From Chloroflexota bacterium (GTDB taxonomy: Bacteria > Chloroflexota > Dehalococcoidia > JACPEP01), in the NCBI GenBank assembly GCA_016183425.1, contig JACPEP010000026.1, forward strand, positions 1 through 64,000: a DNA stretch of 64,000 nt. The letters run 5' to 3'. The number at the start of each line of letters is the position of its first letter. Positions within the stretch are counted from its first letter, which is position 1. Both the position numbers and the translations under genes were made by a program. Below the pieces are notes generated by a model, which ran no database searches, was not told where the DNA came from, and saw only the letters and a list, made by a program, of their open reading frames with translations. Of this stretch, positions 1 through 64,000 are shown piece by piece.

Positions 1-42
1 GCGGTCCCTCTGCTTTTTGAAGTAAAAGGGATTCCTCTAAAA

Positions 43-828
43 TTAAAGCACCCGGATGTTTCCGGCGTCAAGAAGCACTTTCATCCCCTCGTTGCCCACG
101 ATGATGGAGGCCTCCAGCTCCCGGCCCAGACCCTTGAGTTCTCCCCTTATCTCTTCATCACCGGCGGGACTCATATGGATTACCAATACGGCGGGCAAGC
201 GGCCCTGCCGTTTCCTAATCTCCAGGAGCTCTCCTCGCAGCAGGCGAGGGGTGAGATGGCCTGTGATGCCCGCCATCTCCTCCCGAGAGGTCGGGAAGGT
301 GACCTCGGTGATGAGAAGGTGGGGTGATATGTGCTCCCACAGATTGGAAAAGCCGGGGCCGGTATCCGAGGTATAGAAAAAGCTTCCGCTTGCGGAAGCC
401 ACCTGGTAACCCACAGTGGGAACATTGTGGTTTACCGGTAGAGGCAGAACCTGATAGCCTGCCACGGAGACGGGACGAAAGGGCTCCACCGGACAGAGGC
501 GGAGGGAAGGCGCTTGCGGCGAGGGGAGGCGGGTGAAGTCGGGGTAGATGTGGCCAAAGATGTGATTAGTCAGGGCTTCCAGTACCGACGGGGGGGAAAA
601 GATTTGTTTGGTGCTAGTGTAGGTGTTCAGGCCCAAGGTGGCCACGTCTCGGATATGGTCGAAGTGATGGTGGCTTAAAATAAGGGCGATTATTTTCTCT
701 TGCTCCTCCATAGTGAGGCTACCGGTGAGGCTGCCGGCATCCAGGGCAAGAATCCCATCCACCAAAAGGGACACCAGCTTGCTGTCCCTTGTTTCACCGT
801 TGTGAGCCCCCAGAACGTGAATCTCCAT
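43..828 (-). CDS. MBL-fold hydrolase, class II cyclic-nucleotide phosphodiesterase-like
   Basis: A 261-residue metallo-beta-lactamase fold protein with no signal peptide, so probably cytoplasmic. The zinc-binding HHHFDH motif is at residues 53-58 after a typical N-terminal beta sandwich (GAHNG, LLVDG, LALDAG). A later HxxP(T)xGY stretch and SDTGPG supply further metal-ligand candidates. The arrangement resembles class II cAMP phosphodiesterases (PDEase_II) rather than glyoxalase II, but substrate cannot be set from sequence. It is read alone, away from the YhhQ-like gene, with about 336 bp of repeat-rich DNA between them. Confidence 0.75.
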   Translation of the reverse strand: MEIHVLGAHNGETRDSKLVSLLVDGILALDAGSLTGSLTMEEQEKIIALILSHHHFDHIRDVATLGLNTYTSTKQIFSPPSVLEALTNHIFGHIYPDFTRLPSPQAPSLRLCPVEPFRPVSVAGYQVLPLPVNHNVPTVGYQVASASGSFFYTSDTGPGFSNLWEHISPHLLITEVTFPTSREEMAGITGHLTPRLLRGELLEIRKRQGRLPAVLVIHMSPAGDEEIRGELKGLGRELEASIIVGNEGMKVLLDAGNIRVL

Positions 829-1164
829 GTGGCTCCTTTGGCTGCCTAGTACTTGCTTGCATAAATGCCTAATCGATAAGAAGAATCACCTCTCCCTTGA
901 TGGGAGAGGTCCGGGTGAGGGTGAAATTGAAGCCCCCTCACCTTAATCCTCTCCCACAGAGGGGCGAGGAAATGTTTAGACTTCTACAAGTACTAGTGTC
1001 CTGTCTTCGAAATTTCTTGAACAATCCGCTCCTCCTTCGACACGCTCAGGATGAGCGGGGAAGAAGGGTTTCCCCGCTCGTGGTGAGCCTGTCGAACCAC
1101 GAACCTATGGGTCGATGACCCTGATTTATGGAATGTATTTTGGAGACATGACACTATAATAGCT
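829..1164. repeat. Repeat-rich intergenic region with MITE-like element
   Basis: There is no credible gene here. Near 885-960 there are inverted repeats built from CTCTCCC/GGGAGAG and GTGAGGGTG/CACCCTCAC units, a type seen again near 48.1 kb. From 994 to 1156 lies a 163-bp segment whose ends are imperfect inverted repeats: TAGTGTCCTGTCTTC on the left, and on the right a sequence whose complement reads TAGTGTCATGTCTCC. Inside it is a long palindrome with arms TTCGACA(c)GCTCA and TGAGCcTGTCGAA around 1037-1100. A second segment with the same kind of ends is at 22762-22891. Confidence 0.5.
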
Positions 1165-1779
1165 TTAGCTGTAGGATGATGCTTTGAGACGCTCTCCTTG
1201 TCCCACCAGTTCCCCTTTTATCAGGTAGATAAGGGGGATACTCACCAGGGTGACCCCCATCTTGACGATGTACTGTCCTACGACCAGGTCCAACACAGGA
1301 AAGACTCCGGCGAAGGCGATAGAGATGAAAAACACGCTGTCTACCAGGGTAGATAAGGTATTACTGACTAGGACCCGAGCCCAGCGATGTCCACCAACTC
1401 GCTGCCGCCACCAGGCAAAGACCTCCGTATCTATAAGGGAGGCCACCAGGTAGGCGGTGAGGCTGGCCACCACAATACGAGGTGTAGAGCCCAGCACACC
1501 GGCGAAGGCCTCCTGGCCATTGAAGAAATTGGGGTAAGGGAGCCAGATAGCAAACTGGGCGTAGGCCGCCAGCAGCAGGTTGGCAGCAAAGGCGGTATAT
1601 ATCACCTGCCGCGCTCCCCCCCTCCCCAACCGCTGGTTAATAAGGTCGATGAGGGTGAAGGTCAATGCGTAGATGAAAACGGCCGAAGGGACGACGATAC
1701 CCGCCACAGCTACCGGCTTGCTGGCGGTAACGTTCGCTATTATCTCACAGGCAACGTAGATGCCGACAAGAAAGAGCAC
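1165..1779 (-). CDS. Queuosine precursor transporter, YhhQ/QPTR family
   Basis: A 204-residue integral membrane protein with about six hydrophobic segments. Family features are the N-terminal ANVTASKP region, the FTLIDLINQRLG segment, and the LIDTEVFAWWRQR and LVSNTLSTLVDSVFF motifs characteristic of the YhhQ/DUF165 family, which imports queuosine precursors such as preQ0. It is slightly shorter than E. coli YhhQ at the N terminus. The start used is GTG with a GAGG sequence about 7 nt upstream. Flanking genes are unrelated, so it is probably monocistronic. Confidence 0.85.
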   Translation of the reverse strand: MLFLVGIYVACEIIANVTASKPVAVAGIVVPSAVFIYALTFTLIDLINQRLGRGGARQVIYTAFAANLLLAAYAQFAIWLPYPNFFNGQEAFAGVLGSTPRIVVASLTAYLVASLIDTEVFAWWRQRVGGHRWARVLVSNTLSTLVDSVFFISIAFAGVFPVLDLVVGQYIVKMGVTLVSIPLIYLIKGELVGQGERLKASSYS

Positions 1780-1907
1780 TAATTTGCCTCAGCCTCCAAG
1801 GCCCCGCCCATGGAAGCGGCTTCCCCCCCTCTTCTTAACTCTTGGGTAGCTTAGGAAGGGGGCGCCACCTCCCTCAAGGGGTGGCGACCCTGGTCCTTTC
1901 ATAGAGT

Positions 1908-2759
1908 TCAAGCCTTGGAGTAGGCCTCGTCCCGCATCTTGAGGAACTCCCGGAGCCCTCCCCGTTCCATAGCCTTGCGACGCTCCTCCCGATAGGCCCT
2001 GGCCTGCTCAGTGTGGTGAGACATCTGGTGGATGAGCATGTGGTAATCCCATGCATCAGCCTGGCCCATGATGTCCAGGGTTCGGTTAATGGAGCGCTTC
2101 GTCAGACTCACCGTCACATTGGGGGTGAGGGCGATCTTCCGGGCTATCCTCAGGGTCTCCTCCTCCAGCTTTTCCCGGGGTACCACCTTGTTGACCGCCC
2201 CCAGTCGCCACGCCTCCATGGCGGTGATACGATCCCCCGTCCACAGAAGCTCTTTGGCCTTACGCGCCCCCACTTCCCAGGGATGGAAAAGGATCTCCAC
2301 CGCCGCCGGTGTCATGCGCAGCACCGGGTCGCCGAAATCGGCGTCCTCGGAGGCGACGATAATATCGCACATGGCGGCCACCATCCACCCCGCCGCCAGA
2401 CAGTGTCCTTGTACCTGGGCAATGGTGGGTTTGGTCAGGTTTCGAATGACCAGGCACTTATCTATGTAGATGTATTGTTCCCGAGCCAGGCTACCCTCCA
2501 AGCCAGGTAGCTGGCTTAGCTCTGGCCGCTGGGGGGAGGGTTTTCCCCGGCCGCTCATATCGTGTCCCGAGGAAAAGGAGGGACCAGCTCCGGCCAGGAT
2601 GATTACCTTAACCTCCGGGTCCTCCTCCGCCTGCTTCATGGCCTCGTCCATCTCCTCGATAAGGAGGTAATCCTGGGCATTATGGGTCTCGGGGCGATTC
2701 AAGACGATACGGGCGATGTTGCCATCGATTTTTTCGTAGAGTATAGTGCTCCAGCTCAT
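1908..2759 (-). CDS. Crotonase-family (enoyl-CoA hydratase/isomerase-like) protein, copy 1
   Basis: A 283-residue crotonase-fold acyl-CoA enzyme. The oxyanion-hole regions are visible (SSGHDMSG near residues 62-70; VQGHCLAAG near 120), as is the CDIIVAS segment. The usual hydratase glutamates are absent: the GGGCELA region reads AGWMVAA and the PE(I/L) position reads DPVLRM, so ordinary enoyl-CoA hydration is unlikely and a different crotonase reaction is more probable. It lies 41 bp downstream of a close paralogue in the same direction, a tandem duplication. Confidence 0.8.
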   Translation of the reverse strand: MSWSTILYEKIDGNIARIVLNRPETHNAQDYLLIEEMDEAMKQAEEDPEVKVIILAGAGPSFSSGHDMSGRGKPSPQRPELSQLPGLEGSLAREQYIYIDKCLVIRNLTKPTIAQVQGHCLAAGWMVAAMCDIIVASEDADFGDPVLRMTPAAVEILFHPWEVGARKAKELLWTGDRITAMEAWRLGAVNKVVPREKLEEETLRIARKIALTPNVTVSLTKRSINRTLDIMGQADAWDYHMLIHQMSHHTEQARAYREERRKAMERGGLREFLKMRDEAYSKA

Positions 2760-2800
2760 AGCTATTACCCCTTCTAGTGGTATAAACTACCTGATCCGTA

Positions 2801-3640
2801 CTAGGCAGTACGGTAGGCTTCGTCTCTGGCCTTCAGGAACTCCCTAAGCCCTCCCTTCTCGTAGGCAGACTGCCTCACCTGTTCATTGAACTGTTTGGCT
2901 TGCTCTGTGTGATGGGACATCTGATGAGCCAGGAAGTGGTAGTCGATGGCGTTGGCCTGACCCATAATGTCTAGGGTTCGGTTGATGGAGCGTTTCGTCA
3001 GGCTCACCGTGACATGGGGGGTAAGGGCAATTTTCCGGGCCAGCCTCAAAGTCTCCTCCTCCAGCTTTTCCCGGGGCACCACCTTGTTGACCGCCCCCAG
3101 CCGCCATGCCTCCTCTGCTGTCAAGCCATCGCCGGTAAAGAGGATCTCTTTAGCCTTGCGGGCTCCCACCTCCCAGGGATGGAAGAGGATCTCCACTGCG
3201 GCTGGCGTCATGCGCAGCACCGGGTCCTGGAAAATGGCATCCTGGGAGGCGACGATGATGTCGCACATGGCGGCCACCATCCACCCCGCCGCCACACAAT
3301 AGCCCTGAACCTGGGCGATGGTGGGTTTGGGGAGGTTTCGGATGTACATGCATTTGTCTATGTATAGGAACTGCTCGCGAGCCATGTTGCCCTCCAGCCC
3401 CACCCCGTGAGGCTCCTTTGTCCAGCGGTCGGGGCTCATGTCGTGGCCGGTGGAAAAGGCCCGCCCCGTCCCCCCCAGGATAACCACTCGCACTTCATCG
3501 TCCTGCTCCGCCTCGTGGAAGGCATCATCCATCTCCAGAATGACCTGACGATTCTGGGCATTCAGCTTGTCTGGTCGGTTCAGCAAGATGCGAGCGATAT
3601 TGCTTTCCGGCTTTTCATAAACAATGAACTCTCGCGCCAT
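2801..3640 (-). CDS. Crotonase-family (enoyl-CoA hydratase/isomerase-like) protein, copy 2
   Basis: A 279-residue paralogue of the neighbouring downstream gene, near-identical through the DPVLRMTPAAVEILFHPWE and TKRSINRTLDIMGQA segments. It shares the non-standard active site (AGWMVAA, DPVLRM) in place of the two catalytic glutamates of classic enoyl-CoA hydratases. The pair is probably co-transcribed with this gene first. It has a normal start with ATG followed by AREFIVYEKPES and an AAGGAG-like site upstream. Substrate is unknown; acyl-CoA chemistry is inferred from the fold. Confidence 0.8.
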   Translation of the reverse strand: MAREFIVYEKPESNIARILLNRPDKLNAQNRQVILEMDDAFHEAEQDDEVRVVILGGTGRAFSTGHDMSPDRWTKEPHGVGLEGNMAREQFLYIDKCMYIRNLPKPTIAQVQGYCVAAGWMVAAMCDIIVASQDAIFQDPVLRMTPAAVEILFHPWEVGARKAKEILFTGDGLTAEEAWRLGAVNKVVPREKLEEETLRLARKIALTPHVTVSLTKRSINRTLDIMGQANAIDYHFLAHQMSHHTEQAKQFNEQVRQSAYEKGGLREFLKARDEAYRTA

Positions 3641-3819
3641 CCCATTACTCCTTTCTTATGATAGTTCAACCGGACGCTCTATCCCTTTCCTGCGGCCTCC
3701 GCACCCTCACTTCCACTACCTTCGGGAAAGGCCTAGAAGAGCATACCTCAAAGACGAAGTCAATCTAGCACGTGCCTCTGAAAGTGTCAAGAGAGCGAAC
3801 CCGCTGGCAGTGTATCCGA

Positions 3820-3847
3820 CAGTCGGGGTCGTTACCGACCCCGACTG
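3820..3847. repeat. Perfect 12-bp inverted repeat with TTAC loop
   Basis: CAGTCGGGGTCG and its exact complement surround a 4-base loop. It sits between two minus-strand genes, downstream of the beta-helix gene's 3' end on the other side. Related palindromes occur at 21152-21212 and 21609-21629, so it may be a dispersed repeat rather than a dedicated terminator; no T-run follows. Confidence 0.6.
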
Positions 3848-3886
3848 TATGCATCGGGGCGTAGGGCGGGTTTGAAACCCGCCCTA

Positions 3887-6379
3887 CTAAGGCCAGGGGG
3901 TGGGGACGACGCGGCCCAGATTTATCCCCGTTAGCACAATGTCGTAGACATTCACCGAACCGTCGCCGTTGATGTCGGCCCGCGTATCGGCGGGGGGCAC
4001 GGGGAGGCCAAAGTTGGCTCCCAGAAGCACCAGGTCGGCGATGTCAATGTCGCCGTCCCTATCGGCGTCGCCGCCCAGGAGTTTCACCACTGGCAAGTTG
4101 GTGGTCGCTCCTGCCGTCACCACCACGCCTGCTCGCTGGGCGTAGAGGTATCCCGCTACGGCGGCGGCGGCAGTATAGGTTCCCGAGATCACATTGTTGA
4201 TGGTAAAAGCGCCATCGGCGGCCGTGGTGGCGGTGTAGACACCAGGGGTGAGGCTTACCAGCGCCCCACCGTCGTTGGTCCGCCCCTGAAGGTCTACCCG
4301 CCCCACCACCGTACCCACTGACATATCGCCCGTCTCAGCCCAGACCTCTTGGGAATACCAGCTTTCACTCCCGCCGCTATCATAGGCGGTCACCGCCAGG
4401 TAGTAGCGGAGGCCAGGAGTAAGCCCTGTCAATGGATAGCTGGTGCTGTTGCCAACAGTGACAGAATAGGCATATGGGTAGCCCGGCTCGGTATCGTAGT
4501 AGACTCGATAGCCGGCGACGTCTCCTTCCGGGTTGGCTGCCCAAGAGAGGGCGACGGAGGTGGCTCCGGCGCTAGCGGCCAACGCCGTAGGTGGAGAAGG
4601 AGGAGCGAAGGTGTTGGGGATAGTCAGGACGGGAGAGTAATAGACTATGCCCAGGGCAAAACTATCGAAGAAGTCGTAGATTATCGCCTCTATATCGCTG
4701 GCGTTGGCCGTACCCCAGTAGTTGTTGGTGGCATTGAGATTGGCGGAGCTATCCATTTTCAAGCCATGCTCTTCGTTAGTGAAGATATTGTTTTGAGTGA
4801 AAGACGTAGCGCCGCTGGTGGCCAACCCTCCCCAAGAGGGGGCCTGATTTCCTACCACGGTGTTGTTGATAAAGGTGCCGATGTTCTTCAGGTAGGCACC
4901 GCCAGCACCCCCGGCGGCGTCAGCGACGTTGCGTGCAATGGTATTGCCCCCTAAATCGCCACCATCGGCGTAGAGGCCGCCACCAGTGCCCCCCGTGGCG
5001 TTGTCCACCAAGGTGTTGGCACTAACGCTGTTCCTCCCCGAGGCCCAGATACCACCCCCCGCTTTGGCGGCGTAGTTGTTCAAAAGGATGTTATCCCTGA
5101 TGTCTCCAAAGAACCCGCTCATCCACCACGACTCCCAGGAGTAGAGATAGTTGTCGATGTTCATAGCGCCGCCGTTGCTCCAAGAGAAATTGCTAGTAAA
5201 AGTGTTGTCTTGGATAGTGACCAGACCCCGGGCCCAGAGCCCTCCGCCGTAGTCTCGGGCCGTGTTGCCGGATACGAAGTTGTCCTCAACGCTCACAGTA
5301 CCGTAGCCCCATATGCCGCCACCGGACCAACCAGCGGTGTTGTTAAAGATGGTGCTGCCCACCAGGGTGAAACTGCCTCCCCAATAGTCATAGTAACCAT
5401 AGGGGCGACCATGGTAGGCATATATGCCGCCGCCGTTCTTAGGAGCATAGTTATAGGAGATGGTGCTATTCCTGAGGCTCACGTTGCCCCCAGAGCTATA
5501 GATGCCGCCCCCATAGGCGGCGGTGTTGTGGCTGATGTCGCTATCCAGGGCAGCTAATGTGCTCGTGTAGACCTCTATGCCTCCCCCATAGTAAACGGCG
5601 GAGTTGAGAGTGATGGTGTTGCCCCTCAAGGTCAGGGGGCCGGCGCCATTGACTCGGAGACCACCACCGTAGGTAGCATTATTGCCCGTGATTGTATTGC
5701 CACTTAGAGTGCCCCAGCCCCCATAGACGTAGACCCCACCCCCGAAGGCGGCCTGATTATTGCTGATGATGCTGTTGGTTACCCTGAGATTGCTGCTATA
5801 GTAAGCGTAGATACCGCTGGTGGTGTTGTACCTGACAGTGATGTGGTCTATGAAGGGCGCCGCTTGGTTCAGCCAGACGGCGCCGGCTACGGAGGAACCA
5901 GCATACTCTACGATAGCATACTGAATGATGGAGCCACCGAGATAGTTACCGTCCCCATCGTAGGTGGCGTCCCGGCTGGAGTCGCCAAACTTGATAGCGC
6001 TCCATGCGCCAGGAAAGGGGGAGGGACGGCTGGAGGTAAAGGTGATGGGCTGAGACGCCGTGCCCCGGGCGATGAGGGTGCCGTCCACCAGGATGCCCAG
6101 ATTGTCGCCAAACTTCACCACCACCCCCGGCTCGATGGTCAGGGTGACGCCAGCGCTAACATAGACACTGGAGGTGATGACGTAGGGGCTGCCCGCCAGG
6201 GTCCAGGTGGTGTTACTACTGATGGTAAGCTGGGGCTCTGGCGGGGCGGAGGCCTCTACATACCCCAGTCTTAAGCCTGGGGTATGATACAATGTCCCTA
6301 TTGTCAGGGCCAAAAAGACGGCCGCTGCCCCCAGAAAAAGCCAAACGAACGGCGCTTTTGTAAAGCCGTTCTTTCCCAC
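3887..6379 (-). CDS. Secreted right-handed beta-helix protein with Fn3 and dockerin domains
   Basis: An 830-residue exported surface protein. An N-terminal hydrophobic segment (residues 10-30) acts as signal or anchor. Residues about 50-570 are parallel beta-helix repeats of the GNTIxxNxAxxGGGI type, some 15 coils rich in GGG(I/L)Y. Next comes a fibronectin III domain (PPTALAASAG... LTPGLRYYLAVTAYD), a carboxypeptidase-regulatory-like domain (GRVDLQGRTNDGGA), and a C-terminal type I dockerin pair with calcium loops DADRDGDIDIADL and DINGDGSVNVYDI. Dockerins outside cellulosomes are common. A polysaccharide-binding or adhesive role is likely; no catalytic residues can be assigned. Confidence 0.85.
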   Translation of the reverse strand: MGKNGFTKAPFVWLFLGAAAVFLALTIGTLYHTPGLRLGYVEASAPPEPQLTISSNTTWTLAGSPYVITSSVYVSAGVTLTIEPGVVVKFGDNLGILVDGTLIARGTASQPITFTSSRPSPFPGAWSAIKFGDSSRDATYDGDGNYLGGSIIQYAIVEYAGSSVAGAVWLNQAAPFIDHITVRYNTTSGIYAYYSSNLRVTNSIISNNQAAFGGGVYVYGGWGTLSGNTITGNNATYGGGLRVNGAGPLTLRGNTITLNSAVYYGGGIEVYTSTLAALDSDISHNTAAYGGGIYSSGGNVSLRNSTISYNYAPKNGGGIYAYHGRPYGYYDYWGGSFTLVGSTIFNNTAGWSGGGIWGYGTVSVEDNFVSGNTARDYGGGLWARGLVTIQDNTFTSNFSWSNGGAMNIDNYLYSWESWWMSGFFGDIRDNILLNNYAAKAGGGIWASGRNSVSANTLVDNATGGTGGGLYADGGDLGGNTIARNVADAAGGAGGAYLKNIGTFINNTVVGNQAPSWGGLATSGATSFTQNNIFTNEEHGLKMDSSANLNATNNYWGTANASDIEAIIYDFFDSFALGIVYYSPVLTIPNTFAPPSPPTALAASAGATSVALSWAANPEGDVAGYRVYYDTEPGYPYAYSVTVGNSTSYPLTGLTPGLRYYLAVTAYDSGGSESWYSQEVWAETGDMSVGTVVGRVDLQGRTNDGGALVSLTPGVYTATTAADGAFTINNVISGTYTAAAAVAGYLYAQRAGVVVTAGATTNLPVVKLLGGDADRDGDIDIADLVLLGANFGLPVPPADTRADINGDGSVNVYDIVLTGINLGRVVPTPWP

Positions 6380-6473
6380 TTGGGCATCCTCCGCATGGGG
6401 CTAATTCAGACCGCCCTCACTATATAACTCATGAGCCAGCCCTGTCAATGGCTTGGCTTCTAGAACGCCACCC

Positions 6474-7106
6474 TTACATCCAGAGGACATCCCCGCAGAT
6501 GTTGGCGTCCAGAGGCCGGCTTAGGAACCGGTTAAACAGCTTCCGCTCCTGGCCTAAGGTGGTGGTAGCTCCATGGCCAGGATAGACGATGGTATCGTCA
6601 GGGAGGGTGAAAATCCGCCGTCGCAAGGTCGCGATGAGGCGCCGGAAGCTGGCCGGAGTTCGTGTGTAACCGGGGCCGTTGGGGAACAAGGTATCGCCAC
6701 CGAAAAGGTGACGCCCCAGACGCAAAGAAATGCTCCCCGGCGTGTGGCCGGGGGTGGCCATGACCTCCAAGGTCAGTTGACCGCAACGGATGGTTTCACC
6801 ACCCACCAGGGCAAAATCCACCCCACTCGGCACGTCCTCCGCCTCTTTAATATGGGCTACCACGGGCATCTTCAGGCGGGAGCGAAGCTCCTCTACGGCA
6901 CCCACATGGTCGCCGTGGCTATGGGTGATGACCAAAGCCCTGACGGCGGCACCCCTCACCCCCTCCGCGATCTTCTCCCCTTCGTCGGGAGCGTCGATGA
7001 TGACTACCTCCCTCGTCCGAAGGCAGAAAAGAAGGTAACAGTTGCTCTCATGCCCCCCCAGGGGCAGGCATTCTATGCGTATCTCCGGATCCCGATATAG
7101 CTCCAA
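6474..7106 (-). CDS. MBL-fold metallohydrolase (glyoxalase II-like)
   Basis: A 210-residue cytoplasmic hydrolase with the full zinc signature THSHGDHVG near residues 61-69, ATPGHTPGS near 118-126, FGGDTLF near 134-140 and YPGHG near 174-178. This is the layout of the glyoxalase II / GloB-like subgroup. The N terminus (IECLPLGGHESNCYLL) is also standard for the subgroup. No partner gene reveals the substrate; the adjacent upstream gene is a DUF3048 lipoprotein in the same direction. Confidence 0.8.
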   Translation of the reverse strand: MELYRDPEIRIECLPLGGHESNCYLLFCLRTREVVIIDAPDEGEKIAEGVRGAAVRALVITHSHGDHVGAVEELRSRLKMPVVAHIKEAEDVPSGVDFALVGGETIRCGQLTLEVMATPGHTPGSISLRLGRHLFGGDTLFPNGPGYTRTPASFRRLIATLRRRIFTLPDDTIVYPGHGATTTLGQERKLFNRFLSRPLDANICGDVLWM

Positions 7107-7169
7107 GTATCACCTCCTGTAAATAATGAAAAGCACTGTCTTCGTATATGTCTCCTAAGGAGTTCCGCC

Positions 7170-8225
7170 TCAACCAGTTTTTGCCTCCATGGAGATAGGC
7201 ACTAATTGTATCCATATGTTGCCCGGCTTAAAAGGAATGGGCCGTCCCGCCTGATCCAGAAAGCGCGTTTTCTCTCCTAAAGAGGGGCGCACCCATCGGC
7301 CAGGTACGAGGACACCGTCGCGAAAGACCTGCGCCCTGCCTTCTCCCACCAGGTCGATATCTATGGTGGCGGCCCCGTAGGCATCTCTAAAATCGGTCTC
7401 CCGATGGGGAACATACTGCACCACCACGTTGGCCACCTCTATCTGCTGCTCACCATTGGCATCTTTGTGGGGAGTATCGTGGATAAAGCGAGAATAGGTG
7501 CGCCGGGACTCATCGTAGCGATACTCCACGTCGAAGCCGGAGCGATAAGGGATGGTGATGAGAGTCACCCGCTCCCCCTGAGGAGGTGCATCCTGGTGGG
7601 GGAGGGGTTGGATTTCCGCCGTCTTGTTCCAATCCCGTTGGGAAGCGTACTGGCGCAGGACAGGTATAGTGGAGTAGACATTGGAGGGAGCCGGGCGGCG
7701 GCTGACTCGCTGGAAGGCGCTGGAGTCCCAGTAGCCATCGATGTTGGGGAAGCCTGCCTCCTGTATGGCGGCCATGACCGGCGGCCCCCCACCCCAGTGG
7801 ACGAAGATGGCATTGAACTCCGCCACCAGGTCCAGGTCCACCAGACGAGCGCTGCGCACTGGCCCTACCTCCAGAGGTTCATCGGTAATAAAGAGAGCAA
7901 AGAAGCGGGTGACGTCCCCCTCCGTCAGATGCTCATATACGATGCACGCCTGGGACAGCCCCGACTGAGGTCGGGCCGCAGGCTCGTTGGTTATCTTCAC
8001 CCCCAGAGGACGAATTAGGCCCGGCTGAGGAAGGGGCCGTCCGCACAAGGGATCGGCGTACACCACGGGGGTTGGGGGGGGAGGGGGGGTGCTGGCGGGT
8101 GGGGAGGCCGTGGGCGAAGGCAAAATTGTAGGCGAAGGGGTGGGGGACGCCAATAAGACATAGGCTGTCCCCAGTAGGAGAAGCACAAGCCCCCCTCCCC
8201 ACCACCAACTACGCCGAAAAGTCAT
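7170..8225 (-). CDS. DUF3048 (YerB-like) exported protein
   Basis: A 351-residue protein with an N-terminal membrane segment (WWWGGGLVLLLLGTAYVLL, residues 7-25) followed by a proline/threonine-rich linker and a DUF3048 domain, recognised by RPLGVKITNEPAARPQSGL, EGDVTRFFALF and GPVRSARLVDLDLV in the N half and a C-terminal barrel-like half ending PFKPGNIWIQLVP. B. subtilis YerB is the named relative; function is unknown but extracytoplasmic. The poly-C/G tracts in the linker reflect a (P/T/S)-rich spacer. Confidence 0.8.
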   Translation of the reverse strand: MTFRRSWWWGGGLVLLLLGTAYVLLASPTPSPTILPSPTASPPASTPPPPPTPVVYADPLCGRPLPQPGLIRPLGVKITNEPAARPQSGLSQACIVYEHLTEGDVTRFFALFITDEPLEVGPVRSARLVDLDLVAEFNAIFVHWGGGPPVMAAIQEAGFPNIDGYWDSSAFQRVSRRPAPSNVYSTIPVLRQYASQRDWNKTAEIQPLPHQDAPPQGERVTLITIPYRSGFDVEYRYDESRRTYSRFIHDTPHKDANGEQQIEVANVVVQYVPHRETDFRDAYGAATIDIDLVGEGRAQVFRDGVLVPGRWVRPSLGEKTRFLDQAGRPIPFKPGNIWIQLVPISMEAKTG

Positions 8226-8295
8226 ATCTTAGCCCAACCAGGCCTTATTATAACCCGTAGAAGCTTTCCTGGAAACCGAGTCTGAAAGGGAGCCT

Positions 8296-9525
8296 TCAAC
8301 GGGAGAGACAGGAGGTCTTAAGAAGGTAGTCCCCCTCTACCTGGGGAAAGGAGTTGGCCAAGCGTACCGTGCGGCCCACCTGAAGAGCGGTAAAACCATA
8401 CTTGTGCCGCACACCATCCATGGCCTGGTGGAGACGCTTCCAGCGGTCCTGGCTACGATCCCACAGGGAAAGCTGCCATCCTCCACCCACCAGACGAGCG
8501 ACTTCGATGCCCACCAGGCGTACCCGACACCGCCGTTGGCGCAGCGCCCCTTCCATTAGCTCTTGGCCAACGGCGAAGATGACCTCCTCGCTATCGCTGG
8601 GCCCCTTCAAGGTACGGGAACGGCTGATGGTCTGAAAATCGGCGTAGCGGAGCTTCAAAGTGACGCAACGAGCCCATTTCGCCTCCCTCCGGAGTTCCGC
8701 CGCCACCCGCTCGCTGAGATAGCGCAGGGTGGCCCCCAGAAAATCCCTATCCCAGGTATCCTGGGGAAAGGTGGTGCTGCGGCTGATGGACTTGGCCGGC
8801 GGTGGCGGAGCTAATTTCCTGGTATCCACGCCCCGAGCATAGCGGTGAAGCACCTCCCCCCAGACCCCCAAAAGGGCACGCAGATGAATGGCCGGGGTGG
8901 TCGCCAGTTGGCCGATGGTGGAAATGCCCACTCCCCGCAACCGCTTTTCCACCTCCGGACCCACCCCAGGCAACCTACCGATGGGCAAGGGAGCCAGAAA
9001 GGAGGCCTCCTCCCCCAGCGGCACCTCCACCAGCCCGTCGGGCTTCTCCAAGTCCGAGGCCACCTTAGCCACCACCTTGGAGGTGGCGATGCCCACGGAG
9101 GCAGTGAGACCCAGCTCTTTGCGGATGCGCTCTTTCAGGTTCCGGGCCGTTTCCCGCGGTGGCCCGTATAGGGCATCGAAACCGGTGAGATCCAGGTAGG
9201 CCTCGTCGATACCCCCCACCTCCACCTCCGGGGTGAGATGGGCCAACATGGCCATAAAGCGCTCCGAGGTCTCCCGATAGTGGGCAAAGTTGCCGGGCAG
9301 GAAAATGGCGTGAGGACATAGGCGCTGGGCAACGGTCAGGGACATCCCCGCTCGCAGGCCGTAGGCCCGCGCCGGATAGGAGGCGGCGGCCACCACACCC
9401 CGACCTCCGGGCTCCCCACCCACTACCACTGCCTTTCCCCGTAACTGGGGGTGGCGGGCCTGCTCTACAGAGACAAAGAAGGCGTCCATATCCACATGGA
9501 GAATGCATCTGGCCGTAGAAGACAT
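8296..9525 (-). CDS. dinB: DNA polymerase IV (Y-family translesion polymerase)
   Basis: A 409-residue Y-family polymerase. The catalytic motifs are complete: HVDMDAFFVSVE at residues 10-21 and the GGIDEAYLD motif near 103-111, giving the acidic triad. The helix-hairpin-helix LPGVGPEVEKRL follows near 183, with a little-finger domain at the C terminus. It performs error-prone bypass of lesions. The upstream region is AT-rich and shared divergently with the small-protein cluster. No LexA-type box was recognised. Confidence 0.92.
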   Translation of the reverse strand: MSSTARCILHVDMDAFFVSVEQARHPQLRGKAVVVGGEPGGRGVVAAASYPARAYGLRAGMSLTVAQRLCPHAIFLPGNFAHYRETSERFMAMLAHLTPEVEVGGIDEAYLDLTGFDALYGPPRETARNLKERIRKELGLTASVGIATSKVVAKVASDLEKPDGLVEVPLGEEASFLAPLPIGRLPGVGPEVEKRLRGVGISTIGQLATTPAIHLRALLGVWGEVLHRYARGVDTRKLAPPPPAKSISRSTTFPQDTWDRDFLGATLRYLSERVAAELRREAKWARCVTLKLRYADFQTISRSRTLKGPSDSEEVIFAVGQELMEGALRQRRCRVRLVGIEVARLVGGGWQLSLWDRSQDRWKRLHQAMDGVRHKYGFTALQVGRTVRLANSFPQVEGDYLLKTSCLSR

Positions 9526-9652
9526 AGCTTCCTCTGTAATAGTATATATGTACTATTAATTTAGGGTGTATTCCCCCTATTGTCAATGGGCAAAAGACAC
9601 CCGGAGACGGGGCCTTTTCTCCCAAATTATTATGTTTTATATGCTCTAAATA

Positions 9653-9681
9653 TTGACATTGGTAGCTCCCTTTGCTAATAT
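9653..9681 (+). promoter_or_regulatory. Consensus sigma-70 promoter for small-protein cluster
   Basis: Perfect -35 TTGACA (9653-9658), 17-bp spacer, and -10 TAATAT (9676-9681, five of six matches). It lies in an AT-rich stretch and points at the cluster of small genes beginning at 9891, about 200 nt downstream, leaving a long leader. It is one of the strongest promoter matches in the window. Confidence 0.75.
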
Positions 9682-9744
9682 AATGAGTACAGATGAACTT
9701 AGGAATGCCTGGATAGGCCACTTTTAACAAAAAGGAGAAGGCCG

Positions 9745-9810
9745 ATGAAAGGGACACCGATGGCGGAGGAGGGGAGAGGGGGAGGGGTGTCCATGACGAT
9801 GGGCCCTTAA
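9745..9810 (+). CDS. Possible 21-residue leader peptide
   Basis: A short ORF begins with ATG preceded by AAGGAGAAG at 7-8 nt and runs MKGTPMAEEGRGGG... to TAA at 9808-9810. It lies between a consensus promoter and a perfect hairpin at 9820-9851, the order expected for leader-peptide attenuation. It is glycine/methionine rich rather than showing a clear run of one regulatory amino acid, so coding is only suggested by the ribosome binding site and position. Confidence 0.3.
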   Translation: MKGTPMAEEGRGGGVSMTMGP

Positions 9811-9819
9811 AAAGCTGAA

Positions 9820-9851
9820 AAGAGTGCTTCTCGACTATGAGAAGCACTCTT
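9820..9851 (+). terminator. Perfect 13-bp hairpin in cluster leader
   Basis: AAGAGTGCTTCTC pairs perfectly with GAGAAGCACTCTT over a 6-nt loop, followed by CATTTTAGG. It sits 40 nt before the first small gene and inside the transcript predicted from the promoter at 9653. It may act as an attenuator, a weak terminator or an RNA-stabilising stem. Confidence 0.55.
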
Positions 9852-9890
9852 CATTTTAGGACAGAATCAAGAGCCAAAGGAGGTCTAACC

Positions 9891-10157
9891 ATGGAAAGGT
9901 ACATTATCGAGTTGCCCCATACCAACGAGGAGTGTCTGAGGGCCCTGGACGAAACAAAGGAGCGGGCCAGGGAGTTGCTCCCGTTGATTGACTGGGGCTG
10001 CGATGTGGGCAACCACAAGGGATGGGTCGCCCTGGAGGCACGGAGCCAGGACGAGGCCCTCAGCAAAGTGGAGTCTCCCTTTCTCCGCGAGAAGGCCTTC
10101 GTGTGCAAGGTAGTGAAGTACACCCCGAAGCAGATCGAGTCCTTCCACAAGATGTAG
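9891..10157 (+). CDS. Uncharacterised 88-residue protein, copy 1
   Basis: The start is the ATG at 9891, preceded by AAAGGAGG. The protein begins MERYIIELPHTNEECLRAL and has an alternating beta-alpha pattern that suggests a small ferredoxin-like alpha/beta fold, similar in size to its DUF4242 neighbours. A near-identical paralogue lies at 11627-11893 (a few substitutions only, most near the C terminus). It is not recognised as a named family. Its clustering with DUF4242, cupin and SnoaL-like proteins suggests a shared small-molecule or metal-handling role, which is inference. Confidence 0.75.
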   Translation: MERYIIELPHTNEECLRALDETKERARELLPLIDWGCDVGNHKGWVALEARSQDEALSKVESPFLREKAFVCKVVKYTPKQIESFHKM

Positions 10158-10255
10158 CCTACCGCCATTACGGGGGAAACCAGGCACTGAAGGAGGTTAA
10201 AGAAGGGCAGGGTGCTTCACCGATGGGCAGAAGTGGGTTAACGTTGTAGTTTCAG
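10158..10255 (+). pseudogene. Decayed remnant of DUF4242-type gene segment
   Basis: The DNA just after copy 1 matches the DNA just after copy 2: TAGCCTA, then GAAACCAGG, then GAAGGAGGTTAAAGA. Copy 2 continues into an intact DUF4242 gene, whereas here the sequence jumps to AAGGGCAGGGTGCTTCACCGA, resembling the internal AGGGCAGGGCATGGTGCCTCACCGA of that gene. The best reading is that a DUF4242 gene once followed copy 1 and lost most of its length by internal deletion. Confidence 0.4.
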
Positions 10256-10312
10256 TTACAACAGTGGGGCGTTGTCACCCTGCCCGGGGAGATCATGGCA
10301 AAGGCGGCGTAA
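10256..10312 (+). pseudogene. 3' fragment of a SnoaL-like gene
   Basis: In frame this reads LQQWGVVTLPGEIMAKAA and then TAA, matching the C terminus of the intact SnoaL-like protein just downstream (LLQQLGVVSLPGE... AKAA). Nothing upstream in frame resembles the rest of the domain, so it is a truncated duplicate sitting directly before the intact gene. Confidence 0.6.
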
Positions 10313-10347
10313 GAGAGTCGATTATAACCAAAAGGAAGGTAAATACC

Positions 10348-10803
10348 ATGACCAGGGAAGAGATCAAGGTTCTGGTGGGAAGGTTTTACGAGGACGTCAT
10401 CAACAAAAGGGAACTGGCAGTTGCCGATGAGATCTTTGCTCTCAACTGGGTGGGCTACGATCCCACTTCTCCCAATCCACTCAGCGGTCCAGAAGGCGTT
10501 AAAAGGGAAATGACCATGTATCTCTCCGCCTTCCCAGACCTGCGGTTCACCGTGGAGGATTTGATCGCTGCGGGGGACAAGGCAGTGGTGCGCGTTACCG
10601 TTCGGGGCACTCATAAGGGTGAGCTGATGGGCATCCTCCCTACCTTTAAAGAGTGCGTTGTCACCGGCATCGATATCCATCGCCTCTATGGGGACAGGAT
10701 CGTGGAGACCTGGAGCAACTGGGACGCCCTGGGCTTGCTACAACAGTTGGGCGTTGTCTCCCTGCCCGGGGAGGGTGAGATAGGTTCGGCTAAGGCGGCG
10801 TAG
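10348..10803 (+). CDS. SnoaL-like (polyketide cyclase / NTF2-fold) protein
   Basis: A 151-residue NTF2-like protein. The ATG at 10348 with AAAGGAAGG upstream is preferred over an earlier in-frame ATG that lacks a site. SnoaL signatures are present: VGRFYEDVINKRELAVADEIF, a GPEGVKREMTMYLSAFPDLRFTVED-type core, and HRLYGDRIVETWSNWD near the C terminus. These proteins bind or isomerise small hydrophobic ligands; the substrate is unknown. It belongs to the small-gene cluster and has a truncated duplicate of its own 3' end immediately upstream. Confidence 0.8.
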   Translation: MTREEIKVLVGRFYEDVINKRELAVADEIFALNWVGYDPTSPNPLSGPEGVKREMTMYLSAFPDLRFTVEDLIAAGDKAVVRVTVRGTHKGELMGILPTFKECVVTGIDIHRLYGDRIVETWSNWDALGLLQQLGVVSLPGEGEIGSAKAA

Positions 10804-10858
10804 ACCATTAGTTACACCCTTCCGGAAATAACCATGGAGGGTATCGCAGGAGGATTAA

Positions 10859-11110
10859 ATGGCACGTTACATGGATGTCCACCGTAAAGTGGAGGGATTG
10901 ACAGCGGCGGCCTTGGCCGATGCTCATCGCAAGGACCTGGAGGTTCAGGGCAAATACGATGTAAAGTACCTGAGGTACTGGTTCAACGAAGGCGACGGTA
11001 CCGTCTTTTGCCTGTGTGAGGCACCTAGCCAGGAGGCGGCCACGGCGGTTCATCGTGAGGCCCACGGCCTCGTTGCCGACGATATCGTCGAGGTGCGGGA
11101 AGGGTCATAG
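10859..11110 (+). CDS. DUF4242 (SCO4226-like nickel-binding family) protein
   Basis: An 83-residue protein starting at an ATG with GCAGGAGG upstream. It matches the DUF4242 pattern closely: MARYMDVHRKVEGL, AHRKDLEVQGKYDVKYLRYW, DGTVFCLCEAPSQEAA and VHREAHGLVADDIVEV. The Streptomyces relative SCO4226 binds nickel, and the histidines in DVHRK and VHREAHG are preserved here. It adopts a small dimeric ferredoxin-like fold. Neighbours are a SnoaL-like gene upstream and a cupin downstream. Confidence 0.85.
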   Translation: MARYMDVHRKVEGLTAAALADAHRKDLEVQGKYDVKYLRYWFNEGDGTVFCLCEAPSQEAATAVHREAHGLVADDIVEVREGS

Positions 11111-11180
11111 GAAGCTGCCGCTGGGTGAGCAATAAGTGTGCTCTGTGACTAGCAGTTAGGACAGTGTCCCAAAAAGGAGG

Positions 11181-11567
11181 ATGAACGTGCGTGGTTCAAT
11201 GAAAGACTTAGCGGCCGTCATGGAGACGCCCGAGTTTACGAGCCGACTGGTGGAATGGGGCGATATGAGCGTCGATTTTGAGAGTATTCGCGCCCCCATG
11301 GACACCACGGAGCTCTTCAAGGGTCTCCCTGATGACCGATGTCAGTGCCCCCACTGGGGCTATGTATTCAAAGGAAAATTTCGCGTCAAGTACGCCGACC
11401 GGGAGGAGGTTGTCAGGGCGGGCGACGCCTATTACCTGGCCCCCGGCCACATCCCCGTCGTCGAAGAGGACACCGAGCTGGTGGAGTTCAGCCCCAAGGG
11501 CTTGTTTCAGCAGACCATGGAGGCCGTAGGCCGAAACATGGCCGCGGCTGAGGAGGAAAGGACTTAA
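11181..11567 (+). CDS. Small cupin-domain protein
   Basis: A 128-residue single cupin. The beta-barrel motif is WGYVFKGKFRVKYADREEVVRAGDAYYLAPGHIPVVEEDTELVEFSP in order, though the usual metal-binding histidines of cupin motif 1 are not clearly kept (CPHWGY supplies one His). The GTG at 11187, six bases after AAGGAGG, may be the true start instead of the ATG at 11181, which abuts that site. It lies between a DUF4242 gene and the second 88-residue gene. Function is unknown. Confidence 0.75.
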   Translation: MNVRGSMKDLAAVMETPEFTSRLVEWGDMSVDFESIRAPMDTTELFKGLPDDRCQCPHWGYVFKGKFRVKYADREEVVRAGDAYYLAPGHIPVVEEDTELVEFSPKGLFQQTMEAVGRNMAAAEEERT

Positions 11568-11626
11568 GTTAGTTCGTTCCCACCACAACGGGGACAGGTC
11601 AAATCTTAAAAAGGAGGTAAAGAACA

Positions 11627-11893
11627 ATGGAAAGGTACATTATCGAGTTGCCCCATACCAACGAGGAGTGTCTGAGGGCCCTGGACGAAACAAAGGAGCG
11701 CGCCAGGGAGCTGCTCCCGTTGATTGACTGGGGCTGCGATGTGGGCAACCACAAGGGTTGGGTCACCCTGGAGGCACGGAGCCAGGACGAGGCTCTCAGC
11801 AAGGTGGCGTCTCCCTTCCTCCGCAGCAAGGCCTTCGCGAGCAAGGTGATTAAGTACACCCCGGAGCAGATCGAGTCTTTCCACAAGATGTAG
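11627..11893 (+). CDS. Uncharacterised 88-residue protein, copy 2
   Basis: A paralogue of the protein at 9891-10157 with the same length and almost the same sequence at both DNA and protein level (differences include VALEARS to VTLEARS and ESPFLREKAF to ASPFLRSKAF). It has its own AAAAAGGAGG site. It is followed, 47 bp later, by an intact DUF4242 gene, which is the arrangement that appears decayed after copy 1. The duplication must be recent. No named family is recognised. Confidence 0.75.
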   Translation: MERYIIELPHTNEECLRALDETKERARELLPLIDWGCDVGNHKGWVTLEARSQDEALSKVASPFLRSKAFASKVIKYTPEQIESFHKM

Positions 11894-11940
11894 CCTAGCG
11901 GACGTCACCGGAGAAACCAGGTAGCTGAAGGAGGTTAAAG

Positions 11941-12186
11941 ATGGCTCGGTTTTTGGACATTCACACTATTCCCTCCAGCCTGGTAAGGGAGGACCTGGTA
12001 ATGGCATCCCGCTCGGTGAAGGAAGCCGCTCCCGATGTGAAGGTGCTTCAGACCTGCTACAACCTGGAGGAGGGCAGGGCATGGTGCCTCACCGAGGCGG
12101 ATAACCCCACCGCGGTGGAGAGGGCCCACCTGCAAGTGAACATGCCCTTTGAGAGCATCCGCCGCATAGAAGTGATTGAGGGCTAG
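11941..12186 (+). CDS. DUF4242-like protein
   Basis: An 81-residue protein with a GAAGGAGG site. It follows the DUF4242 layout (MARFLDIHTI, then LEEGRAWCLTEADNPTAVERAH, then IRRIEVIEG) but is more divergent than the copy at 10859; the final VHxEAHG box is reduced to ERAHLQ, so metal binding may be changed. It is followed directly by a strong hairpin at 12196-12238. Confidence 0.7.
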   Translation: MARFLDIHTIPSSLVREDLVMASRSVKEAAPDVKVLQTCYNLEEGRAWCLTEADNPTAVERAHLQVNMPFESIRRIEVIEG

Positions 12187-12195
12187 CGGTCTACT

Positions 12196-12238
12196 AGCGG
12201 TGCGGCCAGCCTGCCAGAGGCGAGCTGGCCGCACCGCT
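12196..12238 (+). terminator. 15-bp perfect hairpin
   Basis: AGCGGTGCGGCCAGC pairs with GCTGGCCGCACCGCT over a 13-nt loop and is followed by TCTTAAAGG. It ends the DUF4242 gene and lies only 18 bp before the AhpD-like start, so it may either terminate or protect the downstream message. Confidence 0.6.
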
Positions 12239-12256
12239 TCTTAAAGGAGAATCGTC

Positions 12257-12664
12257 ATGACCAAGGAAGAGGTCCTGAAGGAAATGCAGGTCACCTATGG
12301 CCTGGTACCCAAGTTCTTTGAAGAGTTCCCCGAAGACATCATCGTACCCCAGTGGGAGCTCATCAAGGAGCTGTTCGCGAGAGAAACTACCATCCCGGCG
12401 AAATACAAGGAGCTCATCTCCCTGGGGATAGCGATAGGGTTGCGATCCTGGTACATGGTTTTTCAGTCCACCGAGTTTGCCAAGGTTTTTGGCGCCAGCG
12501 AAGAGGAGCTTCGGGAGGTGAGGCTCATTGCCCAGAGCATCACCGGCTGGGCCGTCTACCTCCAAAGCCTCCAATATGACGTGGGGCTATTTAGCCGAGA
12601 GATGCTGGGTATGGTGGAGTATGCAAAGAGCCAAATGGCTCTGGAAGAGCGAAAGGCAGCATAA
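12257..12664 (+). CDS. AhpD/carboxymuconolactone decarboxylase-fold protein without catalytic cysteines
   Basis: A 135-residue all-helical protein with the CMD/AhpD core: PAKYKELISLGIAIG, then a helix, then FAKVFGASEEELREVRLIAQSITGW. The family's redox motif CxxCxxxH would fall at LRSWYMVFQST, where no cysteine occurs, so peroxidase-partner activity of the AhpD kind is not expected. The start is the ATG with TTAAAGGAG upstream. It is the last plus-strand gene of the cluster; GuaB3 on the other strand converges with it. Confidence 0.75.
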   Translation: MTKEEVLKEMQVTYGLVPKFFEEFPEDIIVPQWELIKELFARETTIPAKYKELISLGIAIGLRSWYMVFQSTEFAKVFGASEEELREVRLIAQSITGWAVYLQSLQYDVGLFSREMLGMVEYAKSQMALEERKAA

Positions 12665-12682
12665 TCAATTAAATATGGTCAG

Positions 12683-13822
12683 CTAGGCCTTGGCCATTTG
12701 GAACTGCTTGCCTTCCGTCTTTATGGCGGGGGCAACGACCATCTCTGCCTGGTGGAACTCCTTAATGGTGGCGGCTCCGCACACCCCCATGGCAGTACGC
12801 AGCGCCCCCATGAGGTTCTGGGTGCCGTCAGTGCGGGAGGTGGGACCAAAGAGGATTTGTTCCAAAGTAGCCGTGATCCCTACCTTGATGCGAGTCCCTC
12901 GAGGCAGGGCAGCATGGGAGGTGGCCATCCCCCAGTGATGACCCTGCCCGGGGGCTTGCTCCGTCTGGGCAAAGACCGAGCCCAACATAACAGCGTCGGC
13001 CCCGGAGGCCAAGGCCTTGCATAGATCGCCGCCGGTGCGGATGCCACCGTCGGTAATAATAGTTACATAGCGTCCGGTGCGGCGGAAGTAGTCATCCCGG
13101 GCAGCGGCACAATCCATGGTGGCTGTCACTTGGGGAACCCCAATCCCCAAAACCTCCCGGGTGGTGCAGGCCGCCCCGGGCCCTACCCCCACCAGCACTC
13201 CGGATATGCCCTCTTCCATTAGCTCCGTGGCCGTTTCGTAGCTAACACAGTTGCCCACCAGCACCGGCACCCGTAGTACCTGGCACAACTCAGAGAAAAT
13301 AAGGCCACGGTAGCTCTTGGATACGTGACGGGCGGTGGTCACCGTGGACTGAACGGCAAAGATATCGGCGCCCGCTTCCACCGCCAGTGCCCCCAGTCTC
13401 TTGGCGCTGGCCGGGGTGGTAGAAGCGGCACAAACCGCCCCCCCAGCTTTGATAGCGCCGATCCTCTCCCCCACCAAGCGCTCCTGGATGGGTGCTGTGT
13501 ATATTTTTTGCAGGAGAGAGGTGACCTCCTGGGCAGGGCAAGCAGCAATATTAGCGAGCACTTCCCCAGGATGCTCGTAGCGCGTCTGTACCCCTTCCAG
13601 GTTTAGAACCGCTAGACCGCCCAGCCGCCCCAGGGCCACGGCAAAGGCCGGGTCCACTACGGCGTCCATGGCCGCCGCCAGCACGGGAAGAGGAACGGTA
13701 TGTTCCCCTACGGCGAAAGAGATATCCGTCTGCTCCGGATTAATGGTGACCCGTCCCGGGACAATGGCCACCTCATCGAAGCCATAGGCTCGACGCAGGG
13801 AGCGGAATCGGGAATCTGTCAT
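12683..13822 (-). CDS. GuaB3-family IMP dehydrogenase-related protein
   Basis: A 379-residue TIM-barrel enzyme of the IMPDH/GMPR superfamily without CBS domains. The catalytic-loop motif [20 protein letters not shown] (near 224-243) carries the cysteine equivalent to the IMPDH active-site Cys, and [26 protein letters not shown] forms the phosphate-binding region. Length and the absence of CBS domains match the GuaB3 branch known in actinobacteria and cyanobacteria. It oxidises IMP to XMP, or acts on a related nucleotide. It lies 25 bp upstream of AOR in the minus-strand reading order reversed (AOR is transcribed first). Confidence 0.85.
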
Positions 13823-13851
13823 AACCCCCTCCTCCCTAGATACCCCAGATG

Positions 13852-15627
13852 CTAATCAGGCCAGAGCTCCCGGGCCAACTCCCCCAGATTCAACTGGAGG
13901 AGCTTTTGTCGGCTTGGCTTTCCCGTAGCCGGGTCCCAGTCTCGGGCCAGGTGCCACTCCCGAACCTCTTTCTCTACATCGACGGTCGCTCCGGCGGTGG
14001 GCCCCACCTGAAGGGGGGGATTGCCATAGACCCTGCCCGGCACCTCCCGAGTGGCCGGGTTGAGCCCCTCTCGCAGGGTAAAGACCTGACGCAGGTTAGC
14101 CACCCGCTCCCCAACCATCTGGATCTCCTCCCACGACCGCTCCCAGCCGGTGCTTGCCGCCAGGAAACGGGGAACAAACTGAGGCATGTCCACCGCCAGG
14201 TTGCCGAAGTAACAGAAACCCACCATGTTGATCACATGCTGACGGAAGGAGCGCGCGCCGCCCCCTTGGGTGTGCCGGCCAGGGGTGGCATCCAGAAGAT
14301 AACGATCCAGGCCTCCGGACTGCTTGGGGTCGTGCATTCCCAGTTCCTGGCCTCCGATATGAACGGCAAACTCCTTTGCCGACCCCCGCCCCAGCCGCTC
14401 ATAAGCCTTGCTCACGCCGTCGGCTAACACCTGGCCGAAACCCTCCCGCCTGGCTATCATCTCCGTCATAGCCACCAGGGCTTGATGGTTGCCCCAGGTA
14501 AGCTCCATGCCATCGGTGTCTTCTTTGGTGATGATACCGTTTTCGTAGCATTCGACGGCAAAAGCCAGGGTGCAACCTACCGATATGGTATCCAGGCCAT
14601 AGCGATTGCAAATGTCGTTGCACTTAATGATGGACTCCACATTGTCGTTGAGGCACATGGTACCAAAGGTGGCCAGGGTCTCGTACTCCGGCTTGTGTCC
14701 GGCCACCGCGTAGGGCCCGTCGGGAACCATCACATGGCCGCCACAGGCCCAGGGGCAACCCCAGCAGGCGAACTTCTTAACCTCATATTTGATGACGGCA
14801 TCGTCGGAGACCTTCTTCATTTGAGGAAAGTCCACGGGGCCGATGCCTCCCCAGTTCTTGGTGGGAGTGCGGCCGCTCGTAGTGTGGCCTGCCAACAGGC
14901 CAGCGGTACCGTACTTCTTATAGCGGTCCTCCATGGGCCCGTGAAGGGCCTCCAACATATCCCTACGAACCTGGAGCATTTTATCCTTATCGGCGATGGG
15001 GATATCCTTTTTGCCCTTTACCACCACCGCCTTCAGCTTCTTGGAGCCCATTACCGCCCCCACCCCAGAGCGGGCCGCCAGCCGCCCCTTGTTGGTCACC
15101 ACCCCAGAGATAAGAGAAAGCTTTTCCCCGCCCTGGCCGATGCAGAGAAGGCGGGCATCCCGTCCGTGCTCTCCCTTGAGAATGTCCTCCGTTTCAACGC
15201 TATCTTTGCCCCAGAGGCCCGTAGCATCCCTCAGTTCGGCATGACTATCATTGACCAGAAGATAGACCGGCTGGTCGGGAATGCCGCGAAAGAAGATACC
15301 GTCGAAGCCGGCGTACCTCATATAGGGGCCAAAATCGCCGCCGCTATTGGCATCGCCCCAGGTCCCAGTAAGGGGAGACTTGCACACCACCGTCCAGCGG
15401 GAACTCATAGGGGCCGACATCCCGTTCAGAGCGCCCCCGATGACGCCGAAGACGTTCTCCGGCCCCAGGGCATCCACCCCTCCTCTTTGACGGTCATAAA
15501 GGATGCGGACGCCTAAGCCATAGCCTCCCATATAATCTCGATAGAACCCCTCATCGGGGGTCTCTATCTGGACGTCTCTGGAGGCCAAATCTACGAAAAG
15601 CAGCTTTCCCGTGTAACCCATAACCAT
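13852..15627 (-). CDS. Aldehyde:ferredoxin oxidoreductase (tungstopterin enzyme)
   Basis: A 591-residue member of the AOR family, which oxidises aldehydes to acids with ferredoxin as electron acceptor. The N-terminal domain opens with YTGKLLFVDLASRDVQIETP and includes the cofactor-binding SSRWTVVCKSPLTGTWGDANSGGDFGPYMRYAG segment. A CWGCPWACGG sequence (CX2CX3C) supplies the [4Fe-4S] ligands with a later Cys. The C-terminal domain has GLNPATREVPGR. It sits next to CoA-transferases, consistent with anaerobic acid/CoA metabolism. No AOR maturation gene is seen. Confidence 0.9.
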   Translation of the reverse strand: MVMGYTGKLLFVDLASRDVQIETPDEGFYRDYMGGYGLGVRILYDRQRGGVDALGPENVFGVIGGALNGMSAPMSSRWTVVCKSPLTGTWGDANSGGDFGPYMRYAGFDGIFFRGIPDQPVYLLVNDSHAELRDATGLWGKDSVETEDILKGEHGRDARLLCIGQGGEKLSLISGVVTNKGRLAARSGVGAVMGSKKLKAVVVKGKKDIPIADKDKMLQVRRDMLEALHGPMEDRYKKYGTAGLLAGHTTSGRTPTKNWGGIGPVDFPQMKKVSDDAVIKYEVKKFACWGCPWACGGHVMVPDGPYAVAGHKPEYETLATFGTMCLNDNVESIIKCNDICNRYGLDTISVGCTLAFAVECYENGIITKEDTDGMELTWGNHQALVAMTEMIARREGFGQVLADGVSKAYERLGRGSAKEFAVHIGGQELGMHDPKQSGGLDRYLLDATPGRHTQGGGARSFRQHVINMVGFCYFGNLAVDMPQFVPRFLAASTGWERSWEEIQMVGERVANLRQVFTLREGLNPATREVPGRVYGNPPLQVGPTAGATVDVEKEVREWHLARDWDPATGKPSRQKLLQLNLGELARELWPD

Positions 15628-15651
15628 GGAATGCCTCCCCTGTGGTATCCT

Positions 15652-16872
15652 TTAGCTAAATGCCCCCTGGGCCAATCCCGCCTCCATTTCCTGCGGAGTC
15701 AGGCCCAGGATGTCCCTGAAAACATAGTCATTGTGCTGGCCCATGATGGGCGCCGCCGTGCGGAGGCCGCCCGTCCCCCCTGAGAAGCGGAAGGGCACGC
15801 CCTCCAACACAGTTTCGCCAGCCACCAGATGTTCCACCGCCTGATAGAAGCCCCGCTCCTTCATTTGGGGATCCCGTGTCATCAGGTCTTCCGTGTTCTG
15901 CACCACCCCCGCCGGCACCCCCGCCGCCTGCAAACGGCCCATGACCTCCTCCGGCGTATAGTTTATGGTCCATGCCTCCACCAGCCCATCCAGCTCATCA
16001 GCATGAGCCACCCGACTTTGGGTAGTGGCGAACCGGGTCTCCTGTGTCCAGGGGGGACTCTCTAGAACCTCACCAAAGCTACGCCACTCTTCATCGGTGA
16101 AAACGGCAATGACGCACCATCGCTCTTTCCCCTGGCAGCGGTAGCAGCCGTGGGGGGCGGCGGTGGGGTGTCGATTCCCTATGCGCCCCTGAGCCCGGCC
16201 ATTGGCGGTGTAGTCCAGAATCATGCTCCCCAGCACAGAGACCCCCGTCTCGTACTGGCTGAGGTCGATATATTGTCCTTCGCCCGTTCGCGCCCGGTAC
16301 TCCAAGGCCGCTAGGATGGCGAAGGTAGCGTGGAGGGCCGCCACGAAGTCGGGGTAGGAGTTACCGATGCCCACGGGTTCCCCATTCGGAAAGCCGGTGA
16401 GGTGGGTCAGACCTATAAGAGGCTGCAGGGTGGGCCCGAAGCTGAGGTACTCCCGATGAGGCCCCGTCTGGCCCATGCCGGCCATGCTCACCATGATGAG
16501 GCCAGGGTTTACCTCCCGGAGCACCGGATACTCAAGGCCGAACTTCTTCATGGCCCGCACGCTGTAATTCTCGATAGCCACGTCGCTGATCTTGATGAGG
16601 CGCTTGCAGATGTCCACCCCCAGGGGAGTATTTAGATTGAGGGTGATGGCCAGCTTGTTGCGGTTGTGAATATCAAAGAAGCCACTGCCATCAGGGGGTG
16701 TGGGAACCCTCTCCCGCCACGGCCCGTAGTTACGGATGCCATCCAGCTTGTAGTGGGTCTCTATCTTTATCACTTGCGCCCCCTGGTCGGCCAGCATCTT
16801 GGCGGCGAAGGGGCCGGCCAAAACCCAACTGAAGTCAGCCACTCTCAAGCCTTCCAGAGGCAAGCTACCCAT
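15652..16872 (-). CDS. Class III (CaiB/BaiF) CoA-transferase, canonical active site
   Basis: A 406-residue CoA-transferase that moves CoA between acyl-CoA and carboxylate. The N terminus GLRVADFSWVLAGPFAAKMLADQGAQVIKIE is standard. The catalytic aspartate is probably in NSYPDFVAALHATFAIL, 24 residues before the TGEGQYIDLS motif. VDVSMAGMGQTGPHRE-type and HCxGK regions are present. It lies 54 bp downstream of a second family member and upstream of AOR in the same direction, suggesting one operon. Confidence 0.88.
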   Translation of the reverse strand: MGSLPLEGLRVADFSWVLAGPFAAKMLADQGAQVIKIETHYKLDGIRNYGPWRERVPTPPDGSGFFDIHNRNKLAITLNLNTPLGVDICKRLIKISDVAIENYSVRAMKKFGLEYPVLREVNPGLIMVSMAGMGQTGPHREYLSFGPTLQPLIGLTHLTGFPNGEPVGIGNSYPDFVAALHATFAILAALEYRARTGEGQYIDLSQYETGVSVLGSMILDYTANGRAQGRIGNRHPTAAPHGCYRCQGKERWCVIAVFTDEEWRSFGEVLESPPWTQETRFATTQSRVAHADELDGLVEAWTINYTPEEVMGRLQAAGVPAGVVQNTEDLMTRDPQMKERGFYQAVEHLVAGETVLEGVPFRFSGGTGGLRTAAPIMGQHNDYVFRDILGLTPQEMEAGLAQGAFS

Positions 16873-16925
16873 TTCCCAGTCCTTTCCTGTGGCTCATCTT
16901 TTCATTTACCTCACAAAATAAGAGT

Positions 16926-18149
16926 CTAAAGGGCCCCCACCCCGGCCAAGACAACCAGGTCTGACTGGGACAGGCCCAACTCCTGGTATACCTCCTGGTT
17001 GTGCTGGCCAACCAGAGGCGCCGGTCGCAAGATACGCCAATAGGTTTCACTGAGTTTATAGGGAGCGCCGGGATAGCGCAATATCCCCAGAACGGGATGC
17101 TCCAAGTCCACAAAGTAGCCCCGGGCGTGGAGGTGGGGGTCAGCCAGCACCTCCGTTGCCGCGGCGGCCGGAGCCACCGGGATACGTCGGCTCTGTCCTT
17201 CGGCAAAAAGCTCGGCCTTGGTATGGCGCATACCAAACTCGGCGATATAGGCGTTTATCTGGTCGATGTTGGCCCGGCGAGCGTCCATGAACTGATATTC
17301 CGACTTGGTCAACTCCTCCACCCCGATGCCCTCTTCCACAATCCAGGCCACCAAGGCATCCCACATATGGGGAGCGTTGGCGATGACCGCCCAGTATCCG
17401 TCCTGGCAGGGATACACGCGGCAGGGGGCGGCGATGGCGTGCTGGGTGCCGGTGCGCTTCTGAACCACCCCATTGTAGGAATAGTTCACCGTTGCCGTCT
17501 CCAGCAAAGAGGCGACACATTCCTGCATAGAGACATCCACGTGCTCTCCCTCTCCGGTGGTTCGGCGCCGGTACACTGCCATAAGGGTGGCCACGGCGGC
17601 GAACATACTCCCGGTGTAGTAGACCTGGTAGCCGCCGGCCTGCACTGGCGGTGATTTTGGGTCGCCGGTGAGGTACATGAGCCCACCCATGGCAAAGCCC
17701 ACCATATCGCAGGTCTTGTAATCTCGATAAGGCCCCGTCTGACCAAAGCCGGTTATGGAGGTTAGGATGAGACGGGGGTTCACCTCCCGAAGGTGAGGAT
17801 AGTCCAGACCAAGACGAGCCAGATAGCCGGGAGGAAAGGTCTCCACCAGGATGTCCGCCGTTTTCACCAGGCGACGAAAGACCTCCTGGCCATCGGCGCA
17901 TTCCAGGTTAAGGGTGATACCCCGCTTATTGGTGTTGAGGTAAGCGAAAAAAAGACTCCGCTCCGGGTGAGGCTGGTCGTGAAGAAAGGGGCCGATGTTC
18001 CGGGTGGCATCGCCCCTCGGCCGCTCCACCCTTAACACGTCCGCCCCCAGGTCAGCCATAAGCTTGGTGCAGTAAAGGCCCTTCTCGTCAGCCAGGTCGA
18101 GAACCCTTAGCTCCCCCAGAGCCATATCGCCAGCTTCCAAAGAGAACAA
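16926..18149 (-). CDS. Class III (CaiB/BaiF) CoA-transferase lacking the usual aspartate
   Basis: A 407-residue paralogue of the next gene. When aligned on TGEGEHVDVSMQE, the position of the catalytic aspartate (24 residues before the final glycine of GEG) is tyrosine in GGYQVYYTGSMFAAVATL, so the covalent carboxylate of class III transferases appears to be missing. It may be inactive alone, or form a heteromer with the intact neighbour. The start is TTG at 18149 with AAAGGGGG upstream; an ATG at 18125 (beginning MALGELRVL) is a good alternative. Confidence 0.8.
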   Translation of the reverse strand: MFSLEAGDMALGELRVLDLADEKGLYCTKLMADLGADVLRVERPRGDATRNIGPFLHDQPHPERSLFFAYLNTNKRGITLNLECADGQEVFRRLVKTADILVETFPPGYLARLGLDYPHLREVNPRLILTSITGFGQTGPYRDYKTCDMVGFAMGGLMYLTGDPKSPPVQAGGYQVYYTGSMFAAVATLMAVYRRRTTGEGEHVDVSMQECVASLLETATVNYSYNGVVQKRTGTQHAIAAPCRVYPCQDGYWAVIANAPHMWDALVAWIVEEGIGVEELTKSEYQFMDARRANIDQINAYIAEFGMRHTKAELFAEGQSRRIPVAPAAAATEVLADPHLHARGYFVDLEHPVLGILRYPGAPYKLSETYWRILRPAPLVGQHNQEVYQELGLSQSDLVVLAGVGAL

Positions 18150-18186
18150 CGGGATGTCAACCCCCTTTCTAGAGAGTGTTTAGTAT

Positions 18187-18229
18187 GTCACTCTTCTCTC
18201 CCCGCCTATGGCGGGGAGAGAAGAGTGAC
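18187..18229. terminator. 20-bp perfect hairpin with TAT loop
   Basis: GTCACTCTTCTCTCCCCGCC pairs exactly with its complement over a 3-nt loop. It lies in the 280-bp space between the divergent CoA-transferase gene and the glycosyltransferase gene. It may be a dispersed palindrome, because neither gene ends here. The rest of the space (18230-18429) shows no other clear structure. Confidence 0.5.
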
Positions 18230-18429
18230 CGGCTTCACAATTCAAGAGTCTCTTTCTGTCCCACGCCCTATCGGGCCAGATAGCAAAAGATCAATAGCAT
18301 CATACCGAAGGATAACCCACCTGTCAATCTGGGGACTACCCCGGAACCCTCTCTACACACAAGGGCGGTGGGACGAGAAGTTTCCCTTCTCTCCTTTCGT
18401 AGTGTAAACTAAGGCTCAGGAGGTCGGCT

Positions 18430-19533
18430 CTGGCTCGCATTGGCATCGACGCCCGCTATGTTCAAGACCATTTCCCGGGCATCGGGCGATACGTCTACAA
18501 CCTGGTTCGAGGGCTGGCGACCCTGGACACGGGGGACACATACGTGGTCTTCTATAACCCCCGCTCAAGGAACGTCCGTTTCTCCCCGGCCGCCTGGACA
18601 GCGCCCCAGGTGGAACTAAGAGAAGTACCCATACCCACCTTCTCTTTGAAAGAGCAGGTGCTTCTTCCCTGGATAGCGAGAAGACACGGTGTACAGATAC
18701 TCCACTCTCCATACTATGTGAAACCATACTTTCTCACCTGCCCCTCGGTGGTTACTATCCACGACATCATCCCCAGTCGTTACCCAGAGTATTTGCCCTC
18801 CTGGAAGACACGCCTGAGCTATAGTATTGCCATGCGCCTGGCCATAGGCACGGCCACCCTTGTCATCGCTGACTCCCAGGGGACACGGGAGGATATGGCA
18901 CACTATTTTGGCATCCCCCCCACCAAGGTGCGGGTGGTGCCCCTGGCCGCTGACGAGTTCCAGGGAGGGGAATCCTCCCCCCAGCCCCCCCCACAGGGCT
19001 CCTACATCCTGTCCGTGGGCATCAACAAGCCCCACAAGAACTTGCTCCGTCTCCTGGAAGCCTACGCCCAGGCCCAGGTCTCGCTACCCCTGGTCATCGC
19101 CGGCCGGGAGGACTCTCGTTTCCCTCTGCTTCGCGATGCCGTCCGGACTTTGGGCCTTGAAGAGAGGGTAACCCTCGCAGGAGAGGTGGGAGAGGAGCGG
19201 CTGCAGCGCCTATATTTGGAAGCGGCCTTCTTCGTATTTCCCTCTCTAGCCGAGGGCTTTGGGCTGCCTCCCCTGGAGGCCATGGCCAGCGGCGTCCCCG
19301 TCATTGCCTCTCGCATACCAGTGGTGACAGAGGTGGTTGGGGACGCCGCCCTTCTGGTGGATCCTGAGAGCGCCACGGATATGGCCCAGGCCATAAATCG
19401 CCTGGCCGCCGACGGGCAACTACGAGCGTCACTGCAAGCCAGGGGCCTGGCCCGGGCCAAACTTTTTTCCTGGAGAGAGACCGCCAGAAAGACATGGGAG
19501 GTATATCAGGAGGTCCTTGGTGACAGAGGTTAG
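18430..19533 (+). CDS. Glycosyltransferase, GT4 family (probable CTG start)
   Basis: A glycosyltransferase of GT-B fold that transfers a sugar from an activated donor. The GTG at 18544 leaves out conserved N-terminal sequence: upstream in frame lies ARIGIDARYVQDHFPGIGRYVYNL, the usual start of this group. The only start with a ribosome binding site is CTG at 18430, six bases after AGGAGG, giving 367 residues. C-terminal donor-binding motifs are GSYILSVGINKPHKNL, FVFPSLAEGFGLPPLEAMASGVPV and DAALLVDPES. Its stop overlaps the following gene. Confidence 0.85.
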   Translation: MARIGIDARYVQDHFPGIGRYVYNLVRGLATLDTGDTYVVFYNPRSRNVRFSPAAWTAPQVELREVPIPTFSLKEQVLLPWIARRHGVQILHSPYYVKPYFLTCPSVVTIHDIIPSRYPEYLPSWKTRLSYSIAMRLAIGTATLVIADSQGTREDMAHYFGIPPTKVRVVPLAADEFQGGESSPQPPPQGSYILSVGINKPHKNLLRLLEAYAQAQVSLPLVIAGREDSRFPLLRDAVRTLGLEERVTLAGEVGEERLQRLYLEAAFFVFPSLAEGFGLPPLEAMASGVPVIASRIPVVTEVVGDAALLVDPESATDMAQAINRLAADGQLRASLQARGLARAKLFSWRETARKTWEVYQEVLGDRG

Positions 19534-21070
19534 CACTTTAAAGGCCCAGCCCTCCTGGCAACGCCGCCTTCTGCTCTATCTCCTGGTACTGGTGGGATTC
19601 ACGCTGCTAGTATCTGCCCTGGACGCCAAGAGCCTGTGGGTGGACGAGCTGGCCACTGCGGTAACAGTTACCGAGGAGAGCCCCCCCGCTGTGCTCAAGA
19701 GAGCTATCGAGGGTGAGAGGCGGCCTCCCTTGTACTATCTCCTCTTGCACTACTGGACAGCCCTGGCCGGCAGCCAGGACTTTGCCCTCCGATACCCATC
19801 CCTCTTTTTCGGCCTTCTATCTCTGGCCCTGGTACATCGGTTGGGGCAACGCTGGGGAGGAGGATGGATGGGGACATTGGCTGCCTACTTCCTGGCCATC
19901 TCCCCCTTCTTTATCCTTTACTCCCGCATGGCCCGCTCTTACTCCCTGACCGCCTCTTTGGGGCTCCTATCTTGCTTATACTTCCTGCTCCTTCTCGAAA
20001 AGAGACGGAGAATTTACTGGGCCGGCTACCTGGCAACTTCAGCCCTCCTCCTCTACACAGATTACGTTGCCCTGCCCGTGCTGGCAGGGCAAAACCTCTT
20101 CTGGCTGCTGTGGGGCCGGAGACAGGGACCATCGGCCAGAAGCTGGATAGGAGGACAACTGGCCCTGGCTATCAGCTTCGTGCCCTGGCTGCCTATAGTG
20201 TTCTCCCAGACCGCCCGAGACCTGACCACAGCCGACTTGGCCACCAGTCCCCAGGGTCTGCTCCTCAAAACGGCCTATCCCTTCTACTCCTTCAGCGTGG
20301 GGGAAACCATCTTTCCGTGGCAGCCCCTGGCGGTGGTAGGAGCGGCAGCCATCCTCTTTTTGTCTGTAGTGGGCGCCATCCACATGGCCAGAAGAGACGG
20401 GGGCCGGCTGGCCTTGTTCCTCATCGCCCTCCCCCTTCTCTTTATCGTCTTCATCACCAGCTCCTTCGCCACAGACATAACCTTTCTCAACATTCCCAGT
20501 CGGGCTATCGTGGCCGCCCCTTTCTTCTACCTGCTAGCGGCGGCCGGTTTTCTGGCCTTGCCCCGCCTATGGCGGGGGAGATGGCGCTACGTGCTCCTGG
20601 TGGCCATCACCCTGGCCAGTGGCTATTCGTTGCTCAACTACTACCGCAACCAGCAGTTCCACAACCCCATCTACGCCGTTCCGGCTCGGGAGATAGCTCA
20701 ATGGGTAGCGGCCGACTCCCAGACGGAAGATGTGGTCATCAGCCCCTGGGACAGCGCCTTCCCATATTACTACCACTCACCCCCTGCCCGGGCTCGTCAT
20801 TTCTTTAGCGAAGATTCACAGTCGGCCATGGCCTATATCCGTGAGCACCGCAGCCCCCGGGTATGGCTCATCACCCTGGGCCGAGATAGAACGCGCTACG
20901 AGGAGCCCACCGAGCTGGTGACATGGCTGGACAAGGAGTATCGATTGGAGTTACAAAAAGGATACGTGGAGCAGGACGCTCTGTACCGCCGTTTCAAAGA
21001 GCTTCTCCTCCACCGGCCGGCCTATCAGTACAAGGTCACTGTACAGCGATACGTGAGGCCAGCATCGTAA
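19517..21070 (+). CDS. GT-C fold membrane glycosyltransferase (PMT/ArnT-like)
   Basis: A 517-residue polytopic membrane protein with about ten hydrophobic segments. The first periplasmic loop has SLWVDELATAVTV, with the acidic pair typical of GT-C enzymes using polyprenyl-phosphate sugars, and RPPLYYLLLHYWTAL follows. The C-terminal extracytoplasmic domain is about 130 residues. The start is TTG (19517) or GTG (19520), both overlapping the stop of the preceding glycosyltransferase, so the two are translationally coupled. Confidence 0.82.
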   Translation: MVTEVSTLKAQPSWQRRLLLYLLVLVGFTLLVSALDAKSLWVDELATAVTVTEESPPAVLKRAIEGERRPPLYYLLLHYWTALAGSQDFALRYPSLFFGLLSLALVHRLGQRWGGGWMGTLAAYFLAISPFFILYSRMARSYSLTASLGLLSCLYFLLLLEKRRRIYWAGYLATSALLLYTDYVALPVLAGQNLFWLLWGRRQGPSARSWIGGQLALAISFVPWLPIVFSQTARDLTTADLATSPQGLLLKTAYPFYSFSVGETIFPWQPLAVVGAAAILFLSVVGAIHMARRDGGRLALFLIALPLLFIVFITSSFATDITFLNIPSRAIVAAPFFYLLAAAGFLALPRLWRGRWRYVLLVAITLASGYSLLNYYRNQQFHNPIYAVPAREIAQWVAADSQTEDVVISPWDSAFPYYYHSPPARARHFFSEDSQSAMAYIREHRSPRVWLITLGRDRTRYEEPTELVTWLDKEYRLELQKGYVEQDALYRRFKELLLHRPAYQYKVTVQRYVRPAS

Positions 21071-21151
21071 AGCTATACGTCATCGGTCCCTTACGATCAT
21101 GAGCTAAATATAGTGACAAAGCGATCTCTCCGGCCCGTGCTTGCGAGGACG

Positions 21152-21212
21152 GTAGTCGGCATCGTCCCTGATGCCCCGCCTGTGGCGGGGGGTCAGGGAC
21201 GACCCCGACTAC
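21152..21212. repeat. Long palindrome
   Basis: A 61-bp near-perfect hairpin: GTAGTCGG then TCGTCCCTGA then CCCCGCC on one arm with their complements on the other, around a TGT loop and small mismatches. It lies about 80 bp after the GT-C gene. A related shorter palindrome (TCGGGGTCG-TCT-CGACCCCGA) is at 21609-21629 and another at 3820-3847, so this is a dispersed repeat family that could also stop transcription. Confidence 0.6.
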
Positions 21213-21283
21213 GTAGGCTGTTCGCCGTCTGACAGCTTATTTTGTTAATGACTTTGAGAGATCAGAAGGTATCGATATGAAGC

Positions 21284-21547
21284 TTGGTAGGACAGTATCC
21301 GAAAGACTTATTGTTCAAATTGATTCTTCTTCATTGGATAGAAAAGTCTTTCAAAGTAAGCCCGGACAGCCGGCGGGTGGCTTATGCGGCGAGAGCGGGC
21401 AAGAAGCTGTTTGTGGTTCTGGATGGGAAAGAGGAGAAGCCATACGATGGCATCGGGACCATGGGTTGGTTTGACTCCCCTGATAGTCTCCACTACCTCG
21501 CCTGGACAGGTAGCGGCATCTATCTGGTGGAGGAGCGGATAGAGTGA
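21284..21547 (+). pseudogene. Fragment of a WD40-like (PD40) repeat protein
   Basis: The stretch SPDSRRVAYAARAGKKLFVV, then LDGKEEKPYDGIG, then DSLHYLAWTGSGIYLVEERIE, is the repeat unit of TolB/PD40-type beta-propeller proteins, which normally carry many such units. Only the last one or two are present, and the first 25 residues look unrelated, so this is probably a 3' remnant rather than an intact gene. It is bounded by palindromes on both sides. Confidence 0.5.
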
Positions 21548-21665
21548 GACCACCTAATCGAGGTCAGGGACGCCCCGATTGCTGGCTCTCAACCCTCACT
21601 CGCTGTAGTCGGGGTCGTCTCGACCCCGATGAGGCTACCTAATGTGCAGGTAAGGTCTTAGAGGA

Positions 21666-22772
21666 ATGAAGGTACTTCTCGTCTACAAGGACTACTTCCC
21701 CGTGCTGGGCGGTATCGAGAATCATCTGCGCCTCCTGGCCACTGGTTTGGCCACCCATAAGGAGATGAAGGTAGAGGTGCTGGTCACCGACCCCGGCCGC
21801 CGGACGCAGCGCTTGAGCATGGATGGCGTATCCATCACTAAGGCGGGGCGGTGGCTGACGGCGGCCTCCGCCCCCATCAGCACCAGCCTGTTTCTCGAGA
21901 TGAGACGACGCCAAGCAGACATCTACCATCTTCACTTCCCCTACCCCATAGGGGAGATGGCCTACCTCCTGGCCGGTGCCAAGGGCAAGCTGGTGATTAC
22001 CTATCACAGCGACATCATCCGCCAGCGGCGGCTGCTTCTCCTCTACCGACCTTTCCTCTGGCGGCTGCTGGGCCGAGCCGATAGAATCATCGTTCAAAGC
22101 CCCAACTACGTGGCCTCCTCCCCCTACTTGAGACGCGTGGCGAAAAAGTGCACCGTTATCCCCTCGGCGGTGGACATGAGGCGATTCGAGGCCACGGAGG
22201 GGGCGGCGGTGGCCGCCTGGCGGCGGCGCTTCCCGCCGCCCCTGGTTCTCTTCGTGGGCCGTTTCCGCTATTATAAAGGACTGCAATACCTCATCCAGGC
22301 AATGAAAAAGATAAAGGCAACCCTTCTCCTGAGCGGCTCTGGCCCTTTGGAGTCTCAGCTTAGACACCAGGTGGCAGCATTGGCCCTGGAAGACCGCATC
22401 TTTTTTCTGGGAGAGGTGCCCGATGGAGAATTGCCCAGCCTCTATCAGGCGGCCGACATCTTCGTCCTTCCCGCATGTGAACGCTCTGAGGCCTTTGGCC
22501 TGACCCAGGTGGAGGCCATGGCTTCGGGTGTGCCCGTAATTTGCACCGAGTTGGGCACCGGCACTTCTTATGTCAATATCCACGGTGAGACGGGACTGGT
22601 GGTGCCCCCCCGAGACCCGGAGGCCCTGGCCCAGGCCATAAACACCCTCCTGGATAACCCGGGGCTGAGGCAGCAGTTGGGGGGGGGAGGCCGAGAGCGG
22701 GCGGCGCGAGAGTTCGGTGTAGAGACCATGGTGCAGAGAACAATTCAACTCTACCAAGAGCTAGTGTCCTGA
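21666..22772 (+). CDS. Glycosyltransferase, GT4 family
   Basis: A 368-residue GT-B enzyme. It begins MKVLLVYKDYFPVLGGIENHLRLLA, the usual GT4 N terminus, and carries PLVLFVGRFRYYKGLQYLIQA, LLSGSGPLESQL and the donor-binding ACERSEAFGLTQVEAMASGVPVI motif with its two glutamates. It probably adds mannose or glucose to a lipid-linked glycan. Its last codons (LVS, stop) lie within the left end of the MITE-like element at 22762-22891, so the present C terminus seems to have been set by that insertion. Confidence 0.88.
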   Translation: MKVLLVYKDYFPVLGGIENHLRLLATGLATHKEMKVEVLVTDPGRRTQRLSMDGVSITKAGRWLTAASAPISTSLFLEMRRRQADIYHLHFPYPIGEMAYLLAGAKGKLVITYHSDIIRQRRLLLLYRPFLWRLLGRADRIIVQSPNYVASSPYLRRVAKKCTVIPSAVDMRRFEATEGAAVAAWRRRFPPPLVLFVGRFRYYKGLQYLIQAMKKIKATLLLSGSGPLESQLRHQVAALALEDRIFFLGEVPDGELPSLYQAADIFVLPACERSEAFGLTQVEAMASGVPVICTELGTGTSYVNIHGETGLVVPPRDPEALAQAINTLLDNPGLRQQLGGGGRERAAREFGVETMVQRTIQLYQELVS

Positions 22773-22891
22773 GTCAGAAGATAGTTGAATAATTATCTTG
22801 CCTTGGGCCAAGGGGATATTGTTCCTGCAAACGTCAAGCCAGCTAAGAAAGCACTGTGACTTATGCAACGAATTTCTGAAACGGGGCACTA
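22762..22891. mobile_element. 130-bp MITE-like element
   Basis: Imperfect terminal inverted repeats of about 23 bp: left end TAGTGTCCTGAGTCAGAAGA, right end complement TAGTGCCCCGTTTCAGAAAT. There is no coding capacity. The tip TAGTGtCC is the same as in the element at 994-1156. It supplies the stop codon of the GT4 gene and abuts the 3' end of the DUF2284 gene. Confidence 0.5.
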
Positions 22892-22895
22892 GACG

Positions 22896-23474
22896 CTAGT
22901 GTACGAACACTATTCCCACTGAAATAGCACAACCGATGGAGGCGGGGTCCACATCCTTGTGGGCGATGGGGTAAACCGGCCAGCCCACTTTGTTCGCCAG
23001 GTCAAAGACGTCTATCCCCACCCCCTCCATGGAGGGGCGACCCCGTAGGGGGAAGCGGCAGCCCCCTCCCTGAAGTGCCTGACAGGGCAGGTTACGGCAA
23101 AAGGCAGCCTTGCACGACCCGCCACTAAACCCCAGGGCCAAGTAGTAGCCATCGTTGAAGGCCAGGGCCTCCAGGTTTCCCACAACATCGTAGGTGCCAT
23201 TGTGAAAAGTAGAGGGAGGTAATCCGGCACGTTTGTCCGGCTTCAAGACGTGAGGTGCTGCCGGCTCCACGTCCCGTTTGAAGAGGATGGCCCACCGGTA
23301 ACGAGCCAAAGCCTGGCGCACCAGATCTGGCTCCGGGGTATGGGGAGGACAGTTGATGGATTCCCCCGCCCGGTAACAAAGGGGCACCAAGCATTTCAGG
23401 CGAACTCTTTCGTCCACTACCACCCATGAGGCGGGGACGATGGCGGCATCGGAAGCACCATACGTAAGGGCCAA
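22896..23474 (-). CDS. DUF2284 putative metal-binding protein
   Basis: The protein has the DUF2284 cysteine pattern: CLVPLCYRAGESINCPPHTP near residues 28-47 and CKAAFCRNLPCQALQGGGCRFP near 121-142. The family is predicted to bind a metal or Fe-S cluster; function is unknown. The TTG at 23474 omits conserved sequence: the in-frame upstream LCADLERYRELALTYGASDA fits the family N terminus, and a CTG at 23504 preceded by GGAGG is a candidate start. Its length with either start is usual for the family. Confidence 0.78.
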   Translation of the reverse strand: MALTYGASDAAIVPASWVVVDERVRLKCLVPLCYRAGESINCPPHTPEPDLVRQALARYRWAILFKRDVEPAAPHVLKPDKRAGLPPSTFHNGTYDVVGNLEALAFNDGYYLALGFSGGSCKAAFCRNLPCQALQGGGCRFPLRGRPSMEGVGIDVFDLANKVGWPVYPIAHKDVDPASIGCAISVGIVFVH

Positions 23475-23536
23475 CTCCCGATAGCGCTCCAGGTCAGCGC
23501 ACAGCCTTTCCTCCAGGACCTCCCTTGGTCACCTGG

Positions 23537-23608
23537 TCACGCCCGCCCGCGCTTGATGATTCTGCCTGCCCAGAAGAGCACGGCTCTGAAAACCAATCTA
23601 TTGGTCAT
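23537..23608 (-). CDS. Candidate 23-residue micropeptide, copy B
   Basis: ATG to TGA, containing RLVFRAVLFWAGRIIK. A related 21-residue ORF at 24877-24942 has RLVFSVALLWTAGRIIK. The DNA copies differ mostly at third codon positions and by a one-codon indel, as expected if the reading frame is under selection. Both precede another gene by about 35 nt. The ribosome binding site here is weak. Confidence 0.35.
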   Translation of the reverse strand: MTNRLVFRAVLFWAGRIIKRGRA

Positions 23609-23626
23609 GCCCGACGTTGTTCCCTA

Positions 23627-24202
23627 TCACAGGTGGCGGCGATGCCCCATTGAGGCAATGTAATCTTTGACTTCAGAGGATGGAAACCCAATGAGGTCAA
23701 CCATTCGGTGCGTTCCCCTAAATGGTGTGAAGTGATGCTTGTAATCCTCGGCCAGAACCTCTGAGTGACGGAATTCCCATTGCGACGCTCTGGGGGCAAA
23801 TCTGCCATCTAATCCACGAATAGAATTGTAGATCCTTGGGGGATATTCGTCAGGGCACCTTCCCATCCTGCTGATAAGGTGCCCCAATGTCCAGTGGTGC
23901 CCATACTCATGAGCAAGCGTTTCCTCCATTTGCTCCAGGGTCAGCAAGAAAAAGGTGTTGAGCACTATTATGACCTTGATGTTCCGGCTGCCCAATATGG
24001 CTGGGTCGTCGTAGGTCACATGCCAATAGCCGTTGTAGTCAGTTAAGCCATCATTCTGCAATTTTACCGCTTGCACCCAGCTTATGTCCTCAATAGTACA
24101 ACGGCAAAAGCTCACGACAAACTTACCCAGCTGATCCATTTCACCACTTGTCAGCACGACGTCAGGATCCTCAACTGGAAGCGCTATCATCTCTGAAATC
24201 AT
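23627..24202 (-). CDS. Zincin-like putative metalloprotease
   Basis: A 191-residue protein with a zinc-protease signature HEYGHHWTLGH in its middle and a downstream acidic residue in EVLAEDYKHHF that could be the third ligand. There is no signal peptide. The remainder is not recognised. It overlaps the 3' end of the gene before it by 32 bp in another frame, so an internal start is possible (the second M of MISEMIALPVED reduces but does not remove the overlap). The target is unknown. Confidence 0.6.
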   Translation of the reverse strand: MISEMIALPVEDPDVVLTSGEMDQLGKFVVSFCRCTIEDISWVQAVKLQNDGLTDYNGYWHVTYDDPAILGSRNIKVIIVLNTFFLLTLEQMEETLAHEYGHHWTLGHLISRMGRCPDEYPPRIYNSIRGLDGRFAPRASQWEFRHSEVLAEDYKHHFTPFRGTHRMVDLIGFPSSEVKDYIASMGHRRHL

Positions 24203-24458
24203 CAGGTTTTTGGGGACCAGTAGAGAAATAAAGCTTACCCGGCCTCAGTTCTTTTGTGTCAGTGAGCTGTCTCAACTTGGCCCCCTTAGTAATCGCCTTG
24301 CTTTTTTTTAAAGCCTCTTCAAGTCTGGCTGTCCGTTCCTCCAGCTTCCCATTAGGTTGCCCTGCTTCCTGGGCTTTCTTTATCTTTTCCTTGGCTGCCA
24401 CAATATTGCGCCGGATGCCCTCTTCGGTAACCTTATACATCATACACATCCAAACCAC
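24171..24458 (-). CDS. Uncharacterised lysine-rich 95-residue protein
   Basis: It is not recognised. Most of the protein is predicted helical and charged (EEGIRRNIVAAKEKIKKAQE, KLEERTARLEEALKKSKAIT), consistent with a short coiled coil, followed by an extended tail. A start at the second methionines (MMYKVTEEG) is plausible. It overlaps the start of the zincin-like gene, suggesting co-transcription. Confidence 0.5.
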   Translation of the reverse strand: MVWMCMMYKVTEEGIRRNIVAAKEKIKKAQEAGQPNGKLEERTARLEEALKKSKAITKGAKLRQLTDTKELRPGKLYFSTGPQKPDDFRDDSASS

Positions 24459-24840
24459 CTCCCACGACGATGGTTCGGTACACCCCCGTCGGGCGTGAGA
24501 AGAAGTTTGGGCAAAAGAAGAAGAGGGTGAACACCACCATCAGTGGAAGGGCAACAATGGCAATAAGGGGAAACCCTACGCCAGTAGAGATTAACAAGAC
24601 CGCAGAGCCAAAGAGAAGGGCCACCACCAGAAAAAGGCTGGCCCAGCCCAGAGGCGGCTTATTAGCAAAGCCCCACAGGCCAGTAGCGGCCAGTGCGACC
24701 TCACCGGGTTCAAGCATACTCGCTGGTTTACAATGGGGCGGCTTATTAGCAAAGCCCCACAGGCCAGTAGCGGCCAGTGCGACAGCCCGAATTAATACAC
24801 AAGCCACGCATACACGAATACACGAGTCACGTACTCCCAT
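24433..24840 (-). CDS. Small membrane protein with internal duplication
   Basis: A 135-residue ORF with a good AAAGGAGG site. The C-terminal half holds two hydrophobic segments (ASLFLVVALLFGSAVLLIS and PLIAIVALPLMVVFTLFFF). The N-terminal half contains VALAATGLWGFANKPP twice, produced by a 47-bp direct repeat. No family is recognised. The duplicated part may be non-functional expansion. Confidence 0.5.
   Translation of the reverse strand: MGVRDSCIRVCVACVLIRAVALAATGLWGFANKPPHCKPASMLEPGEVALAATGLWGFANKPPLGWASLFLVVALLFGSAVLLISTGVGFPLIAIVALPLMVVFTLFFFCPNFFSRPTGVYRTIVVGGGLDVYDV
24653..24783. repeat. Two 47-bp direct repeats, period 84 bp
   Basis: Positions 24653-24699 and 24737-24783 are identical over 47 bp. 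The period is 84 bp (28 codons), so the repeat keeps the reading frame of the surrounding ORF and duplicates the peptide VALAATGLWGFANKPP. Confidence 0.85.
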
Positions 24841-24876
24841 TTGTTACCTCCTTTTGTCACCTTGTCACGCCCACCC

Positions 24877-24942
24877 CTATTTGATAATCCTACCCGCCGT
24901 CCAGAGGAGCGCGACGCTGAAAACCAACCTTTGAGTCCCCAC
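24877..24942 (-). CDS. Candidate 21-residue micropeptide, copy A
   Basis: A GTG-started ORF ending with RLVFSVALLWTAGRIIK and TAG, homologous to copy B at 23537-23608. Downstream homology between the two copies continues through GTGACxAGGTGACCAA/GTGACAAGGTGACAAAA into the ribosome binding site of the next gene, so a unit of micropeptide plus translation signal has been duplicated. Confidence 0.35.
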   Translation of the reverse strand: MGTQRLVFSVALLWTAGRIIK

Positions 24943-25082
24943 TCCACTATCCTGCTTTATATTTTATATATTGTCTCCTCACCCCCTTTATTTTGACTAC
25001 GATTATAGGGGCAAGTTACAGCCACCAGCGGCTTTTGTCAAGATCTCTTGGGCCCCGTCGCGACTTTTTTGGAGAAATTTCA

Positions 25083-26588
<1,506 letters not shown>

Positions 26589-26600
26589 TCGTCCTGAACT

Positions 26601-28463
26601 CTATCCTTTTTTCTTTTGTCTCCCTTTATAAATGTCTCTCAGTTGGGTGTTGATGTCAATACCCTGCCTCTGGAGCTCCCCCCCAGGGCGAAATTTATCA
26701 TCCATGCCTTCCAGAGAGCCATCCAGCAAGGCGGCAAAGGGAAAGTCTTTTCCAGCCGGATCTACCTCTTCCGAAAGACGTAGACGTTCCCATTCTTTGC
26801 GTCTCTTGAGACGCCGCTCTTCCAGACGCTCAACACAGTCCTTCAGCGCCCGCGGGAGCACTTTCTCTTCCAAGGGAGGGATGTCTATGGAGAGCAAACG
26901 CTCACGGTGCTCCTGTAGAGAGGCGTCCCCAGAATCGGTGAGAGCTTGCTCCCCCTGGCTCCAGGCGATGAAGAGCTCCCGGTTCTCACTGGCCTCGAAG
27001 TGTTCCGGCGATAAGTGCTGCCTCACGCCTCGTAGCTGTGGGTAGCGCAAGAGGAGATTGAGACAGTACTCCTCCAGGGTCTCTTTGGGGGAGGGGAGGG
27101 GAGCCTCCCCTTTTTCGGCCCTGGTTTTTCGTCCGGCGGCGGCCATCATGCGCTTCAGGGTCTCGGTGTCAACTTGCACCAGCCGCGCCAGCTTCTGGAG
27201 GTAGTGGGCCCGCTGCACGGGATCGATAATGGCGGCGACATAGGGCAACAGGCGCTTGGCAGCTTCGGATTTGCCCTGGGGTTGGGTCAGGTCTTCCTGA
27301 GAGGTTGTGCGCAAGAAGAGGTGCTCTATCACCGGCTGGGCTTCCGTTACCAGTCGGCTCCACGTGCTTGACCCGTCCTTCAACACATCGTCGGGGTCCT
27401 GGCCCGAGGGCAGCGTCATGACTCTTATCTCGGCATCCGTGGTCTCCTGGTATCTGACCCAGCCCCGCCAGTTAACCTGGGGCACCACCTTGCGCTCCAT
27501 GGCCTGTTCCGCCGCCACCACCCCCCGCCAGGTAGCTTCCTCTCCCGCCGCGTCGGCGTCCAGGGCCAGCACCAATCTGTTGGTCAATCCCTTAAGGAGC
27601 TTCAACTGCTTCTCAGAGAGGGCGGTGCCCATGGAAGCCACCACGTTGGTCTCGCCAGCCTGATGGGCGGCCAGAACATCCATATACCCCTCCACGATGA
27701 CCACCTCTTTCCGCTGTCGCACCGTCTCCCGAGCTCGGTGTAGTCCATACAGGAGGCCGCTCTTGTCAAAGATGGGAGTCTGGGGCGAGTTCAGATATTT
27801 GGGGAGGGAATCGTCCAGAACCCGAGCGCCGAACCCGGCTATCTGCCCGCGACTATCCCGAATAGGAAACATGATACGGCCACGGAAGCGAGGGTAGAGC
27901 CCCCCCTCCCGCTCCACCACCAGGCCGGCGGCCAGAAGGGTAGGCGTTTCATAGTCCTGGGAGCGAAGAGGCTCTAAGAAGACTTCTTTTCCCGAAGGGC
28001 TGTAGCCCAGTTGGAAATCGGCCACCGTTTGTGGGTTTAAGCACCTTTTCTCCAGATAGGCTCGGGCCGCCGCCCCCTCCGGAGAGCGCAGAAGAAAGTG
28101 GTGATAAAGCAAGGCCGCCGCCTCATTGGCCGCCCGCAGGCGGGCCAACTCCTTCTCCTGGGCAGTGTCTTTTTCTCTGGTCACCAGGGTTACCCCGGCC
28201 CTTCGTGCCAGAAGAGGCAAAACCTCGCTGAAGGTAAGCCCCTCCCGCTTCATAACGAAGGAAAAGGCATCTCCCCCCGTACCGCAGGCGCCGAAGCAGT
28301 GCCAGTTCTGCCCCTCCGGGAAGACGTAGAAGGAAGGCGTCTTCTCGCTGTGAAAGGGGCACAGGGCCTTAAAGTTGCGCCCCGATGGTTGGAGTTTTAC
28401 TCCGTAGGACTCCACCACCTCCACAATATCCAGCCTGGCCTTTATATCTTGGATCGTGCTCAT
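26601..28463 (-). CDS. dnaG: DNA primase
   Basis: A 620-residue bacterial primase. The CHC2 zinc finger occupies the N terminus (CPFHSEKTPSFYVFPE then WHCFGACGTGGDAFSF), the catalytic core has PKYLNSPQTPIF, and the TOPRIM motifs are VIVEGYMDVLAAHQAG and LALDADAAGEEAT. The C-terminal helicase-binding domain is present. It synthesises RNA primers at replication forks. It lies between rpoD and the HD-domain dGTPase gene, all minus strand, with short gaps. Confidence 0.95.
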   Translation of the reverse strand: MSTIQDIKARLDIVEVVESYGVKLQPSGRNFKALCPFHSEKTPSFYVFPEGQNWHCFGACGTGGDAFSFVMKREGLTFSEVLPLLARRAGVTLVTREKDTAQEKELARLRAANEAAALLYHHFLLRSPEGAAARAYLEKRCLNPQTVADFQLGYSPSGKEVFLEPLRSQDYETPTLLAAGLVVEREGGLYPRFRGRIMFPIRDSRGQIAGFGARVLDDSLPKYLNSPQTPIFDKSGLLYGLHRARETVRQRKEVVIVEGYMDVLAAHQAGETNVVASMGTALSEKQLKLLKGLTNRLVLALDADAAGEEATWRGVVAAEQAMERKVVPQVNWRGWVRYQETTDAEIRVMTLPSGQDPDDVLKDGSSTWSRLVTEAQPVIEHLFLRTTSQEDLTQPQGKSEAAKRLLPYVAAIIDPVQRAHYLQKLARLVQVDTETLKRMMAAAGRKTRAEKGEAPLPSPKETLEEYCLNLLLRYPQLRGVRQHLSPEHFEASENRELFIAWSQGEQALTDSGDASLQEHRERLLSIDIPPLEEKVLPRALKDCVERLEERRLKRRKEWERLRLSEEVDPAGKDFPFAALLDGSLEGMDDKFRPGGELQRQGIDINTQLRDIYKGRQKKKG

Positions 28464-28482
28464 AACTCCGCTCCGAATGACG

Positions 28483-29523
28483 TTACGAGAAGCCCATTCC
28501 CTGCCACAGGTTAAGGGCGAACTGGTCCGTCATGCCTGCGACGTAATCCACCACCCGCCGCTCTAAAGAATCGCCGGTGACAACGTGTTCCTGAGGGAGA
28601 CGTCCCTCTTCTTCAATGAAGTAGTGGTACAGATCCCGCACCACCCGCCGCGCCTGGACTGCCTCCCGAGAGGCGGCGCTGCTGAAGTAGACGTGCTGGA
28701 AGAGGAAATCCTTAAGAGTGTTGGCTGCCTCCAGCACCGGTAGGCTCATGGCGATAATGGGCCCCTCCCCACCACCTCCGTCTCCAGTAGCCGCCCAGGA
28801 GGTGGCGATGACGTCACACACCAGGGTGTCTATACGCTGAGCTGGAGTATGCCCCAAAAGAGGAGTTGCCCGGGGAGGCAGGTCTTCCTCCGTAATGACG
28901 CCCGCCCGGATGGCATCGGCGATGTCGTGGTTGATGTAGGCGATAGTATCGGCCAGCTTGCAAATCTGGCCCTCCAGGGTGGCGGGAAGCTCCCACCCCT
29001 CGTCCAGGATGCCGGTACGGCTCTTGGAGTGCTTCAGGATGCCCTCCCGTACCTCCCAGGTGAGGTTCAGACCGAGGCCTTCCTTCTCCAACACGTCCAC
29101 CACCCGCAGGCTCTGTTCGTTGTGGCGGAAGCCCTGAGGCAGAAGCTCATCCAGGACCTCCTCACCGGCGTGGCCGAAGGGGGTGTGTCCCAGGTCGTGA
29201 CCCAGGGAGATGGCTTCTGTCAAATCCTCGTTGAGGTTGAGGGCACGAGCGATGGTGCGGGCAATCTGAGACACCTCCAGGGTGTGGGTCAGACGGGTTA
29301 CGTAGTGGTCGCCCGATGGTGCGATGAAGACCTGAGTTTTGTGCTTCAGACGTCGGAAAGCCTTGGAGTGAATGATGCGGTCCCGGTCTCTCTGAAAGTC
29401 AGTGCGCACGGGAGACTGCTCCTCTTGGCGTGCCCGGCCCCGCGAGAGGCGGGAGCGGGCGGCGAAGGGGGAGAGGGTCTCCTCCCGCTCCTCCAGCCGA
29501 AGTCGCACGCGGCTATCCATCAA
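28483..29523 (-). CDS. dGTP triphosphohydrolase-like HD-domain protein
   Basis: A 346-residue protein of the dGTPase family. HD residues are at RLTHTLEVSQIARTIARAL (H) and ISLGHDLGHTPFGHAGEEVL (HD), with the later ADTIAYINHDIADA segment. The N terminus RDRDRIIHSKAFRRLKHKTQVF is typical. It hydrolyses dGTP or other dNTPs to nucleoside and triphosphate. It overlaps the start of the following small receiver-like gene by 4 bp upstream (ATGA type), so these two are coupled, and it precedes dnaG. Confidence 0.9.
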   Translation of the reverse strand: MMDSRVRLRLEEREETLSPFAARSRLSRGRARQEEQSPVRTDFQRDRDRIIHSKAFRRLKHKTQVFIAPSGDHYVTRLTHTLEVSQIARTIARALNLNEDLTEAISLGHDLGHTPFGHAGEEVLDELLPQGFRHNEQSLRVVDVLEKEGLGLNLTWEVREGILKHSKSRTGILDEGWELPATLEGQICKLADTIAYINHDIADAIRAGVITEEDLPPRATPLLGHTPAQRIDTLVCDVIATSWAATGDGGGGEGPIIAMSLPVLEAANTLKDFLFQHVYFSSAASREAVQARRVVRDLYHYFIEEEGRLPQEHVVTGDSLERRVVDYVAGMTDQFALNLWQGMGFS

Positions 29524-29888
29524 AGGCTTCCACCGCCTTTGGCGAACTTCGATATGACAGTCTCTAGCTCCTCCGTGACGGTAAACACAGCGTCCGGCAC
29601 ATCGGCCCGCACCCTGGCTACCGCCTCTTCCTTGCCGTCCACAAAGACGATAGGCAAATGACGTGTCGCCTTGAGAGAGCGTAGATAGCGGGCGGTTTCC
29701 CGTCCGTGGGAGGGAAGACGGGTGAGGTAAATCACCACCACATGCGGCGGATTCTCCTTTATGCGTTTGCCGGCGCGGGCGCCGTCTTCGGCCTCCACTT
29801 CAACCTGCCATCCCCGAGCGCGCAGGGGTATGGCGAACTCCGCCGCTTCTGATGCGCTCCAGTGTATCAAAAAAAGCTTGCCTTTCAT
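29520..29888 (-). CDS. Receiver-like protein, possibly without phosphoacceptor
   Basis: A 122-residue protein with the alternating pattern of a CheY-like receiver: KLFLIHWSASEAAEFAIPLRARGWQVEV, then HVVVIYLTRLPSHGRETARYLRS, then LPIVFVDGKEEAVARV. The usual phosphorylated aspartate position reads as VIYLTRLP, so phosphorylation is doubtful and this may be a pseudo-receiver. Its stop overlaps the dGTPase start, suggesting co-expression. Confidence 0.65.
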   Translation of the reverse strand: MKGKLFLIHWSASEAAEFAIPLRARGWQVEVEAEDGARAGKRIKENPPHVVVIYLTRLPSHGRETARYLRSLKATRHLPIVFVDGKEEAVARVRADVPDAVFTVTEELETVISKFAKGGGSL

Positions 29889-29939
29889 CCCTTTGACCTG
29901 AAGGAGTGTTAGATGACTAATGTTGTGGTAGCGAATATA

Positions 29940-30248
29940 TTAAACACCCATTGCCTTTTTTCTGCAATCTTCCACAATCTCGTTAGGAACCATTCTTAAC
30001 GCTATGAAAACCAAGAGGGGTACAATGACGATGTCATCAAGAGCGCCCAGCACCGGTATAAAATCGGGAATGATATCGAAAGGCAAAACTAAATAGCCAA
30101 CTGCCAGACCGAGAAAAAACTTGGCCCGTTTCGGTGTCCGGCCATCTTTCAGCACGAGCTGATAGGTCCTGATCTCCCGCTTAAAACGCCCACCGACTGC
30201 TTTGAGCCTATCGAACATAAATTTGAGACTGTTTAATATCACCCCCAA
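29940..30248 (-). CDS. DUF1232 (YkvA-like) membrane protein
   Basis: A 102-residue protein with the DUF1232 signature YLVLPFDIIPDFIPVLGALDDIVIV in its second half, making one or two membrane segments, and a basic N-terminal part. The family's function is unknown. A 277-bp space follows, with several G5/C5 hairpins (30247-30320) but no recognised gene. Confidence 0.8.
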   Translation of the reverse strand: MGVILNSLKFMFDRLKAVGGRFKREIRTYQLVLKDGRTPKRAKFFLGLAVGYLVLPFDIIPDFIPVLGALDDIVIVPLLVFIALRMVPNEIVEDCRKKAMGV

Positions 30249-30525
30249 ACCCCCTCAAGGGGGTTCAAGGAAACCCTTCGAGGTTATATTTATTCGGGGG
30301 CACATCCCCCGTTCCCCCTGCCAAAGGGGGTTCACCCTTTAGACTCCTTTTGTTTCCCTAGCCGTTTCCCCGTGTCCAACCAGCACGCGGAGACAGTTGC
30401 TCTAGACTCCCCATTGTTAAAAAGGCTCATTTGCTTCCTTGTCACAGATTTTGTCTCAAGGCACCTACCGCAGGCGCTGGGGCATGCGGCTCTGGAGGCG
30501 CTGGATGAGGCCCTTGGCTTCCAGG
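30249..30525. other. Intergenic stretch with hairpins
   Basis: AACCCCC/GGGGGTT arms near 30247-30266 and GGGGG/CCCCC arms near 30295-30340 can form short stems between the DUF1232 gene and the DUF5615 gene. Overlapping ORFs on both strands have no recognisable family and I do not treat them as genes. Confidence 0.4.
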
Positions 30526-30897
30526 TCAATCCCCACCAATTGGCAAGGGGCGGACACGAATACGAGCCTCGTCGAATACGACCACACTACCCTGTTCCAA
30601 AGACTCCTGAACAGTCGGCAGGTTTGCGAGCAGAAGCGCTAACTGAGAATTAGGGCGCTTCGGTGAGCGACGAAAGAGAACTAAGGACGGCTTCTTCTCC
30701 CGACGAAGGGACAGCAGCGTACCGAAGTCGGTGTCTGCCGAGACCACAATGCGCTCCTCAGTAGCAGCTCGCTCAAAGACTTCCTCATCCGATGCCTTTT
30801 GCCTTCCGTAATCACGCACGTGGGCAGCGTCATGTCCTGTCTGCCGCAGCCCTTCGGCCACCCACGGCGATAGTGCGTTGTCCACCAGGAACCTCAA
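30526..30897 (-). CDS. DUF5615 PIN-like toxin
   Basis: A 123-residue PIN-like nuclease. Family features are the N-terminal [27 protein letters not shown], with an aspartate in the active-site position, and [11 protein letters not shown] with the further acidic residues. It is usually partnered by DUF433 proteins as a toxin-antitoxin pair, and its start overlaps the stop of the DUF433 gene here by 4 bp. Confidence 0.85.
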
Positions 30898-31124
30898 GGG
30901 GCAGACACCAGCGGAAGTTCGCGCTCGCGCAGCGCCTCCGCGGCGTAGCGCAGGGCCTCCCTGATGTCTTCCGGTTCAAGGTCGGGAAACGCTTGCAGGA
31001 TCTCTTCTTGGCTCATCCCATCGGCAACCATTCCAACCACGGTTGCCACGGGGATGCGCAATCCTCGGAGGCAAGGCACGCCCCCCATTTGGCGCGGGTC
31101 TACGGTGATTCGGGTGAATGGCAT
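30894..31124 (-). CDS. DUF433 antitoxin
   Basis: A 76-residue winged-helix-like protein with [34 protein letters not shown] and [23 protein letters not shown], the DUF433 core. It is the upstream partner of the DUF5615 gene, with which it overlaps, and has an AGGAGG site. It probably neutralises the PIN-like toxin and may regulate the pair. Confidence 0.88.
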
Positions 31125-31174
31125 ACGGTTTACCTCCTACTCACATACGAGGAGTCAGTCCTTCTTGTTGTCCC

Positions 31175-31429
31175 CTATGATTTGGGACGCTTGAAGTAAA
31201 CAACATGGTGGCTCGAATTGTCGCCCCCTTCGGTCCCACATCCCACCATTTCCCAGCCCTCTTCTCCCAGGCGGGCAATCGTCCGACCTACTTCTGCGGC
31301 TTCTTTGCCTTTGATTTGGATAACCTGGACTCCCTCCGCCGTGAAATGCCAGATTGCAGGATAGTACGGATTAAGGTCGCGGGTAAGTTTCCCAATGCCG
31401 ACAACCGCACAATACTCCCATTTTGACAT
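31175..31429 (-). CDS. DUF4177-like small protein
   Basis: An 84-residue protein from the ATG at 31429 (GGAAGGAG upstream); the longer ORF start adds unrelated sequence. It begins MSKWEYCAVVGIGK and ends RLGEEGWEMVGCGTEG... YFKRP, the pattern of DUF4177 and related small proteins. Function is unknown. It lies between two DUF433/DUF5615 modules. Confidence 0.65.
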   Translation of the reverse strand: MSKWEYCAVVGIGKLTRDLNPYYPAIWHFTAEGVQVIQIKGKEAAEVGRTIARLGEEGWEMVGCGTEGGDNSSHHVVYFKRPKS

Positions 31430-31548
31430 GCTATTCTCGTACTCCTTCCTTAGGCCCCAATGGCGGCTAACATTTTGCCTGTTTGCCAAGCGCCGAAGCA
31501 TTTGGGCGAACGAAGCGAACTACAAACGTGCTGCCAAGTGCCCTCGGG

Positions 31549-31794
31549 CTAGGTTTGGTGCTTCGCAATAATCTCCCGAACAACGGGCACCAGTTCGTTA
31601 GGGACCTCCATCACAGTTTGGGTTTGATCCTCAAAAGCTGCCTCATCCTCCGCCACGGCCTCTTCTTCTGTCTGCTCGTTATAGTAGGCAAGAACCCGGC
31701 GAACCCTCTCTTCGTTCCACCCTGCTGGGAACTTACTTTGCTTCATGTCCTTCGGCTTCCAGTTGATGAATCCGAATCCGATCCACTTCAGCAA
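31549..31794 (-). CDS. Small acidic protein found with DUF5615 modules
   Basis: The internal methionine beginning MKQSKFPAGWNEERVRRVL (start at 31746) is a better start than the 31794 methionine. It contains YNEQTEEEAVAEDEAAFE, a motif I recall from short antitoxin-like proteins, though no Pfam name can be asserted. It follows the frameshifted DUF5615 gene. Confidence 0.5.
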   Translation of the reverse strand: MLKWIGFGFINWKPKDMKQSKFPAGWNEERVRRVLAYYNEQTEEEAVAEDEAAFEDQTQTVMEVPNELVPVVREIIAKHQT

Positions 31795-32117
31795 TCCACA
31801 ACTGTTTCTCAGCAGACATCTGAGAAAGCGCTTGTAAAAACTGGCGAACCAGTTGCTCTAACAAAGTCAGGCTGGGGTTTCTAGGGACCCGAATGACAAC
31901 AATGCCACCCGCCTGGTCTGGTGGAAACCGAGGTGACATCGGCAAAATCCAAGTCCAGCGTCACCAGACAGCGCTGCTCTGCACAACACACTTCGTAGAG
32001 GTGCTGATCTGAACAGCCCAGGAGCCCTTGGTTGCGAACCGTTTGAACGTCATGCCCAGCGACTCGGAAGAGTTCTTGGGTTCGTGTTCCAAAGTTCTCG
32101 TCGAGTTTGAACCTCAT
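31733..32117 (-). pseudogene. Frameshifted DUF5615 PIN-like toxin
   Basis: The 5' part (32117 to about 31930) reads MRFKLDENFGTRTQELFRVAGHDVQTVRNQG and LVTLDLDFADV, a DUF5615 N terminus. Then the frame moves: the continuing family sequence FPPDQAGGIVVIRVPRNPSL and the C-terminal helices are in another frame from about 31932 to 31733. A one-base insertion or two-base loss near 31931-31936 explains it. The toxin is probably inactive unless the shift is a sequence error. Confidence 0.7.
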
Positions 32118-32356
32118 CCCGTTGCCTGGATGGGAATTTCAACATAGCGTTCTCTGGCCATCTCAGCACCATAGGCGATGGCGGCCCGAATGTCCTGCAC
32201 GCTCAGTTGAGGATACTCGACAATGATCTCTTGCGGGGTCATCCCGTTGGCCAGGAGATCGAGAATGAGGGAGACCCAGATTCGGGTCCCCCGAACGCAG
32301 GGCTTGCCGAAGCAAACGTTTGGGTCAATAGAAATGCGCCCCAAGAGTGGTTCCAT
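32114..32356 (-). CDS. DUF433 antitoxin, second module
   Basis: An 80-residue protein from the ATG at 32356, preceded by GAGAGGAAG. It reads MEPLLGRISIDPNVCFGKPCVRGTRIWVSLILDLLANGMTP in three overlapping blocks typical of DUF433, then EYPQLSVQDIRAAIAYGAE. It overlaps the frameshifted DUF5615 gene by 4 bp as in the other module. It may have become an orphan antitoxin. Confidence 0.85.
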   Translation of the reverse strand: MEPLLGRISIDPNVCFGKPCVRGTRIWVSLILDLLANGMTPQEIIVEYPQLSVQDIRAAIAYGAEMARERYVEIPIQATG

Positions 32357-32567
32357 TGTTGTGCTTCCTCTCTTATTCGTTCCGTTGAATGGCGCTTCTG
32401 TGTTTAGGCACAATGGCGGCAAACGTCTTGCCTGTTTGCCAAGTGCCCAAGCAATTAGGTGCCGATTGGCGTCCCATCCATATGTAGCTCAGGCTACTGC
32501 TTTGGGCGCTTCAGAAAAAAGAACCACCCTTCAGAGTTCACCATTGACCCAGCGCCAACCTTACAAC

Positions 32568-32963
32568 CTACTTTACCAGCTTCCCTACCCACTTAGCCAT
32601 GCCACCCATTAGGTTGGAGACCTGGCGGTAGCCTCGCTCAGCGAGAAGGGTGCCGGAAACATCGCCCATACCGCCCACGTGGCACACCAGCACTATGTCG
32701 TCGTCGGGGTTCAGCTCGTTCATTCGCTGGTTGAACTCCTCAAAAGGGATGTTCTTGGCTCCGGGAACATGGCCGGCCTGGTACAGCTCTGGCTCCCTGA
32801 GATCGACGATGACCATCTTTGTTCCGGCATCCATCTTGGCCTGAAGCTCCTGGGCAGTTATTGTGGAATAGCCCGCCTTGGCCGGCTTGTTGACGACCAG
32901 GTAAACAATGCCTATGACAACAGCCGCCAGCAAAACAACCAGTGCCCCATGACTAGGCTTCAC
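32568..32963 (-). CDS. Membrane-anchored rhodanese-domain protein
   Basis: A 131-residue protein with one N-terminal membrane helix (GALVVLLAAVVIGIVYLVV, residues 6-24) and a single rhodanese domain outside the membrane. The domain has DLREPELYQAGHVPGAKNIP and the active-site loop VCHVGGMG with catalytic cysteine. It transfers sulfane sulfur or handles related chalcogens. The start is GTG, 12 nt after the stop of the candidate selenoprotein, so the two are translated from one message. Confidence 0.85.
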   Translation of the reverse strand: MKPSHGALVVLLAAVVIGIVYLVVNKPAKAGYSTITAQELQAKMDAGTKMVIVDLREPELYQAGHVPGAKNIPFEEFNQRMNELNPDDDIVLVCHVGGMGDVSGTLLAERGYRQVSNLMGGMAKWVGKLVK

Positions 32964-32975
32964 TAAGTTATCCTT

Positions 32976-33287
32976 TCACCCTATCAAAAAGTAGTATTGG
33001 GAGTATAGATAATAGCCTGCGGAGATTATGTAAAGCAAAGTAGATACCCAAAGAAGCCTCGCATGGACAGGGCGCACCAGACTTCGTCCCTTCCAGGCGC
33101 TGTAGTGGGCCACGAACAAGGCGCCCATGCCTACGGCTAAGAACCAGACCTGATATTTTGAGAAAAATACGGTTGTGCTGAAAGCGAGCCCGCTCAGACC
33201 GAGGGGCAGGACAAGGATCGGAGCAAATCAGGCCAGGCAGGTAACGGTTGACGCGACCATGGTCAAGAAAGCGGTTATTCTCCTCAT
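32976..33287 (-). CDS. Candidate selenoprotein: small membrane protein with CxxU motif (MerT-like)
   Basis: From the ATG at 33287 (AGAGGTG at 7 nt) the frame encodes 103 residues if the TGA at 33230-33228 (codon 20) is read as selenocysteine: MRRITAFLTMVASTVTCLA, then U, then FAPILVLPLGLSGLAF and two further hydrophobic segments (KYQVWFLAVGMGALFVAHY; LLWVSTLLYIISAGYYLY). The result is a CxxU motif at the end of membrane helix 1, where MerT-like mercury transporters carry cysteines. A stem-loop typical of bacterial SECIS elements follows. A nonsense mutation is the alternative; no sel gene lies in this window to test it. Confidence 0.65.
33188..33207 (-). promoter_or_regulatory. Candidate bacterial SECIS hairpin
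   Basis: On the minus strand, GCCCCTC-GGTCT-GAGcGGGC forms a 7-bp stem with one bulged C. The apical loop GGTCT is the loop known from E. coli fdhF. The loop starts 27 nt after the in-frame TGA, inside the 16-37 nt window accepted for bacterial SECIS elements. Confidence 0.6.
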
Positions 33288-33318
33288 TACTATGCACCTC
33301 TATAAATGGCTCACTACT

Positions 33319-33324
33319 ATTATA
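33319..33324 (-). promoter_or_regulatory. -10 element of the selenoprotein-rhodanese pair
   Basis: A perfect TATAAT on the minus strand lies about 32 nt before the ATG at 33287. No good -35 box is seen at 16-18 nt, so this is only a partial promoter call. Confidence 0.4.
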
Positions 33325-33374
33325 CAGGACTATGGATTAACAAGCCTTCTTTTTCATTTTGGCTCCCCCTGGCT

Positions 33375-33452
33375 CTATTTGTCCCGCTCCACTCCGGCCA
33401 AAGCCGCCTGGGCGGCGGCCAGGCGGGCGATGGGAACCCGAAAGGGTGAGCA
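33375..33452 (-). pseudogene. Duplicated 3' end of the PPDK gene
   Basis: It reads CSPFRVPIARLAAAQAALAG then VERDK and stop, equal to the last 25 residues of the PPDK at 33683-36505 (which ends VERDR), starting exactly at its catalytic cysteine. DNA identity is high with scattered changes. A HicB gene lies between the two copies. Confidence 0.8.
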
Positions 33453-33458
33453 GACCAC

Positions 33459-33677
33459 TCAAGCAACCTTTACCCGAGCCAACTCCAAAGGAAACGGCTC
33501 TTCGGGCAGGGGGTCGCCGGTGGCGGCCAGGCTTTCCAGACACCCTTCAATGGCCTCTCTGGCATTTTCCAGGGCCTTTTCCTTGGTGTCGCCCCAGGTA
33601 TGACAGCCTGGGATTACGGGAACCGAGGCCAGCCAGTTGCCCTCCTCGTCCTCTTGCAAAATGACAGTGTATTCCAT
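33459..33677 (-). CDS. HicB-family antitoxin-like protein (solitary)
   Basis: A 72-residue protein with the HicB fold: MEYTVILQEDEEGNWLASVP then IPGCHTWGDTKEKALENAREAIEGCLESL. No HicA toxin is adjacent. It starts 5 bp after the PPDK stop and ends 6 bp before a duplicated PPDK 3' end, so it seems to have entered with, or been bracketed by, that duplication. It may be expressed from the PPDK message. Confidence 0.8.
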   Translation of the reverse strand: MEYTVILQEDEEGNWLASVPVIPGCHTWGDTKEKALENAREAIEGCLESLAATGDPLPEEPFPLELARVKVA

Positions 33678-33682
33678 CAGCC

Positions 33683-36505
33683 CTACCTATCCCGCTCCAC
33701 CCCTGCCAGGGCCGCCTGGGCGGCGGCCAGGCGGGCGATGGGGACCCGGAAGGGGGAGCAGCTTACGTAGTCCAGACCCACCTGATGGCAAAACTCGATG
33801 CTGGAGGGGTCGCCGCCGTGCTCTCCGCAGACGCCGATTTTCAGGTCAGGACGGGTTTTCCTCCCCAGCTCCACGGCCATCTCGATGAGCTTTCCGACTC
33901 CTTTCCGATCCAGTACCTGGAAGGGATTCTCGGGCAGGATATTTCGCTGCACATACTGGAGGAGGAACTTGCCCTCGGCGTCGTCCCGGCTGATGGCGAA
34001 GGTGGTCTGGGTCAGGTCGTTGGTGCCGAAGCTGAAGAACTGGGCGTACTCAGCGATCTCGTCGGCGGTGAGAGCGGCTCGGGGGACCTCGATCATGGTG
34101 CCGAACTTGTAGGGCACCATGACACCCACCTCTTCCGTAACCTTTTTGACCATCTTTTCCAACTGTTCCCGAACCAGCCTCAGCTCGTTGACATGACCCA
34201 CCAGGGGAATCATTATCTCAGGGCGGACATCTATCCCCTCTTTGCTCAGCTCGCAGGCGGCGGTGAGGATGGCCCGCACCTGCATCTCGTTGATGGCACT
34301 ATTCATGAGGCCCAGACGGCAGCCCCGAAGTCCCAGCATGGGGTTTGCCTCGCGCATGTCGGCCACCGCCTGGAGCAGTTCCTCCTTCTCTGCCAACTGG
34401 GCTGGATGGTCGCCCCTTATGCGTAGCTCCGTGACTTCCACTAGTAGCTCCTCATAGCGGGGAAGGAACTCGTGGAGGGGCGGGTCCAGAAGGCGCACCA
34501 CTACTGGCTTGCCCTCCATGACGCGGAAGATGCCTTTGAAATCCTCCGTCTGGAACTTCAGAAGCTGGGCCAGGGCTCCGTAGTAGTCTTTTACCTTGTG
34601 TGAGGTGTCATACTTTCCTTGCGCCTCAGCCAGTCTCTTTTTTACCTCCCCCTTTTGATGTTCGGAGGCCGCGGCCAGTTCTCGCCGCAGACGCGCCAAT
34701 TCATCCTCTAAGGCGGTAGCCTCCGGCGCTGCCAGGATCATCTGGCGTACGATGGGCAGCCGCTCTTCTTCAAAGAACATGTGCTCCGTCCGGCAGAGAC
34801 CGATGCCCTCGGCACCGAACTCCCGCGCCCGGGCGGCGTCCCTGGGATAGTCGGCGTTAGCCCAGACTCCCAGGCGCCTTATCTCGTCGGCCCAACTTAG
34901 CAAGGTGATCAGCTCCCTTTCCTCGGAGAACTTGGGGTCAATGGTGGGGATGCGCCCCAGAAAAACCTCGCCCGTGGTGCCATCGATGCTTATCTCTTCA
35001 TTTTCGGAGATGACCCGGTTGTCCACACTGAAGCGGCCCTCTTCTACATCTACCCGGAGGGCCTCACAGCCAGCGACACAGGGTTTCCCCAGCCCTCGGG
35101 CCACCACAGCGGCATGGCTGGTGGCCCCACCCCGGGCCGTCAGGATGCCTTTGGCAGCTATCATACCGTGGACATCGTCGGGGTTGGTCTCCGGCCGCAC
35201 CAGGATGACGCTTTCGCCTCGGGATGCCACTTCCTCCGCCCGACCGGGATGGAAGACCACCTTCCCGCTGGCGGCGCCTGGCGAGGCGTTCAGCCCTTTG
35301 GCCAGGAAGCTCCCCTGTCTGCGAAGGCGGTCTTTGGCCTCTTCGTCAAAGCGAGGTAGCAGCAGTTGGTAGATCTGGTTGGCCTCTACCCGCTGGAGCG
35401 CCGCTTCTTTTGTGATGAGCCCCTCCTCCACCATATCCACCGCCATCTTTACCGCTGCCGAAGCAGTGCGCTTGGCAGAGCGGGTCTGCAGCATGTAGAG
35501 CTTGCCCCGCTCAATGGTGAACTCCATATCCTGGGCATCCCGGTAGTGTAATTCCAGACGACGGGCGATGTTCACAAACTGCTGGTAAACCTGGGGCATC
35601 TCCTGAGCCAGGGCCATGATGGGTTGGGGGGTGCGGATGCCCGCCACTACGTCCTCTCCCTGGGCGTTGGTCAGGTATTCGCCGTAGAGGCGCTTCTCCC
35701 CCGTGGCGGGGTCTCGCGTGAAAGCAACTCCGGTGCCACTATCACTCCCCATGTTGCCGAAGACCATAGTCACAATGTTCACAGCAGTGCCCAGGTCGTG
35801 GGGGATCCGGTTGAAGTTGCGATAGTCTATGGCCCGCTTGTTATTCCAACTGGCGAAGACAGCTTTGATGGCCAATCTCAACTGTTCTAGCGGGTCATCG
35901 GGAAAGCCTTTGCCCGTCCGAGCCTTCACCAGCTCTTTGAACCGAGAGACGACGTCTTTGAGATGGGTAGCGGTAAGGTCAGTGTCCAGTTTTGCCCTCG
36001 CCCGCTCCTTGGTCTCCTCCAAAATAGCCTCGAACTCTTTTGAATCGATATTTAGAACGACGCTGCTGAAGCCCTGGATGAAGCGGCGATAGGCATCGTA
36101 AGCAAAGCGTTCGTCGCCGCTGAGACGGGCCAGCCCCTGCCGCGTATCTTCGTTCAGACCCAAGTTGAGCACGGTATCCATCATGCCGGGCATGGAAAAC
36201 TTAGCGCCCGAGCGCACGGAGACAAGAAGCGGGTTCAGAGGATCGCCGAACCCCTTGCCTGCCTCCCGCTCCACCTCCCTGAGAGCGTCTATGGCCTGCT
36301 TCCACATTCCGGGGGGAAAATCCTCTCCCAAATCATAGTACTGGTTGCAGGCCTCGGTGGTGATGGTGAACCCCGGAGGGACGGGCAGCCCCGCTTTAGT
36401 CATATCGGCAAGGCCCGCACCCTTACCCCCCAGCAGGTCCCTCATATTAGTGTCGCCCTGGGTAAAGAGGTAGACCCATCTCCTAGCGGATTCTATGGTT
36501 GCCAT
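33683..36505 (-). CDS. ppdK: Pyruvate, phosphate dikinase
   Basis: A 940-residue enzyme that interconverts pyruvate, ATP and phosphate with PEP, AMP and pyrophosphate. Three domains are in order: N-terminal ATP-grasp (LLGGKGAGLADMTKAGLPVPPG onward), the phosphohistidine domain with GGATSHAAVVARGLGKPCVAG (swivelling His near residue 470), and the PEP/pyruvate barrel with GCRLGLMNSAI, FSFGTNDLTQTT and the catalytic cysteine in YVSCSPFRVPIARLAAAQA. It is full length. It supports gluconeogenesis or anaerobic glycolysis. About 400 bp of repeat-rich DNA lies upstream. Confidence 0.95.
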   Translation of the reverse strand: MATIESARRWVYLFTQGDTNMRDLLGGKGAGLADMTKAGLPVPPGFTITTEACNQYYDLGEDFPPGMWKQAIDALREVEREAGKGFGDPLNPLLVSVRSGAKFSMPGMMDTVLNLGLNEDTRQGLARLSGDERFAYDAYRRFIQGFSSVVLNIDSKEFEAILEETKERARAKLDTDLTATHLKDVVSRFKELVKARTGKGFPDDPLEQLRLAIKAVFASWNNKRAIDYRNFNRIPHDLGTAVNIVTMVFGNMGSDSGTGVAFTRDPATGEKRLYGEYLTNAQGEDVVAGIRTPQPIMALAQEMPQVYQQFVNIARRLELHYRDAQDMEFTIERGKLYMLQTRSAKRTASAAVKMAVDMVEEGLITKEAALQRVEANQIYQLLLPRFDEEAKDRLRRQGSFLAKGLNASPGAASGKVVFHPGRAEEVASRGESVILVRPETNPDDVHGMIAAKGILTARGGATSHAAVVARGLGKPCVAGCEALRVDVEEGRFSVDNRVISENEEISIDGTTGEVFLGRIPTIDPKFSEERELITLLSWADEIRRLGVWANADYPRDAARAREFGAEGIGLCRTEHMFFEEERLPIVRQMILAAPEATALEDELARLRRELAAASEHQKGEVKKRLAEAQGKYDTSHKVKDYYGALAQLLKFQTEDFKGIFRVMEGKPVVVRLLDPPLHEFLPRYEELLVEVTELRIRGDHPAQLAEKEELLQAVADMREANPMLGLRGCRLGLMNSAINEMQVRAILTAACELSKEGIDVRPEIMIPLVGHVNELRLVREQLEKMVKKVTEEVGVMVPYKFGTMIEVPRAALTADEIAEYAQFFSFGTNDLTQTTFAISRDDAEGKFLLQYVQRNILPENPFQVLDRKGVGKLIEMAVELGRKTRPDLKIGVCGEHGGDPSSIEFCHQVGLDYVSCSPFRVPIARLAAAQAALAGVERDR

Positions 36506-36561
36506 AACATCCTCTCTAAGCTATTTTTAGGCTTTTTGGCACAACAGTTTGTTCTTCCTTA

Positions 36562-36714
36562 CTCTAGATCGAGGTTGTTGAACAACGCTCTCTTCATTTT
36601 GGGTAGTTGGAAACGTCTCCCTATCCCTGCCCTGAAGGACAGGGCTATAAGCTCTTCCTTGGGCTCGCCCTTCAGGGCGGCGACATTAACCAACATCCTC
36701 TAGATCGAGGTTGT
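36562..36714. repeat. Segment bounded by 17-bp direct repeats
   Basis: CTCTAGATCGAGGTTGT occurs at 36562-36578 and 36698-36714. Between them are small palindromes (CCCTG...CAGGG and GCCCT-TC-AGGGC) and no gene. It could be a decayed end of an IS200/IS605-type element or a small transposed fragment; no transposase is present. The flanking DNA (36506-36561 and 36715-36857) shows nothing else I recognise. Confidence 0.4.
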
Positions 36715-36857
36715 GAGGCTCTTCGGCTTCTCCAAGTAAGCCAAAGGGTAAGGGATGACGTGTCCGCTTCTTGTTGATTATAGCAAAGTTGGCCCAAAAA
36801 ACAATACATGTCGCTCTGGGATGCTTGTTCTGAAGCTGAGTCACCCCCGGGCAAGTC

Positions 36858-36889
36858 AAGGGGGTGGCTCGTCAGTGGGCCACCCCCTT
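36858..36889 (-). terminator. Hairpin after the peptide-binding protein gene
   Basis: AAGGGGGTGGC pairs perfectly with GCCACCCCCTT over a 10-nt loop. It lies 26 bp beyond the stop of the gene ending at 36915, a natural end for the minus-strand operon. Confidence 0.65.
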
Positions 36890-36914
36890 TAGGTTTTAAG
36901 GGGCCAGGGAACTT

Positions 36915-38531
36915 CTAGGCCAGCCACACAGTCTTGAAACGGGGCTTCCAGTCGGGGTACACCACGTAGTTCCTCACCTTCTTGCTCGTGGCTTGAAGGT
37001 TCATTTCATAGAGAAGAGGTATTTGGGCGTGCACCTCGTCCACGACTTTCTTGAGCATTTGGGAGTAGAGAGGTCGTGCCTGCTCCCGGGCGTAGGTGGT
37101 GTCCGCCTTCTCAATGAGGGCATCCAACTCTGAATCCTTGGCCCTCCCCAGGTTGAGGCGGGCGCTGCTGTGGAAGAACTGCATCATGAGGTAGTTGGGG
37201 TCCGAGGAGCCGCCGCCGGTGGTGCTGAGCCAAGCATCGGCATCTCCCTTCAGCACCCGGTCGATAACGGTGGTCTGCTCCAGCAACTGGATGTTCATGG
37301 TAATGCCCACCTTTGCCAGTTGGTTCTTGACTGCCTCGGCCACGGAAACGGCTCCGGAATGGGCCGTGGACACCAGGACATCGAACTTGAATCCTTCTGG
37401 CTTGCCTCCCTCCGTTAGCTTGGCCTTGGCCTGAGCCTGGTCATAGGGGTAGCCCTTGACGCTGGCATCGAAGGCCCAGATGGCGGGGGTGAGGGGGGCG
37501 TTGGCTGGGGGCAGAATGCCATTGAAGATCTTGGACAGGGCCTCCCGGTCTATAGCGTAGGCGATAGCCTGGCGCAGGGGCTTCTTGTCCAGGTCGGCTC
37601 GCTTGTGGTTTAGGTATAGGGGCATCCAGGAGATACCCGGCAGCACCATGACGTTCAGGTTTGAGTCACCCTTAAGGGGCCCCAGGTCTTGGGTCCGAAC
37701 TTCAGCCAGGAAGTCGACCTCTCCGGTGCGCAGGGTTGTGACCTGGACGGTAGGATCTGGGATGACCCGGTAGTAGATCTCGTCCAGATAGGGAAGGTCC
37801 TTCTCCCAGTAGCCGGGGAACTTCTTGAGTGTTATGTGGTCGTCCATCACCCAGTCCACAAACTGGAAGGGGCCGGAGCCCACCCCTTTAGTCTTGAGGT
37901 TCACCCCATCTTTCACCGCCTTGGGGGAAAAGATGGCGCTGGTGCGGTGAACGAAAACGTTGTAGAAGATGGAGGCGCTGGGTTTTTTGAGGGTGTACTT
38001 GACGGTGTAGTCATCCACCACATCGAAGGAGTTGAGTAACTCCAGTTGTCGCACTCCCCGGGACTTAGTGGCAGGGTCTCGGTGACGGTCGTAGTTGGCC
38101 TTCATGGCGGCGGCGTCGAAGGCGGCGCCATCATGGAATTTGACGTCCTTTCTCAGTTTGAATATGTATGTGGCAGGGTCGGGCGCCTCCCAGGACTGGG
38201 CCAGCTCCGGCACCGGTTCATCTTTAGGGTTCAAGCCCGCTAAGTTTTGATACATTTGGAGGAATTGGTAGTAATCGTAGCCGCCCTCAGTGGTGGCGGG
38301 GTCGAAACCGGAGGGGTTGGAGGGAATGGCGAAGCGGAGTCGGCCGCCCGAGACGGGCTTGGCCGGTGTCGGTGTTTTGGCCGCCGTGGGGGTAGCCGCC
38401 GGCTTTGTCTCTACCGGAGTACATGCCAGAAGGGAGGCACCCGCTAATCCCAACCCCGCCCCGGCTGCCGTCCGCAGTATCTGGCGTCGAGATAGGCGTC
38501 TTCCCAGAACCCGGCTCCAGTAGTCATTCAT
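36915..38531 (-). CDS. Family 5 extracellular peptide/nickel-binding lipoprotein
   Basis: A 538-residue ABC-type substrate-binding protein (DppA/OppA/NikA family, SBP_bac_5). The start chosen is the ATG at 38531 (AAAGGAG upstream); the longer ORF merely overlaps the preceding gene. The N terminus has a Tat-like SRRQILRTAAGAGL and a lipobox LLAC, followed by a proline/threonine linker, so it is exported and lipid-anchored. Family motifs are FKLRKDVKFHDGAAFDA and LRQAIAYAIDREAL. No permease or ATPase genes adjoin. It is downstream of the nitrogenase-like operon, and binding of a peptide product or a metal chelate is possible but unproven. Confidence 0.85.
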   Translation of the reverse strand: MNDYWSRVLGRRLSRRQILRTAAGAGLGLAGASLLACTPVETKPAATPTAAKTPTPAKPVSGGRLRFAIPSNPSGFDPATTEGGYDYYQFLQMYQNLAGLNPKDEPVPELAQSWEAPDPATYIFKLRKDVKFHDGAAFDAAAMKANYDRHRDPATKSRGVRQLELLNSFDVVDDYTVKYTLKKPSASIFYNVFVHRTSAIFSPKAVKDGVNLKTKGVGSGPFQFVDWVMDDHITLKKFPGYWEKDLPYLDEIYYRVIPDPTVQVTTLRTGEVDFLAEVRTQDLGPLKGDSNLNVMVLPGISWMPLYLNHKRADLDKKPLRQAIAYAIDREALSKIFNGILPPANAPLTPAIWAFDASVKGYPYDQAQAKAKLTEGGKPEGFKFDVLVSTAHSGAVSVAEAVKNQLAKVGITMNIQLLEQTTVIDRVLKGDADAWLSTTGGGSSDPNYLMMQFFHSSARLNLGRAKDSELDALIEKADTTYAREQARPLYSQMLKKVVDEVHAQIPLLYEMNLQATSKKVRNYVVYPDWKPRFKTVWLA

Positions 38532-38599
38532 AGTGTCTATAACTCCTTTCTGAATGGCCCTAAAGACTCTTTGGTATTTGCCCAGAAAAAGAGGACCTC

Positions 38600-39013
38600 T
38601 TAATCCCCTTCTGCCTTCACCCGAAAGAGAACGGTGCCGAAGCCGCCGCACTCCATCCCTACGTCCAGACAGCGAAAATGGTCGTACCACATCTCCCCAG
38701 GCTCCTGGCCGGCCATGAGGCGGTCTATAAGCATGAAGGTGAACGGTACCAGGGGCGCTAGGGCCCAGAGGCAGAGCTTGGCCGTGCACTGGGAGGCCAG
38801 CACCGTGCCTCCGGCGGAGAGGACGAGTCGCTGACCGGGGGATAGCTTGGCGGCGCAGTGGTGGGCCTCCTCCACCTCAGCCACCAGCCGCCAACCAGAG
38901 AGCTTAGCGAAGGCCGCCGCCGATTGCCACTGGCGTGGCCTGAGGGCAGCCATCTGGTCGTCGCTATAGCCGAAAATGGTCTTCACCCGCGCCCGCAGCT
39001 CTTGGTCGGCCAT
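38600..39013 (-). CDS. TIGR04076-like cysteine-containing small protein
   Basis: A 137-residue cytoplasmic protein from the ATG at 39013 (AAAGGAG six nt upstream). The C-terminal 90 residues follow the TIGR04076 layout: HHCAAKLSPGQRLVLSAGG, then a Cys-containing QCTAKLCLWALAPLVPF helix, then CLDVG and GFGTVLFRVK at the end. That family is uncharacterised. The N-terminal 40 residues form a helical extension. It lies between the hairpin closing the nitrogenase-like genes and the peptide-binding lipoprotein. Confidence 0.6.
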   Translation of the reverse strand: MADQELRARVKTIFGYSDDQMAALRPRQWQSAAAFAKLSGWRLVAEVEEAHHCAAKLSPGQRLVLSAGGTVLASQCTAKLCLWALAPLVPFTFMLIDRLMAGQEPGEMWYDHFRCLDVGMECGGFGTVLFRVKAEGD

Positions 39014-39150
39014 GAATATCTCCTTTCGCCCCAAAATTAAACGTACCTATGATAACACAATGGAAAAGGGCATTCAAGGCATTTTTATGAAAAAAAACAG
39101 ATAATCTTTAGAGAGGAATTTCCTAAGATGGCTAACTTGAGGGAGAAGCG

Positions 39151-39190
39151 GTTAGGGGCAGAAGATACCCGCTCACCTTCTGCCCCTAAC
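39151..39190 (-). terminator. 14-bp perfect hairpin after the second NifH-like gene
   Basis: GTTAGGGGCAGAAG pairs exactly with CTTCTGCCCCTAAC over a 12-nt loop, about 60 bp after the stop at 39251. There is no T-run on the minus strand, so it may be a processing or stabilising stem as much as a terminator. It separates the core operon from the TIGR04076-like gene. Confidence 0.6.
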
Positions 39191-39250
39191 GGTCTTTGTT
39201 ACCTTTTCATGTTGAGGACACTGGCCTAGGAGGCCAGGGGCGCTCTTTTC

Positions 39251-40111
39251 TCAGGATGCAGCTTGTGACCCATTCTTAGGAGAAGCGAAGCCGCCTCCGT
39301 ATTTGGCGACGATGGGCTTGATCTCCTTTAGAGTAACGATGTTGGGAATAAAGGTCTCGGTGTTGTTTCTGATTTTATTGGCCAGAGCGCGGTACTCGTC
39401 TGCCTGAGGGGAGGCGGGGAAGGCTTGGATGACCGTCTGGCCTTTGAGCTCTGAGTCTTGCACGGTACGGGAGCGGGGGATGTGATGAATAACGGGCACC
39501 CCCATAAGCTCGGCCACCTCTTCCACGATCTCCCGTTCGTGGGGGACTCCCCTCTGGTTGTCGATGAGGCCGGCCACCCCTGTCTCGATGCCCTGTTCGG
39601 CCAGGGTGCGCACCGCCCGGGCGATATTGGTGATCTGGTGCAGGGTCAGGATCTCGCCACAGGTGACGATATATACCTCTTTGGCGTAGCCCGCCCGCAT
39701 GGGCTGGGCGAACCCTCCGCACACCACATCTCCCAGAACGTCAAAGGTGGCCCACTCGATGCCGTGGCGGTCAAAGATGTTATATTTTTCTAACATCTGG
39801 AGGGCCACCAGGACCCCCCGACCGCCGCACCCTACACCGGGCTTGGGCCCTCCCGATTCCACGCCCAAGATACCGTTGTAGCCCTGGTGGACGCAGCTAA
39901 GGATGACCTCTTCTGATACCCCTCTGTCCCGAGTCTCGTCCAGGATAGTGGGCTTCAACAGTCCCCCGCACAGGGTGGCGATGGAGTCCCGCTTGGGGTC
40001 ACAGCCCACCTGCATCACCTTGATTCCCATGTTGGACAGAGCGGCGCTGACGTTGGAGGAAACGGTGGATTTCCCGATGCCGCCCTTACCGTAGAGTGCG
40101 ATCTTTCTCAC
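39251..40111 (-). CDS. NifH-like (NifH/BchL superfamily) iron-sulfur ATPase 1
   Basis: A 286-residue homodimeric-type reductase that would pass electrons from its bridging [4Fe-4S] cluster to a NifDK-like partner upon MgATP hydrolysis. The P loop GKGGIGKST is at residues 8-16, switch I has GCDPKRDS, and the two cluster cysteines are C95 (GVGCGGRGV) and C131 (LGDVVCGGFAQPM). It is as near to BchL/NifH as to any nitrogenase-like group. It follows a second NifH-like gene by 44 bp. Partners are the NifD/K-like genes upstream in the same operon. Confidence 0.9.
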   Translation of the reverse strand: MRKIALYGKGGIGKSTVSSNVSAALSNMGIKVMQVGCDPKRDSIATLCGGLLKPTILDETRDRGVSEEVILSCVHQGYNGILGVESGGPKPGVGCGGRGVLVALQMLEKYNIFDRHGIEWATFDVLGDVVCGGFAQPMRAGYAKEVYIVTCGEILTLHQITNIARAVRTLAEQGIETGVAGLIDNQRGVPHEREIVEEVAELMGVPVIHHIPRSRTVQDSELKGQTVIQAFPASPQADEYRALANKIRNNTETFIPNIVTLKEIKPIVAKYGGGFASPKNGSQAAS

Positions 40112-40155
40112 GCTTTCCCCTCCTGACTACAATCTTTTTTCTTAAATGACACCCT

Positions 40156-40998
40156 TTAGTCCAGGGCCTGATACTTCACCAGGAGGGCGAGGATGTCCTC
40201 AATGGCCACTGGCTTGGGGGCGACTGGCTCGTTGCCGCTCCTTATGTTTTGGGCTAGTTCGCGATAGCGTGCCGCTTGCTGAGAGTTGGGCCTCTTCTCC
40301 ATTACCGTTCCCCCTTCCGACTCCGCCTCCTGCACGGTGCTGTCCCGGGGGATGTTGGCCACTATGGGCACCTGAATCATGCGGCCGAACTCCTCCACCA
40401 GCTCTTCCTCTTTGGACACCCCTCTCATGTTGTTGATGATGCCCCCAACTAACACGGTGGCCTTCTTCCCCTTGTTTATCTCCTCGATGGCCCGACAGAT
40501 GTTGTTTGAGGAATAGAGGGACATAAGCTCGCCGCTGCTCACCAGGTAAACCTCCCGGGCGTAGCCCGCCCGCATGGGCTGGGCAAAGCCGCCGCAGACG
40601 ATGTCGCCCACCACGTCATATATGACGACGGTGGCTCCCAACTCCTGGACGAAGCGGTACTTGGCCAGGTACTCCAGGGCCAGGCTCACCCCGCGGCCGG
40701 CGCACCCCTGTACCGGCGGCGGGCCGCCCGATTCGGCGGTAAAGACGCCCTTGTATCCCGGGATGATGCACTCCTTGACCGCCTCCTTGGTGGCCCCTTT
40801 ATCCAGGGTGTTTTCCAAGATGTTATAATCCGGCAACTCTCCACCCCTAAGGAAGGAGGTGGAGTCGATCTTGGGGGAACAGCCGACTTGGAATACCGTC
40901 TCCCCCATCTCCGCCAGGGCCACAGCCACGTTGCTGGCGATGGTGGACTTACCGATGCCTCCCTTGCCATAGAGCGCGAACTGCTTGACTTCAGCCAT
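40156..40998 (-). CDS. NifH-like iron-sulfur ATPase 2 with altered switch I
   Basis: A 280-residue paralogue of the next gene. It keeps the P loop GKGGIGKST (11-19) and both cluster cysteines, C99 (QGCAGRGV) and C135 (VGDIVCGGFAQPM). Switch I differs: where NifH-type proteins have GCDPK, this one has GC40-S41-PKIDST, replacing the aspartate implicated in coupling ATP state to the cluster. Two divergent reductases beside one DK-like pair suggest either a heterodimer or two separate roles. It lies 29 bp after the NifK-like gene. Confidence 0.9.
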   Translation of the reverse strand: MAEVKQFALYGKGGIGKSTIASNVAVALAEMGETVFQVGCSPKIDSTSFLRGGELPDYNILENTLDKGATKEAVKECIIPGYKGVFTAESGGPPPVQGCAGRGVSLALEYLAKYRFVQELGATVVIYDVVGDIVCGGFAQPMRAGYAREVYLVSSGELMSLYSSNNICRAIEEINKGKKATVLVGGIINNMRGVSKEEELVEEFGRMIQVPIVANIPRDSTVQEAESEGGTVMEKRPNSQQAARYRELAQNIRSGNEPVAPKPVAIEDILALLVKYQALD

Positions 40999-41027
40999 GT
41001 ATACCCCCCTTTAAGACCCTGACCCTA

Positions 41028-42350
41028 CTAGGTCCTGGTCTTGCTCCGGATCCTCTTTTCGAACTGCTCTACCATCAGCTTCCCCTTCTTCTCCAACCCC
41101 ACCTGGATATCCTTGGCCAGAACGGGAATGCCTTTGAATCCCAAATAGGAGCCGCTGCCCGGGGGGCGGATGGGGGCCATGGGGTAAGCCACCGGCACCA
41201 AGGTGGCATTGTACCTCTCAGCGTAGTAGGCCAGCACCCAACTGGTTCCCCCCAGCACCAGATCGACAGAGCTTTTCAGAAGCTCGTTCTGGACGTCGGT
41301 GAGGTTGATGTCCGGATAGACCGTGGGGTCGATGCCTTTCTCCTGGACGATCTTCTCCAGGAGTTCCAAGGATTTCTCGCTGGCGCCGCTGCTAATGCCC
41401 ACGGCGACGGGCTCCATGCCCAGCTCACAAGCGAAATTGGTCATGCCCACAGCCAGCTCGGCGCCCCCTTCTATCAGGACCCGTTTCCCTTTGAAGTCGC
41501 CGTTGAGAGCCTCCAGGGCAGCTTTAGCCTCGGCCCACTCCTTGGCGATGACCTCCTCCGCCTTGGCCTCAGCACCCACCGCCCTGGCCACCGCTCGCAG
41601 CCAGGCAGCAGTGGCCTCGAAACCATAGGGAGTCATCTCGTCGGCACCTGCATAGGGGACGCCGAAACGGTCCTCCATAAGCTGGCAGCAGACCAGGGCC
41701 GATGGCTCCGCCAGGATGACGTTCAGGGCCGCCTGGGGGGCTTTCTGAAGGCCCTCTAGGGTGCTTCCCGCCGTCAGACCGGTGCCCACCTTCAGCCCCA
41801 ACTCGCCGAGAAGCCGCTTGGCCTCCTCAAAGTGGGCATCGTCCCGGAACCAACCCACCACGTTGACCTGGTTCTCCGCCTTCTGCTCGGGCTCTTCCAT
41901 GATGTCGTTGACCAGCTTTTCGAAGGTCATGTTGTAGCCATCGATGACCTTGCCTTCGTAGCCACAGGTGGGGACGGCGATGAGCTTGGCTTCCACCTCG
42001 GGTCGCATGAACTCCACCACGTCCTCGATGTCCTCACCGATGGTCTGACTGGCGCAGGAGTTCAGTACGGCGATAAGGCTGGGGTGGTACATATGGTCTG
42101 CCTGAGCGATGTACTTCTTCAGCTTCTCCTGGGCACCGAAGATGACATCGTTGTCCACCAGAAGGGAGTTCCGCATTTGGAGCCCCTTGCCCACACTCAT
42201 GGCCGATACGGCGATGGGCAGCGTTTGGCACCCTGGTGGGGAGTGGAGGAGGATCAAGGCCAGCTTGATGGCGTCAATGGCATATTGGGCGCCGTGTACC
42301 ATACACGGCCCCTGGGGTTCGGCCATGGCGGTGCTCTTTACAGTCCTCAT
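41028..42350 (-). CDS. NifK-like (nitrogenase-type component) protein
   Basis: A 440-residue member of the nitrogenase component 1 family (oxidored_nitro). Three cysteines fall in the NifK P-cluster positions: C16 (GPCMVHGAQYA), C41 (SPPGCQT) and C99 (NSCASQTIGEDI). It is short at the N terminus, as in BchB or CfbD-like proteins. It has no extra C-terminal domain. Its ATG lies 2 bp after the stop of the NifD-like gene, so they are probably made in equal amounts and form a heterotetramer. The substrate is not known. Confidence 0.88.
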   Translation of the reverse strand: MRTVKSTAMAEPQGPCMVHGAQYAIDAIKLALILLHSPPGCQTLPIAVSAMSVGKGLQMRNSLLVDNDVIFGAQEKLKKYIAQADHMYHPSLIAVLNSCASQTIGEDIEDVVEFMRPEVEAKLIAVPTCGYEGKVIDGYNMTFEKLVNDIMEEPEQKAENQVNVVGWFRDDAHFEEAKRLLGELGLKVGTGLTAGSTLEGLQKAPQAALNVILAEPSALVCCQLMEDRFGVPYAGADEMTPYGFEATAAWLRAVARAVGAEAKAEEVIAKEWAEAKAALEALNGDFKGKRVLIEGGAELAVGMTNFACELGMEPVAVGISSGASEKSLELLEKIVQEKGIDPTVYPDINLTDVQNELLKSSVDLVLGGTSWVLAYYAERYNATLVPVAYPMAPIRPPGSGSYLGFKGIPVLAKDIQVGLEKKGKLMVEQFEKRIRSKTRT

Positions 42351-42352
42351 TT

Positions 42353-43885
42353 CTATCCTGCCCTTTCGCTGGCTTGCCGGACAGCGGCCAGTTCTTCTTC
42401 GGACAACGGCTTGTGATGCAGCCAGATGGGGTGGCCCTTGGGGTAGATCTTGGCTCGCAGCTCGTCCAACTCCGGCGGCAATGTCACCTTCTCTGGCATC
42501 TTAAGGGTGCGGCTGATATCCCGGACGAACTTCACCGCGCCGTGGAAGCCGAACCAGGGCTCCTCGTAGCGCATCAAGTCCATGACGCAGCTATCGCCCC
42601 CCATCTCCAGCACCACACGCTGTACGATGTCCGGGGGCAACCCTCTGTAAGCGGCCAGGTCCGGTCGTCGTTTGGGGACGGGACGGGAGCCGATCTCCAG
42701 CTCTGGCTTCAGCTTTTCGTAGGCAAGCTGTATGCTCAGCTCGTCCTGGCGGTCCCGCATCAGTATGGCGGGAGGCTCCAGGCCATTTTCCTTGGCCACC
42801 TTCTCCACTATGGGCAAGTACCGGCCAACGCCGGCGGCCATGGAGATGATAACGGGGTTCGTCCCCAGCTCGGCCAGGTAGCGGTAGATAGCGATGGGCT
42901 GAGTGAAGCCAGCGCCCACGGCCACCCGCTTCCCTTTCAAGAGTTCTCTCTGCTCCGCGATGGCCGCCTCCGCCTTAGCCGTCTCCTCCTCTACCAGTTT
43001 TTTGGCTTCCTTCTCCTTACCAAAGAAGGCGGCGATATTCATCACCCATTCTTCGGTTACCTTGATCCCAATCGGGGCCATGCCGGGGGTGTAGTAAGGG
43101 ACACCGAACTTCTCCTGCATCCGCTCGGCGGCATGGATGGTGGTGCAGTCGCAACGCACAGCGTTGAGCATGGCCTCGGGGGCCCGCTCTACCTCCTCCC
43201 GGGTGGCGCCGGCGGTGAGGACGCAGTTTACCTCGATGCCCAGTCTCTCCAGAGGCCAGATGAGCTCCTCAATCTGCAATCGGTTGGGGGTATGCTCTCC
43301 CAGAATGTTGACGGAGTTGGGCCGCTTCGTCTTGGCCGGTTTCATTACCTCGTCGATGAGGGCATCGTAGACGGCGATAAACTCGTCCCGATGGTTGACG
43401 GGGATGGGATCTCGGTAGGCGTAACCGGCGCTGTGGACGGCCAGCACCTTGGCATCGATTTTTTTCTCGGCCTTCCTGGCTACCGCTTTAATATCCTCAC
43501 CGATGAGGTCAGCGGAGCAGCCGGTGAAGACCCAGATGATCTCCGGCGGGCCGGAGTCCTCGGGGTGAAGCGGATAGTCCCGGACGTTGTTGTAGACATC
43601 GTAGATGGTTTGCTCCAGTTTTTCGGCGCCGCCATAGATGATGTTCTGCTTGTCCATGGCGGTGCTATATATCCTATAAGCGGTAGGATAGGGCGGCCCT
43701 TGGCTGTGGAACAGGGTCAGGAATTCCTGGATGGCCCAAGCACAGCCCCGGGCAGCGTGGATGATAACGGCGGTTTTTCTCATGGGGGCCGCGGCCCTCA
43801 TGACAAAGAAGAGCCAGCAGGTGTCATTGGGCATGTGCCACGGGAGCTCTTCGTGCCCTACGGGAGCCTTCTCTGTGGTTGCCAT
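42353..43885 (-). CDS. NifD-like (nitrogenase-type component) protein
   Basis: A 510-residue component 1 family protein starting at ATG 43885 (the TTG six bases earlier is less likely; AAAGGAGGG lies upstream). P-cluster-type cysteines are C23 (NDTCW), C48 (ARGCAW) and C123 (TGCSADLIGEDI). C245 in VRCDCTTIHAAERMQEKFGVPY-like sequence aligns, by spacing to the following (E)KxG(I/V)P motif, with the NifD cysteine that binds FeMo-co, but the FeMo-co histidine region (NifD GPYHG) reads EPWFGFHG. It is thus neither a true nitrogenase nor an obvious BchN. The PqqD/precursor genes lie just upstream. Confidence 0.88.
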   Translation of the reverse strand: MATTEKAPVGHEELPWHMPNDTCWLFFVMRAAAPMRKTAVIIHAARGCAWAIQEFLTLFHSQGPPYPTAYRIYSTAMDKQNIIYGGAEKLEQTIYDVYNNVRDYPLHPEDSGPPEIIWVFTGCSADLIGEDIKAVARKAEKKIDAKVLAVHSAGYAYRDPIPVNHRDEFIAVYDALIDEVMKPAKTKRPNSVNILGEHTPNRLQIEELIWPLERLGIEVNCVLTAGATREEVERAPEAMLNAVRCDCTTIHAAERMQEKFGVPYYTPGMAPIGIKVTEEWVMNIAAFFGKEKEAKKLVEEETAKAEAAIAEQRELLKGKRVAVGAGFTQPIAIYRYLAELGTNPVIISMAAGVGRYLPIVEKVAKENGLEPPAILMRDRQDELSIQLAYEKLKPELEIGSRPVPKRRPDLAAYRGLPPDIVQRVVLEMGGDSCVMDLMRYEEPWFGFHGAVKFVRDISRTLKMPEKVTLPPELDELRAKIYPKGHPIWLHHKPLSEEELAAVRQASERAG

Positions 43886-43940
43886 GGGCAACCCTCCTTT
43901 CCTAGACTAGAACCGAGTCCGATGGCGGACTCACGTCTTC

Positions 43941-44108
43941 TCAGTTCAGGCAAGCGCCGCAGTTAACACAAACCGGGCAGTTGCCCAGATCGCTGGTGCT
44001 GGCCACCAGCTCCGCCACAAAGTCGTCCTGGCTTTTCTCCACGAGACACGGCGACTCGTAGGTGTTGCGCTTGGCGGCCCAGGCCACCAAATCCACTTGC
44101 TTTGCCAT
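43941..44108 (-). CDS. RiPP-like precursor peptide 2 with CxxCxxCxxC tail
   Basis: A 55-residue peptide with a strong AAGGAGG site 5 nt before its ATG. The leader is residues 1-35 and includes TYESPCLVEKSQDDFVAEL, which fits YxxPxL and matches the leader of the upstream peptide. The tail from residue 37 on reads STSDLGNCPVCVNCGACLN, with C44, C47, C50 and C53 at exact three-residue spacing. Such a tail could bind an Fe-S cluster or be modified at the cysteines. It lies 55 bp before the NifD-like gene. It is too small to have been noticed by size cut-offs. Confidence 0.8.
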   Translation of the reverse strand: MAKQVDLVAWAAKRNTYESPCLVEKSQDDFVAELVASTSDLGNCPVCVNCGACLN

Positions 44109-44122
44109 GGCTCCTCCTTGCT

Positions 44123-44338
44123 CTACCCTCCTGCTACCGCAGAATCGGACGGCACACCTGGGGATTGGGAACCCCGGGTTAGCTCGGCACTACAGGCCGG
44201 CGAGGCATTAAAGGCAAAACTAGCTTCGGCCACTGCGGAGTCTGTATGCGCCAACTCCGCCAGGAAGTCATCTTGAGTCTTCTCAATTAGGGCGGGAGGC
44301 TCATAGTTTCCCTTGGGGGCGGCTGCTTTTGGGGCCAC
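44123..44338 (-). CDS. RiPP-like precursor peptide 1
   Basis: A 71-residue peptide starting at GTG, with TAGGAG nine nt before it that begins inside the stop of the PqqD-like gene, so translation is coupled. The leader includes NYEPPALIEKTQDDFLAEL, aligning residue by residue with peptide 2 (YxxPxL then (I/V)EK(T/S)QDDF(L/V)AEL). The tail is different: it is rich in Ser, Ala and Pro and has a single cysteine. Leader conservation with tail divergence is the usual pattern of RiPP precursors sharing one modifying system. Confidence 0.72.
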   Translation of the reverse strand: MAPKAAAPKGNYEPPALIEKTQDDFLAELAHTDSAVAEASFAFNASPACSAELTRGSQSPGVPSDSAVAGG

Positions 44339-44350
44339 AGCTAATTACTC

Positions 44351-44647
44351 CTATGGCGAGTTGATAAAGCCTTGTTCCTGCATTTGGACGACGAACTGGG
44401 ACAGATCCTGGGCCACTGCCGTTGCATCGGCCTGGGGATATTGGTTCTGCAATCGCTCTCGAATCTGGCCCAGGGTGGTTTTGCCGTCACAACTGGAGAG
44501 GATGAGATAAGAGGAGGAGTTCAACTTGAAATATCGGAGATCTTTGCGGTCATATAGCCAGAGGAGCCCTCTATCCGCGTCTCCCAGGGCGAAGAGCTCG
44601 TAGCTGCCAGTCAACTGCCACCTGGTGGAGTCTTCTATCTCCGACAT
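44351..44647 (-). CDS. PqqD-like RiPP recognition element (RRE) protein
   Basis: A 98-residue stand-alone PqqD-fold protein. The signature is a beta-hairpin (GLLWLYDRKDLRYFKLNSSSYLIL), then SSCDGKTTLGQIRERLQNQYP, then VAQDLSQFVVQMQEQGFI at the C terminus. PqqD/RRE domains bind precursor leaders; in lasso peptide systems they recognise YxxPxL, the motif present in both small peptides just downstream. It is first in the operon, about 100 nt after the predicted transcription start. Confidence 0.85.
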   Translation of the reverse strand: MSEIEDSTRWQLTGSYELFALGDADRGLLWLYDRKDLRYFKLNSSSYLILSSCDGKTTLGQIRERLQNQYPQADATAVAQDLSQFVVQMQEQGFINSP

Positions 44648-44738
44648 CCTGACCTTCCCGATTTCGCCACGCCCCCTGCGCCCGGGTTGCCTACCCTCAA
44701 CTCCAAAGAACCTATCTCCACAATACGAGGAGACATTG

Positions 44739-44786
44739 TGTGACCAAAGTCACAGGTATGTTACCACAGTCATTAGGGGTTGTCAA
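44739..44786 (-). promoter_or_regulatory. Operon promoter with palindromic operator at +1
   Basis: On the minus strand: -35 TTGACA (44786-44781), 17-bp spacer, -10 TAACAT (44763-44758), and a perfect palindrome TGTGACTTTGGTCACA (44754-44739) over the start of transcription. A repressor bound there would block the PqqD-precursor-Nif-like operon. The same TGTGA-N6-TCACA frame is found before the regulator gene at 45566-45581. FNR/CRP-type proteins also bind this consensus, so the protein is not settled. Confidence 0.7.
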
Positions 44787-44886
44787 GGATTTTCCAGTGA
44801 AAAAATTAAAATGCGTAGAAGTTGTTTTTTCTTTCACAACTTAAGGAAAGCCTTCATGATAATAGCCCAGAGGGATAGGGGAGTTC

Positions 44887-45552
44887 TTACGAGGAGAGCG
44901 CCTCCCCTTTGGGGATGTGGATGACGTAAAGACAAAAGCCGTCGCCTTTGGCCTGACAATGGGTTCGTTCCACCTCTTGGTACTGGAGGGCCTCTTTTTG
45001 AAAGCTGAGATGCCATTCGCAGAGTTCTGAATGGGCCTCGGCGACGCGCATGTAGGGACAATTGTAATCGCGAATTTCAAAGCCCTCTTCTATCTTCTTA
45101 TAGGTAGAGATGCTACCCCGCTCGCTGGCGATCCGACTTACGGTAGCCACTCGATCCGCTAAGCCTTGCCCCTCAAAGCGATCCGCCAGGCCAGCCACCA
45201 TGCGATGGGCCAGTTTGCGAAAGAGGAGAGCCACCATTTCCCGCCCGTCCCGGCCCGCCAACTCTTCCCGGGTCAGGCCCTTGGCCTCTTCCAGGATGCG
45301 GTGAGCCAGGCGGCGATAGCTGCGAGGAAATACTTCCTCCCCCAGGGGAGTCAAAGAGTACAGGTAGTGGGGACGACCGCTGTGGCGACGTACCTCCTGG
45401 GAGCGCACCAGGGCGTCCCGCTCCAGCACCGTAAGGTGCTGGCGTACCGTCATAGGGGCCAGATCCAACTCCATCGCCATCTCCTCCACGGTGGCAGTGC
45501 CCTTCCGTCTTAGGATATCCAGGATCTGGCGTCGGGTCATTTGAAGAACCAT
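44887..45552 (-). CDS. SufR-like iron-sulfur transcriptional regulator
   Basis: A 221-residue DeoR/ArsR-type winged-helix regulator. The N-terminal HTH is RRQILDILRRKGTATVEEMA followed by LAPMTVRQHLTVLERDALV and the wing HSGRPHYLYSLT. The C terminus has C165 and C178 (CX12C as in SufR) plus C199 and C207, enough to hold a redox- or iron-sensing Fe-S cluster. It lies 240 bp upstream of the PqqD-like gene on the same strand, and both units carry the same operator palindrome. Autoregulation is likely. Confidence 0.82.
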   Translation of the reverse strand: MVLQMTRRQILDILRRKGTATVEEMAMELDLAPMTVRQHLTVLERDALVRSQEVRRHSGRPHYLYSLTPLGEEVFPRSYRRLAHRILEEAKGLTREELAGRDGREMVALLFRKLAHRMVAGLADRFEGQGLADRVATVSRIASERGSISTYKKIEEGFEIRDYNCPYMRVAEAHSELCEWHLSFQKEALQYQEVERTHCQAKGDGFCLYVIHIPKGEALSS

Positions 45553-45565
45553 CCCAAACCCCCTT

Positions 45566-45581
45566 TGTGATATATATCACA
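45566..45581 (-). promoter_or_regulatory. Palindromic operator before the regulator gene
   Basis: TGTGATATATATCACA is a perfect 16-bp palindrome, 13 bp before the regulator ATG. The 5-bp arms and 6-bp spacer equal those at 44739-44754, but the inner bases differ, as expected if a protein reads the arms. Confidence 0.7.
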
Positions 45582-45631
45582 TAGATTCAGTAACAAATAC
45601 GGTAAAAAGTGTTACGAAAAATTCAATCTTT

Positions 45632-45661
45632 AATATATGCCTAAAGTGTGACTTTTGTCAA
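45632..45661 (-). promoter_or_regulatory. Promoter of the SufR-like regulator
   Basis: On the minus strand: -35 TTGACA (45661-45656), 18-bp spacer, -10 TATATT (45637-45632). The plus-strand reading across the -35 is TGTGACTTTTGTCAAT (45647-45662), a near match to the operator palindrome, so the regulator could cover its own promoter. Confidence 0.6.
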
Positions 45662-45925
45662 TGCTTTGCCAGGCATGGCATGGTATCATTTATGCTTTTT
45701 ACGACCTCGGACGAGAAACATCTTCGCAAGGACAGATTTCAGGCTAAGATAAGAGGGCGATCGCCTGGATTTAGAATCTTTCGCATTTCGACTCCGCTAA
45801 GAGGCAGCGCCCGGGGGTTTGGCGGCCCATGGATAGAGAGGCGGCTTTTCTTGACGCCTTGGTTCACCCTTGTTATCCTTCGTACGCGGACGACCAGGGT
45901 TAGTTTCCCAAAAAGGAGGCCAAAG

Positions 45926-46117
45926 ATGCCCATAATTCGAGTTAGCGCTTTCAAGCGGCCGGTGGAGAAGAAGAGAGAACTGGCCAAGGCCCTTACCGAG
46001 ACCCTGATGCGGGTCTATGAGATGCCCTCGGAAAGCGCCGGGGAGGTGTACGTCATCTTCGACGACAAGTTTCGTGAGGAATGGGCCAAGGCGGGGGTGC
46101 TTTATTGCGACCGCTGA
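45926..46117 (+). CDS. 4-oxalocrotonate tautomerase-family protein
   Basis: A 63-residue protein starting at ATG 45926 (AAAAAGGAGG upstream); the longer ORF start is not supported. After methionine removal Pro1 (MPIIRVSAF) is the expected catalytic base, and ELAKALTETLMRVYEMP with AGEVYVIFDD follows the family core. It would catalyse keto-enol tautomerisation or a related reaction as a hexamer. The region 45665-45925 before it has no recognised feature. It converges with rsmG. Confidence 0.85.
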   Translation: MPIIRVSAFKRPVEKKRELAKALTETLMRVYEMPSESAGEVYVIFDDKFREEWAKAGVLYCDR

Positions 46118-46127
46118 CAGCAAAGGG

Positions 46128-46841
46128 TTACTTCAAAGGCCGCCGGACCGGCAGGCCGGGGCGGCGGGGATAACGAGAGGGAGTGGGGGCAACTTTCTCA
46201 CCGATCACCAGGTATCGCTGGTCGGGAAACAGAGGCACCGGTCTCACCTGCAGAAGGCGTCCCCCCGTCTCAGAAAGGGCTTTTTGCGCCCGGGACATCT
46301 CTTCCTTTATCTCGCCTTTTTTAAGGGCCACTGCCCGTCCGCCTACAAGGCAGAAGGGCATCATCAGCTCGACCAGGGTGGCCAGGGGCGCTACGCCTCG
46401 GGATACCGCCAGGTGAAAGGCCTCGCGATATGAAAGCTGGTGAGCCAAGTCCTCGGAACGGGCGGTGATCACCTCTACTCCGGAGAGACCCAGGTAGCCC
46501 GTGATATGGTTCAGGAAGGCGGTGCGCTTGGCCGTTGCGTCCAGGAGCACCAGTTCCATCTGGGGATAGACCAGCTTCAAGGGGATGCCCGGCAGACCAG
46601 CGCCGCTGCCCACGTCGATGCAACGCCACTGAGCAGGCCGTTGCCACCCCTCCAGAGCCAGGGAAACGGTGAGGGAGTCCAGAAAGTGTTTTACCTGTAC
46701 CGCCTGGTAGTCCACAATGGCGGTGAGATTGATCCGGCGGTTCCACTCCACTAGTTCCTGATAATAGCGCTGGAAGGCGTCTATCTGATCGGAGGAGAGA
46801 GTTATACCCAGCTTTTGGGCCCCCGCTAGCAGTATCTCCAC
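46128..46841 (-). CDS. rsmG: 16S rRNA (guanine527-N7)-methyltransferase
   Basis: A 237-residue Rossmann methyltransferase. Motifs are EWNRRINLTAI near 33-43, CIDVGSGAGLPGIPLKL (SAM-binding) near 74-90 and VSRGVAPLATLVELMMPF near 148-165, diagnostic of RsmG/GidB. It methylates N7 of G527 in the 530 loop of 16S rRNA. It starts directly after the stop of the TPR gene (they abut), suggesting co-transcription. Confidence 0.93.
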   Translation of the reverse strand: MEILLAGAQKLGITLSSDQIDAFQRYYQELVEWNRRINLTAIVDYQAVQVKHFLDSLTVSLALEGWQRPAQWRCIDVGSGAGLPGIPLKLVYPQMELVLLDATAKRTAFLNHITGYLGLSGVEVITARSEDLAHQLSYREAFHLAVSRGVAPLATLVELMMPFCLVGGRAVALKKGEIKEEMSRAQKALSETGGRLLQVRPVPLFPDQRYLVIGEKVAPTPSRYPRRPGLPVRRPLK

Positions 46842-47975
46842 TTATCTTTCGCCCACGGCGCTCAGGCCCTGCCGCGCCAGAGGTTGTTCCGGCTCCAGCT
46901 CCAGCGCCCGCTGGAAACGGCTCCGGGCCTCTTCAGTGCGGCCGGTCTTAAGGTAGGCCCAGCCCAGGGCGGCCTGGTACTGAGCGGCCTGGGGCGACAA
47001 TTGGGCGGCCCGCTGGAAACGCTCTATGGCCATAACGTAATCCTGAAGAAGGTAATAAGACCAGCCGGAGAAGGCGAAGGCGGGGGCGTAGGTGGGGTCT
47101 ACCTGTGCCGCCTGATCGAAGATGGGCCGGGCAGCGGTGTAATTTCCCTCTTTGTAGTAGACCAAGGCCAGCCCCCAGTGGTTGCGCGGCTCGTTGGGCT
47201 CCAGGTCTATGGCTTTCTGGAAGCTGGCCATGGCTTTGGCAGTGTCTTTCAGAGGCGGGTAGTCCCGATACATCCGCCCCACGTCACGGTACAGATAGGC
47301 GTAGTTGGGGCGAAGGTTGACGGCGCGCTGATAATGGTCTAGAGCCTCCTGGTGCTTGGCCTGTTTTTCCAGAACGTAGCCCAGGTTCCGGTGGGCATCC
47401 ACGCTTGCCGGGTCCAGTTGCACTGCCTTCTGGCCTTCCTCCAGGGCTTCCCGCCATTGATTTTTCTCGGCATAGGCTGAGGCCAGGTAGGCATGAGGCT
47501 CTGGGGCCTGGGGGGCCAGCTCCACTGCCCGCCGTAAGGGCGGGATGGCCTTCTCCGTCTCGCCTTGCCAATCGTAAGCCAGGCCCAGGTGGGCGTGGGC
47601 GGCGGCATTTTGGGGGTCGAGACGGAGGGCCTCCTGAGCTGCCGCCACCGCCTCCGGATAGCGGTTAAGGAGGGTAAGGACTTTGGCGAGGCGAACCCAG
47701 GCCTGAATTTCTTTGGGCTGGAGACGCGTGATGGCGTCATATTCCTCCGTCGCCAGTTGGAACTTGCCCTCCTCCATCCATTGGTCGGCTAAGGAGATGC
47801 GGCGGGGGATGTTCACCTGAGGAACGGGGGTCCCCGCTATTTCTTTGGGCAAGGGAATGGCCTCCTTGAAGAGGATGGGAAGACTGACGAGTAGGTACAG
47901 CCCGGCGGGAATGCCTACCAGGAGAAGCACCCACGGAAGAAGCGCCATGGTTTGGGCCGTGCTTTTTGATTGCAT
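46842..47975 (-). CDS. TPR-repeat protein with N-terminal anchor
   Basis: A 377-residue protein with a membrane segment at residues 10-31 (MALLPWVLLLVGIPAGLYLLV) and about eight tetratricopeptide repeats from residue 60 on (for example AAAHAHLGLAYDWQGETEKAI, YAYLYRDVGRMY). It is a scaffold for protein contacts at the membrane. It abuts rsmG at its 3' end and is otherwise isolated. Upstream (47976-48300) is repeat-rich, non-coding DNA with GGGAGAGG / GTGAGGGTGAA units like those near 0.9 kb. Confidence 0.85.
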   Translation of the reverse strand: MQSKSTAQTMALLPWVLLLVGIPAGLYLLVSLPILFKEAIPLPKEIAGTPVPQVNIPRRISLADQWMEEGKFQLATEEYDAITRLQPKEIQAWVRLAKVLTLLNRYPEAVAAAQEALRLDPQNAAAHAHLGLAYDWQGETEKAIPPLRRAVELAPQAPEPHAYLASAYAEKNQWREALEEGQKAVQLDPASVDAHRNLGYVLEKQAKHQEALDHYQRAVNLRPNYAYLYRDVGRMYRDYPPLKDTAKAMASFQKAIDLEPNEPRNHWGLALVYYKEGNYTAARPIFDQAAQVDPTYAPAFAFSGWSYYLLQDYVMAIERFQRAAQLSPQAAQYQAALGWAYLKTGRTEEARSRFQRALELEPEQPLARQGLSAVGER

Positions 47976-48300
47976 CGTCTCTACACAGGAAAGATAACAG
48001 AGTTCCCGAGGGCTCGCAAGGTGAGGTCCTCTGCCTTAATCCGTGGATTTTCATTGGGAAGGCACACCTTCCGGGTGTCTTTCCCCTCCCCTGGCGGGAG
48101 GTGATTAAGGGGAGGGGGAGTTCACCCTCACCTAACCTCTCCCCTCAAGGGAGAGGGACTGGAGACAAACCACCGGCTTTACTCGAAAGAAGCCACGGAT
48201 TTGGGCTCTGAGGGAGGTAGGGAAACTACCCTTGCGCCACGGCCAAGACGGTGCGCCTTGCGTTCAAGATTTGCATCCAGGCCGGGATAGAGGGTGATGC
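47976..48300. repeat. Repeat-rich intergenic region
   Basis: It contains inverted repeats around 48060-48170 made of CCCTCCCC/GGGGAGGG and CTCTCCCCTCAAGGGAGAG units and TTCACCCTCACC, the same family as 885-960. No gene was recognised. Confidence 0.45.
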
Positions 48301-49659
48301 TTAAGGGGGCCAATCACGAAGAAGGTGGGCCATCTCTTCTTCATCAGGGGGAATCAGCCCATAGCGAGCGCGCTGGAAGGCCGAGGTTAGATGCGCCACG
48401 GCGGGGGGAGAAAATAGGCGGCTCGCCGGCTCCTGGAACTCCCCGGGGGTCTCCGTCAGCTTCCTCTCTAACCCTCGCTCCGCCGCCGAGGCCAGGAAGC
48501 GCAAGTAAAGGCGATAGACTCGAGCTACGTTTCCATCCCCGAAGGTCCTCCAGGAGTGTGCCCTTTCCCCTCCTTTCCTGAGAGAGAAAAGGTCCCGCAG
48601 CAAAGCATCCAGGCCGATGGTTTTTGCCCCAGGAATAGACTCTCGAATCGCTGTCTCATCATCCCTTTCCTCCCGACCCCGCCGTCGCAAGGCCCGGATC
48701 AACCACCAGGCAATGAGGCCCAGAACCATGGCCAGCACCAACAGCCGTAAGGCCTGAAGGAGAGGCTCCGAAATGGCCGAACCCCCTTGGCCTGCTTTGC
48801 GTAGCTCCTCTACCCATTGGGGCGATGCCTCTTCTTGAGATTGTGCCTCTTGCCTGGGGAGGAAACGCATCAAAAGAGACAAGATAATGATAATCCCCTC
48901 GGCAACATACCCCAGGGCCAAAAAAACGATAAGAAGAATTCTATCTACCACCCAGGCAACGATGTTTAAAGGCACCGACAGCAGTGACCAGACATCGACG
49001 CCGCCAAAAAGGGCAAGCAGACTGCCGAAGAACAGTATTCCTCCCACCAACGGGATGACGATGTACATTCCGCGTCTCGAGAAAGGGGCTGCTATAGACT
49101 CCATGTTGGCCAGGGTGGCCCCCGTCAGCCCCAAGGCGAAGAAGAGGAGAAGGGCGCTCCACGCCCGTTGTTCGGGAGCCAGCCAGTGCAGGAGGAGGAT
49201 CCCCGCCGCAATTACCCCCATACCCCTGGCGAAGGAGACCAGGTATCGCTGTAGTGATATTTTCTGATGAGCAAGACCGGTGCCCCGCCACCATAGCCCC
49301 AGTCCCAAAAGGGCTGTGAACGCAAAAGGAGACAGGCCCCGAGAGACATCCGTCGCTCGCCCCAGGAATTGCGCCGCCCACGAAAGGTTTGGCAAAGCCC
49401 AGATGCCCAGAAGCTCCCCGTGAAGGATGGTTAACAAAAAGAAGAAAGCGACCCCCAGGGCAAGCACCTGAACCATACGAGGAGGGAGATCCAGATGAGT
49501 CAAGAAACGGGCAACGCAGAAGCTGACCACCAAGGTGGTGAAAAATAGCGGCGTGGGACTGCTCTCGAAGCCAACCAATCGGTAAAAAACGGCTACCGCA
49601 ACATAAAGCCAGGTAGCTTCCATGCCCAAAAAGGTCAAATTTAGAGCCCACCGCCTCAT
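48301..49659 (-). CDS. DUF4129-domain membrane protein
   Basis: A 452-residue polytopic membrane protein starting at MRRWALNLTFLGM (49659); the longer ORF start overlaps the preceding gene fully. About nine hydrophobic segments precede a C-terminal DUF4129 domain, with VARVYRLYLRFLASAAERGLER, then TPGEFQEPA and LTSAFQRARYGLIPPD. Such proteins often carry a transglutaminase domain before DUF4129; none is seen here. Its start overlaps the DUF58 stop by 4 bp, so it ends the MoxR operon. Confidence 0.82.
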   Translation of the reverse strand: MRRWALNLTFLGMEATWLYVAVAVFYRLVGFESSPTPLFFTTLVVSFCVARFLTHLDLPPRMVQVLALGVAFFFLLTILHGELLGIWALPNLSWAAQFLGRATDVSRGLSPFAFTALLGLGLWWRGTGLAHQKISLQRYLVSFARGMGVIAAGILLLHWLAPEQRAWSALLLFFALGLTGATLANMESIAAPFSRRGMYIVIPLVGGILFFGSLLALFGGVDVWSLLSVPLNIVAWVVDRILLIVFLALGYVAEGIIIILSLLMRFLPRQEAQSQEEASPQWVEELRKAGQGGSAISEPLLQALRLLVLAMVLGLIAWWLIRALRRRGREERDDETAIRESIPGAKTIGLDALLRDLFSLRKGGERAHSWRTFGDGNVARVYRLYLRFLASAAERGLERKLTETPGEFQEPASRLFSPPAVAHLTSAFQRARYGLIPPDEEEMAHLLRDWPP

Positions 49660-50867
49660 GGATTCTCCCGCTCCCAGACCCGGAGATAGGCTGCCAGATT
49701 CTGAACTGGAACGCCACCCATCTCTCGCGGGGGCGCCTCGTCGGCCACCCAAAGAACTACCACCGGATGCCCAGTGCCCTTGAGACGAAGAAGGGTGGCT
49801 AAGAGAGCATCGGACATGACGGCCGTAACCAAGACTATAGTGGCTCCCCAGGGCAGACGATGGCTGCGGACGACCCCCTCCAGGGTTGATAGGGTGATGG
49901 GCATAAGCATGGCCAGTGTCTCAAAGATGCGGGTAAGCTGGGTGGGATGGCGGCTGGGGGTCAGGTGGATGGGTTCATCGGAATGAGGCAGACTGCCACT
50001 GGAGTAAAGGCCCACAGCGCAACGATGGTCGAAAGCATGCTTGGCCACCGAAGCCGCCACCGTGATCGCCCGCTCCAGAAGCACGGGGTCGTAGCTGGGG
50101 GTATACTCTCCCATAGTGGCGGCATTAAGAAGAATAATCACATGGAGGGTTATGGTAGGCTCATATACCTTCACCAGAAGCTCCCGATGGCGGGCGCTGG
50201 CACGCCAATGGATGCGCTTCAATGGGTCGCCAGATTGGTATTCCCTTAACCCCATGGTACGGATAGGGTCTTCAAAAAGACGCTCCTGGGCCTTCACCTC
50301 CCCAAAAGGACGATGGCTGGGGAGCACCACGTCGGGAAGGGGAACCACCCGGGGATAAACCAAAAGATAGTCCACCTCCTCTCGCCGCTCTTCCCGGGGA
50401 AAGAGACCAAAGATATCGGCGCTACGCAGCCGAAAAGGCCCGAAAGGGTAGTAGCCCCGGCCACGGCACATTACCCGATAACGCCACGACAGCCTTTCGT
50501 GTCCGGCCAGGGAAGCCAGGTTAGTTAGACAACCAAAGCGTTGCACCGAGGAGGGCGTCAGTTTGCCACCGATAGGGGCCATGGCCTCGGGCCACTGGTC
50601 CTCCACCTCCAGCCACGGCAGGGGTAGGATCTTATAGTTGCTGACGCGGAGGGTCACTTCTACTGCCTCTCCCACGAAAGCCCGCTGCTGGCTGAAGAGC
50701 CTCTGGCACTGCACCCCCAAGAGAGACCAGCGGCTCCATAATCGAGCCACCCCGCCGCTGAGGAAGATCAACCCGCTCAAGGCAAGCAAGGTGCCATCTT
50801 TGAAGAAAAGGCCGAGAAGGAAAAGGCCACCAAAGGCCCACAGCCACGCCTCCCCTAGCAAATTCAT
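49656..50867 (-). CDS. DUF58-domain protein
   Basis: A 403-residue protein with two N-terminal membrane segments (residues 8-37), an extracytoplasmic-like beta region, and the DUF58 core REYQSGDPLKRIHWRASARHRELLVKVYEP, followed by a von Willebrand A-like fold (HVIILLNAATMGEY). It is paired with MoxR ATPases across bacteria. It overlaps both neighbours by 4 bp. It probably acts as a substrate or adaptor for MoxR-driven remodelling at the envelope. Confidence 0.88.
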   Translation of the reverse strand: MNLLGEAWLWAFGGLFLLGLFFKDGTLLALSGLIFLSGGVARLWSRWSLLGVQCQRLFSQQRAFVGEAVEVTLRVSNYKILPLPWLEVEDQWPEAMAPIGGKLTPSSVQRFGCLTNLASLAGHERLSWRYRVMCRGRGYYPFGPFRLRSADIFGLFPREERREEVDYLLVYPRVVPLPDVVLPSHRPFGEVKAQERLFEDPIRTMGLREYQSGDPLKRIHWRASARHRELLVKVYEPTITLHVIILLNAATMGEYTPSYDPVLLERAITVAASVAKHAFDHRCAVGLYSSGSLPHSDEPIHLTPSRHPTQLTRIFETLAMLMPITLSTLEGVVRSHRLPWGATIVLVTAVMSDALLATLLRLKGTGHPVVVLWVADEAPPREMGGVPVQNLAAYLRVWERENP

Positions 50868-51817
50868 CCCTCCACGGGAACCGGGACGCTGGCCAAAACC
50901 TCGACTACGATGTCCTCCACTCGCCGCCCCCGTAGACGTGTCTGGGAGCCCAGAATGAGGCGATGCACCAAAACATAGGGGGCCATCCGCTTCACATCGT
51001 CGGGAAGGAGGTAGGCACGTCCCTGGATGGCGGCCAGAGCTCGGGAGGTGCGATACAAGGCCAGGGCAGCCCGAGGGCTGGCCCCCAGTTCCAGGGCAGG
51101 ATGGGTCCGGGTAGCTCGCACCACTTGAACCACGTACTGACGCAAAGAGTCCTGACAGTAAACTTCGGATACCAACCCCTGGAGAGTCTGTAGCTCCACC
51201 GCCGAGACCACCGGCTCCAGCTCCAGAAGGGGACTTCCCTTTTCAAAACGAATCAGAATATCCCCCTCCTCCGCCTCGGAGGGATACCCCATGGGGAGCC
51301 GCAGCAGAAAGCGATCCAATTGCGCCTCAGGCAGGGGGAAAGTCCCCTCCAGCTCGATGGGATTTTGGGTCGCCAACACTAAAAAGGGAACGGGAAGGGG
51401 CATAGTAACGCCGTCTACTGTTACCTGGCGCTCCTCCATGGCCTCGAGGAGAGCCGACTGGGTGCGGGGAGTAGCCCGGTTGATCTCATCCATTAGGAGA
51501 ACCTGGGCCATAATCGGCCCCGGCCGAAACTCGAAGTCCCCCGTCTTTTGGTTATAGACGTTGACCCCCGTGATGTCCCAGGGCATGAGGTCAGGAGTAC
51601 ACTGGATGCGCCTGAAATCGCACCCCAAAGAGCGGGCGATAGTCTTGGCCAGGGTAGTCTTGCCGATACCAGGCACATCCTCGATAAGTATATGCCCCTG
51701 ACACAAGATGGCCACCAGGGCCAACTCGATGACCTCCTCTTTCCCCACTATTACCTGCTGGATATTGGCCCGAACCAACTCGGCTACCTCCTTGACCCGA
51801 CCTATGTCTCTCGTCAT
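50864..51817 (-). CDS. MoxR-family AAA+ ATPase
   Basis: A 317-residue ATPase. Walker A GIGKTTLA follows DVP near residue 50, Walker B is VLLMDEINRATPRTQSALLEAMEER, sensor 1 lies in LATQNPIELEGTFPLPEAQLDRF, and the C-terminal lid has GASPRAALALYRTSRALAAIQGRAYL. MoxR proteins remodel or assemble membrane complexes with DUF58 partners. It is first in a three-gene operon with 4-bp overlaps. Confidence 0.92.
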   Translation of the reverse strand: MTRDIGRVKEVAELVRANIQQVIVGKEEVIELALVAILCQGHILIEDVPGIGKTTLAKTIARSLGCDFRRIQCTPDLMPWDITGVNVYNQKTGDFEFRPGPIMAQVLLMDEINRATPRTQSALLEAMEERQVTVDGVTMPLPVPFLVLATQNPIELEGTFPLPEAQLDRFLLRLPMGYPSEAEEGDILIRFEKGSPLLELEPVVSAVELQTLQGLVSEVYCQDSLRQYVVQVVRATRTHPALELGASPRAALALYRTSRALAAIQGRAYLLPDDVKRMAPYVLVHRLILGSQTRLRGRRVEDIVVEVLASVPVPVEG

Positions 51818-52130
51818 GGAGCCATCTTCTTTCTGGGATCGTTAATCCGCCCTCGGCGGACTACCAGCTTTATTTTGCCAGTAGAAGATCAACATACAGG
51901 CAATCATGCCTATCCGCACCGATGGAATGTTATAATCGCCTGGTAAGGGTGTCAAGTACAGGTGAATGCCTCTGAGCAAATACCTCTTTCTTTTTTCTCA
52001 ATCTCTGTGTTAGTATTGACAAAGCGCTAGTCTAGGGTTATCCTTGCACCGTCTAGTCGTTCGCCACATGTGGAGAAAGGGGGTTCCCCACTAATGGATC
52101 GAACAGTAACGGAAAGAAAGGAGCGGACCT
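51818..52130. other. Divergent intergenic region
   Basis: It separates the MoxR operon (minus) from an exported protein (plus). Apart from the plus-strand promoter at 52016-52044 I see only AT-rich DNA and no gene. Confidence 0.4.
52016..52044 (+). promoter_or_regulatory. Sigma-70 promoter
   Basis: TTGACA (52016-52021), 17-bp spacer, TATCCT (52039-52044), about 87 bp before the ATG at 52131. A good -35 with a moderate -10. Confidence 0.5.
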
Positions 52131-52886
52131 ATGAAACTTAAGAAGGGATATAGCTCCCTAATCCTAGCAATCATAATTGCTACCGGTTTGTTACTACTGT
52201 CCACCTGGTCCCGCGCCTGGGCTACTCCACCCCAGGACCCGTTGCGACAAACTGCCCCTCCGCCAGCACCCGCCCAGGTAATAACCACCGTTAGCCCCCA
52301 GACGGGCGGCACCCTCGTATCCACAGATCAAACCGTGACGGTGAACGTGCCTCCAGGAGCAGTCCCCGAATCTATTATCCTCTCCTATGTCCCTCAGTCG
52401 CCCTTGGCGACACCTGGGCCTCTCGCCCCTGGCTCCTTCTTCGTAGACTATCACATCTTCACCCTGGAGGCCTACCGAGGGGGTGAGTGGCTGCCCGGAT
52501 TTGTATTTGGGAAGCCTATTACCATCACCATAAAATATTCAGATGCCGAAGCGGCTGGCCTCGAGGAGAGCCAGTGCACCATTCAATTCTTCGATCCCTT
52601 CGCCAACAACAAAGCCGGGGCATGGACTCCGTTAACCACCACCGTGGACACCGTGAATAACCAAGCAAGCGCGCCGGTGAACCACCTAAGCTGGTTTGCC
52701 CTGGTCTGTTCCCAAGCGGCAGTGGTAGTTACCCCCACCCCAGCGGTCACCCCAGTGGTACCGGCGCTGCCCCGAGTCGGCGATGCGGGCTTGGACAACG
52801 TCTCCTCAGCCCCCAGAATCCTGGTGGTAGTCATATTTGGACTTCTCTTGGTGGCGGTTTATCCTTTGTTGAGGGACACCAGGTAG
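52131..52886 (+). CDS. Exported protein with C-terminal membrane anchor
   Basis: A 251-residue protein. There is a signal peptide at residues 1-31 (LILAIIIATGLLLLS core). The ectodomain begins after a proline-rich linker with VSPQTGGTLVSTDQTVTVNVPPGAV, reminiscent of a ZU5-like beta domain, and there is a C-terminal membrane helix (ILVVVIFGLLLVAVYPLL) followed by a short basic tail. No enzyme signature was seen. A perfect hairpin follows 34 bp after the stop. Confidence 0.7.
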   Translation: MKLKKGYSSLILAIIIATGLLLLSTWSRAWATPPQDPLRQTAPPPAPAQVITTVSPQTGGTLVSTDQTVTVNVPPGAVPESIILSYVPQSPLATPGPLAPGSFFVDYHIFTLEAYRGGEWLPGFVFGKPITITIKYSDAEAAGLEESQCTIQFFDPFANNKAGAWTPLTTTVDTVNNQASAPVNHLSWFALVCSQAAVVVTPTPAVTPVVPALPRVGDAGLDNVSSAPRILVVVIFGLLLVAVYPLLRDTR

Positions 52887-52920
52887 ATTCCTTCCCCTCC
52901 CGCAAAGAAAAAACACCCTT

Positions 52921-52950
52921 CAGCCAGCCCGAATGTATTCGGGCTGGCTG
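52921..52950. terminator. 14-bp perfect hairpin
   Basis: CAGCCAGCCCGAAT pairs with ATTCGGGCTGGCTG around a GT loop. A run of six As lies upstream, giving a T-run on the minus strand; on the plus strand it still separates the exported protein from the DUF2723 gene whose TTG start is 14 bp on. Confidence 0.65.
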
Positions 52951-52964
52951 AGCGAAAGACATAC

Positions 52965-54464
52965 TTGGCCGTCGCCAAGGGTATCGGCCTCGCCCTGGTT
53001 CCCTTCGTTATTTCCCTTGCAGTCTACGTCTCCACCTCGGCTCCCAGCATCTCCTGGCGTCACCAGGGGGCGGATGGAGGCGACCTAGCAGCGGCAGTAT
53101 ATACCGACGGCGTTCCCCATCCTCCTGGCTATCCTACCTACCTCCTTTTGGGAAAAATCTTCCTCCGTCTCATTCCTGGCCCGGAGCCAGCCTATAGCCT
53201 TAACTTTATGTCGGCTTTCTTTGCCGCCGCCACTGCATCCATCATCTACCTCACTCTAATGGCCCCCTCCCCAGTTTCCGGAACGCGCCGTCTGGCTGCT
53301 TTGGTGGCGGCCCTGTCTTTCGCCCTTTCCCCCCTTTTCTGGTCCCAGGCCACCATCACCGAGGTTTATACTCTCAATGCCTTTTTCGCGGCTTTTTTGA
53401 CCTACCTGGTGAAACGCGCCGAGTTTGGCAGCAGCGCGGTGCTGGTTCCTTTGGCAGCCTTTGTCCTTGGTTTGGGGTTCGGGAACCACCATTCCCTGGT
53501 GCTATTCGCGCCCGGAATGATACTGGTGATGGCAGCCAAGGGACTCAGGCTCCGACCCGCCGTAGGCGGGCTGGCCCTGTTCTTTCTTGGCCTCTCGGTC
53601 TATCTATACCTGCCCTGGCTGGCCAGACAGAACCCGCCCATCAACTGGGGGAACGCCCAGGATTGGTCTGGATTGTGGTGGCTGGTGAGCGGCACCCCAT
53701 ATCGGCACTATTTCTTCTCCGTGCCGATCCTTTACTGGCCAGGACGCCTGGCCGCCGGCGCCGCCCTTATGGGGCAGCAATTCCAGTGGCTGGGAGTGGG
53801 GTTAGGGGTGTGGGGACTGGTTAGCCTCTGGGCTCGGAACCGCCTCTGGAGCTTTTTCACTCTTTCTGCTTTCTTGCTCACCCTGGTCTACGCCCTGACC
53901 TACAACACCACCGACTCCTATATCTACCTCATACCTGCCTTTCTTGTCTTCTCGCTGTGGCTCGGGGAGGGCCTCCATGCCCTTCTCTCTCTAGTCCCCA
54001 AACCCTGGGGGAAGGGTGCCACGGCCGCGGCCCTCCTGGTCATCCTGCCTGGCCTATCGTGGTACAGCAACTATCAACAGATGAATCTGAGAGACGATTT
54101 TGAGGCATGGCACTACGCTGAAGAAGCCTTCGACCAGGTGGAGCCCCGAGCCCTCATCGTAGCCGACGGCGATGCTTACATTTTCTCCCTCTGGTATTTC
54201 CGTTACGTACACCGAAGGGATTCAGAAACAAGCATAGTGGCCAAACCCCTCCTCCAGTACCCATGGTACGCAGATAGTTTGAAGAAGGAGGGCATCTGGA
54301 TACCGGAGGACAGGACCGACCTGGAGGCAGCCCTTGGGGAGATAGCTAAGCAAAACCTTCCCTTTCGGCCTATATACATGACCTACCGTGATGAGACCCT
54401 GGCCCAGCGATGGAGCCTGACGAAGACAGGCCCCCTTTATCGCCTGGGAGAAAAAAGGGATTAA
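52965..54464 (+). CDS. DUF2723 membrane protein (GT-C-like)
   Basis: A 499-residue polytopic protein with DUF2723 features: ISWRHQGADGGDLAAAVYTDGVPHPPGYPTYLLLG in the first extracytoplasmic loop, with acidic residues in the GT-C position, and FGNHHSLVLFAPGM later. Related proteins are lipid-linked O-mannosyl or galactosyltransferase-like enzymes. The start used is TTG with no clear ribosome binding site; the protein is full length from there. The neighbouring epimerase would supply NDP-sugars. Confidence 0.78.
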   Translation: MAVAKGIGLALVPFVISLAVYVSTSAPSISWRHQGADGGDLAAAVYTDGVPHPPGYPTYLLLGKIFLRLIPGPEPAYSLNFMSAFFAAATASIIYLTLMAPSPVSGTRRLAALVAALSFALSPLFWSQATITEVYTLNAFFAAFLTYLVKRAEFGSSAVLVPLAAFVLGLGFGNHHSLVLFAPGMILVMAAKGLRLRPAVGGLALFFLGLSVYLYLPWLARQNPPINWGNAQDWSGLWWLVSGTPYRHYFFSVPILYWPGRLAAGAALMGQQFQWLGVGLGVWGLVSLWARNRLWSFFTLSAFLLTLVYALTYNTTDSYIYLIPAFLVFSLWLGEGLHALLSLVPKPWGKGATAAALLVILPGLSWYSNYQQMNLRDDFEAWHYAEEAFDQVEPRALIVADGDAYIFSLWYFRYVHRRDSETSIVAKPLLQYPWYADSLKKEGIWIPEDRTDLEAALGEIAKQNLPFRPIYMTYRDETLAQRWSLTKTGPLYRLGEKRD

Positions 54465-54505
54465 ATTTGTATGGTATACTCATCTAAACCTCGTTTAGTA
54501 AGGGC

Positions 54506-55450
54506 GTGCGGAAAATGAAGGTGCTGGTAACGGGTGGGGCGGGGTTCATAGGCTCCCACATGGTGGATGCCCTCATCGCCCAGGGGCATGAGGTGGCGGT
54601 GGTGGACGATCTGTCCACCGGCCGTCGCCAGAATCTCCATCCTCAGGCTCGTCTTTATGTCATAGACATTGGCGATGAGAAGCTAGCAGAAGTTTTTGAA
54701 AGGGAGAGGCCCAAATTAGTCTACCACTTTGCGGCCCAGGTAAGCGTGCGCCACTCCATGGACGATCCCGCCCACGACGCCCGGGTCAATATCCTGGGCT
54801 CTCTCAACGTGCTGGAGAGCTGTCGTCGCCACGGTGTAGATAAGCTGGTCTATGCCTCCAGCGGCGGCGCCGTCTACGGCGAGCCTGAGTACCTCCCCTG
54901 TGACGAGGTACACCCCGTTCATCCCCTGTGCCCCTACGGGGTGAGCAAGCTCACCGTGGAGCACTACCTCTTTCTATACCACCAATGGTATGGTCTCAAT
55001 TACGTGGCCCTCCGCCTCCCCAACGTCTACGGGCCTCGCCAGGACCCATTTGGAGAGGCGGGAGTGGTGGCCATCTTCTCCCGCCAGATGCTGACGGGAG
55101 AGACAGTGGTCATCAACGGCAATGGGGAGCAAGAGCGAGACTTTCTCTACGTGGGAGACGTGGTGGATGCCAGCCTCCAGGCCGGAGAGAAAGGCGACGG
55201 GTTGGCGGTCAACATCGGCACCGGCACGAGCACCTCGGTGAATCAGCTCTTCCAACGCCTTAAGGCCATCACCGGCTACTCCCGAGATGCCGTTCACGGC
55301 CCGCCCAAGGCGGGGGAGACCTTCAAGATCTATCTGGCCGCCCAGCGGGCGTCCCAGGAGCTGGGGTGGCGACCCCGGGTGGGATTAGAGGAGGGATTAC
55401 GCCGCACGGTGGCCTATTTTCAGGAGGCAGGAGGGGAAGGATGTTCTTAG
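54506..55450 (+). CDS. NAD-dependent NDP-sugar epimerase/dehydratase
   Basis: A 314-residue short-chain dehydrogenase of the extended SDR type. It has the NAD motif VTGGAGFIGSHMVD, DLSTGRRQN, the catalytic Ser/Tyr/Lys in ASSGGAVYG and YGVSKLTVEHYL, and RLPNVYGPRQDP. It is closest to UDP-glucose 4-epimerases; exact sugar not fixed. The ATG at 54515 (MKVLVTGG) is an equal alternative to the GTG at 54506. It follows the DUF2723 gene by 41 bp. Confidence 0.9.
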   Translation: MRKMKVLVTGGAGFIGSHMVDALIAQGHEVAVVDDLSTGRRQNLHPQARLYVIDIGDEKLAEVFERERPKLVYHFAAQVSVRHSMDDPAHDARVNILGSLNVLESCRRHGVDKLVYASSGGAVYGEPEYLPCDEVHPVHPLCPYGVSKLTVEHYLFLYHQWYGLNYVALRLPNVYGPRQDPFGEAGVVAIFSRQMLTGETVVINGNGEQERDFLYVGDVVDASLQAGEKGDGLAVNIGTGTSTSVNQLFQRLKAITGYSRDAVHGPPKAGETFKIYLAAQRASQELGWRPRVGLEEGLRRTVAYFQEAGGEGCS

Positions 55451-55452
55451 TA

Positions 55453-55485
55453 GGGTGGGTTGCGTTTCACTCCACCCACCCTACG
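55453..55485. repeat. GGGTGGGT palindrome family (five copies, 55.4-57.5 kb)
   Basis: AGGGTGGGT...(TTTCACTCC)ACCCACCCTACG forms a stem here, and close copies lie at about 56071-56105 and 57480-57514. Two longer relatives reading GTAGAGTGGGTG(G/T)AGCGCAGCGGAACCCACC are at 56795-56833 and 57437-57475. They sit between the toxin-antitoxin, two-CW and lar genes. The family is a dispersed intergenic repeat. Confidence 0.7.
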
Positions 55486-55486
55486 G

Positions 55487-55717
55487 CTATGCCACAGGTT
55501 CCTTGACTTCAATAACCAAAGACTCAACACCCGATTCTTCAGGTATAGGCTCGTTATGAGCTTTACAGGATTCCAAGTACAGCTCGATGGCCTCCTTAGC
55601 CATTGCTATAGCCTCCTCCTTGGTCTCCCCTTGGGTGTAGCATCCGGGAAGGGCAGGCACTTCCACAGAATAGCCACCTTCCTCTTCAGGCACAAGGATA
55701 ACGGTGTATTTCAACAT
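55487..55717 (-). CDS. hicB: HicB antitoxin
   Basis: A 76-residue HicB protein: MLKYTVILVPEEEGGYSVEVP, ALPGCYTQGETKEEAIAMAKEAIELYLE. It lies 12 bp downstream of hicA in the same direction, the standard type II HicAB arrangement. It would mask the HicA mRNA interferase and repress the pair. Confidence 0.9.
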   Translation of the reverse strand: MLKYTVILVPEEEGGYSVEVPALPGCYTQGETKEEAIAMAKEAIELYLESCKAHNEPIPEESGVESLVIEVKEPVA

Positions 55718-55729
55718 AATTAGCCACCT

Positions 55730-55957
55730 TTAAAGAAGCTTCTTAATTTCCCCTACTGAAAGCTCTGCCTTTTTCAAGATGTTATTTAAAGTTCCCGGCT
55801 TCACTGGCTTTCCGTGAACAGGGATAATTATCTTGGTGCCGGGTTTGTCTTCATGTCTCATAATAACATGGCTGCCACTGATTCGGTCAATATACCAGCC
55901 CTCTTTCTTCAGGGCACCGATCAATCTATCACCTTTTACTTGGGGTAGTTTAGCCAT
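55730..55957 (-). CDS. hicA: HicA mRNA interferase toxin
   Basis: A 75-residue double-stranded RNA-binding-like toxin. It has the HicA core VKGDRLIGALKKEGWYIDRISGSHVIM(R)H with the catalytic histidine in SGSH, then IIIPVHGKPVKPGTLNNILKKAEL. It is full length and upstream of hicB. Confidence 0.92.
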   Translation of the reverse strand: MAKLPQVKGDRLIGALKKEGWYIDRISGSHVIMRHEDKPGTKIIIPVHGKPVKPGTLNNILKKAELSVGEIKKLL

Positions 55958-56160
55958 ACTGTATGCACGCGCCCGATCATATCACTGATAGGAGTAAGTA
56001 ACGCATCGGCAGCCTACGCTACGACTCCTGATTGCCCCTGGCTGGGCGATAACCTTTGCCCTCGAATCTTTAAGGTGGGTTTCGTTTCATTCCACCCACC
56101 CTACGGCGGCGACTAAAACACCGTCTGAAGCTCGGGCTGTAAGCAACGATCAAGGATTCT
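55958..56160. other. Intergenic space between HicAB and RelE
   Basis: It contains one copy of the GGGTGGGT palindrome family (about 56071-56105) and otherwise nothing recognised. Confidence 0.4.
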
Positions 56161-56409
56161 TTAGACACTCATCATGTTGTCCACATTACGCATAAGGAAC
56201 ACATCCCCATACCGATCAAAAGTCATGCGATACTTATCATCAACATAGGCTTCGAAGATGCCTCCCGTCCCTTCCACCGGGTGACTTCGCAATCCTGGGT
56301 GCTTGAAGTCTGCATCAAGCAAGCGGAGTGCCTTATCCACTTTCCTCTGCATGGCCTTAGGTAATCGTTCGTATTGTTTGACGAACCGCTCGGTAAACTG
56401 GGTAGGCAC
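56161..56409 (-). CDS. RelE/ParE-superfamily toxin
   Basis: An 82-residue protein with the RelE fold: TERFVKQYERLPKAMQRKVDKALRLL, then GIFEAYVDDKYRMTFDRYGD, then VFLMRNVD. The YR(M/V) motif and C-terminal aspartate replace the usual positions for ribosome-dependent RNA cleavage. It starts 6 bp after the AbrB-type gene, its likely antitoxin. Confidence 0.85.
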   Translation of the reverse strand: MPTQFTERFVKQYERLPKAMQRKVDKALRLLDADFKHPGLRSHPVEGTGGIFEAYVDDKYRMTFDRYGDVFLMRNVDNMMSV

Positions 56410-56415
56410 AGCAGG

Positions 56416-56727
56416 CTAAGCCTTATTGGTTGTGCCTGAACCATCCTTTGCCCGCTTGTGGAGAAAGGCTATGGCTTCCTCGGTGCTATCAAAGCGATGG
56501 ATACGTCCAGCGCGAATATCCTCCTCGGCCTCCCTTTCACCCTCCTGCCAACGCTTGCTCCAGAACCACGCCTGCTCCTTGTCCACCAGCTTCTTCACTC
56601 GCAGCACAATCTCGCCATCCCTCACTACGGCATCTAGGAAATCGCCTTCCTGAATATTGAGAGCCTGACGAACAGATTGAGGCAAGGTAATCTGCGCCTT
56701 CTTGCGCACCTGCACTAATTCCGGCAT
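56416..56727 (-). CDS. SpoVT/AbrB-type antitoxin
   Basis: A 103-residue protein with an N-terminal AbrB swapped-hairpin DNA-binding domain (VQVRKKAQITLPQSVRQALNIQEGDFLDAVV) and a C-terminal helical part that would wrap the toxin. It is the upstream partner of the RelE-like gene. Confidence 0.85.
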   Translation of the reverse strand: MPELVQVRKKAQITLPQSVRQALNIQEGDFLDAVVRDGEIVLRVKKLVDKEQAWFWSKRWQEGEREAEEDIRAGRIHRFDSTEEAIAFLHKRAKDGSGTTNKA

Positions 56728-56860
56728 ATAGTATTCCTTAGTCTAACTTTCCAACAGTCTTACCATACCAAAGTGAATAGAGGATTTCAAGTAGGTAGAG
56801 TGGGTGTAGCGCAGCGGAACCCACCCTCACTTTATAGGGGTACCTTGCGCAAGCCCTTTC

Positions 56861-57379
56861 TTACGTAGCAAATAGGACTTCACTGAATTCACTAGAAATG
56901 GCTCTAACTTGCCCAGTAAGGCTCTGGTAAGCTGCCTCCATGCGCTCCTTCTCGTCCATAAGCTGCCTAAAGAGCTTGTTGAGAGCAGTCAACTGTCTAG
57001 CCTGGCGTTGGAGTTGCCCCGACTGGCGTTCGAGCAGGAGCACCACGTTACAAAAGTACTCCCCGATCTCTGTGATAGGGTCCCCCCAGCAGCTCTTACG
57101 GAATACCTCACATTTCAAACAATTTCCCAACTTCTGGGCAAACACACCTTGCACTTCTCCCCCGCAAAACGTTCCCGCAACCTGCCAGCACCTTAAGTTT
57201 TTAGAGTGATAGGAGGGACAATCCGTTTTAATGCAATTCTTTTCCTCCCAGCATTTTACCAGGTGGGGATTTTCAAACCTGACGTCCAGCTTTCCATCTG
57301 CTGCTTGGGTTAACAGTTCTCGCAGTTGCTCCAATTGGTGATAAATTTCTCTTAGCTGGTATTCTGATGATTTAGACAT
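56861..57379 (-). CDS. Two-CW-domain protein with C-terminal coiled coil
   Basis: A 172-residue protein. Residues 43-95 hold the two-CW metal-binding pattern: KCWEEKNCIKTDCPSY, RCWQVAGTFCGGEVQG and KLGNCLKCEVFRKSCWGDP. Both flanks are helical, and the C terminus (ERQSGQLQRQARQLTALNKL) is a coiled coil. Such proteins occur as signalling modules in anaerobes. It stands alone, between the AbrB pair and larE. Confidence 0.78.
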   Translation of the reverse strand: MSKSSEYQLREIYHQLEQLRELLTQAADGKLDVRFENPHLVKCWEEKNCIKTDCPSYHSKNLRCWQVAGTFCGGEVQGVFAQKLGNCLKCEVFRKSCWGDPITEIGEYFCNVVLLLERQSGQLQRQARQLTALNKLFRQLMDEKERMEAAYQSLTGQVRAISSEFSEVLFAT

Positions 57380-57518
57380 TCCTCACTTCTCCTTCCTCTT
57401 GTACGTGATCTCAAAGAGTTGCCCCTGCACTCCTGAGTAGGTAGAGTGGGTGGAGCGCAGCGGAACCCACCTTCACTTTAGGGTGGGGTTCGTTTCACTC
57501 CACCCACCCTACGGATTG

Positions 57519-58337
57519 CTATTTGCTCAGCACCTCGTTCAGGCTGCCGGTACGGTACCCGGCCAGGTCCAGGGCCACGTAGGTGTAGCCCAGGGACTTC
57601 AGGTGAGCGACGACGCGAGTGCGATTCTCCTCATTCATAAGAACGGCCATGTCCGGGGGCTCCACCTCGATACGGGCCACGTCGCCGTGGTGGCGCACCC
57701 GAAGCTGCCTTACCCCCAACCGACGGATGAACTCCTCCGCACGAGCGATGCGCCCCAGCACCTCCAGGGTGATGGGGGTGCCGTAGGGGAAGCGGGAGGA
57801 AAGACAGGCCAGGGCCGGTTTGTCCCAGGTGGGCAGGCCCATGCGCTGAGACAGGGCCCGGATATCGTCTTTGGTCAGTCCAGCCTCACAGAGGGGACTG
57901 CGCACTCCCCGCTCCAGCCCCGCCCGATGACCGGGACGGTAGTCCCTTAGATCATCGGCGTTGAAGCCATCGGCCACCCAGGCCAGCCCATCTTCCTTGG
58001 CAATGCGCCACAGGTCGGTGAAAAGCTCACCCTTGCAGTAGTAGCAGCGGTTGGGATCGTTGGCCACGAAGGCCGGATCCTCCAACTCGTGGGTCTCGAT
58101 AATGCGGTGGCCAAAGCCCCACTCTGCCGCCAGGGCCTGAGCCTCCGCCACCTCAGAGGCGGGGTAGGTGGGGGAGGCGGCCGTCACTGCTAGAGCTTTC
58201 TCCCCCAGCGCTCGGTGGGCCATCACCGCCAGAAAGGTGCTATCCACCCCCCCGGAGTAGGCCACCACCACCGAGCCCATGGCCTCCAGAATCCCCTGGA
58301 GACGCTCCAGCTTATTTTCTAAGTCATTCAGAGACAA
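57519..58337 (-). CDS. larE: LarE, ATP-dependent sulfur transferase for the nickel-pincer cofactor
   Basis: A 272-residue PP-loop enzyme starting at TTG 58337 (the longer ORF adds LarB-overlapping sequence). The PP-loop is [12 protein letters not shown]. Two cysteines in [11 protein letters not shown] and one in [12 protein letters not shown] make the three-cysteine form, which in other organisms holds a [4Fe-4S] cluster and uses it to pass sulfide, rather than the single sacrificial cysteine of Lactiplantibacillus LarE. It inserts sulfur into the pyridinium carboxylate made by LarB. It overlaps larB by 14 bp. Confidence 0.88.
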
Positions 58338-59157
58338 CAAATTCTGTGACAACCGATTTCTCCCCAGTAACCTTACCCAAGCCATTGATGAGGGCCGCCA
58401 GGTAGCCAGCGCCAAAGCCGTTATCGATGTTCACTACGGAGACACCGGCGGAGCAGCTATTGAGCATGGTCAGCAACGGGGCCAGTCCGCCGAAGGAAGC
58501 GCCGTAGCCGATGCTAGTGGGCACGGCGATAACCGGCGCCGCCACCAGGCCGCCGACAACGCTGGCCAGAGCGCCCTCCATTCCAGCCACCGCCACCACC
58601 ACCCGCGCCCCCTGAAGACAAGGCAAGTGGTCGAGGAGGCGGTGGATGCCCGCCACCCCCACATCGTAGAGACGCTCCACCTGGTGGCCCATGAGCTGGG
58701 CGGTGATCGCCGCTTCCTCGGCCACCGGCATGTCGGCGGTACCCCCGCTCACCACCAGGATCCCCGGTCGCAGAGGGAACGCCTCTCCACGCTGAAGGGT
58801 TATAGCCCGAGGTATGGGATGGTAAATGGCCTCAGGAACCCGCTCCTTCACCCCCTGAAAACACTCCGGGCCTACCCTGGTCACCAGAAGACGGTCGGCA
58901 TGGAGCGCCAGGCGCTCCACAATGGTCACCACCTGCTCCACCGTCTTGCCATAGCCGAAGACCACCTCGGGAAAGCCCTGGCGCAGCGCCCGATGATGGT
59001 CTATCTTGGCGAAGCTCAGGTCTTCGTAGGGCAGAGTGCGGAGACGGGCCACCGCCTGCTCTATGGAGACCATGCCCTTGGCCACGCCCTCCAGGAGTTG
59101 TCTAATCTTCTCTTCCTGAATGAAAAACCTCCGGAAAAACCAAACAGGTCTGCACAC
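58324..59157 (-). CDS. larB: LarB, nickel-pincer cofactor biosynthesis carboxylase
   Basis: A protein of the PurE-like LarB family, with [49 protein letters not shown] and [18 protein letters not shown]. It carboxylates and hydrolyses nicotinic acid adenine dinucleotide. The first residues from GTG 59157 are not family-like; GGAGG followed six bases later by ATT (59121, [10 protein letters not shown]) suggests a rare ATT start, giving 265 residues. It lies directly after the tRNA-Met on the same strand. LarC and LarA are not in the window. Confidence 0.88.
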
Positions 59158-59158
59158 C

Positions 59159-59230
59159 TGGGCTCGGCAGGATTCGAACCTGCGACCAACCGGTTATGAG
59201 CCGGCCGCTCTGCCGCTGAGCTACGAGCCC
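59159..59230 (-). tRNA. tRNA-Met (CAT)
   Basis: A 72-nt cloverleaf: acceptor GGGCTCG/CGAGCCC, D arm AGCTCAGCGGCAGAGC, anticodon stem GCCGG/CCGGT with loop CTCATAA (anticodon CAT), T arm GCAGG-TTCGAAT-CCTGC. A-type discriminator; CCA is not encoded. An Ile (modified CAT) identity is not excluded. larB follows. Confidence 0.9.
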
Positions 59231-59334
59231 TAGGCTAATCATAGGCAGGGAACCTTCGCTCTGTCAAGAATCGCCCCTTCATGATCGGGCGTTGACTTTG
59301 TCGCCTAAGATGGTAGAATGATGAGCGCTAGAAA

Positions 59335-59410
59335 GGGCGGTTAGCTCAGTTGGCAGAGCGCTTCCTTCACACGGAAGAGGTCACAGGTTCAAGTCCTGTA
59401 CCGCCCACCA
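59335..59410 (+). tRNA. tRNA-Val (CAC)
   Basis: A 76-nt cloverleaf: acceptor GGGCGGT/ACCGCCC, D arm AGCTCAGTTGGCAGAGC, anticodon stem CTTCC/GGAAG with loop TTCACAC (anticodon CAC), T arm with GGTTCAAGTCC, and an encoded CCA end (59408-59410). It is divergent to the tRNA-Met. Confidence 0.92.
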
Positions 59411-59539
59411 TCCCATTGCCTTCTGCCGTTGCCTCCCACCACCTGAAAGCACAAAACCTTACTGGGGCCCTTTTGGTTTAAACGCCAAAGAACCCCTTGC
59501 AGTATTAGACTCCCTTTGTTAACATCGAGAATGTAGTTC

Positions 59540-60292
59540 ATGGCAGAAAATGATAAGGCTATCTCCTGGGGCCACCCCAGCTATGTGTGGCGCTACGGGC
59601 AGGACCGCCGGTTGGCTATTCTCAGGAGATATGCGCCGCTGGACGGCAAGAAAATCCTAGACGTGGGCTGCGGCATCGGCACCTATCTGGCCCGCTTTCG
59701 CGCCTTCAGCCCCCAGGTATATGGCGTGGACATCGATAGGGACAAAGTAAAACAAGGGAGTCGCGAGCTTCCCTACCTGGCCACGGCCTGCGCCGAAAAC
59801 CTCCCCTTTCAAGACGGCGTCTTCGATGTCATCCTTCTCCACGAGGTGCTTGAGCACGTGACGGACGACGGCGAGGCGCTCCAGGAGGCCTACCGAGTGG
59901 CCAAAGAAGGAGGCCGCATCGTCATCTACGTTCCTAACCGCCTCTACCCCTTTGAGACCCACGGCTTCTACCTGGGGAAGCGCTATGTTTTCGGGCTTCT
60001 GCCCCTGGTCAACTACCTCCCCCAACCCCTCCGCCGCCTTCTGGTTCCCCATGTTCGCGTCTACCTGGGACGGGATTTGAAGCGCCTGTTTAGAGGCTTG
60101 ATGGTTGCTGTCATCGCCCACAGCTACCTTTTCCCTGGCTTCGATGGCATCGCCGCCCGGCGCCCCTGGCTGGGACGCCTGCTGCGCTACCTTATCTACC
60201 CTCTAGAGAGGTCTCCGCTGAGGATCTTCGGCCTCTCCCACTTCTTAGTTCTGGAAAAGGAAGCGCCGGGAGGAAATAATGGCCCGGAATAA
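59540..60292 (+). CDS. Class I SAM-dependent methyltransferase
   Basis: A 250-residue protein with the methyltransferase_11 fold: KILDVGCGIGTYLARF (SAM binding), GVDIDRDKV, ENLPFQDGVFDVILLHEVLEHV and EGGRIVIYVPN. The C-terminal 100 residues are less conserved and hydrophobic. It is adjacent to PBP1A, whose ATG overlaps its end by 14 bp, so it is likely co-expressed. The methyl acceptor is unknown. Confidence 0.82.
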   Translation: MAENDKAISWGHPSYVWRYGQDRRLAILRRYAPLDGKKILDVGCGIGTYLARFRAFSPQVYGVDIDRDKVKQGSRELPYLATACAENLPFQDGVFDVILLHEVLEHVTDDGEALQEAYRVAKEGGRIVIYVPNRLYPFETHGFYLGKRYVFGLLPLVNYLPQPLRRLLVPHVRVYLGRDLKRLFRGLMVAVIAHSYLFPGFDGIAARRPWLGRLLRYLIYPLERSPLRIFGLSHFLVLEKEAPGGNNGPE

Positions 60293-63107
60293 TACTCATC
60301 ACCTCCACCGCCGCCGACGCCATGAGGCACCCCGACCTTTGCTACCCCTCTGGCTCTGGCTGGTAGGCTTTCTAGGGGTTGCCCTTTTGGGCACCCTCAG
60401 CCTCACGGGAGCGGCCGCGGCGGGACTATATTTCTACGTTATCCAGGACATGGCATCTCCCGAGACCATCGTTCAGCGCCAGGTAGCCGAGAGCACCTTT
60501 ATCTACGACCGAAACGGGCGTCTTCTCAACGAGATCTTCGACCCCCGGGGTGGGCGGCGGACCATGGTTCCCCTCTCCCAAATCTCTCCCTACCTTCGAC
60601 AGGCCACCATTGCCACCGAGGATGCCGATTTCTACCGCAACACAGGGATAAATATCCGCGGCTCCATGCGGGCCGTCCTGGAGACCCTTCAAGGACGAGT
60701 CCAGGGGGGAAGCTCCATCACCCAGCAACTGGTGAAGAACGTTCTCATCCCTCCCGAAGAGCGGTTTCAGCGAAGCATCCTACGTAAGATCAAGGAGTCC
60801 ATCCTGGCCTTTGAAATTACCCGCCGTTATCCCAAGGACAAAATCCTGGAGTGGTACCTGAACGAAGTCAACTATGGAAACCTGAGCTACGGGATAGAGG
60901 CGGCCGCCAAGGGCTACTTTGGCAAGCCAGCTAAAGACCTAAATCTGGCAGAATCGTCCCTCCTGGCCGGCCTGCCCCAAGCCCCCGCCTGGTATTCCCC
61001 CCTCGTGGATATGAAACGGGCCAAGGAGCGCCAGACAACCGTCCTTAACCTCATGGTGCGCCAGGGTTTCGTGACCCCCACCGAAGCCGAGGAGGCGAAG
61101 GAGGCGAAGCTAGAGCTCAAATCTCGGGAATTCTCCCTGGAAGCCCCCCACTTCGTAATGTACGTCCGCGGGCTTCTGGAAGAGAAGTACGGCACTGAAG
61201 CCCTGTACCAAGGGGGCCTAAAGGTCACTACCTCTTTAGACTTAGAGCTTCAGCAGCAGGCAGAGGCCATTGTCCATGAGAAAATCCAGGAGTTAGAAAA
61301 GGTCTACGATGCCCACAACGCCGGTCTGGTGGCGATACGACCCACCACCGGAGAGATTCTGGCCATGGTGGGCAGCGCAGACTTCAACAACGAAGCCATC
61401 GACGGGCAGGTAAACATGGCTACCGCCGAGCGGCAGCCGGGCTCCTCTTTTAAACCCTTTACCTACGTTACTGCCTTTGCCAAAGGCTATTCCCCCGCCA
61501 CCATGGTGCTGGACGTACGTAGCTCCTTCCCCGATGGAGCCAACCCCCCCTACGTGCCTGATAACGTGGACTTCAAGTTTCGCGGCCCCGTTTCGGTGCG
61601 CACTGCCCTTTCCAACTCCCTGAACATCCCCGCGGTGCGCACCCTGTCCTTCGCTGGCATCAAGGATGTCATCGACACCGCCCACAAGATGGGCATCACC
61701 GGCCTCAACCGAAAGGACTACGGCCTGGCCCTCACCTTGGGTGGGGGAGAGGTGAAGCTCATGGATATGGTCTATGCCTACAGTATCTTCGCTAACGGAG
61801 GTAAGATGGCCGGCACGCCGGTTCCGCAGCAACGCCTCAAGTCTGGTTTCCGCACCCTGGACCCGGTGGCTATTCTCAAGGTAACCGATGCCAAGGGTCG
61901 GGTGCTGGAGGAGTTCACCAGACCGAGTATCCAGCCCGTGGTCTCACCACAACTGGCCTATCTCATTACCGACATACTCTCAGATAACAATGCCCGGGCC
62001 GCCAGCTTCGGTTACAACACCCCCTTACGCCTCTCCAATCGACAGGCGGGGGTGAAAACAGGCACCACCACCGACTGGAGGGACAACTGGACCATCGGCT
62101 ACACCCCCCAGCTAGCCACCGGAATATGGGTGGGCAACACAGATAATAAGCCTATGAAAAAGGCCCTCAGCTTCGCCACTGCGGCTCCCCTCTGGAACGC
62201 CTTCATGGAGACGGCTCTGAAAAACACCCCTCCCAGCAGCTTTTCCGTCCCGCCTGGGCTGGTGAAAGCCACCGTCTGTGTTCCCTCGGGCCTTCTCCCC
62301 ACCTCTTCCTGCTCCAAAACAGCCACGGAGATATTCCTGGAGGAAGCAGTGCCGCGACGGACCGATAGTATATGGCAGACCTTCAAGATAGACCAGCGAA
62401 CTGGCCTTCTGGCCAACGCCACCACTCCTCCCCAGTTTGTGGCGGAGAAGGTATTTATGATTCTGCCTCCGGAGGCGCAAGACTGGGTCAGGGAGAACGG
62501 TATCCCGCAACCCCCAACGGAGTATAGCTACTATTCGTCCTCACCAGTGGCCATTACCTCCCCGGCACCGGGGAGCTTCATCGGCCACGTCCTAGAGGTG
62601 AAAGGTTCCGCTAGCAGCGATAGCTTTGTTCGCTTCGGGCTGGAATATGGAGAGGGGCTTGCTCCCAGCCGGTGGCTAGCCCTAGGTCCATTGCAAGATA
62701 AACCGGTTAGGGACGGGATTCTGGGGAAATTTGACGTGTCTCACCTGAATGGCCTCTATACCCTACGCCTTACGGTCATGGACAGTAAGCGAGGACTGAT
62801 ATACTCAACCGTACCCCTGACCGTGGACAATGCCGACCCCCAGGTGGAGATAAGCTACCCCAACCCCGGGATGACCCTCAAGATAGATGGAGAGGAACAG
62901 GTGGGGATCCAGGCCAAGGTTAACGACAACTACGGCGTTCAACGGGTGGAATTCTTTGTGGACGAGCAGCCTCTTGGCTTTACCACCGTCTTCCCCTATA
63001 ATCGGCAGTGGAGACTAACCGCGGGAACCCATATCATCCTTGCCGTAGCCTACGACAAGGCAGGAAACTGGCAAAAAAGCCCGCCGGTGACGGTGAATGT
63101 ACGTTGA
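60279..63107 (+). CDS. Penicillin-binding protein 1A-type bifunctional peptidoglycan synthase
   Basis: A 942-residue membrane protein. There is a basic N terminus, one membrane helix (residues 23-54), then a GT51 transglycosylase domain with ATEDADFYRNTGI, GGSSITQQLVKN and ITRRYPKDKILEWYLNEVNYG. The transpeptidase follows with the SxxK motif in QPGSSFKPFTY, SNS in ALSNSLNIP, and KTGTT. The C-terminal 250 residues contain an Ig-like extension (VAITSPAPGSFIGHV, LTVDNADPQVEISYP). It polymerises and crosslinks peptidoglycan, implying a walled cell. Confidence 0.93.
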   Translation: MARNNTHHLHRRRRHEAPRPLLPLWLWLVGFLGVALLGTLSLTGAAAAGLYFYVIQDMASPETIVQRQVAESTFIYDRNGRLLNEIFDPRGGRRTMVPLSQISPYLRQATIATEDADFYRNTGINIRGSMRAVLETLQGRVQGGSSITQQLVKNVLIPPEERFQRSILRKIKESILAFEITRRYPKDKILEWYLNEVNYGNLSYGIEAAAKGYFGKPAKDLNLAESSLLAGLPQAPAWYSPLVDMKRAKERQTTVLNLMVRQGFVTPTEAEEAKEAKLELKSREFSLEAPHFVMYVRGLLEEKYGTEALYQGGLKVTTSLDLELQQQAEAIVHEKIQELEKVYDAHNAGLVAIRPTTGEILAMVGSADFNNEAIDGQVNMATAERQPGSSFKPFTYVTAFAKGYSPATMVLDVRSSFPDGANPPYVPDNVDFKFRGPVSVRTALSNSLNIPAVRTLSFAGIKDVIDTAHKMGITGLNRKDYGLALTLGGGEVKLMDMVYAYSIFANGGKMAGTPVPQQRLKSGFRTLDPVAILKVTDAKGRVLEEFTRPSIQPVVSPQLAYLITDILSDNNARAASFGYNTPLRLSNRQAGVKTGTTTDWRDNWTIGYTPQLATGIWVGNTDNKPMKKALSFATAAPLWNAFMETALKNTPPSSFSVPPGLVKATVCVPSGLLPTSSCSKTATEIFLEEAVPRRTDSIWQTFKIDQRTGLLANATTPPQFVAEKVFMILPPEAQDWVRENGIPQPPTEYSYYSSSPVAITSPAPGSFIGHVLEVKGSASSDSFVRFGLEYGEGLAPSRWLALGPLQDKPVRDGILGKFDVSHLNGLYTLRLTVMDSKRGLIYSTVPLTVDNADPQVEISYPNPGMTLKIDGEEQVGIQAKVNDNYGVQRVEFFVDEQPLGFTTVFPYNRQWRLTAGTHIILAVAYDKAGNWQKSPPVTVNVR

Positions 63108-63194
63108 AGGCAGGGCATCAGAAGTGCCCGCAGCCGACAAGGCTACCCCTAAACCGCGGACACCCAAAAGCAGATAATCTCTCGGGGAGCGAAG

Positions 63195-64000
63195 ATGCGC
63201 ATCATCCTCTACACAGGCAAAGGTGGGGTGGGAAAGACCAGCGTGGCCGCCGCCACTGCCCTGCGGGCGGCCCAGATGGGCTACCGCACCATTGTAATAA
63301 GCACCGATACCGCGCACAGCCTCTCCGATTCCTTTGACACTCGGCTGTCCGCGGAACCCCTTCCCCTGGGCAACAACCTTTGGGGTCAGGAGGTGGACAT
63401 CCTGCGGGAGATGGAAACCCATTGGGGTGCTATCCACGACTGGATAACCACGGTCATGGCCTGGCGCGGATTGGACGCCATCTTGGCAGAGGAAATGGCC
63501 GTTCTTCCCGGCACCGAAGAGCTGGCTAGCCTGCTGCGCATCACCGAGCATCATGATAGCGGCAAGTATGACCTGCTAATTGTGGATTGCGCTCCTACGG
63601 GAGAGACACTGCGTCTCCTTAGCTTTCCAGAGATAGCCCGTTGGTGGATGCAGCACATCTTCCCCATCGAGCGCAAGGCGGCGGGTGTCCTGAGGCCGGT
63701 GCTTGGCCCCTGGTTTGGGCTCCCCATCCCCACCGACGAGGTCTTCGCCGCCGTGGAGGGCCTCTACCGCCGCTTGGAGCGCATGAAGGATCTCCTTTCC
63801 GACCCCGAAAAAAGCTCTATTCGCCTCGTGCTCAATCCCGAGAAAATGGTCATCAAAGAAGCCCAGCGAACCTACACTTACCTCAATCTTTATGGATACT
63901 TTACCGACCTAATCATCTGCAACCGGGTTATCCCCCCCACGGTAGCCGACAGCTACTTCGATGCCTGGAAAGAAAGTCAGAACCAGTACCGGCGCCTAGT
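63195..64000 (+). CDS. ArsA/GET3-family ATPase (partial, runs off window)
   Basis: The start is ATG 63195 with GGGGAGCGAAG upstream. The P loop is YTGKGGVGKTSVAAATALRA near residues 6-25, the deviant Walker A of ArsA-like ATPases. Switch regions include TDTAHSLSDSF and IVDCAPTGETLRLLSFP. At least 268 residues are present and the 3' end is missing. The arsenite-pump subunit ArsA and the tail-anchored protein factor GET3 belong here; bacterial single-domain copies are often of unknown role. Confidence 0.88.
   Translation, partial: MRIILYTGKGGVGKTSVAAATALRAAQMGYRTIVISTDTAHSLSDSFDTRLSAEPLPLGNNLWGQEVDILREMETHWGAIHDWITTVMAWRGLDAILAEEMAVLPGTEELASLLRITEHHDSGKYDLLIVDCAPTGETLRLLSFPEIARWWMQHIFPIERKAAGVLRPVLGPWFGLPIPTDEVFAAVEGLYRRLERMKDLLSDPEKSSIRLVLNPEKMVIKEAQRTYTYLNLYGYFTDLIICNRVIPPTVADSYFDAWKESQNQYRRL

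Follow-up and report, generated by a model that had tools for sequence, protein, structure and literature searches.

The substrates known so far for the nitrogenase family are small molecules: N2, tetrapyrroles, thioethers and probably a sulfonate. Among the Group IV enzymes, Mar carries a P-cluster together with a NifB-derived cluster (PMC12552129), and C–S bonds are the target of Mar and, as its authors propose, of Isr (PMC12552129, PMC11423573). For RiPP pathways, it has been reported that leaders of the W/Y/LxxP/L/I kind are bound by RREs of several classes (PMC12710340), that RREs which are stand-alone proteins bring in the modifying enzyme (PMC7470986) and that PqqD/leader pairs of the Y..P.L type usually have a radical SAM or lasso enzyme as their partner (PMC12710340).

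The window studied here (that is, the whole stretch of 64,000 nucleotides that was analysed) belongs to a draft genome of 2.70 Mb in 52 contigs, 95% complete, to which the closest genomes in the comparison set are related no more nearly than by class. Two of these are finished genomes of 1.5-1.7 Mb with a nif operon, in keeping with a place in the Dehalococcoidia (Chloroflexota). On the minus strand, from 44647 to 39251, it encodes the following genes, all intact:

44351-44647, minus strand: PqqD-like stand-alone RRE, 98 aa (PF05402, 50.5 bits, cut-off 23.4, E 2.6e-13)
44123-44338, minus strand: peptide 1, 71 aa, GTG start, leader YEPPALIEKTQDDFLAEL, single cysteine in the core, ribosome-binding site AGGAG
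43941-44108, minus strand: peptide 2, 55 aa, ATG start, leader YESPCLVEKSQDDFVAEL, C-terminal core CPVCVNCGACLN, ribosome-binding site AAGGAGGAG
42353-43885, minus strand: NifD-like protein D, 510 aa (PF00148, 232 bits), ribosome-binding site AAGGAGGG
41028-42350, minus strand: NifK-like protein K, 440 aa (PF00148, 289 bits)
40156-40998, minus strand: NifH-like reductase H1, 280 aa (PF00142, 275 bits)
39251-40111, minus strand: NifH-like reductase H2, 286 aa (PF00142, 297 bits)

The initial annotation had placed a PqqD-like RRE, two small peptides with a common YxxPxL leader, D, K and two NifH-like proteins in one minus-strand operon, and this description holds: the profile matches and intact reading frames agree with it, strong ribosome-binding sites precede both peptides and D (for which an ATG start is preferable to the TTG of the ORF list), and the likeness of the two peptides is far beyond that of shuffled sequences (see below). 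Rfam and PADLOC returned zero matches. Downstream of H2 lies a gene for a small cysteine-containing protein (38600-39034), which has its own promoter-like site and weakly matches TIGR04076 (17 bits against a cut-off of 33).

Upstream of the operon is a regulator gene, and the start regions of both carry similar elements:

45632-45661, minus strand: sigma-70-like promoter of the regulator gene, TTGACA-18-TATATT, 11/12 matches
45566-45581, no strand: candidate operator 1, perfect palindrome TGTGATATATATCACA, immediately 5' of the regulator start codon
44887-45552, minus strand: SufR-like winged-helix regulator, 221 aa (TIGR02702 SufR, 83.5 bits, below the 178.8 cut-off)
44758-44786, minus strand: sigma-70-like promoter of the operon, TTGACA-17-TAACAT with TG ahead of the -10, 10/12 matches
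44739-44754, no strand: candidate operator 2, perfect palindrome TGTGACTTTGGTCACA, immediately past the operon -10

We regard the genes from PqqD to H2 as a predicted single transcription unit under one promoter. The exact form TGTGA-N6-TCACA occurs twice in the 64 kb (about 0.03 expected), at the operon and regulator starts, and is absent from the 357 kb of other loci that were compared. A further copy, differing from it at two positions, overlaps the regulator -35. The regulator has C-terminal cysteines at 165, 178, 199 and 207, of which 165, 178 and 207 lie near the SufR spacing, and TGTGA-N6-TCACA is a CRP-type consensus too. The palindromes can be read as a candidate operator common to the operon and this Fe-S-type regulator gene, and the protein that binds them may be another.

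The two peptides align locally with a score of 88, the maximum among 20,000 shuffles being 48, and their likeness lies mostly in Y-E-x-P-x-L-x-E-K-x-Q-D-D-F-x-A-E-L, with cores that differ. Both thus have the common leader and unlike core of RiPP precursors, and a leader-binding domain is encoded beside them (PF05402, above its cut-off). Among about 1,700 small ORFs at 16 other loci, 2 contain the leader pattern Y..P.L-N6-8-F, which is present in both peptides. No extra peptide copy was found elsewhere in the genome, and no convincing relative in 400 genomes of the phylum; weak matches from 7 genomes of the phylum besides this one were rejected, those that were read being chance frames across other genes. 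These observations bear on the proposal that a RiPP remnant (that is, an RRE and precursors whose enzyme was lost) came to lie before a nitrogenase-like operon with which it has no working relation. The arrangement was found in a single genome, no kin of the RRE, peptides or enzyme were found in the class, and third-position GC is weaker in peptide 1 (0.56) than in its neighbours (0.79 in peptide 2, 0.75-0.81 in D, K and the NifH-like genes); however, none of the three small genes is disrupted and each has a strong ribosome-binding site, the leaders have kept their similarity and the candidate operator precedes PqqD rather than D, and we consider such a chance neighbourhood distinctly unlikely.

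The genome encodes no second PqqD and, as there is no further copy of the peptides, the RRE of the operon has no other obvious client. Among solved structures it comes closest to TfuB1, which is a lasso RRE, and to a PqqD, and both matches are weak. A search of 393 genomes of the class found no relatives of it, and no similar PqqD stood near the nitrogenase-like loci of the class that were read. PqqD and peptide 1 (44123-44647) share one reading frame, two in-frame stops (TAG and TAA) and a few codons lying between them; an AlphaFold fold of this natural read-through, with no relatives in the input, reached a mean pLDDT of 42 and was set aside as a model of the RRE–leader contact.

The initial annotation also stated that the usual RiPP enzymes are absent. 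This is correct for the operon, in which, with its flanking genes, Pfam and NCBIfam profiles found no known RiPP-modifying enzyme (more distant genes were read by eye), but not for the genome, which encodes five SPASM radical SAM proteins away from the operon. A lasso peptide cluster was ruled out, the B2 protease domain PF13471 being absent from the whole genome while control genomes gave matches. An ordinary RiPP pathway could therefore be envisioned in which PqqD and the peptides are served in trans by a SPASM enzyme, the nitrogenase-like genes being merely co-regulated or acting on an unrelated substrate. Radical SAM enzymes are habitual partners of PqqD/leader pairs of this type (PMC12710340), and a sister nitrogenase-like operon in the same genome (described below) apparently works alone. 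Yet the SPASM genes all lie away from any RRE or leader-bearing peptide, one of them being in a haem-biosynthesis cluster, and PqqD is tied to D, K, H1 and H2 by the common promoter. RRE genes, moreover, usually lie beside the gene of their enzyme. We judge modification in trans to be unlikely.

Cysteines occupy three P-cluster positions in D and three in K; D has a further cysteine at the position of NifD Cys275 (LNAVRC against LNLVQC in an alignment with clostridial NifD), K has none at its cofactor position, and H1 and H2 each keep both [4Fe-4S] cysteines. The genome encodes a NifB (contig C22; 532 bits against a cut-off of 344, C-terminal domain included). Given the six P-cluster cysteines, the cofactor cysteine and the full NifB, it is likely that D and K carry a P-cluster and a NifB-derived cluster, as in Mar. 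Of the features expected of Group IV, three P-cluster cysteines in each of D and K, a Cys275 equivalent in D and a NifB maturase in the genome are found, and D matches PDB entries 9fmg/9d9u at 2e-19, our tree (below) being built without Mar sequences. The position aligned to the histidine ligand of the cofactor (His442/His429) is not histidine in the operon or in its sister; in Mar, the cofactor histidine sits in another loop (PMC12552129). Four PF00148 proteins are encoded in the genome, namely this pair and the sister pair, and no true NifDK or NifEN. D scores 112 bits against TIGR01282 (cut-off 654) and K scores 74 against TIGR01286 (cut-off 427), and both fall far under the cut-off of every curated Nif, Bch, Cfb and Vnf/Anf model, on which grounds a true nitrogenase and CfbCD, BchLNB or BchXYZ were ruled out. 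The nifB gene (locus L050, 244-1809), whose product has a C-terminal NifX-like domain, adjoins a corrinoid-type ABC transporter and cobalamin genes and is beside no nitrogenase-like operon.

The sister operon (contig C17, locus L035) has the identical gene order D-K-H1-H2 and shares the CSPK of H1, whereas the operon in the window adds PqqD, the peptides and the operator palindrome. The reductases are 65% (H1) and 72% (H2) identical between the two, and K and D merely 50% and 47%. A tree that included the nitrogenase-like proteins of the class joins the D pair and the K pair each at 100/100 and sets them apart from true NifDKEN and other nitrogenase-like groups, and the branch of K in the window is longer than that of the sister K (0.69 against 0.26). 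It is as if the reductases had been conserved while D and K diverged, as would be expected if the substrate had changed. The initial annotation held that a near-constant lack of the PqqD-like gene and peptides from homologous operons would refute a link between peptide and enzyme, and this was borne out in part: the only close homologue, in the same genome, lacks both.

Relatives beyond this pair are few. No third relative of D above about 35% identity was found in some 900-930 Chloroflexota genomes, and none at all in two scans of 85,000 genomes (one with a single sequence, one with a motif-masked query), which depend on exact short motifs and are, with their low sensitivity, weak negatives. 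Viral and plasmid searches found nothing with D, PqqD or the peptide and only ordinary Nif proteins, at 24-28%, with K. Another, uncharacterised nitrogenase-like pair, with about 35% identity in D, is found at loci L036 (3356-8374, genome G070) and L078 (genome G159) and stands beside radical SAM proteins in G070.

Both operons have two NifH-like genes. In H1 (40156-40998 in the window, 5469-6302 in L035) serine replaces the switch I aspartate, giving CSPK for CDPK, and H2 has the normal CDPK; an H1–H2 heterodimer or a two-step reductase is possible. At the cofactor position, the sister K (L035, 6344-7687) carries a cysteine (GVLLCEP) that is missing from the K of the window (NVILAEP; 41028-42350), and in the sister enzyme a cluster may be anchored by both D and K. 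Flanking the sister operon are LarA-like (nickel racemase type) and divergent cupin genes (L035, 3001-4281 and 9995-10774; named by eye), which are possible clues to its substrate.

The end of peptide 2, CPVCVNCGACLN, resembles a ferredoxin-like cysteine motif, and the peptides could accordingly be carriers. The CPVCVNCGAC of peptide 2 would bind [4Fe-4S] or a different metal, and the peptide, docked through PqqD, would supply the nitrogenase-like enzyme with electrons or a cluster in the manner of a minimal tethered ferredoxin. The C..C..C..C pattern of its core occurs in 1 of 2,881 small ORFs, the operon has no ferredoxin gene, and CVNCGAC differs little from CIACGAC, a ferredoxin loop maquette able to assemble [4Fe-4S] (PMC12412533). 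However, no Pfam ferredoxin model matched peptide 2 even at E 10, peptide 1 has the same leader and one cysteine, so that at most one of the peptides could serve, and the sister operon does without a peptide of this kind. Nor are RREs generally known as docks for ferredoxins. A carrier role, though the strongest competitor of the reading that we favour, seems to us somewhat unlikely. In a second variant, the cysteine-rich peptide would be a metallophore that is matured, exported and returned by an orphan family-5 ABC substrate-binding protein, feeding metal to the enzyme; the gene of such a protein, which resembles peptide/nickel binders, does lie 0.5 kb downstream of H2 (36915-38789). Against this, no permease, exporter or peptidase gene stands alongside, and a separate promoter-like site lies between the operon and the substrate-binding protein gene, and we regard a metallophore as highly improbable.

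We instead favour, tentatively and at somewhat less than an even chance, a NifB-dependent Group IV-type reductase whose D and K became coupled to a ribosomal peptide and reduce its cysteine-bearing core. The nitrogenase-like enzyme is the only enzyme on the predicted transcript and its relatives act on C–S bonds, which leads to this peptide-directed reading. D and K would have arisen by duplication from the sister D-K-H1-H2 operon before this coupling. PqqD would bind both peptides by their YxxPxL leader and bring them to D and K; H1 and H2 would pass electrons, driven by ATP hydrolysis, to the P-cluster and on to the NifB-derived Fe-S cluster in D, which would reduce the C-terminal core or a group carried on it. 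The chemistry would most plausibly be C–S or other sulfur chemistry, as in Mar and Isr, and the product probably stays in the cell, given that the operon has no exporter or peptidase gene.

Of the link that the initial annotation proposed between peptide and enzyme, the functional connection is likely, as judged from the shared promoter and candidate operator, the sole PqqD, NifB and the diverged D and K relative to the sister operon; the close homologue without the module speaks against it. Counted against the peptide-directed reductase are its occurrence in one genome only, the SPASM enzymes encoded elsewhere and the sister operon, which presumably works without peptide and RRE. The broader statement, that a leader-bearing peptide brought by a PqqD-type RRE serves an enzyme of the superfamily either as its target or as its guide to the substrate, we hold to be possible but rather less than evenly probable; if it is true, RiPP maturation would gain a new class and the nitrogenase superfamily its first macromolecular substrate. 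If functional, the operon would bring the nitrogenase family either such a substrate or a peptide that carries electrons or metal, and RiPP biology a very low-potential reductase, with the sister operon, which has no peptide module, as a natural control within one genome.

We know of no system that combines an RRE and precursor peptides with a nitrogenase-family enzyme, and we found no report in the open-access literature searched of an RRE or PqqD paired with a nitrogenase-like enzyme; on the evidence of its sequence, the pairing is real in the one genome in which it was found. It resembles PqqA/PqqD, lasso B1 and StsC in having a small PqqD-family protein beside small Y..P.L-leader peptides, but no radical SAM, lasso B2/C, YcaO or LanM gene adjoins it. 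Compared with the lasso leader consensus, YxxPxLxxxGxF, the phenylalanine lies two residues further on. With MarHDK and IsrHDK (Group IV), the operon shares the HDK architecture, the six P-cluster-position cysteines, the cofactor cysteine in D and the expected dependence on a NifB-type enzyme; it differs from them in the location of NifB, in having two NifH-like reductases and D and K proteins outside the curated families, and in the addition of an RRE and two precursor-like peptides.
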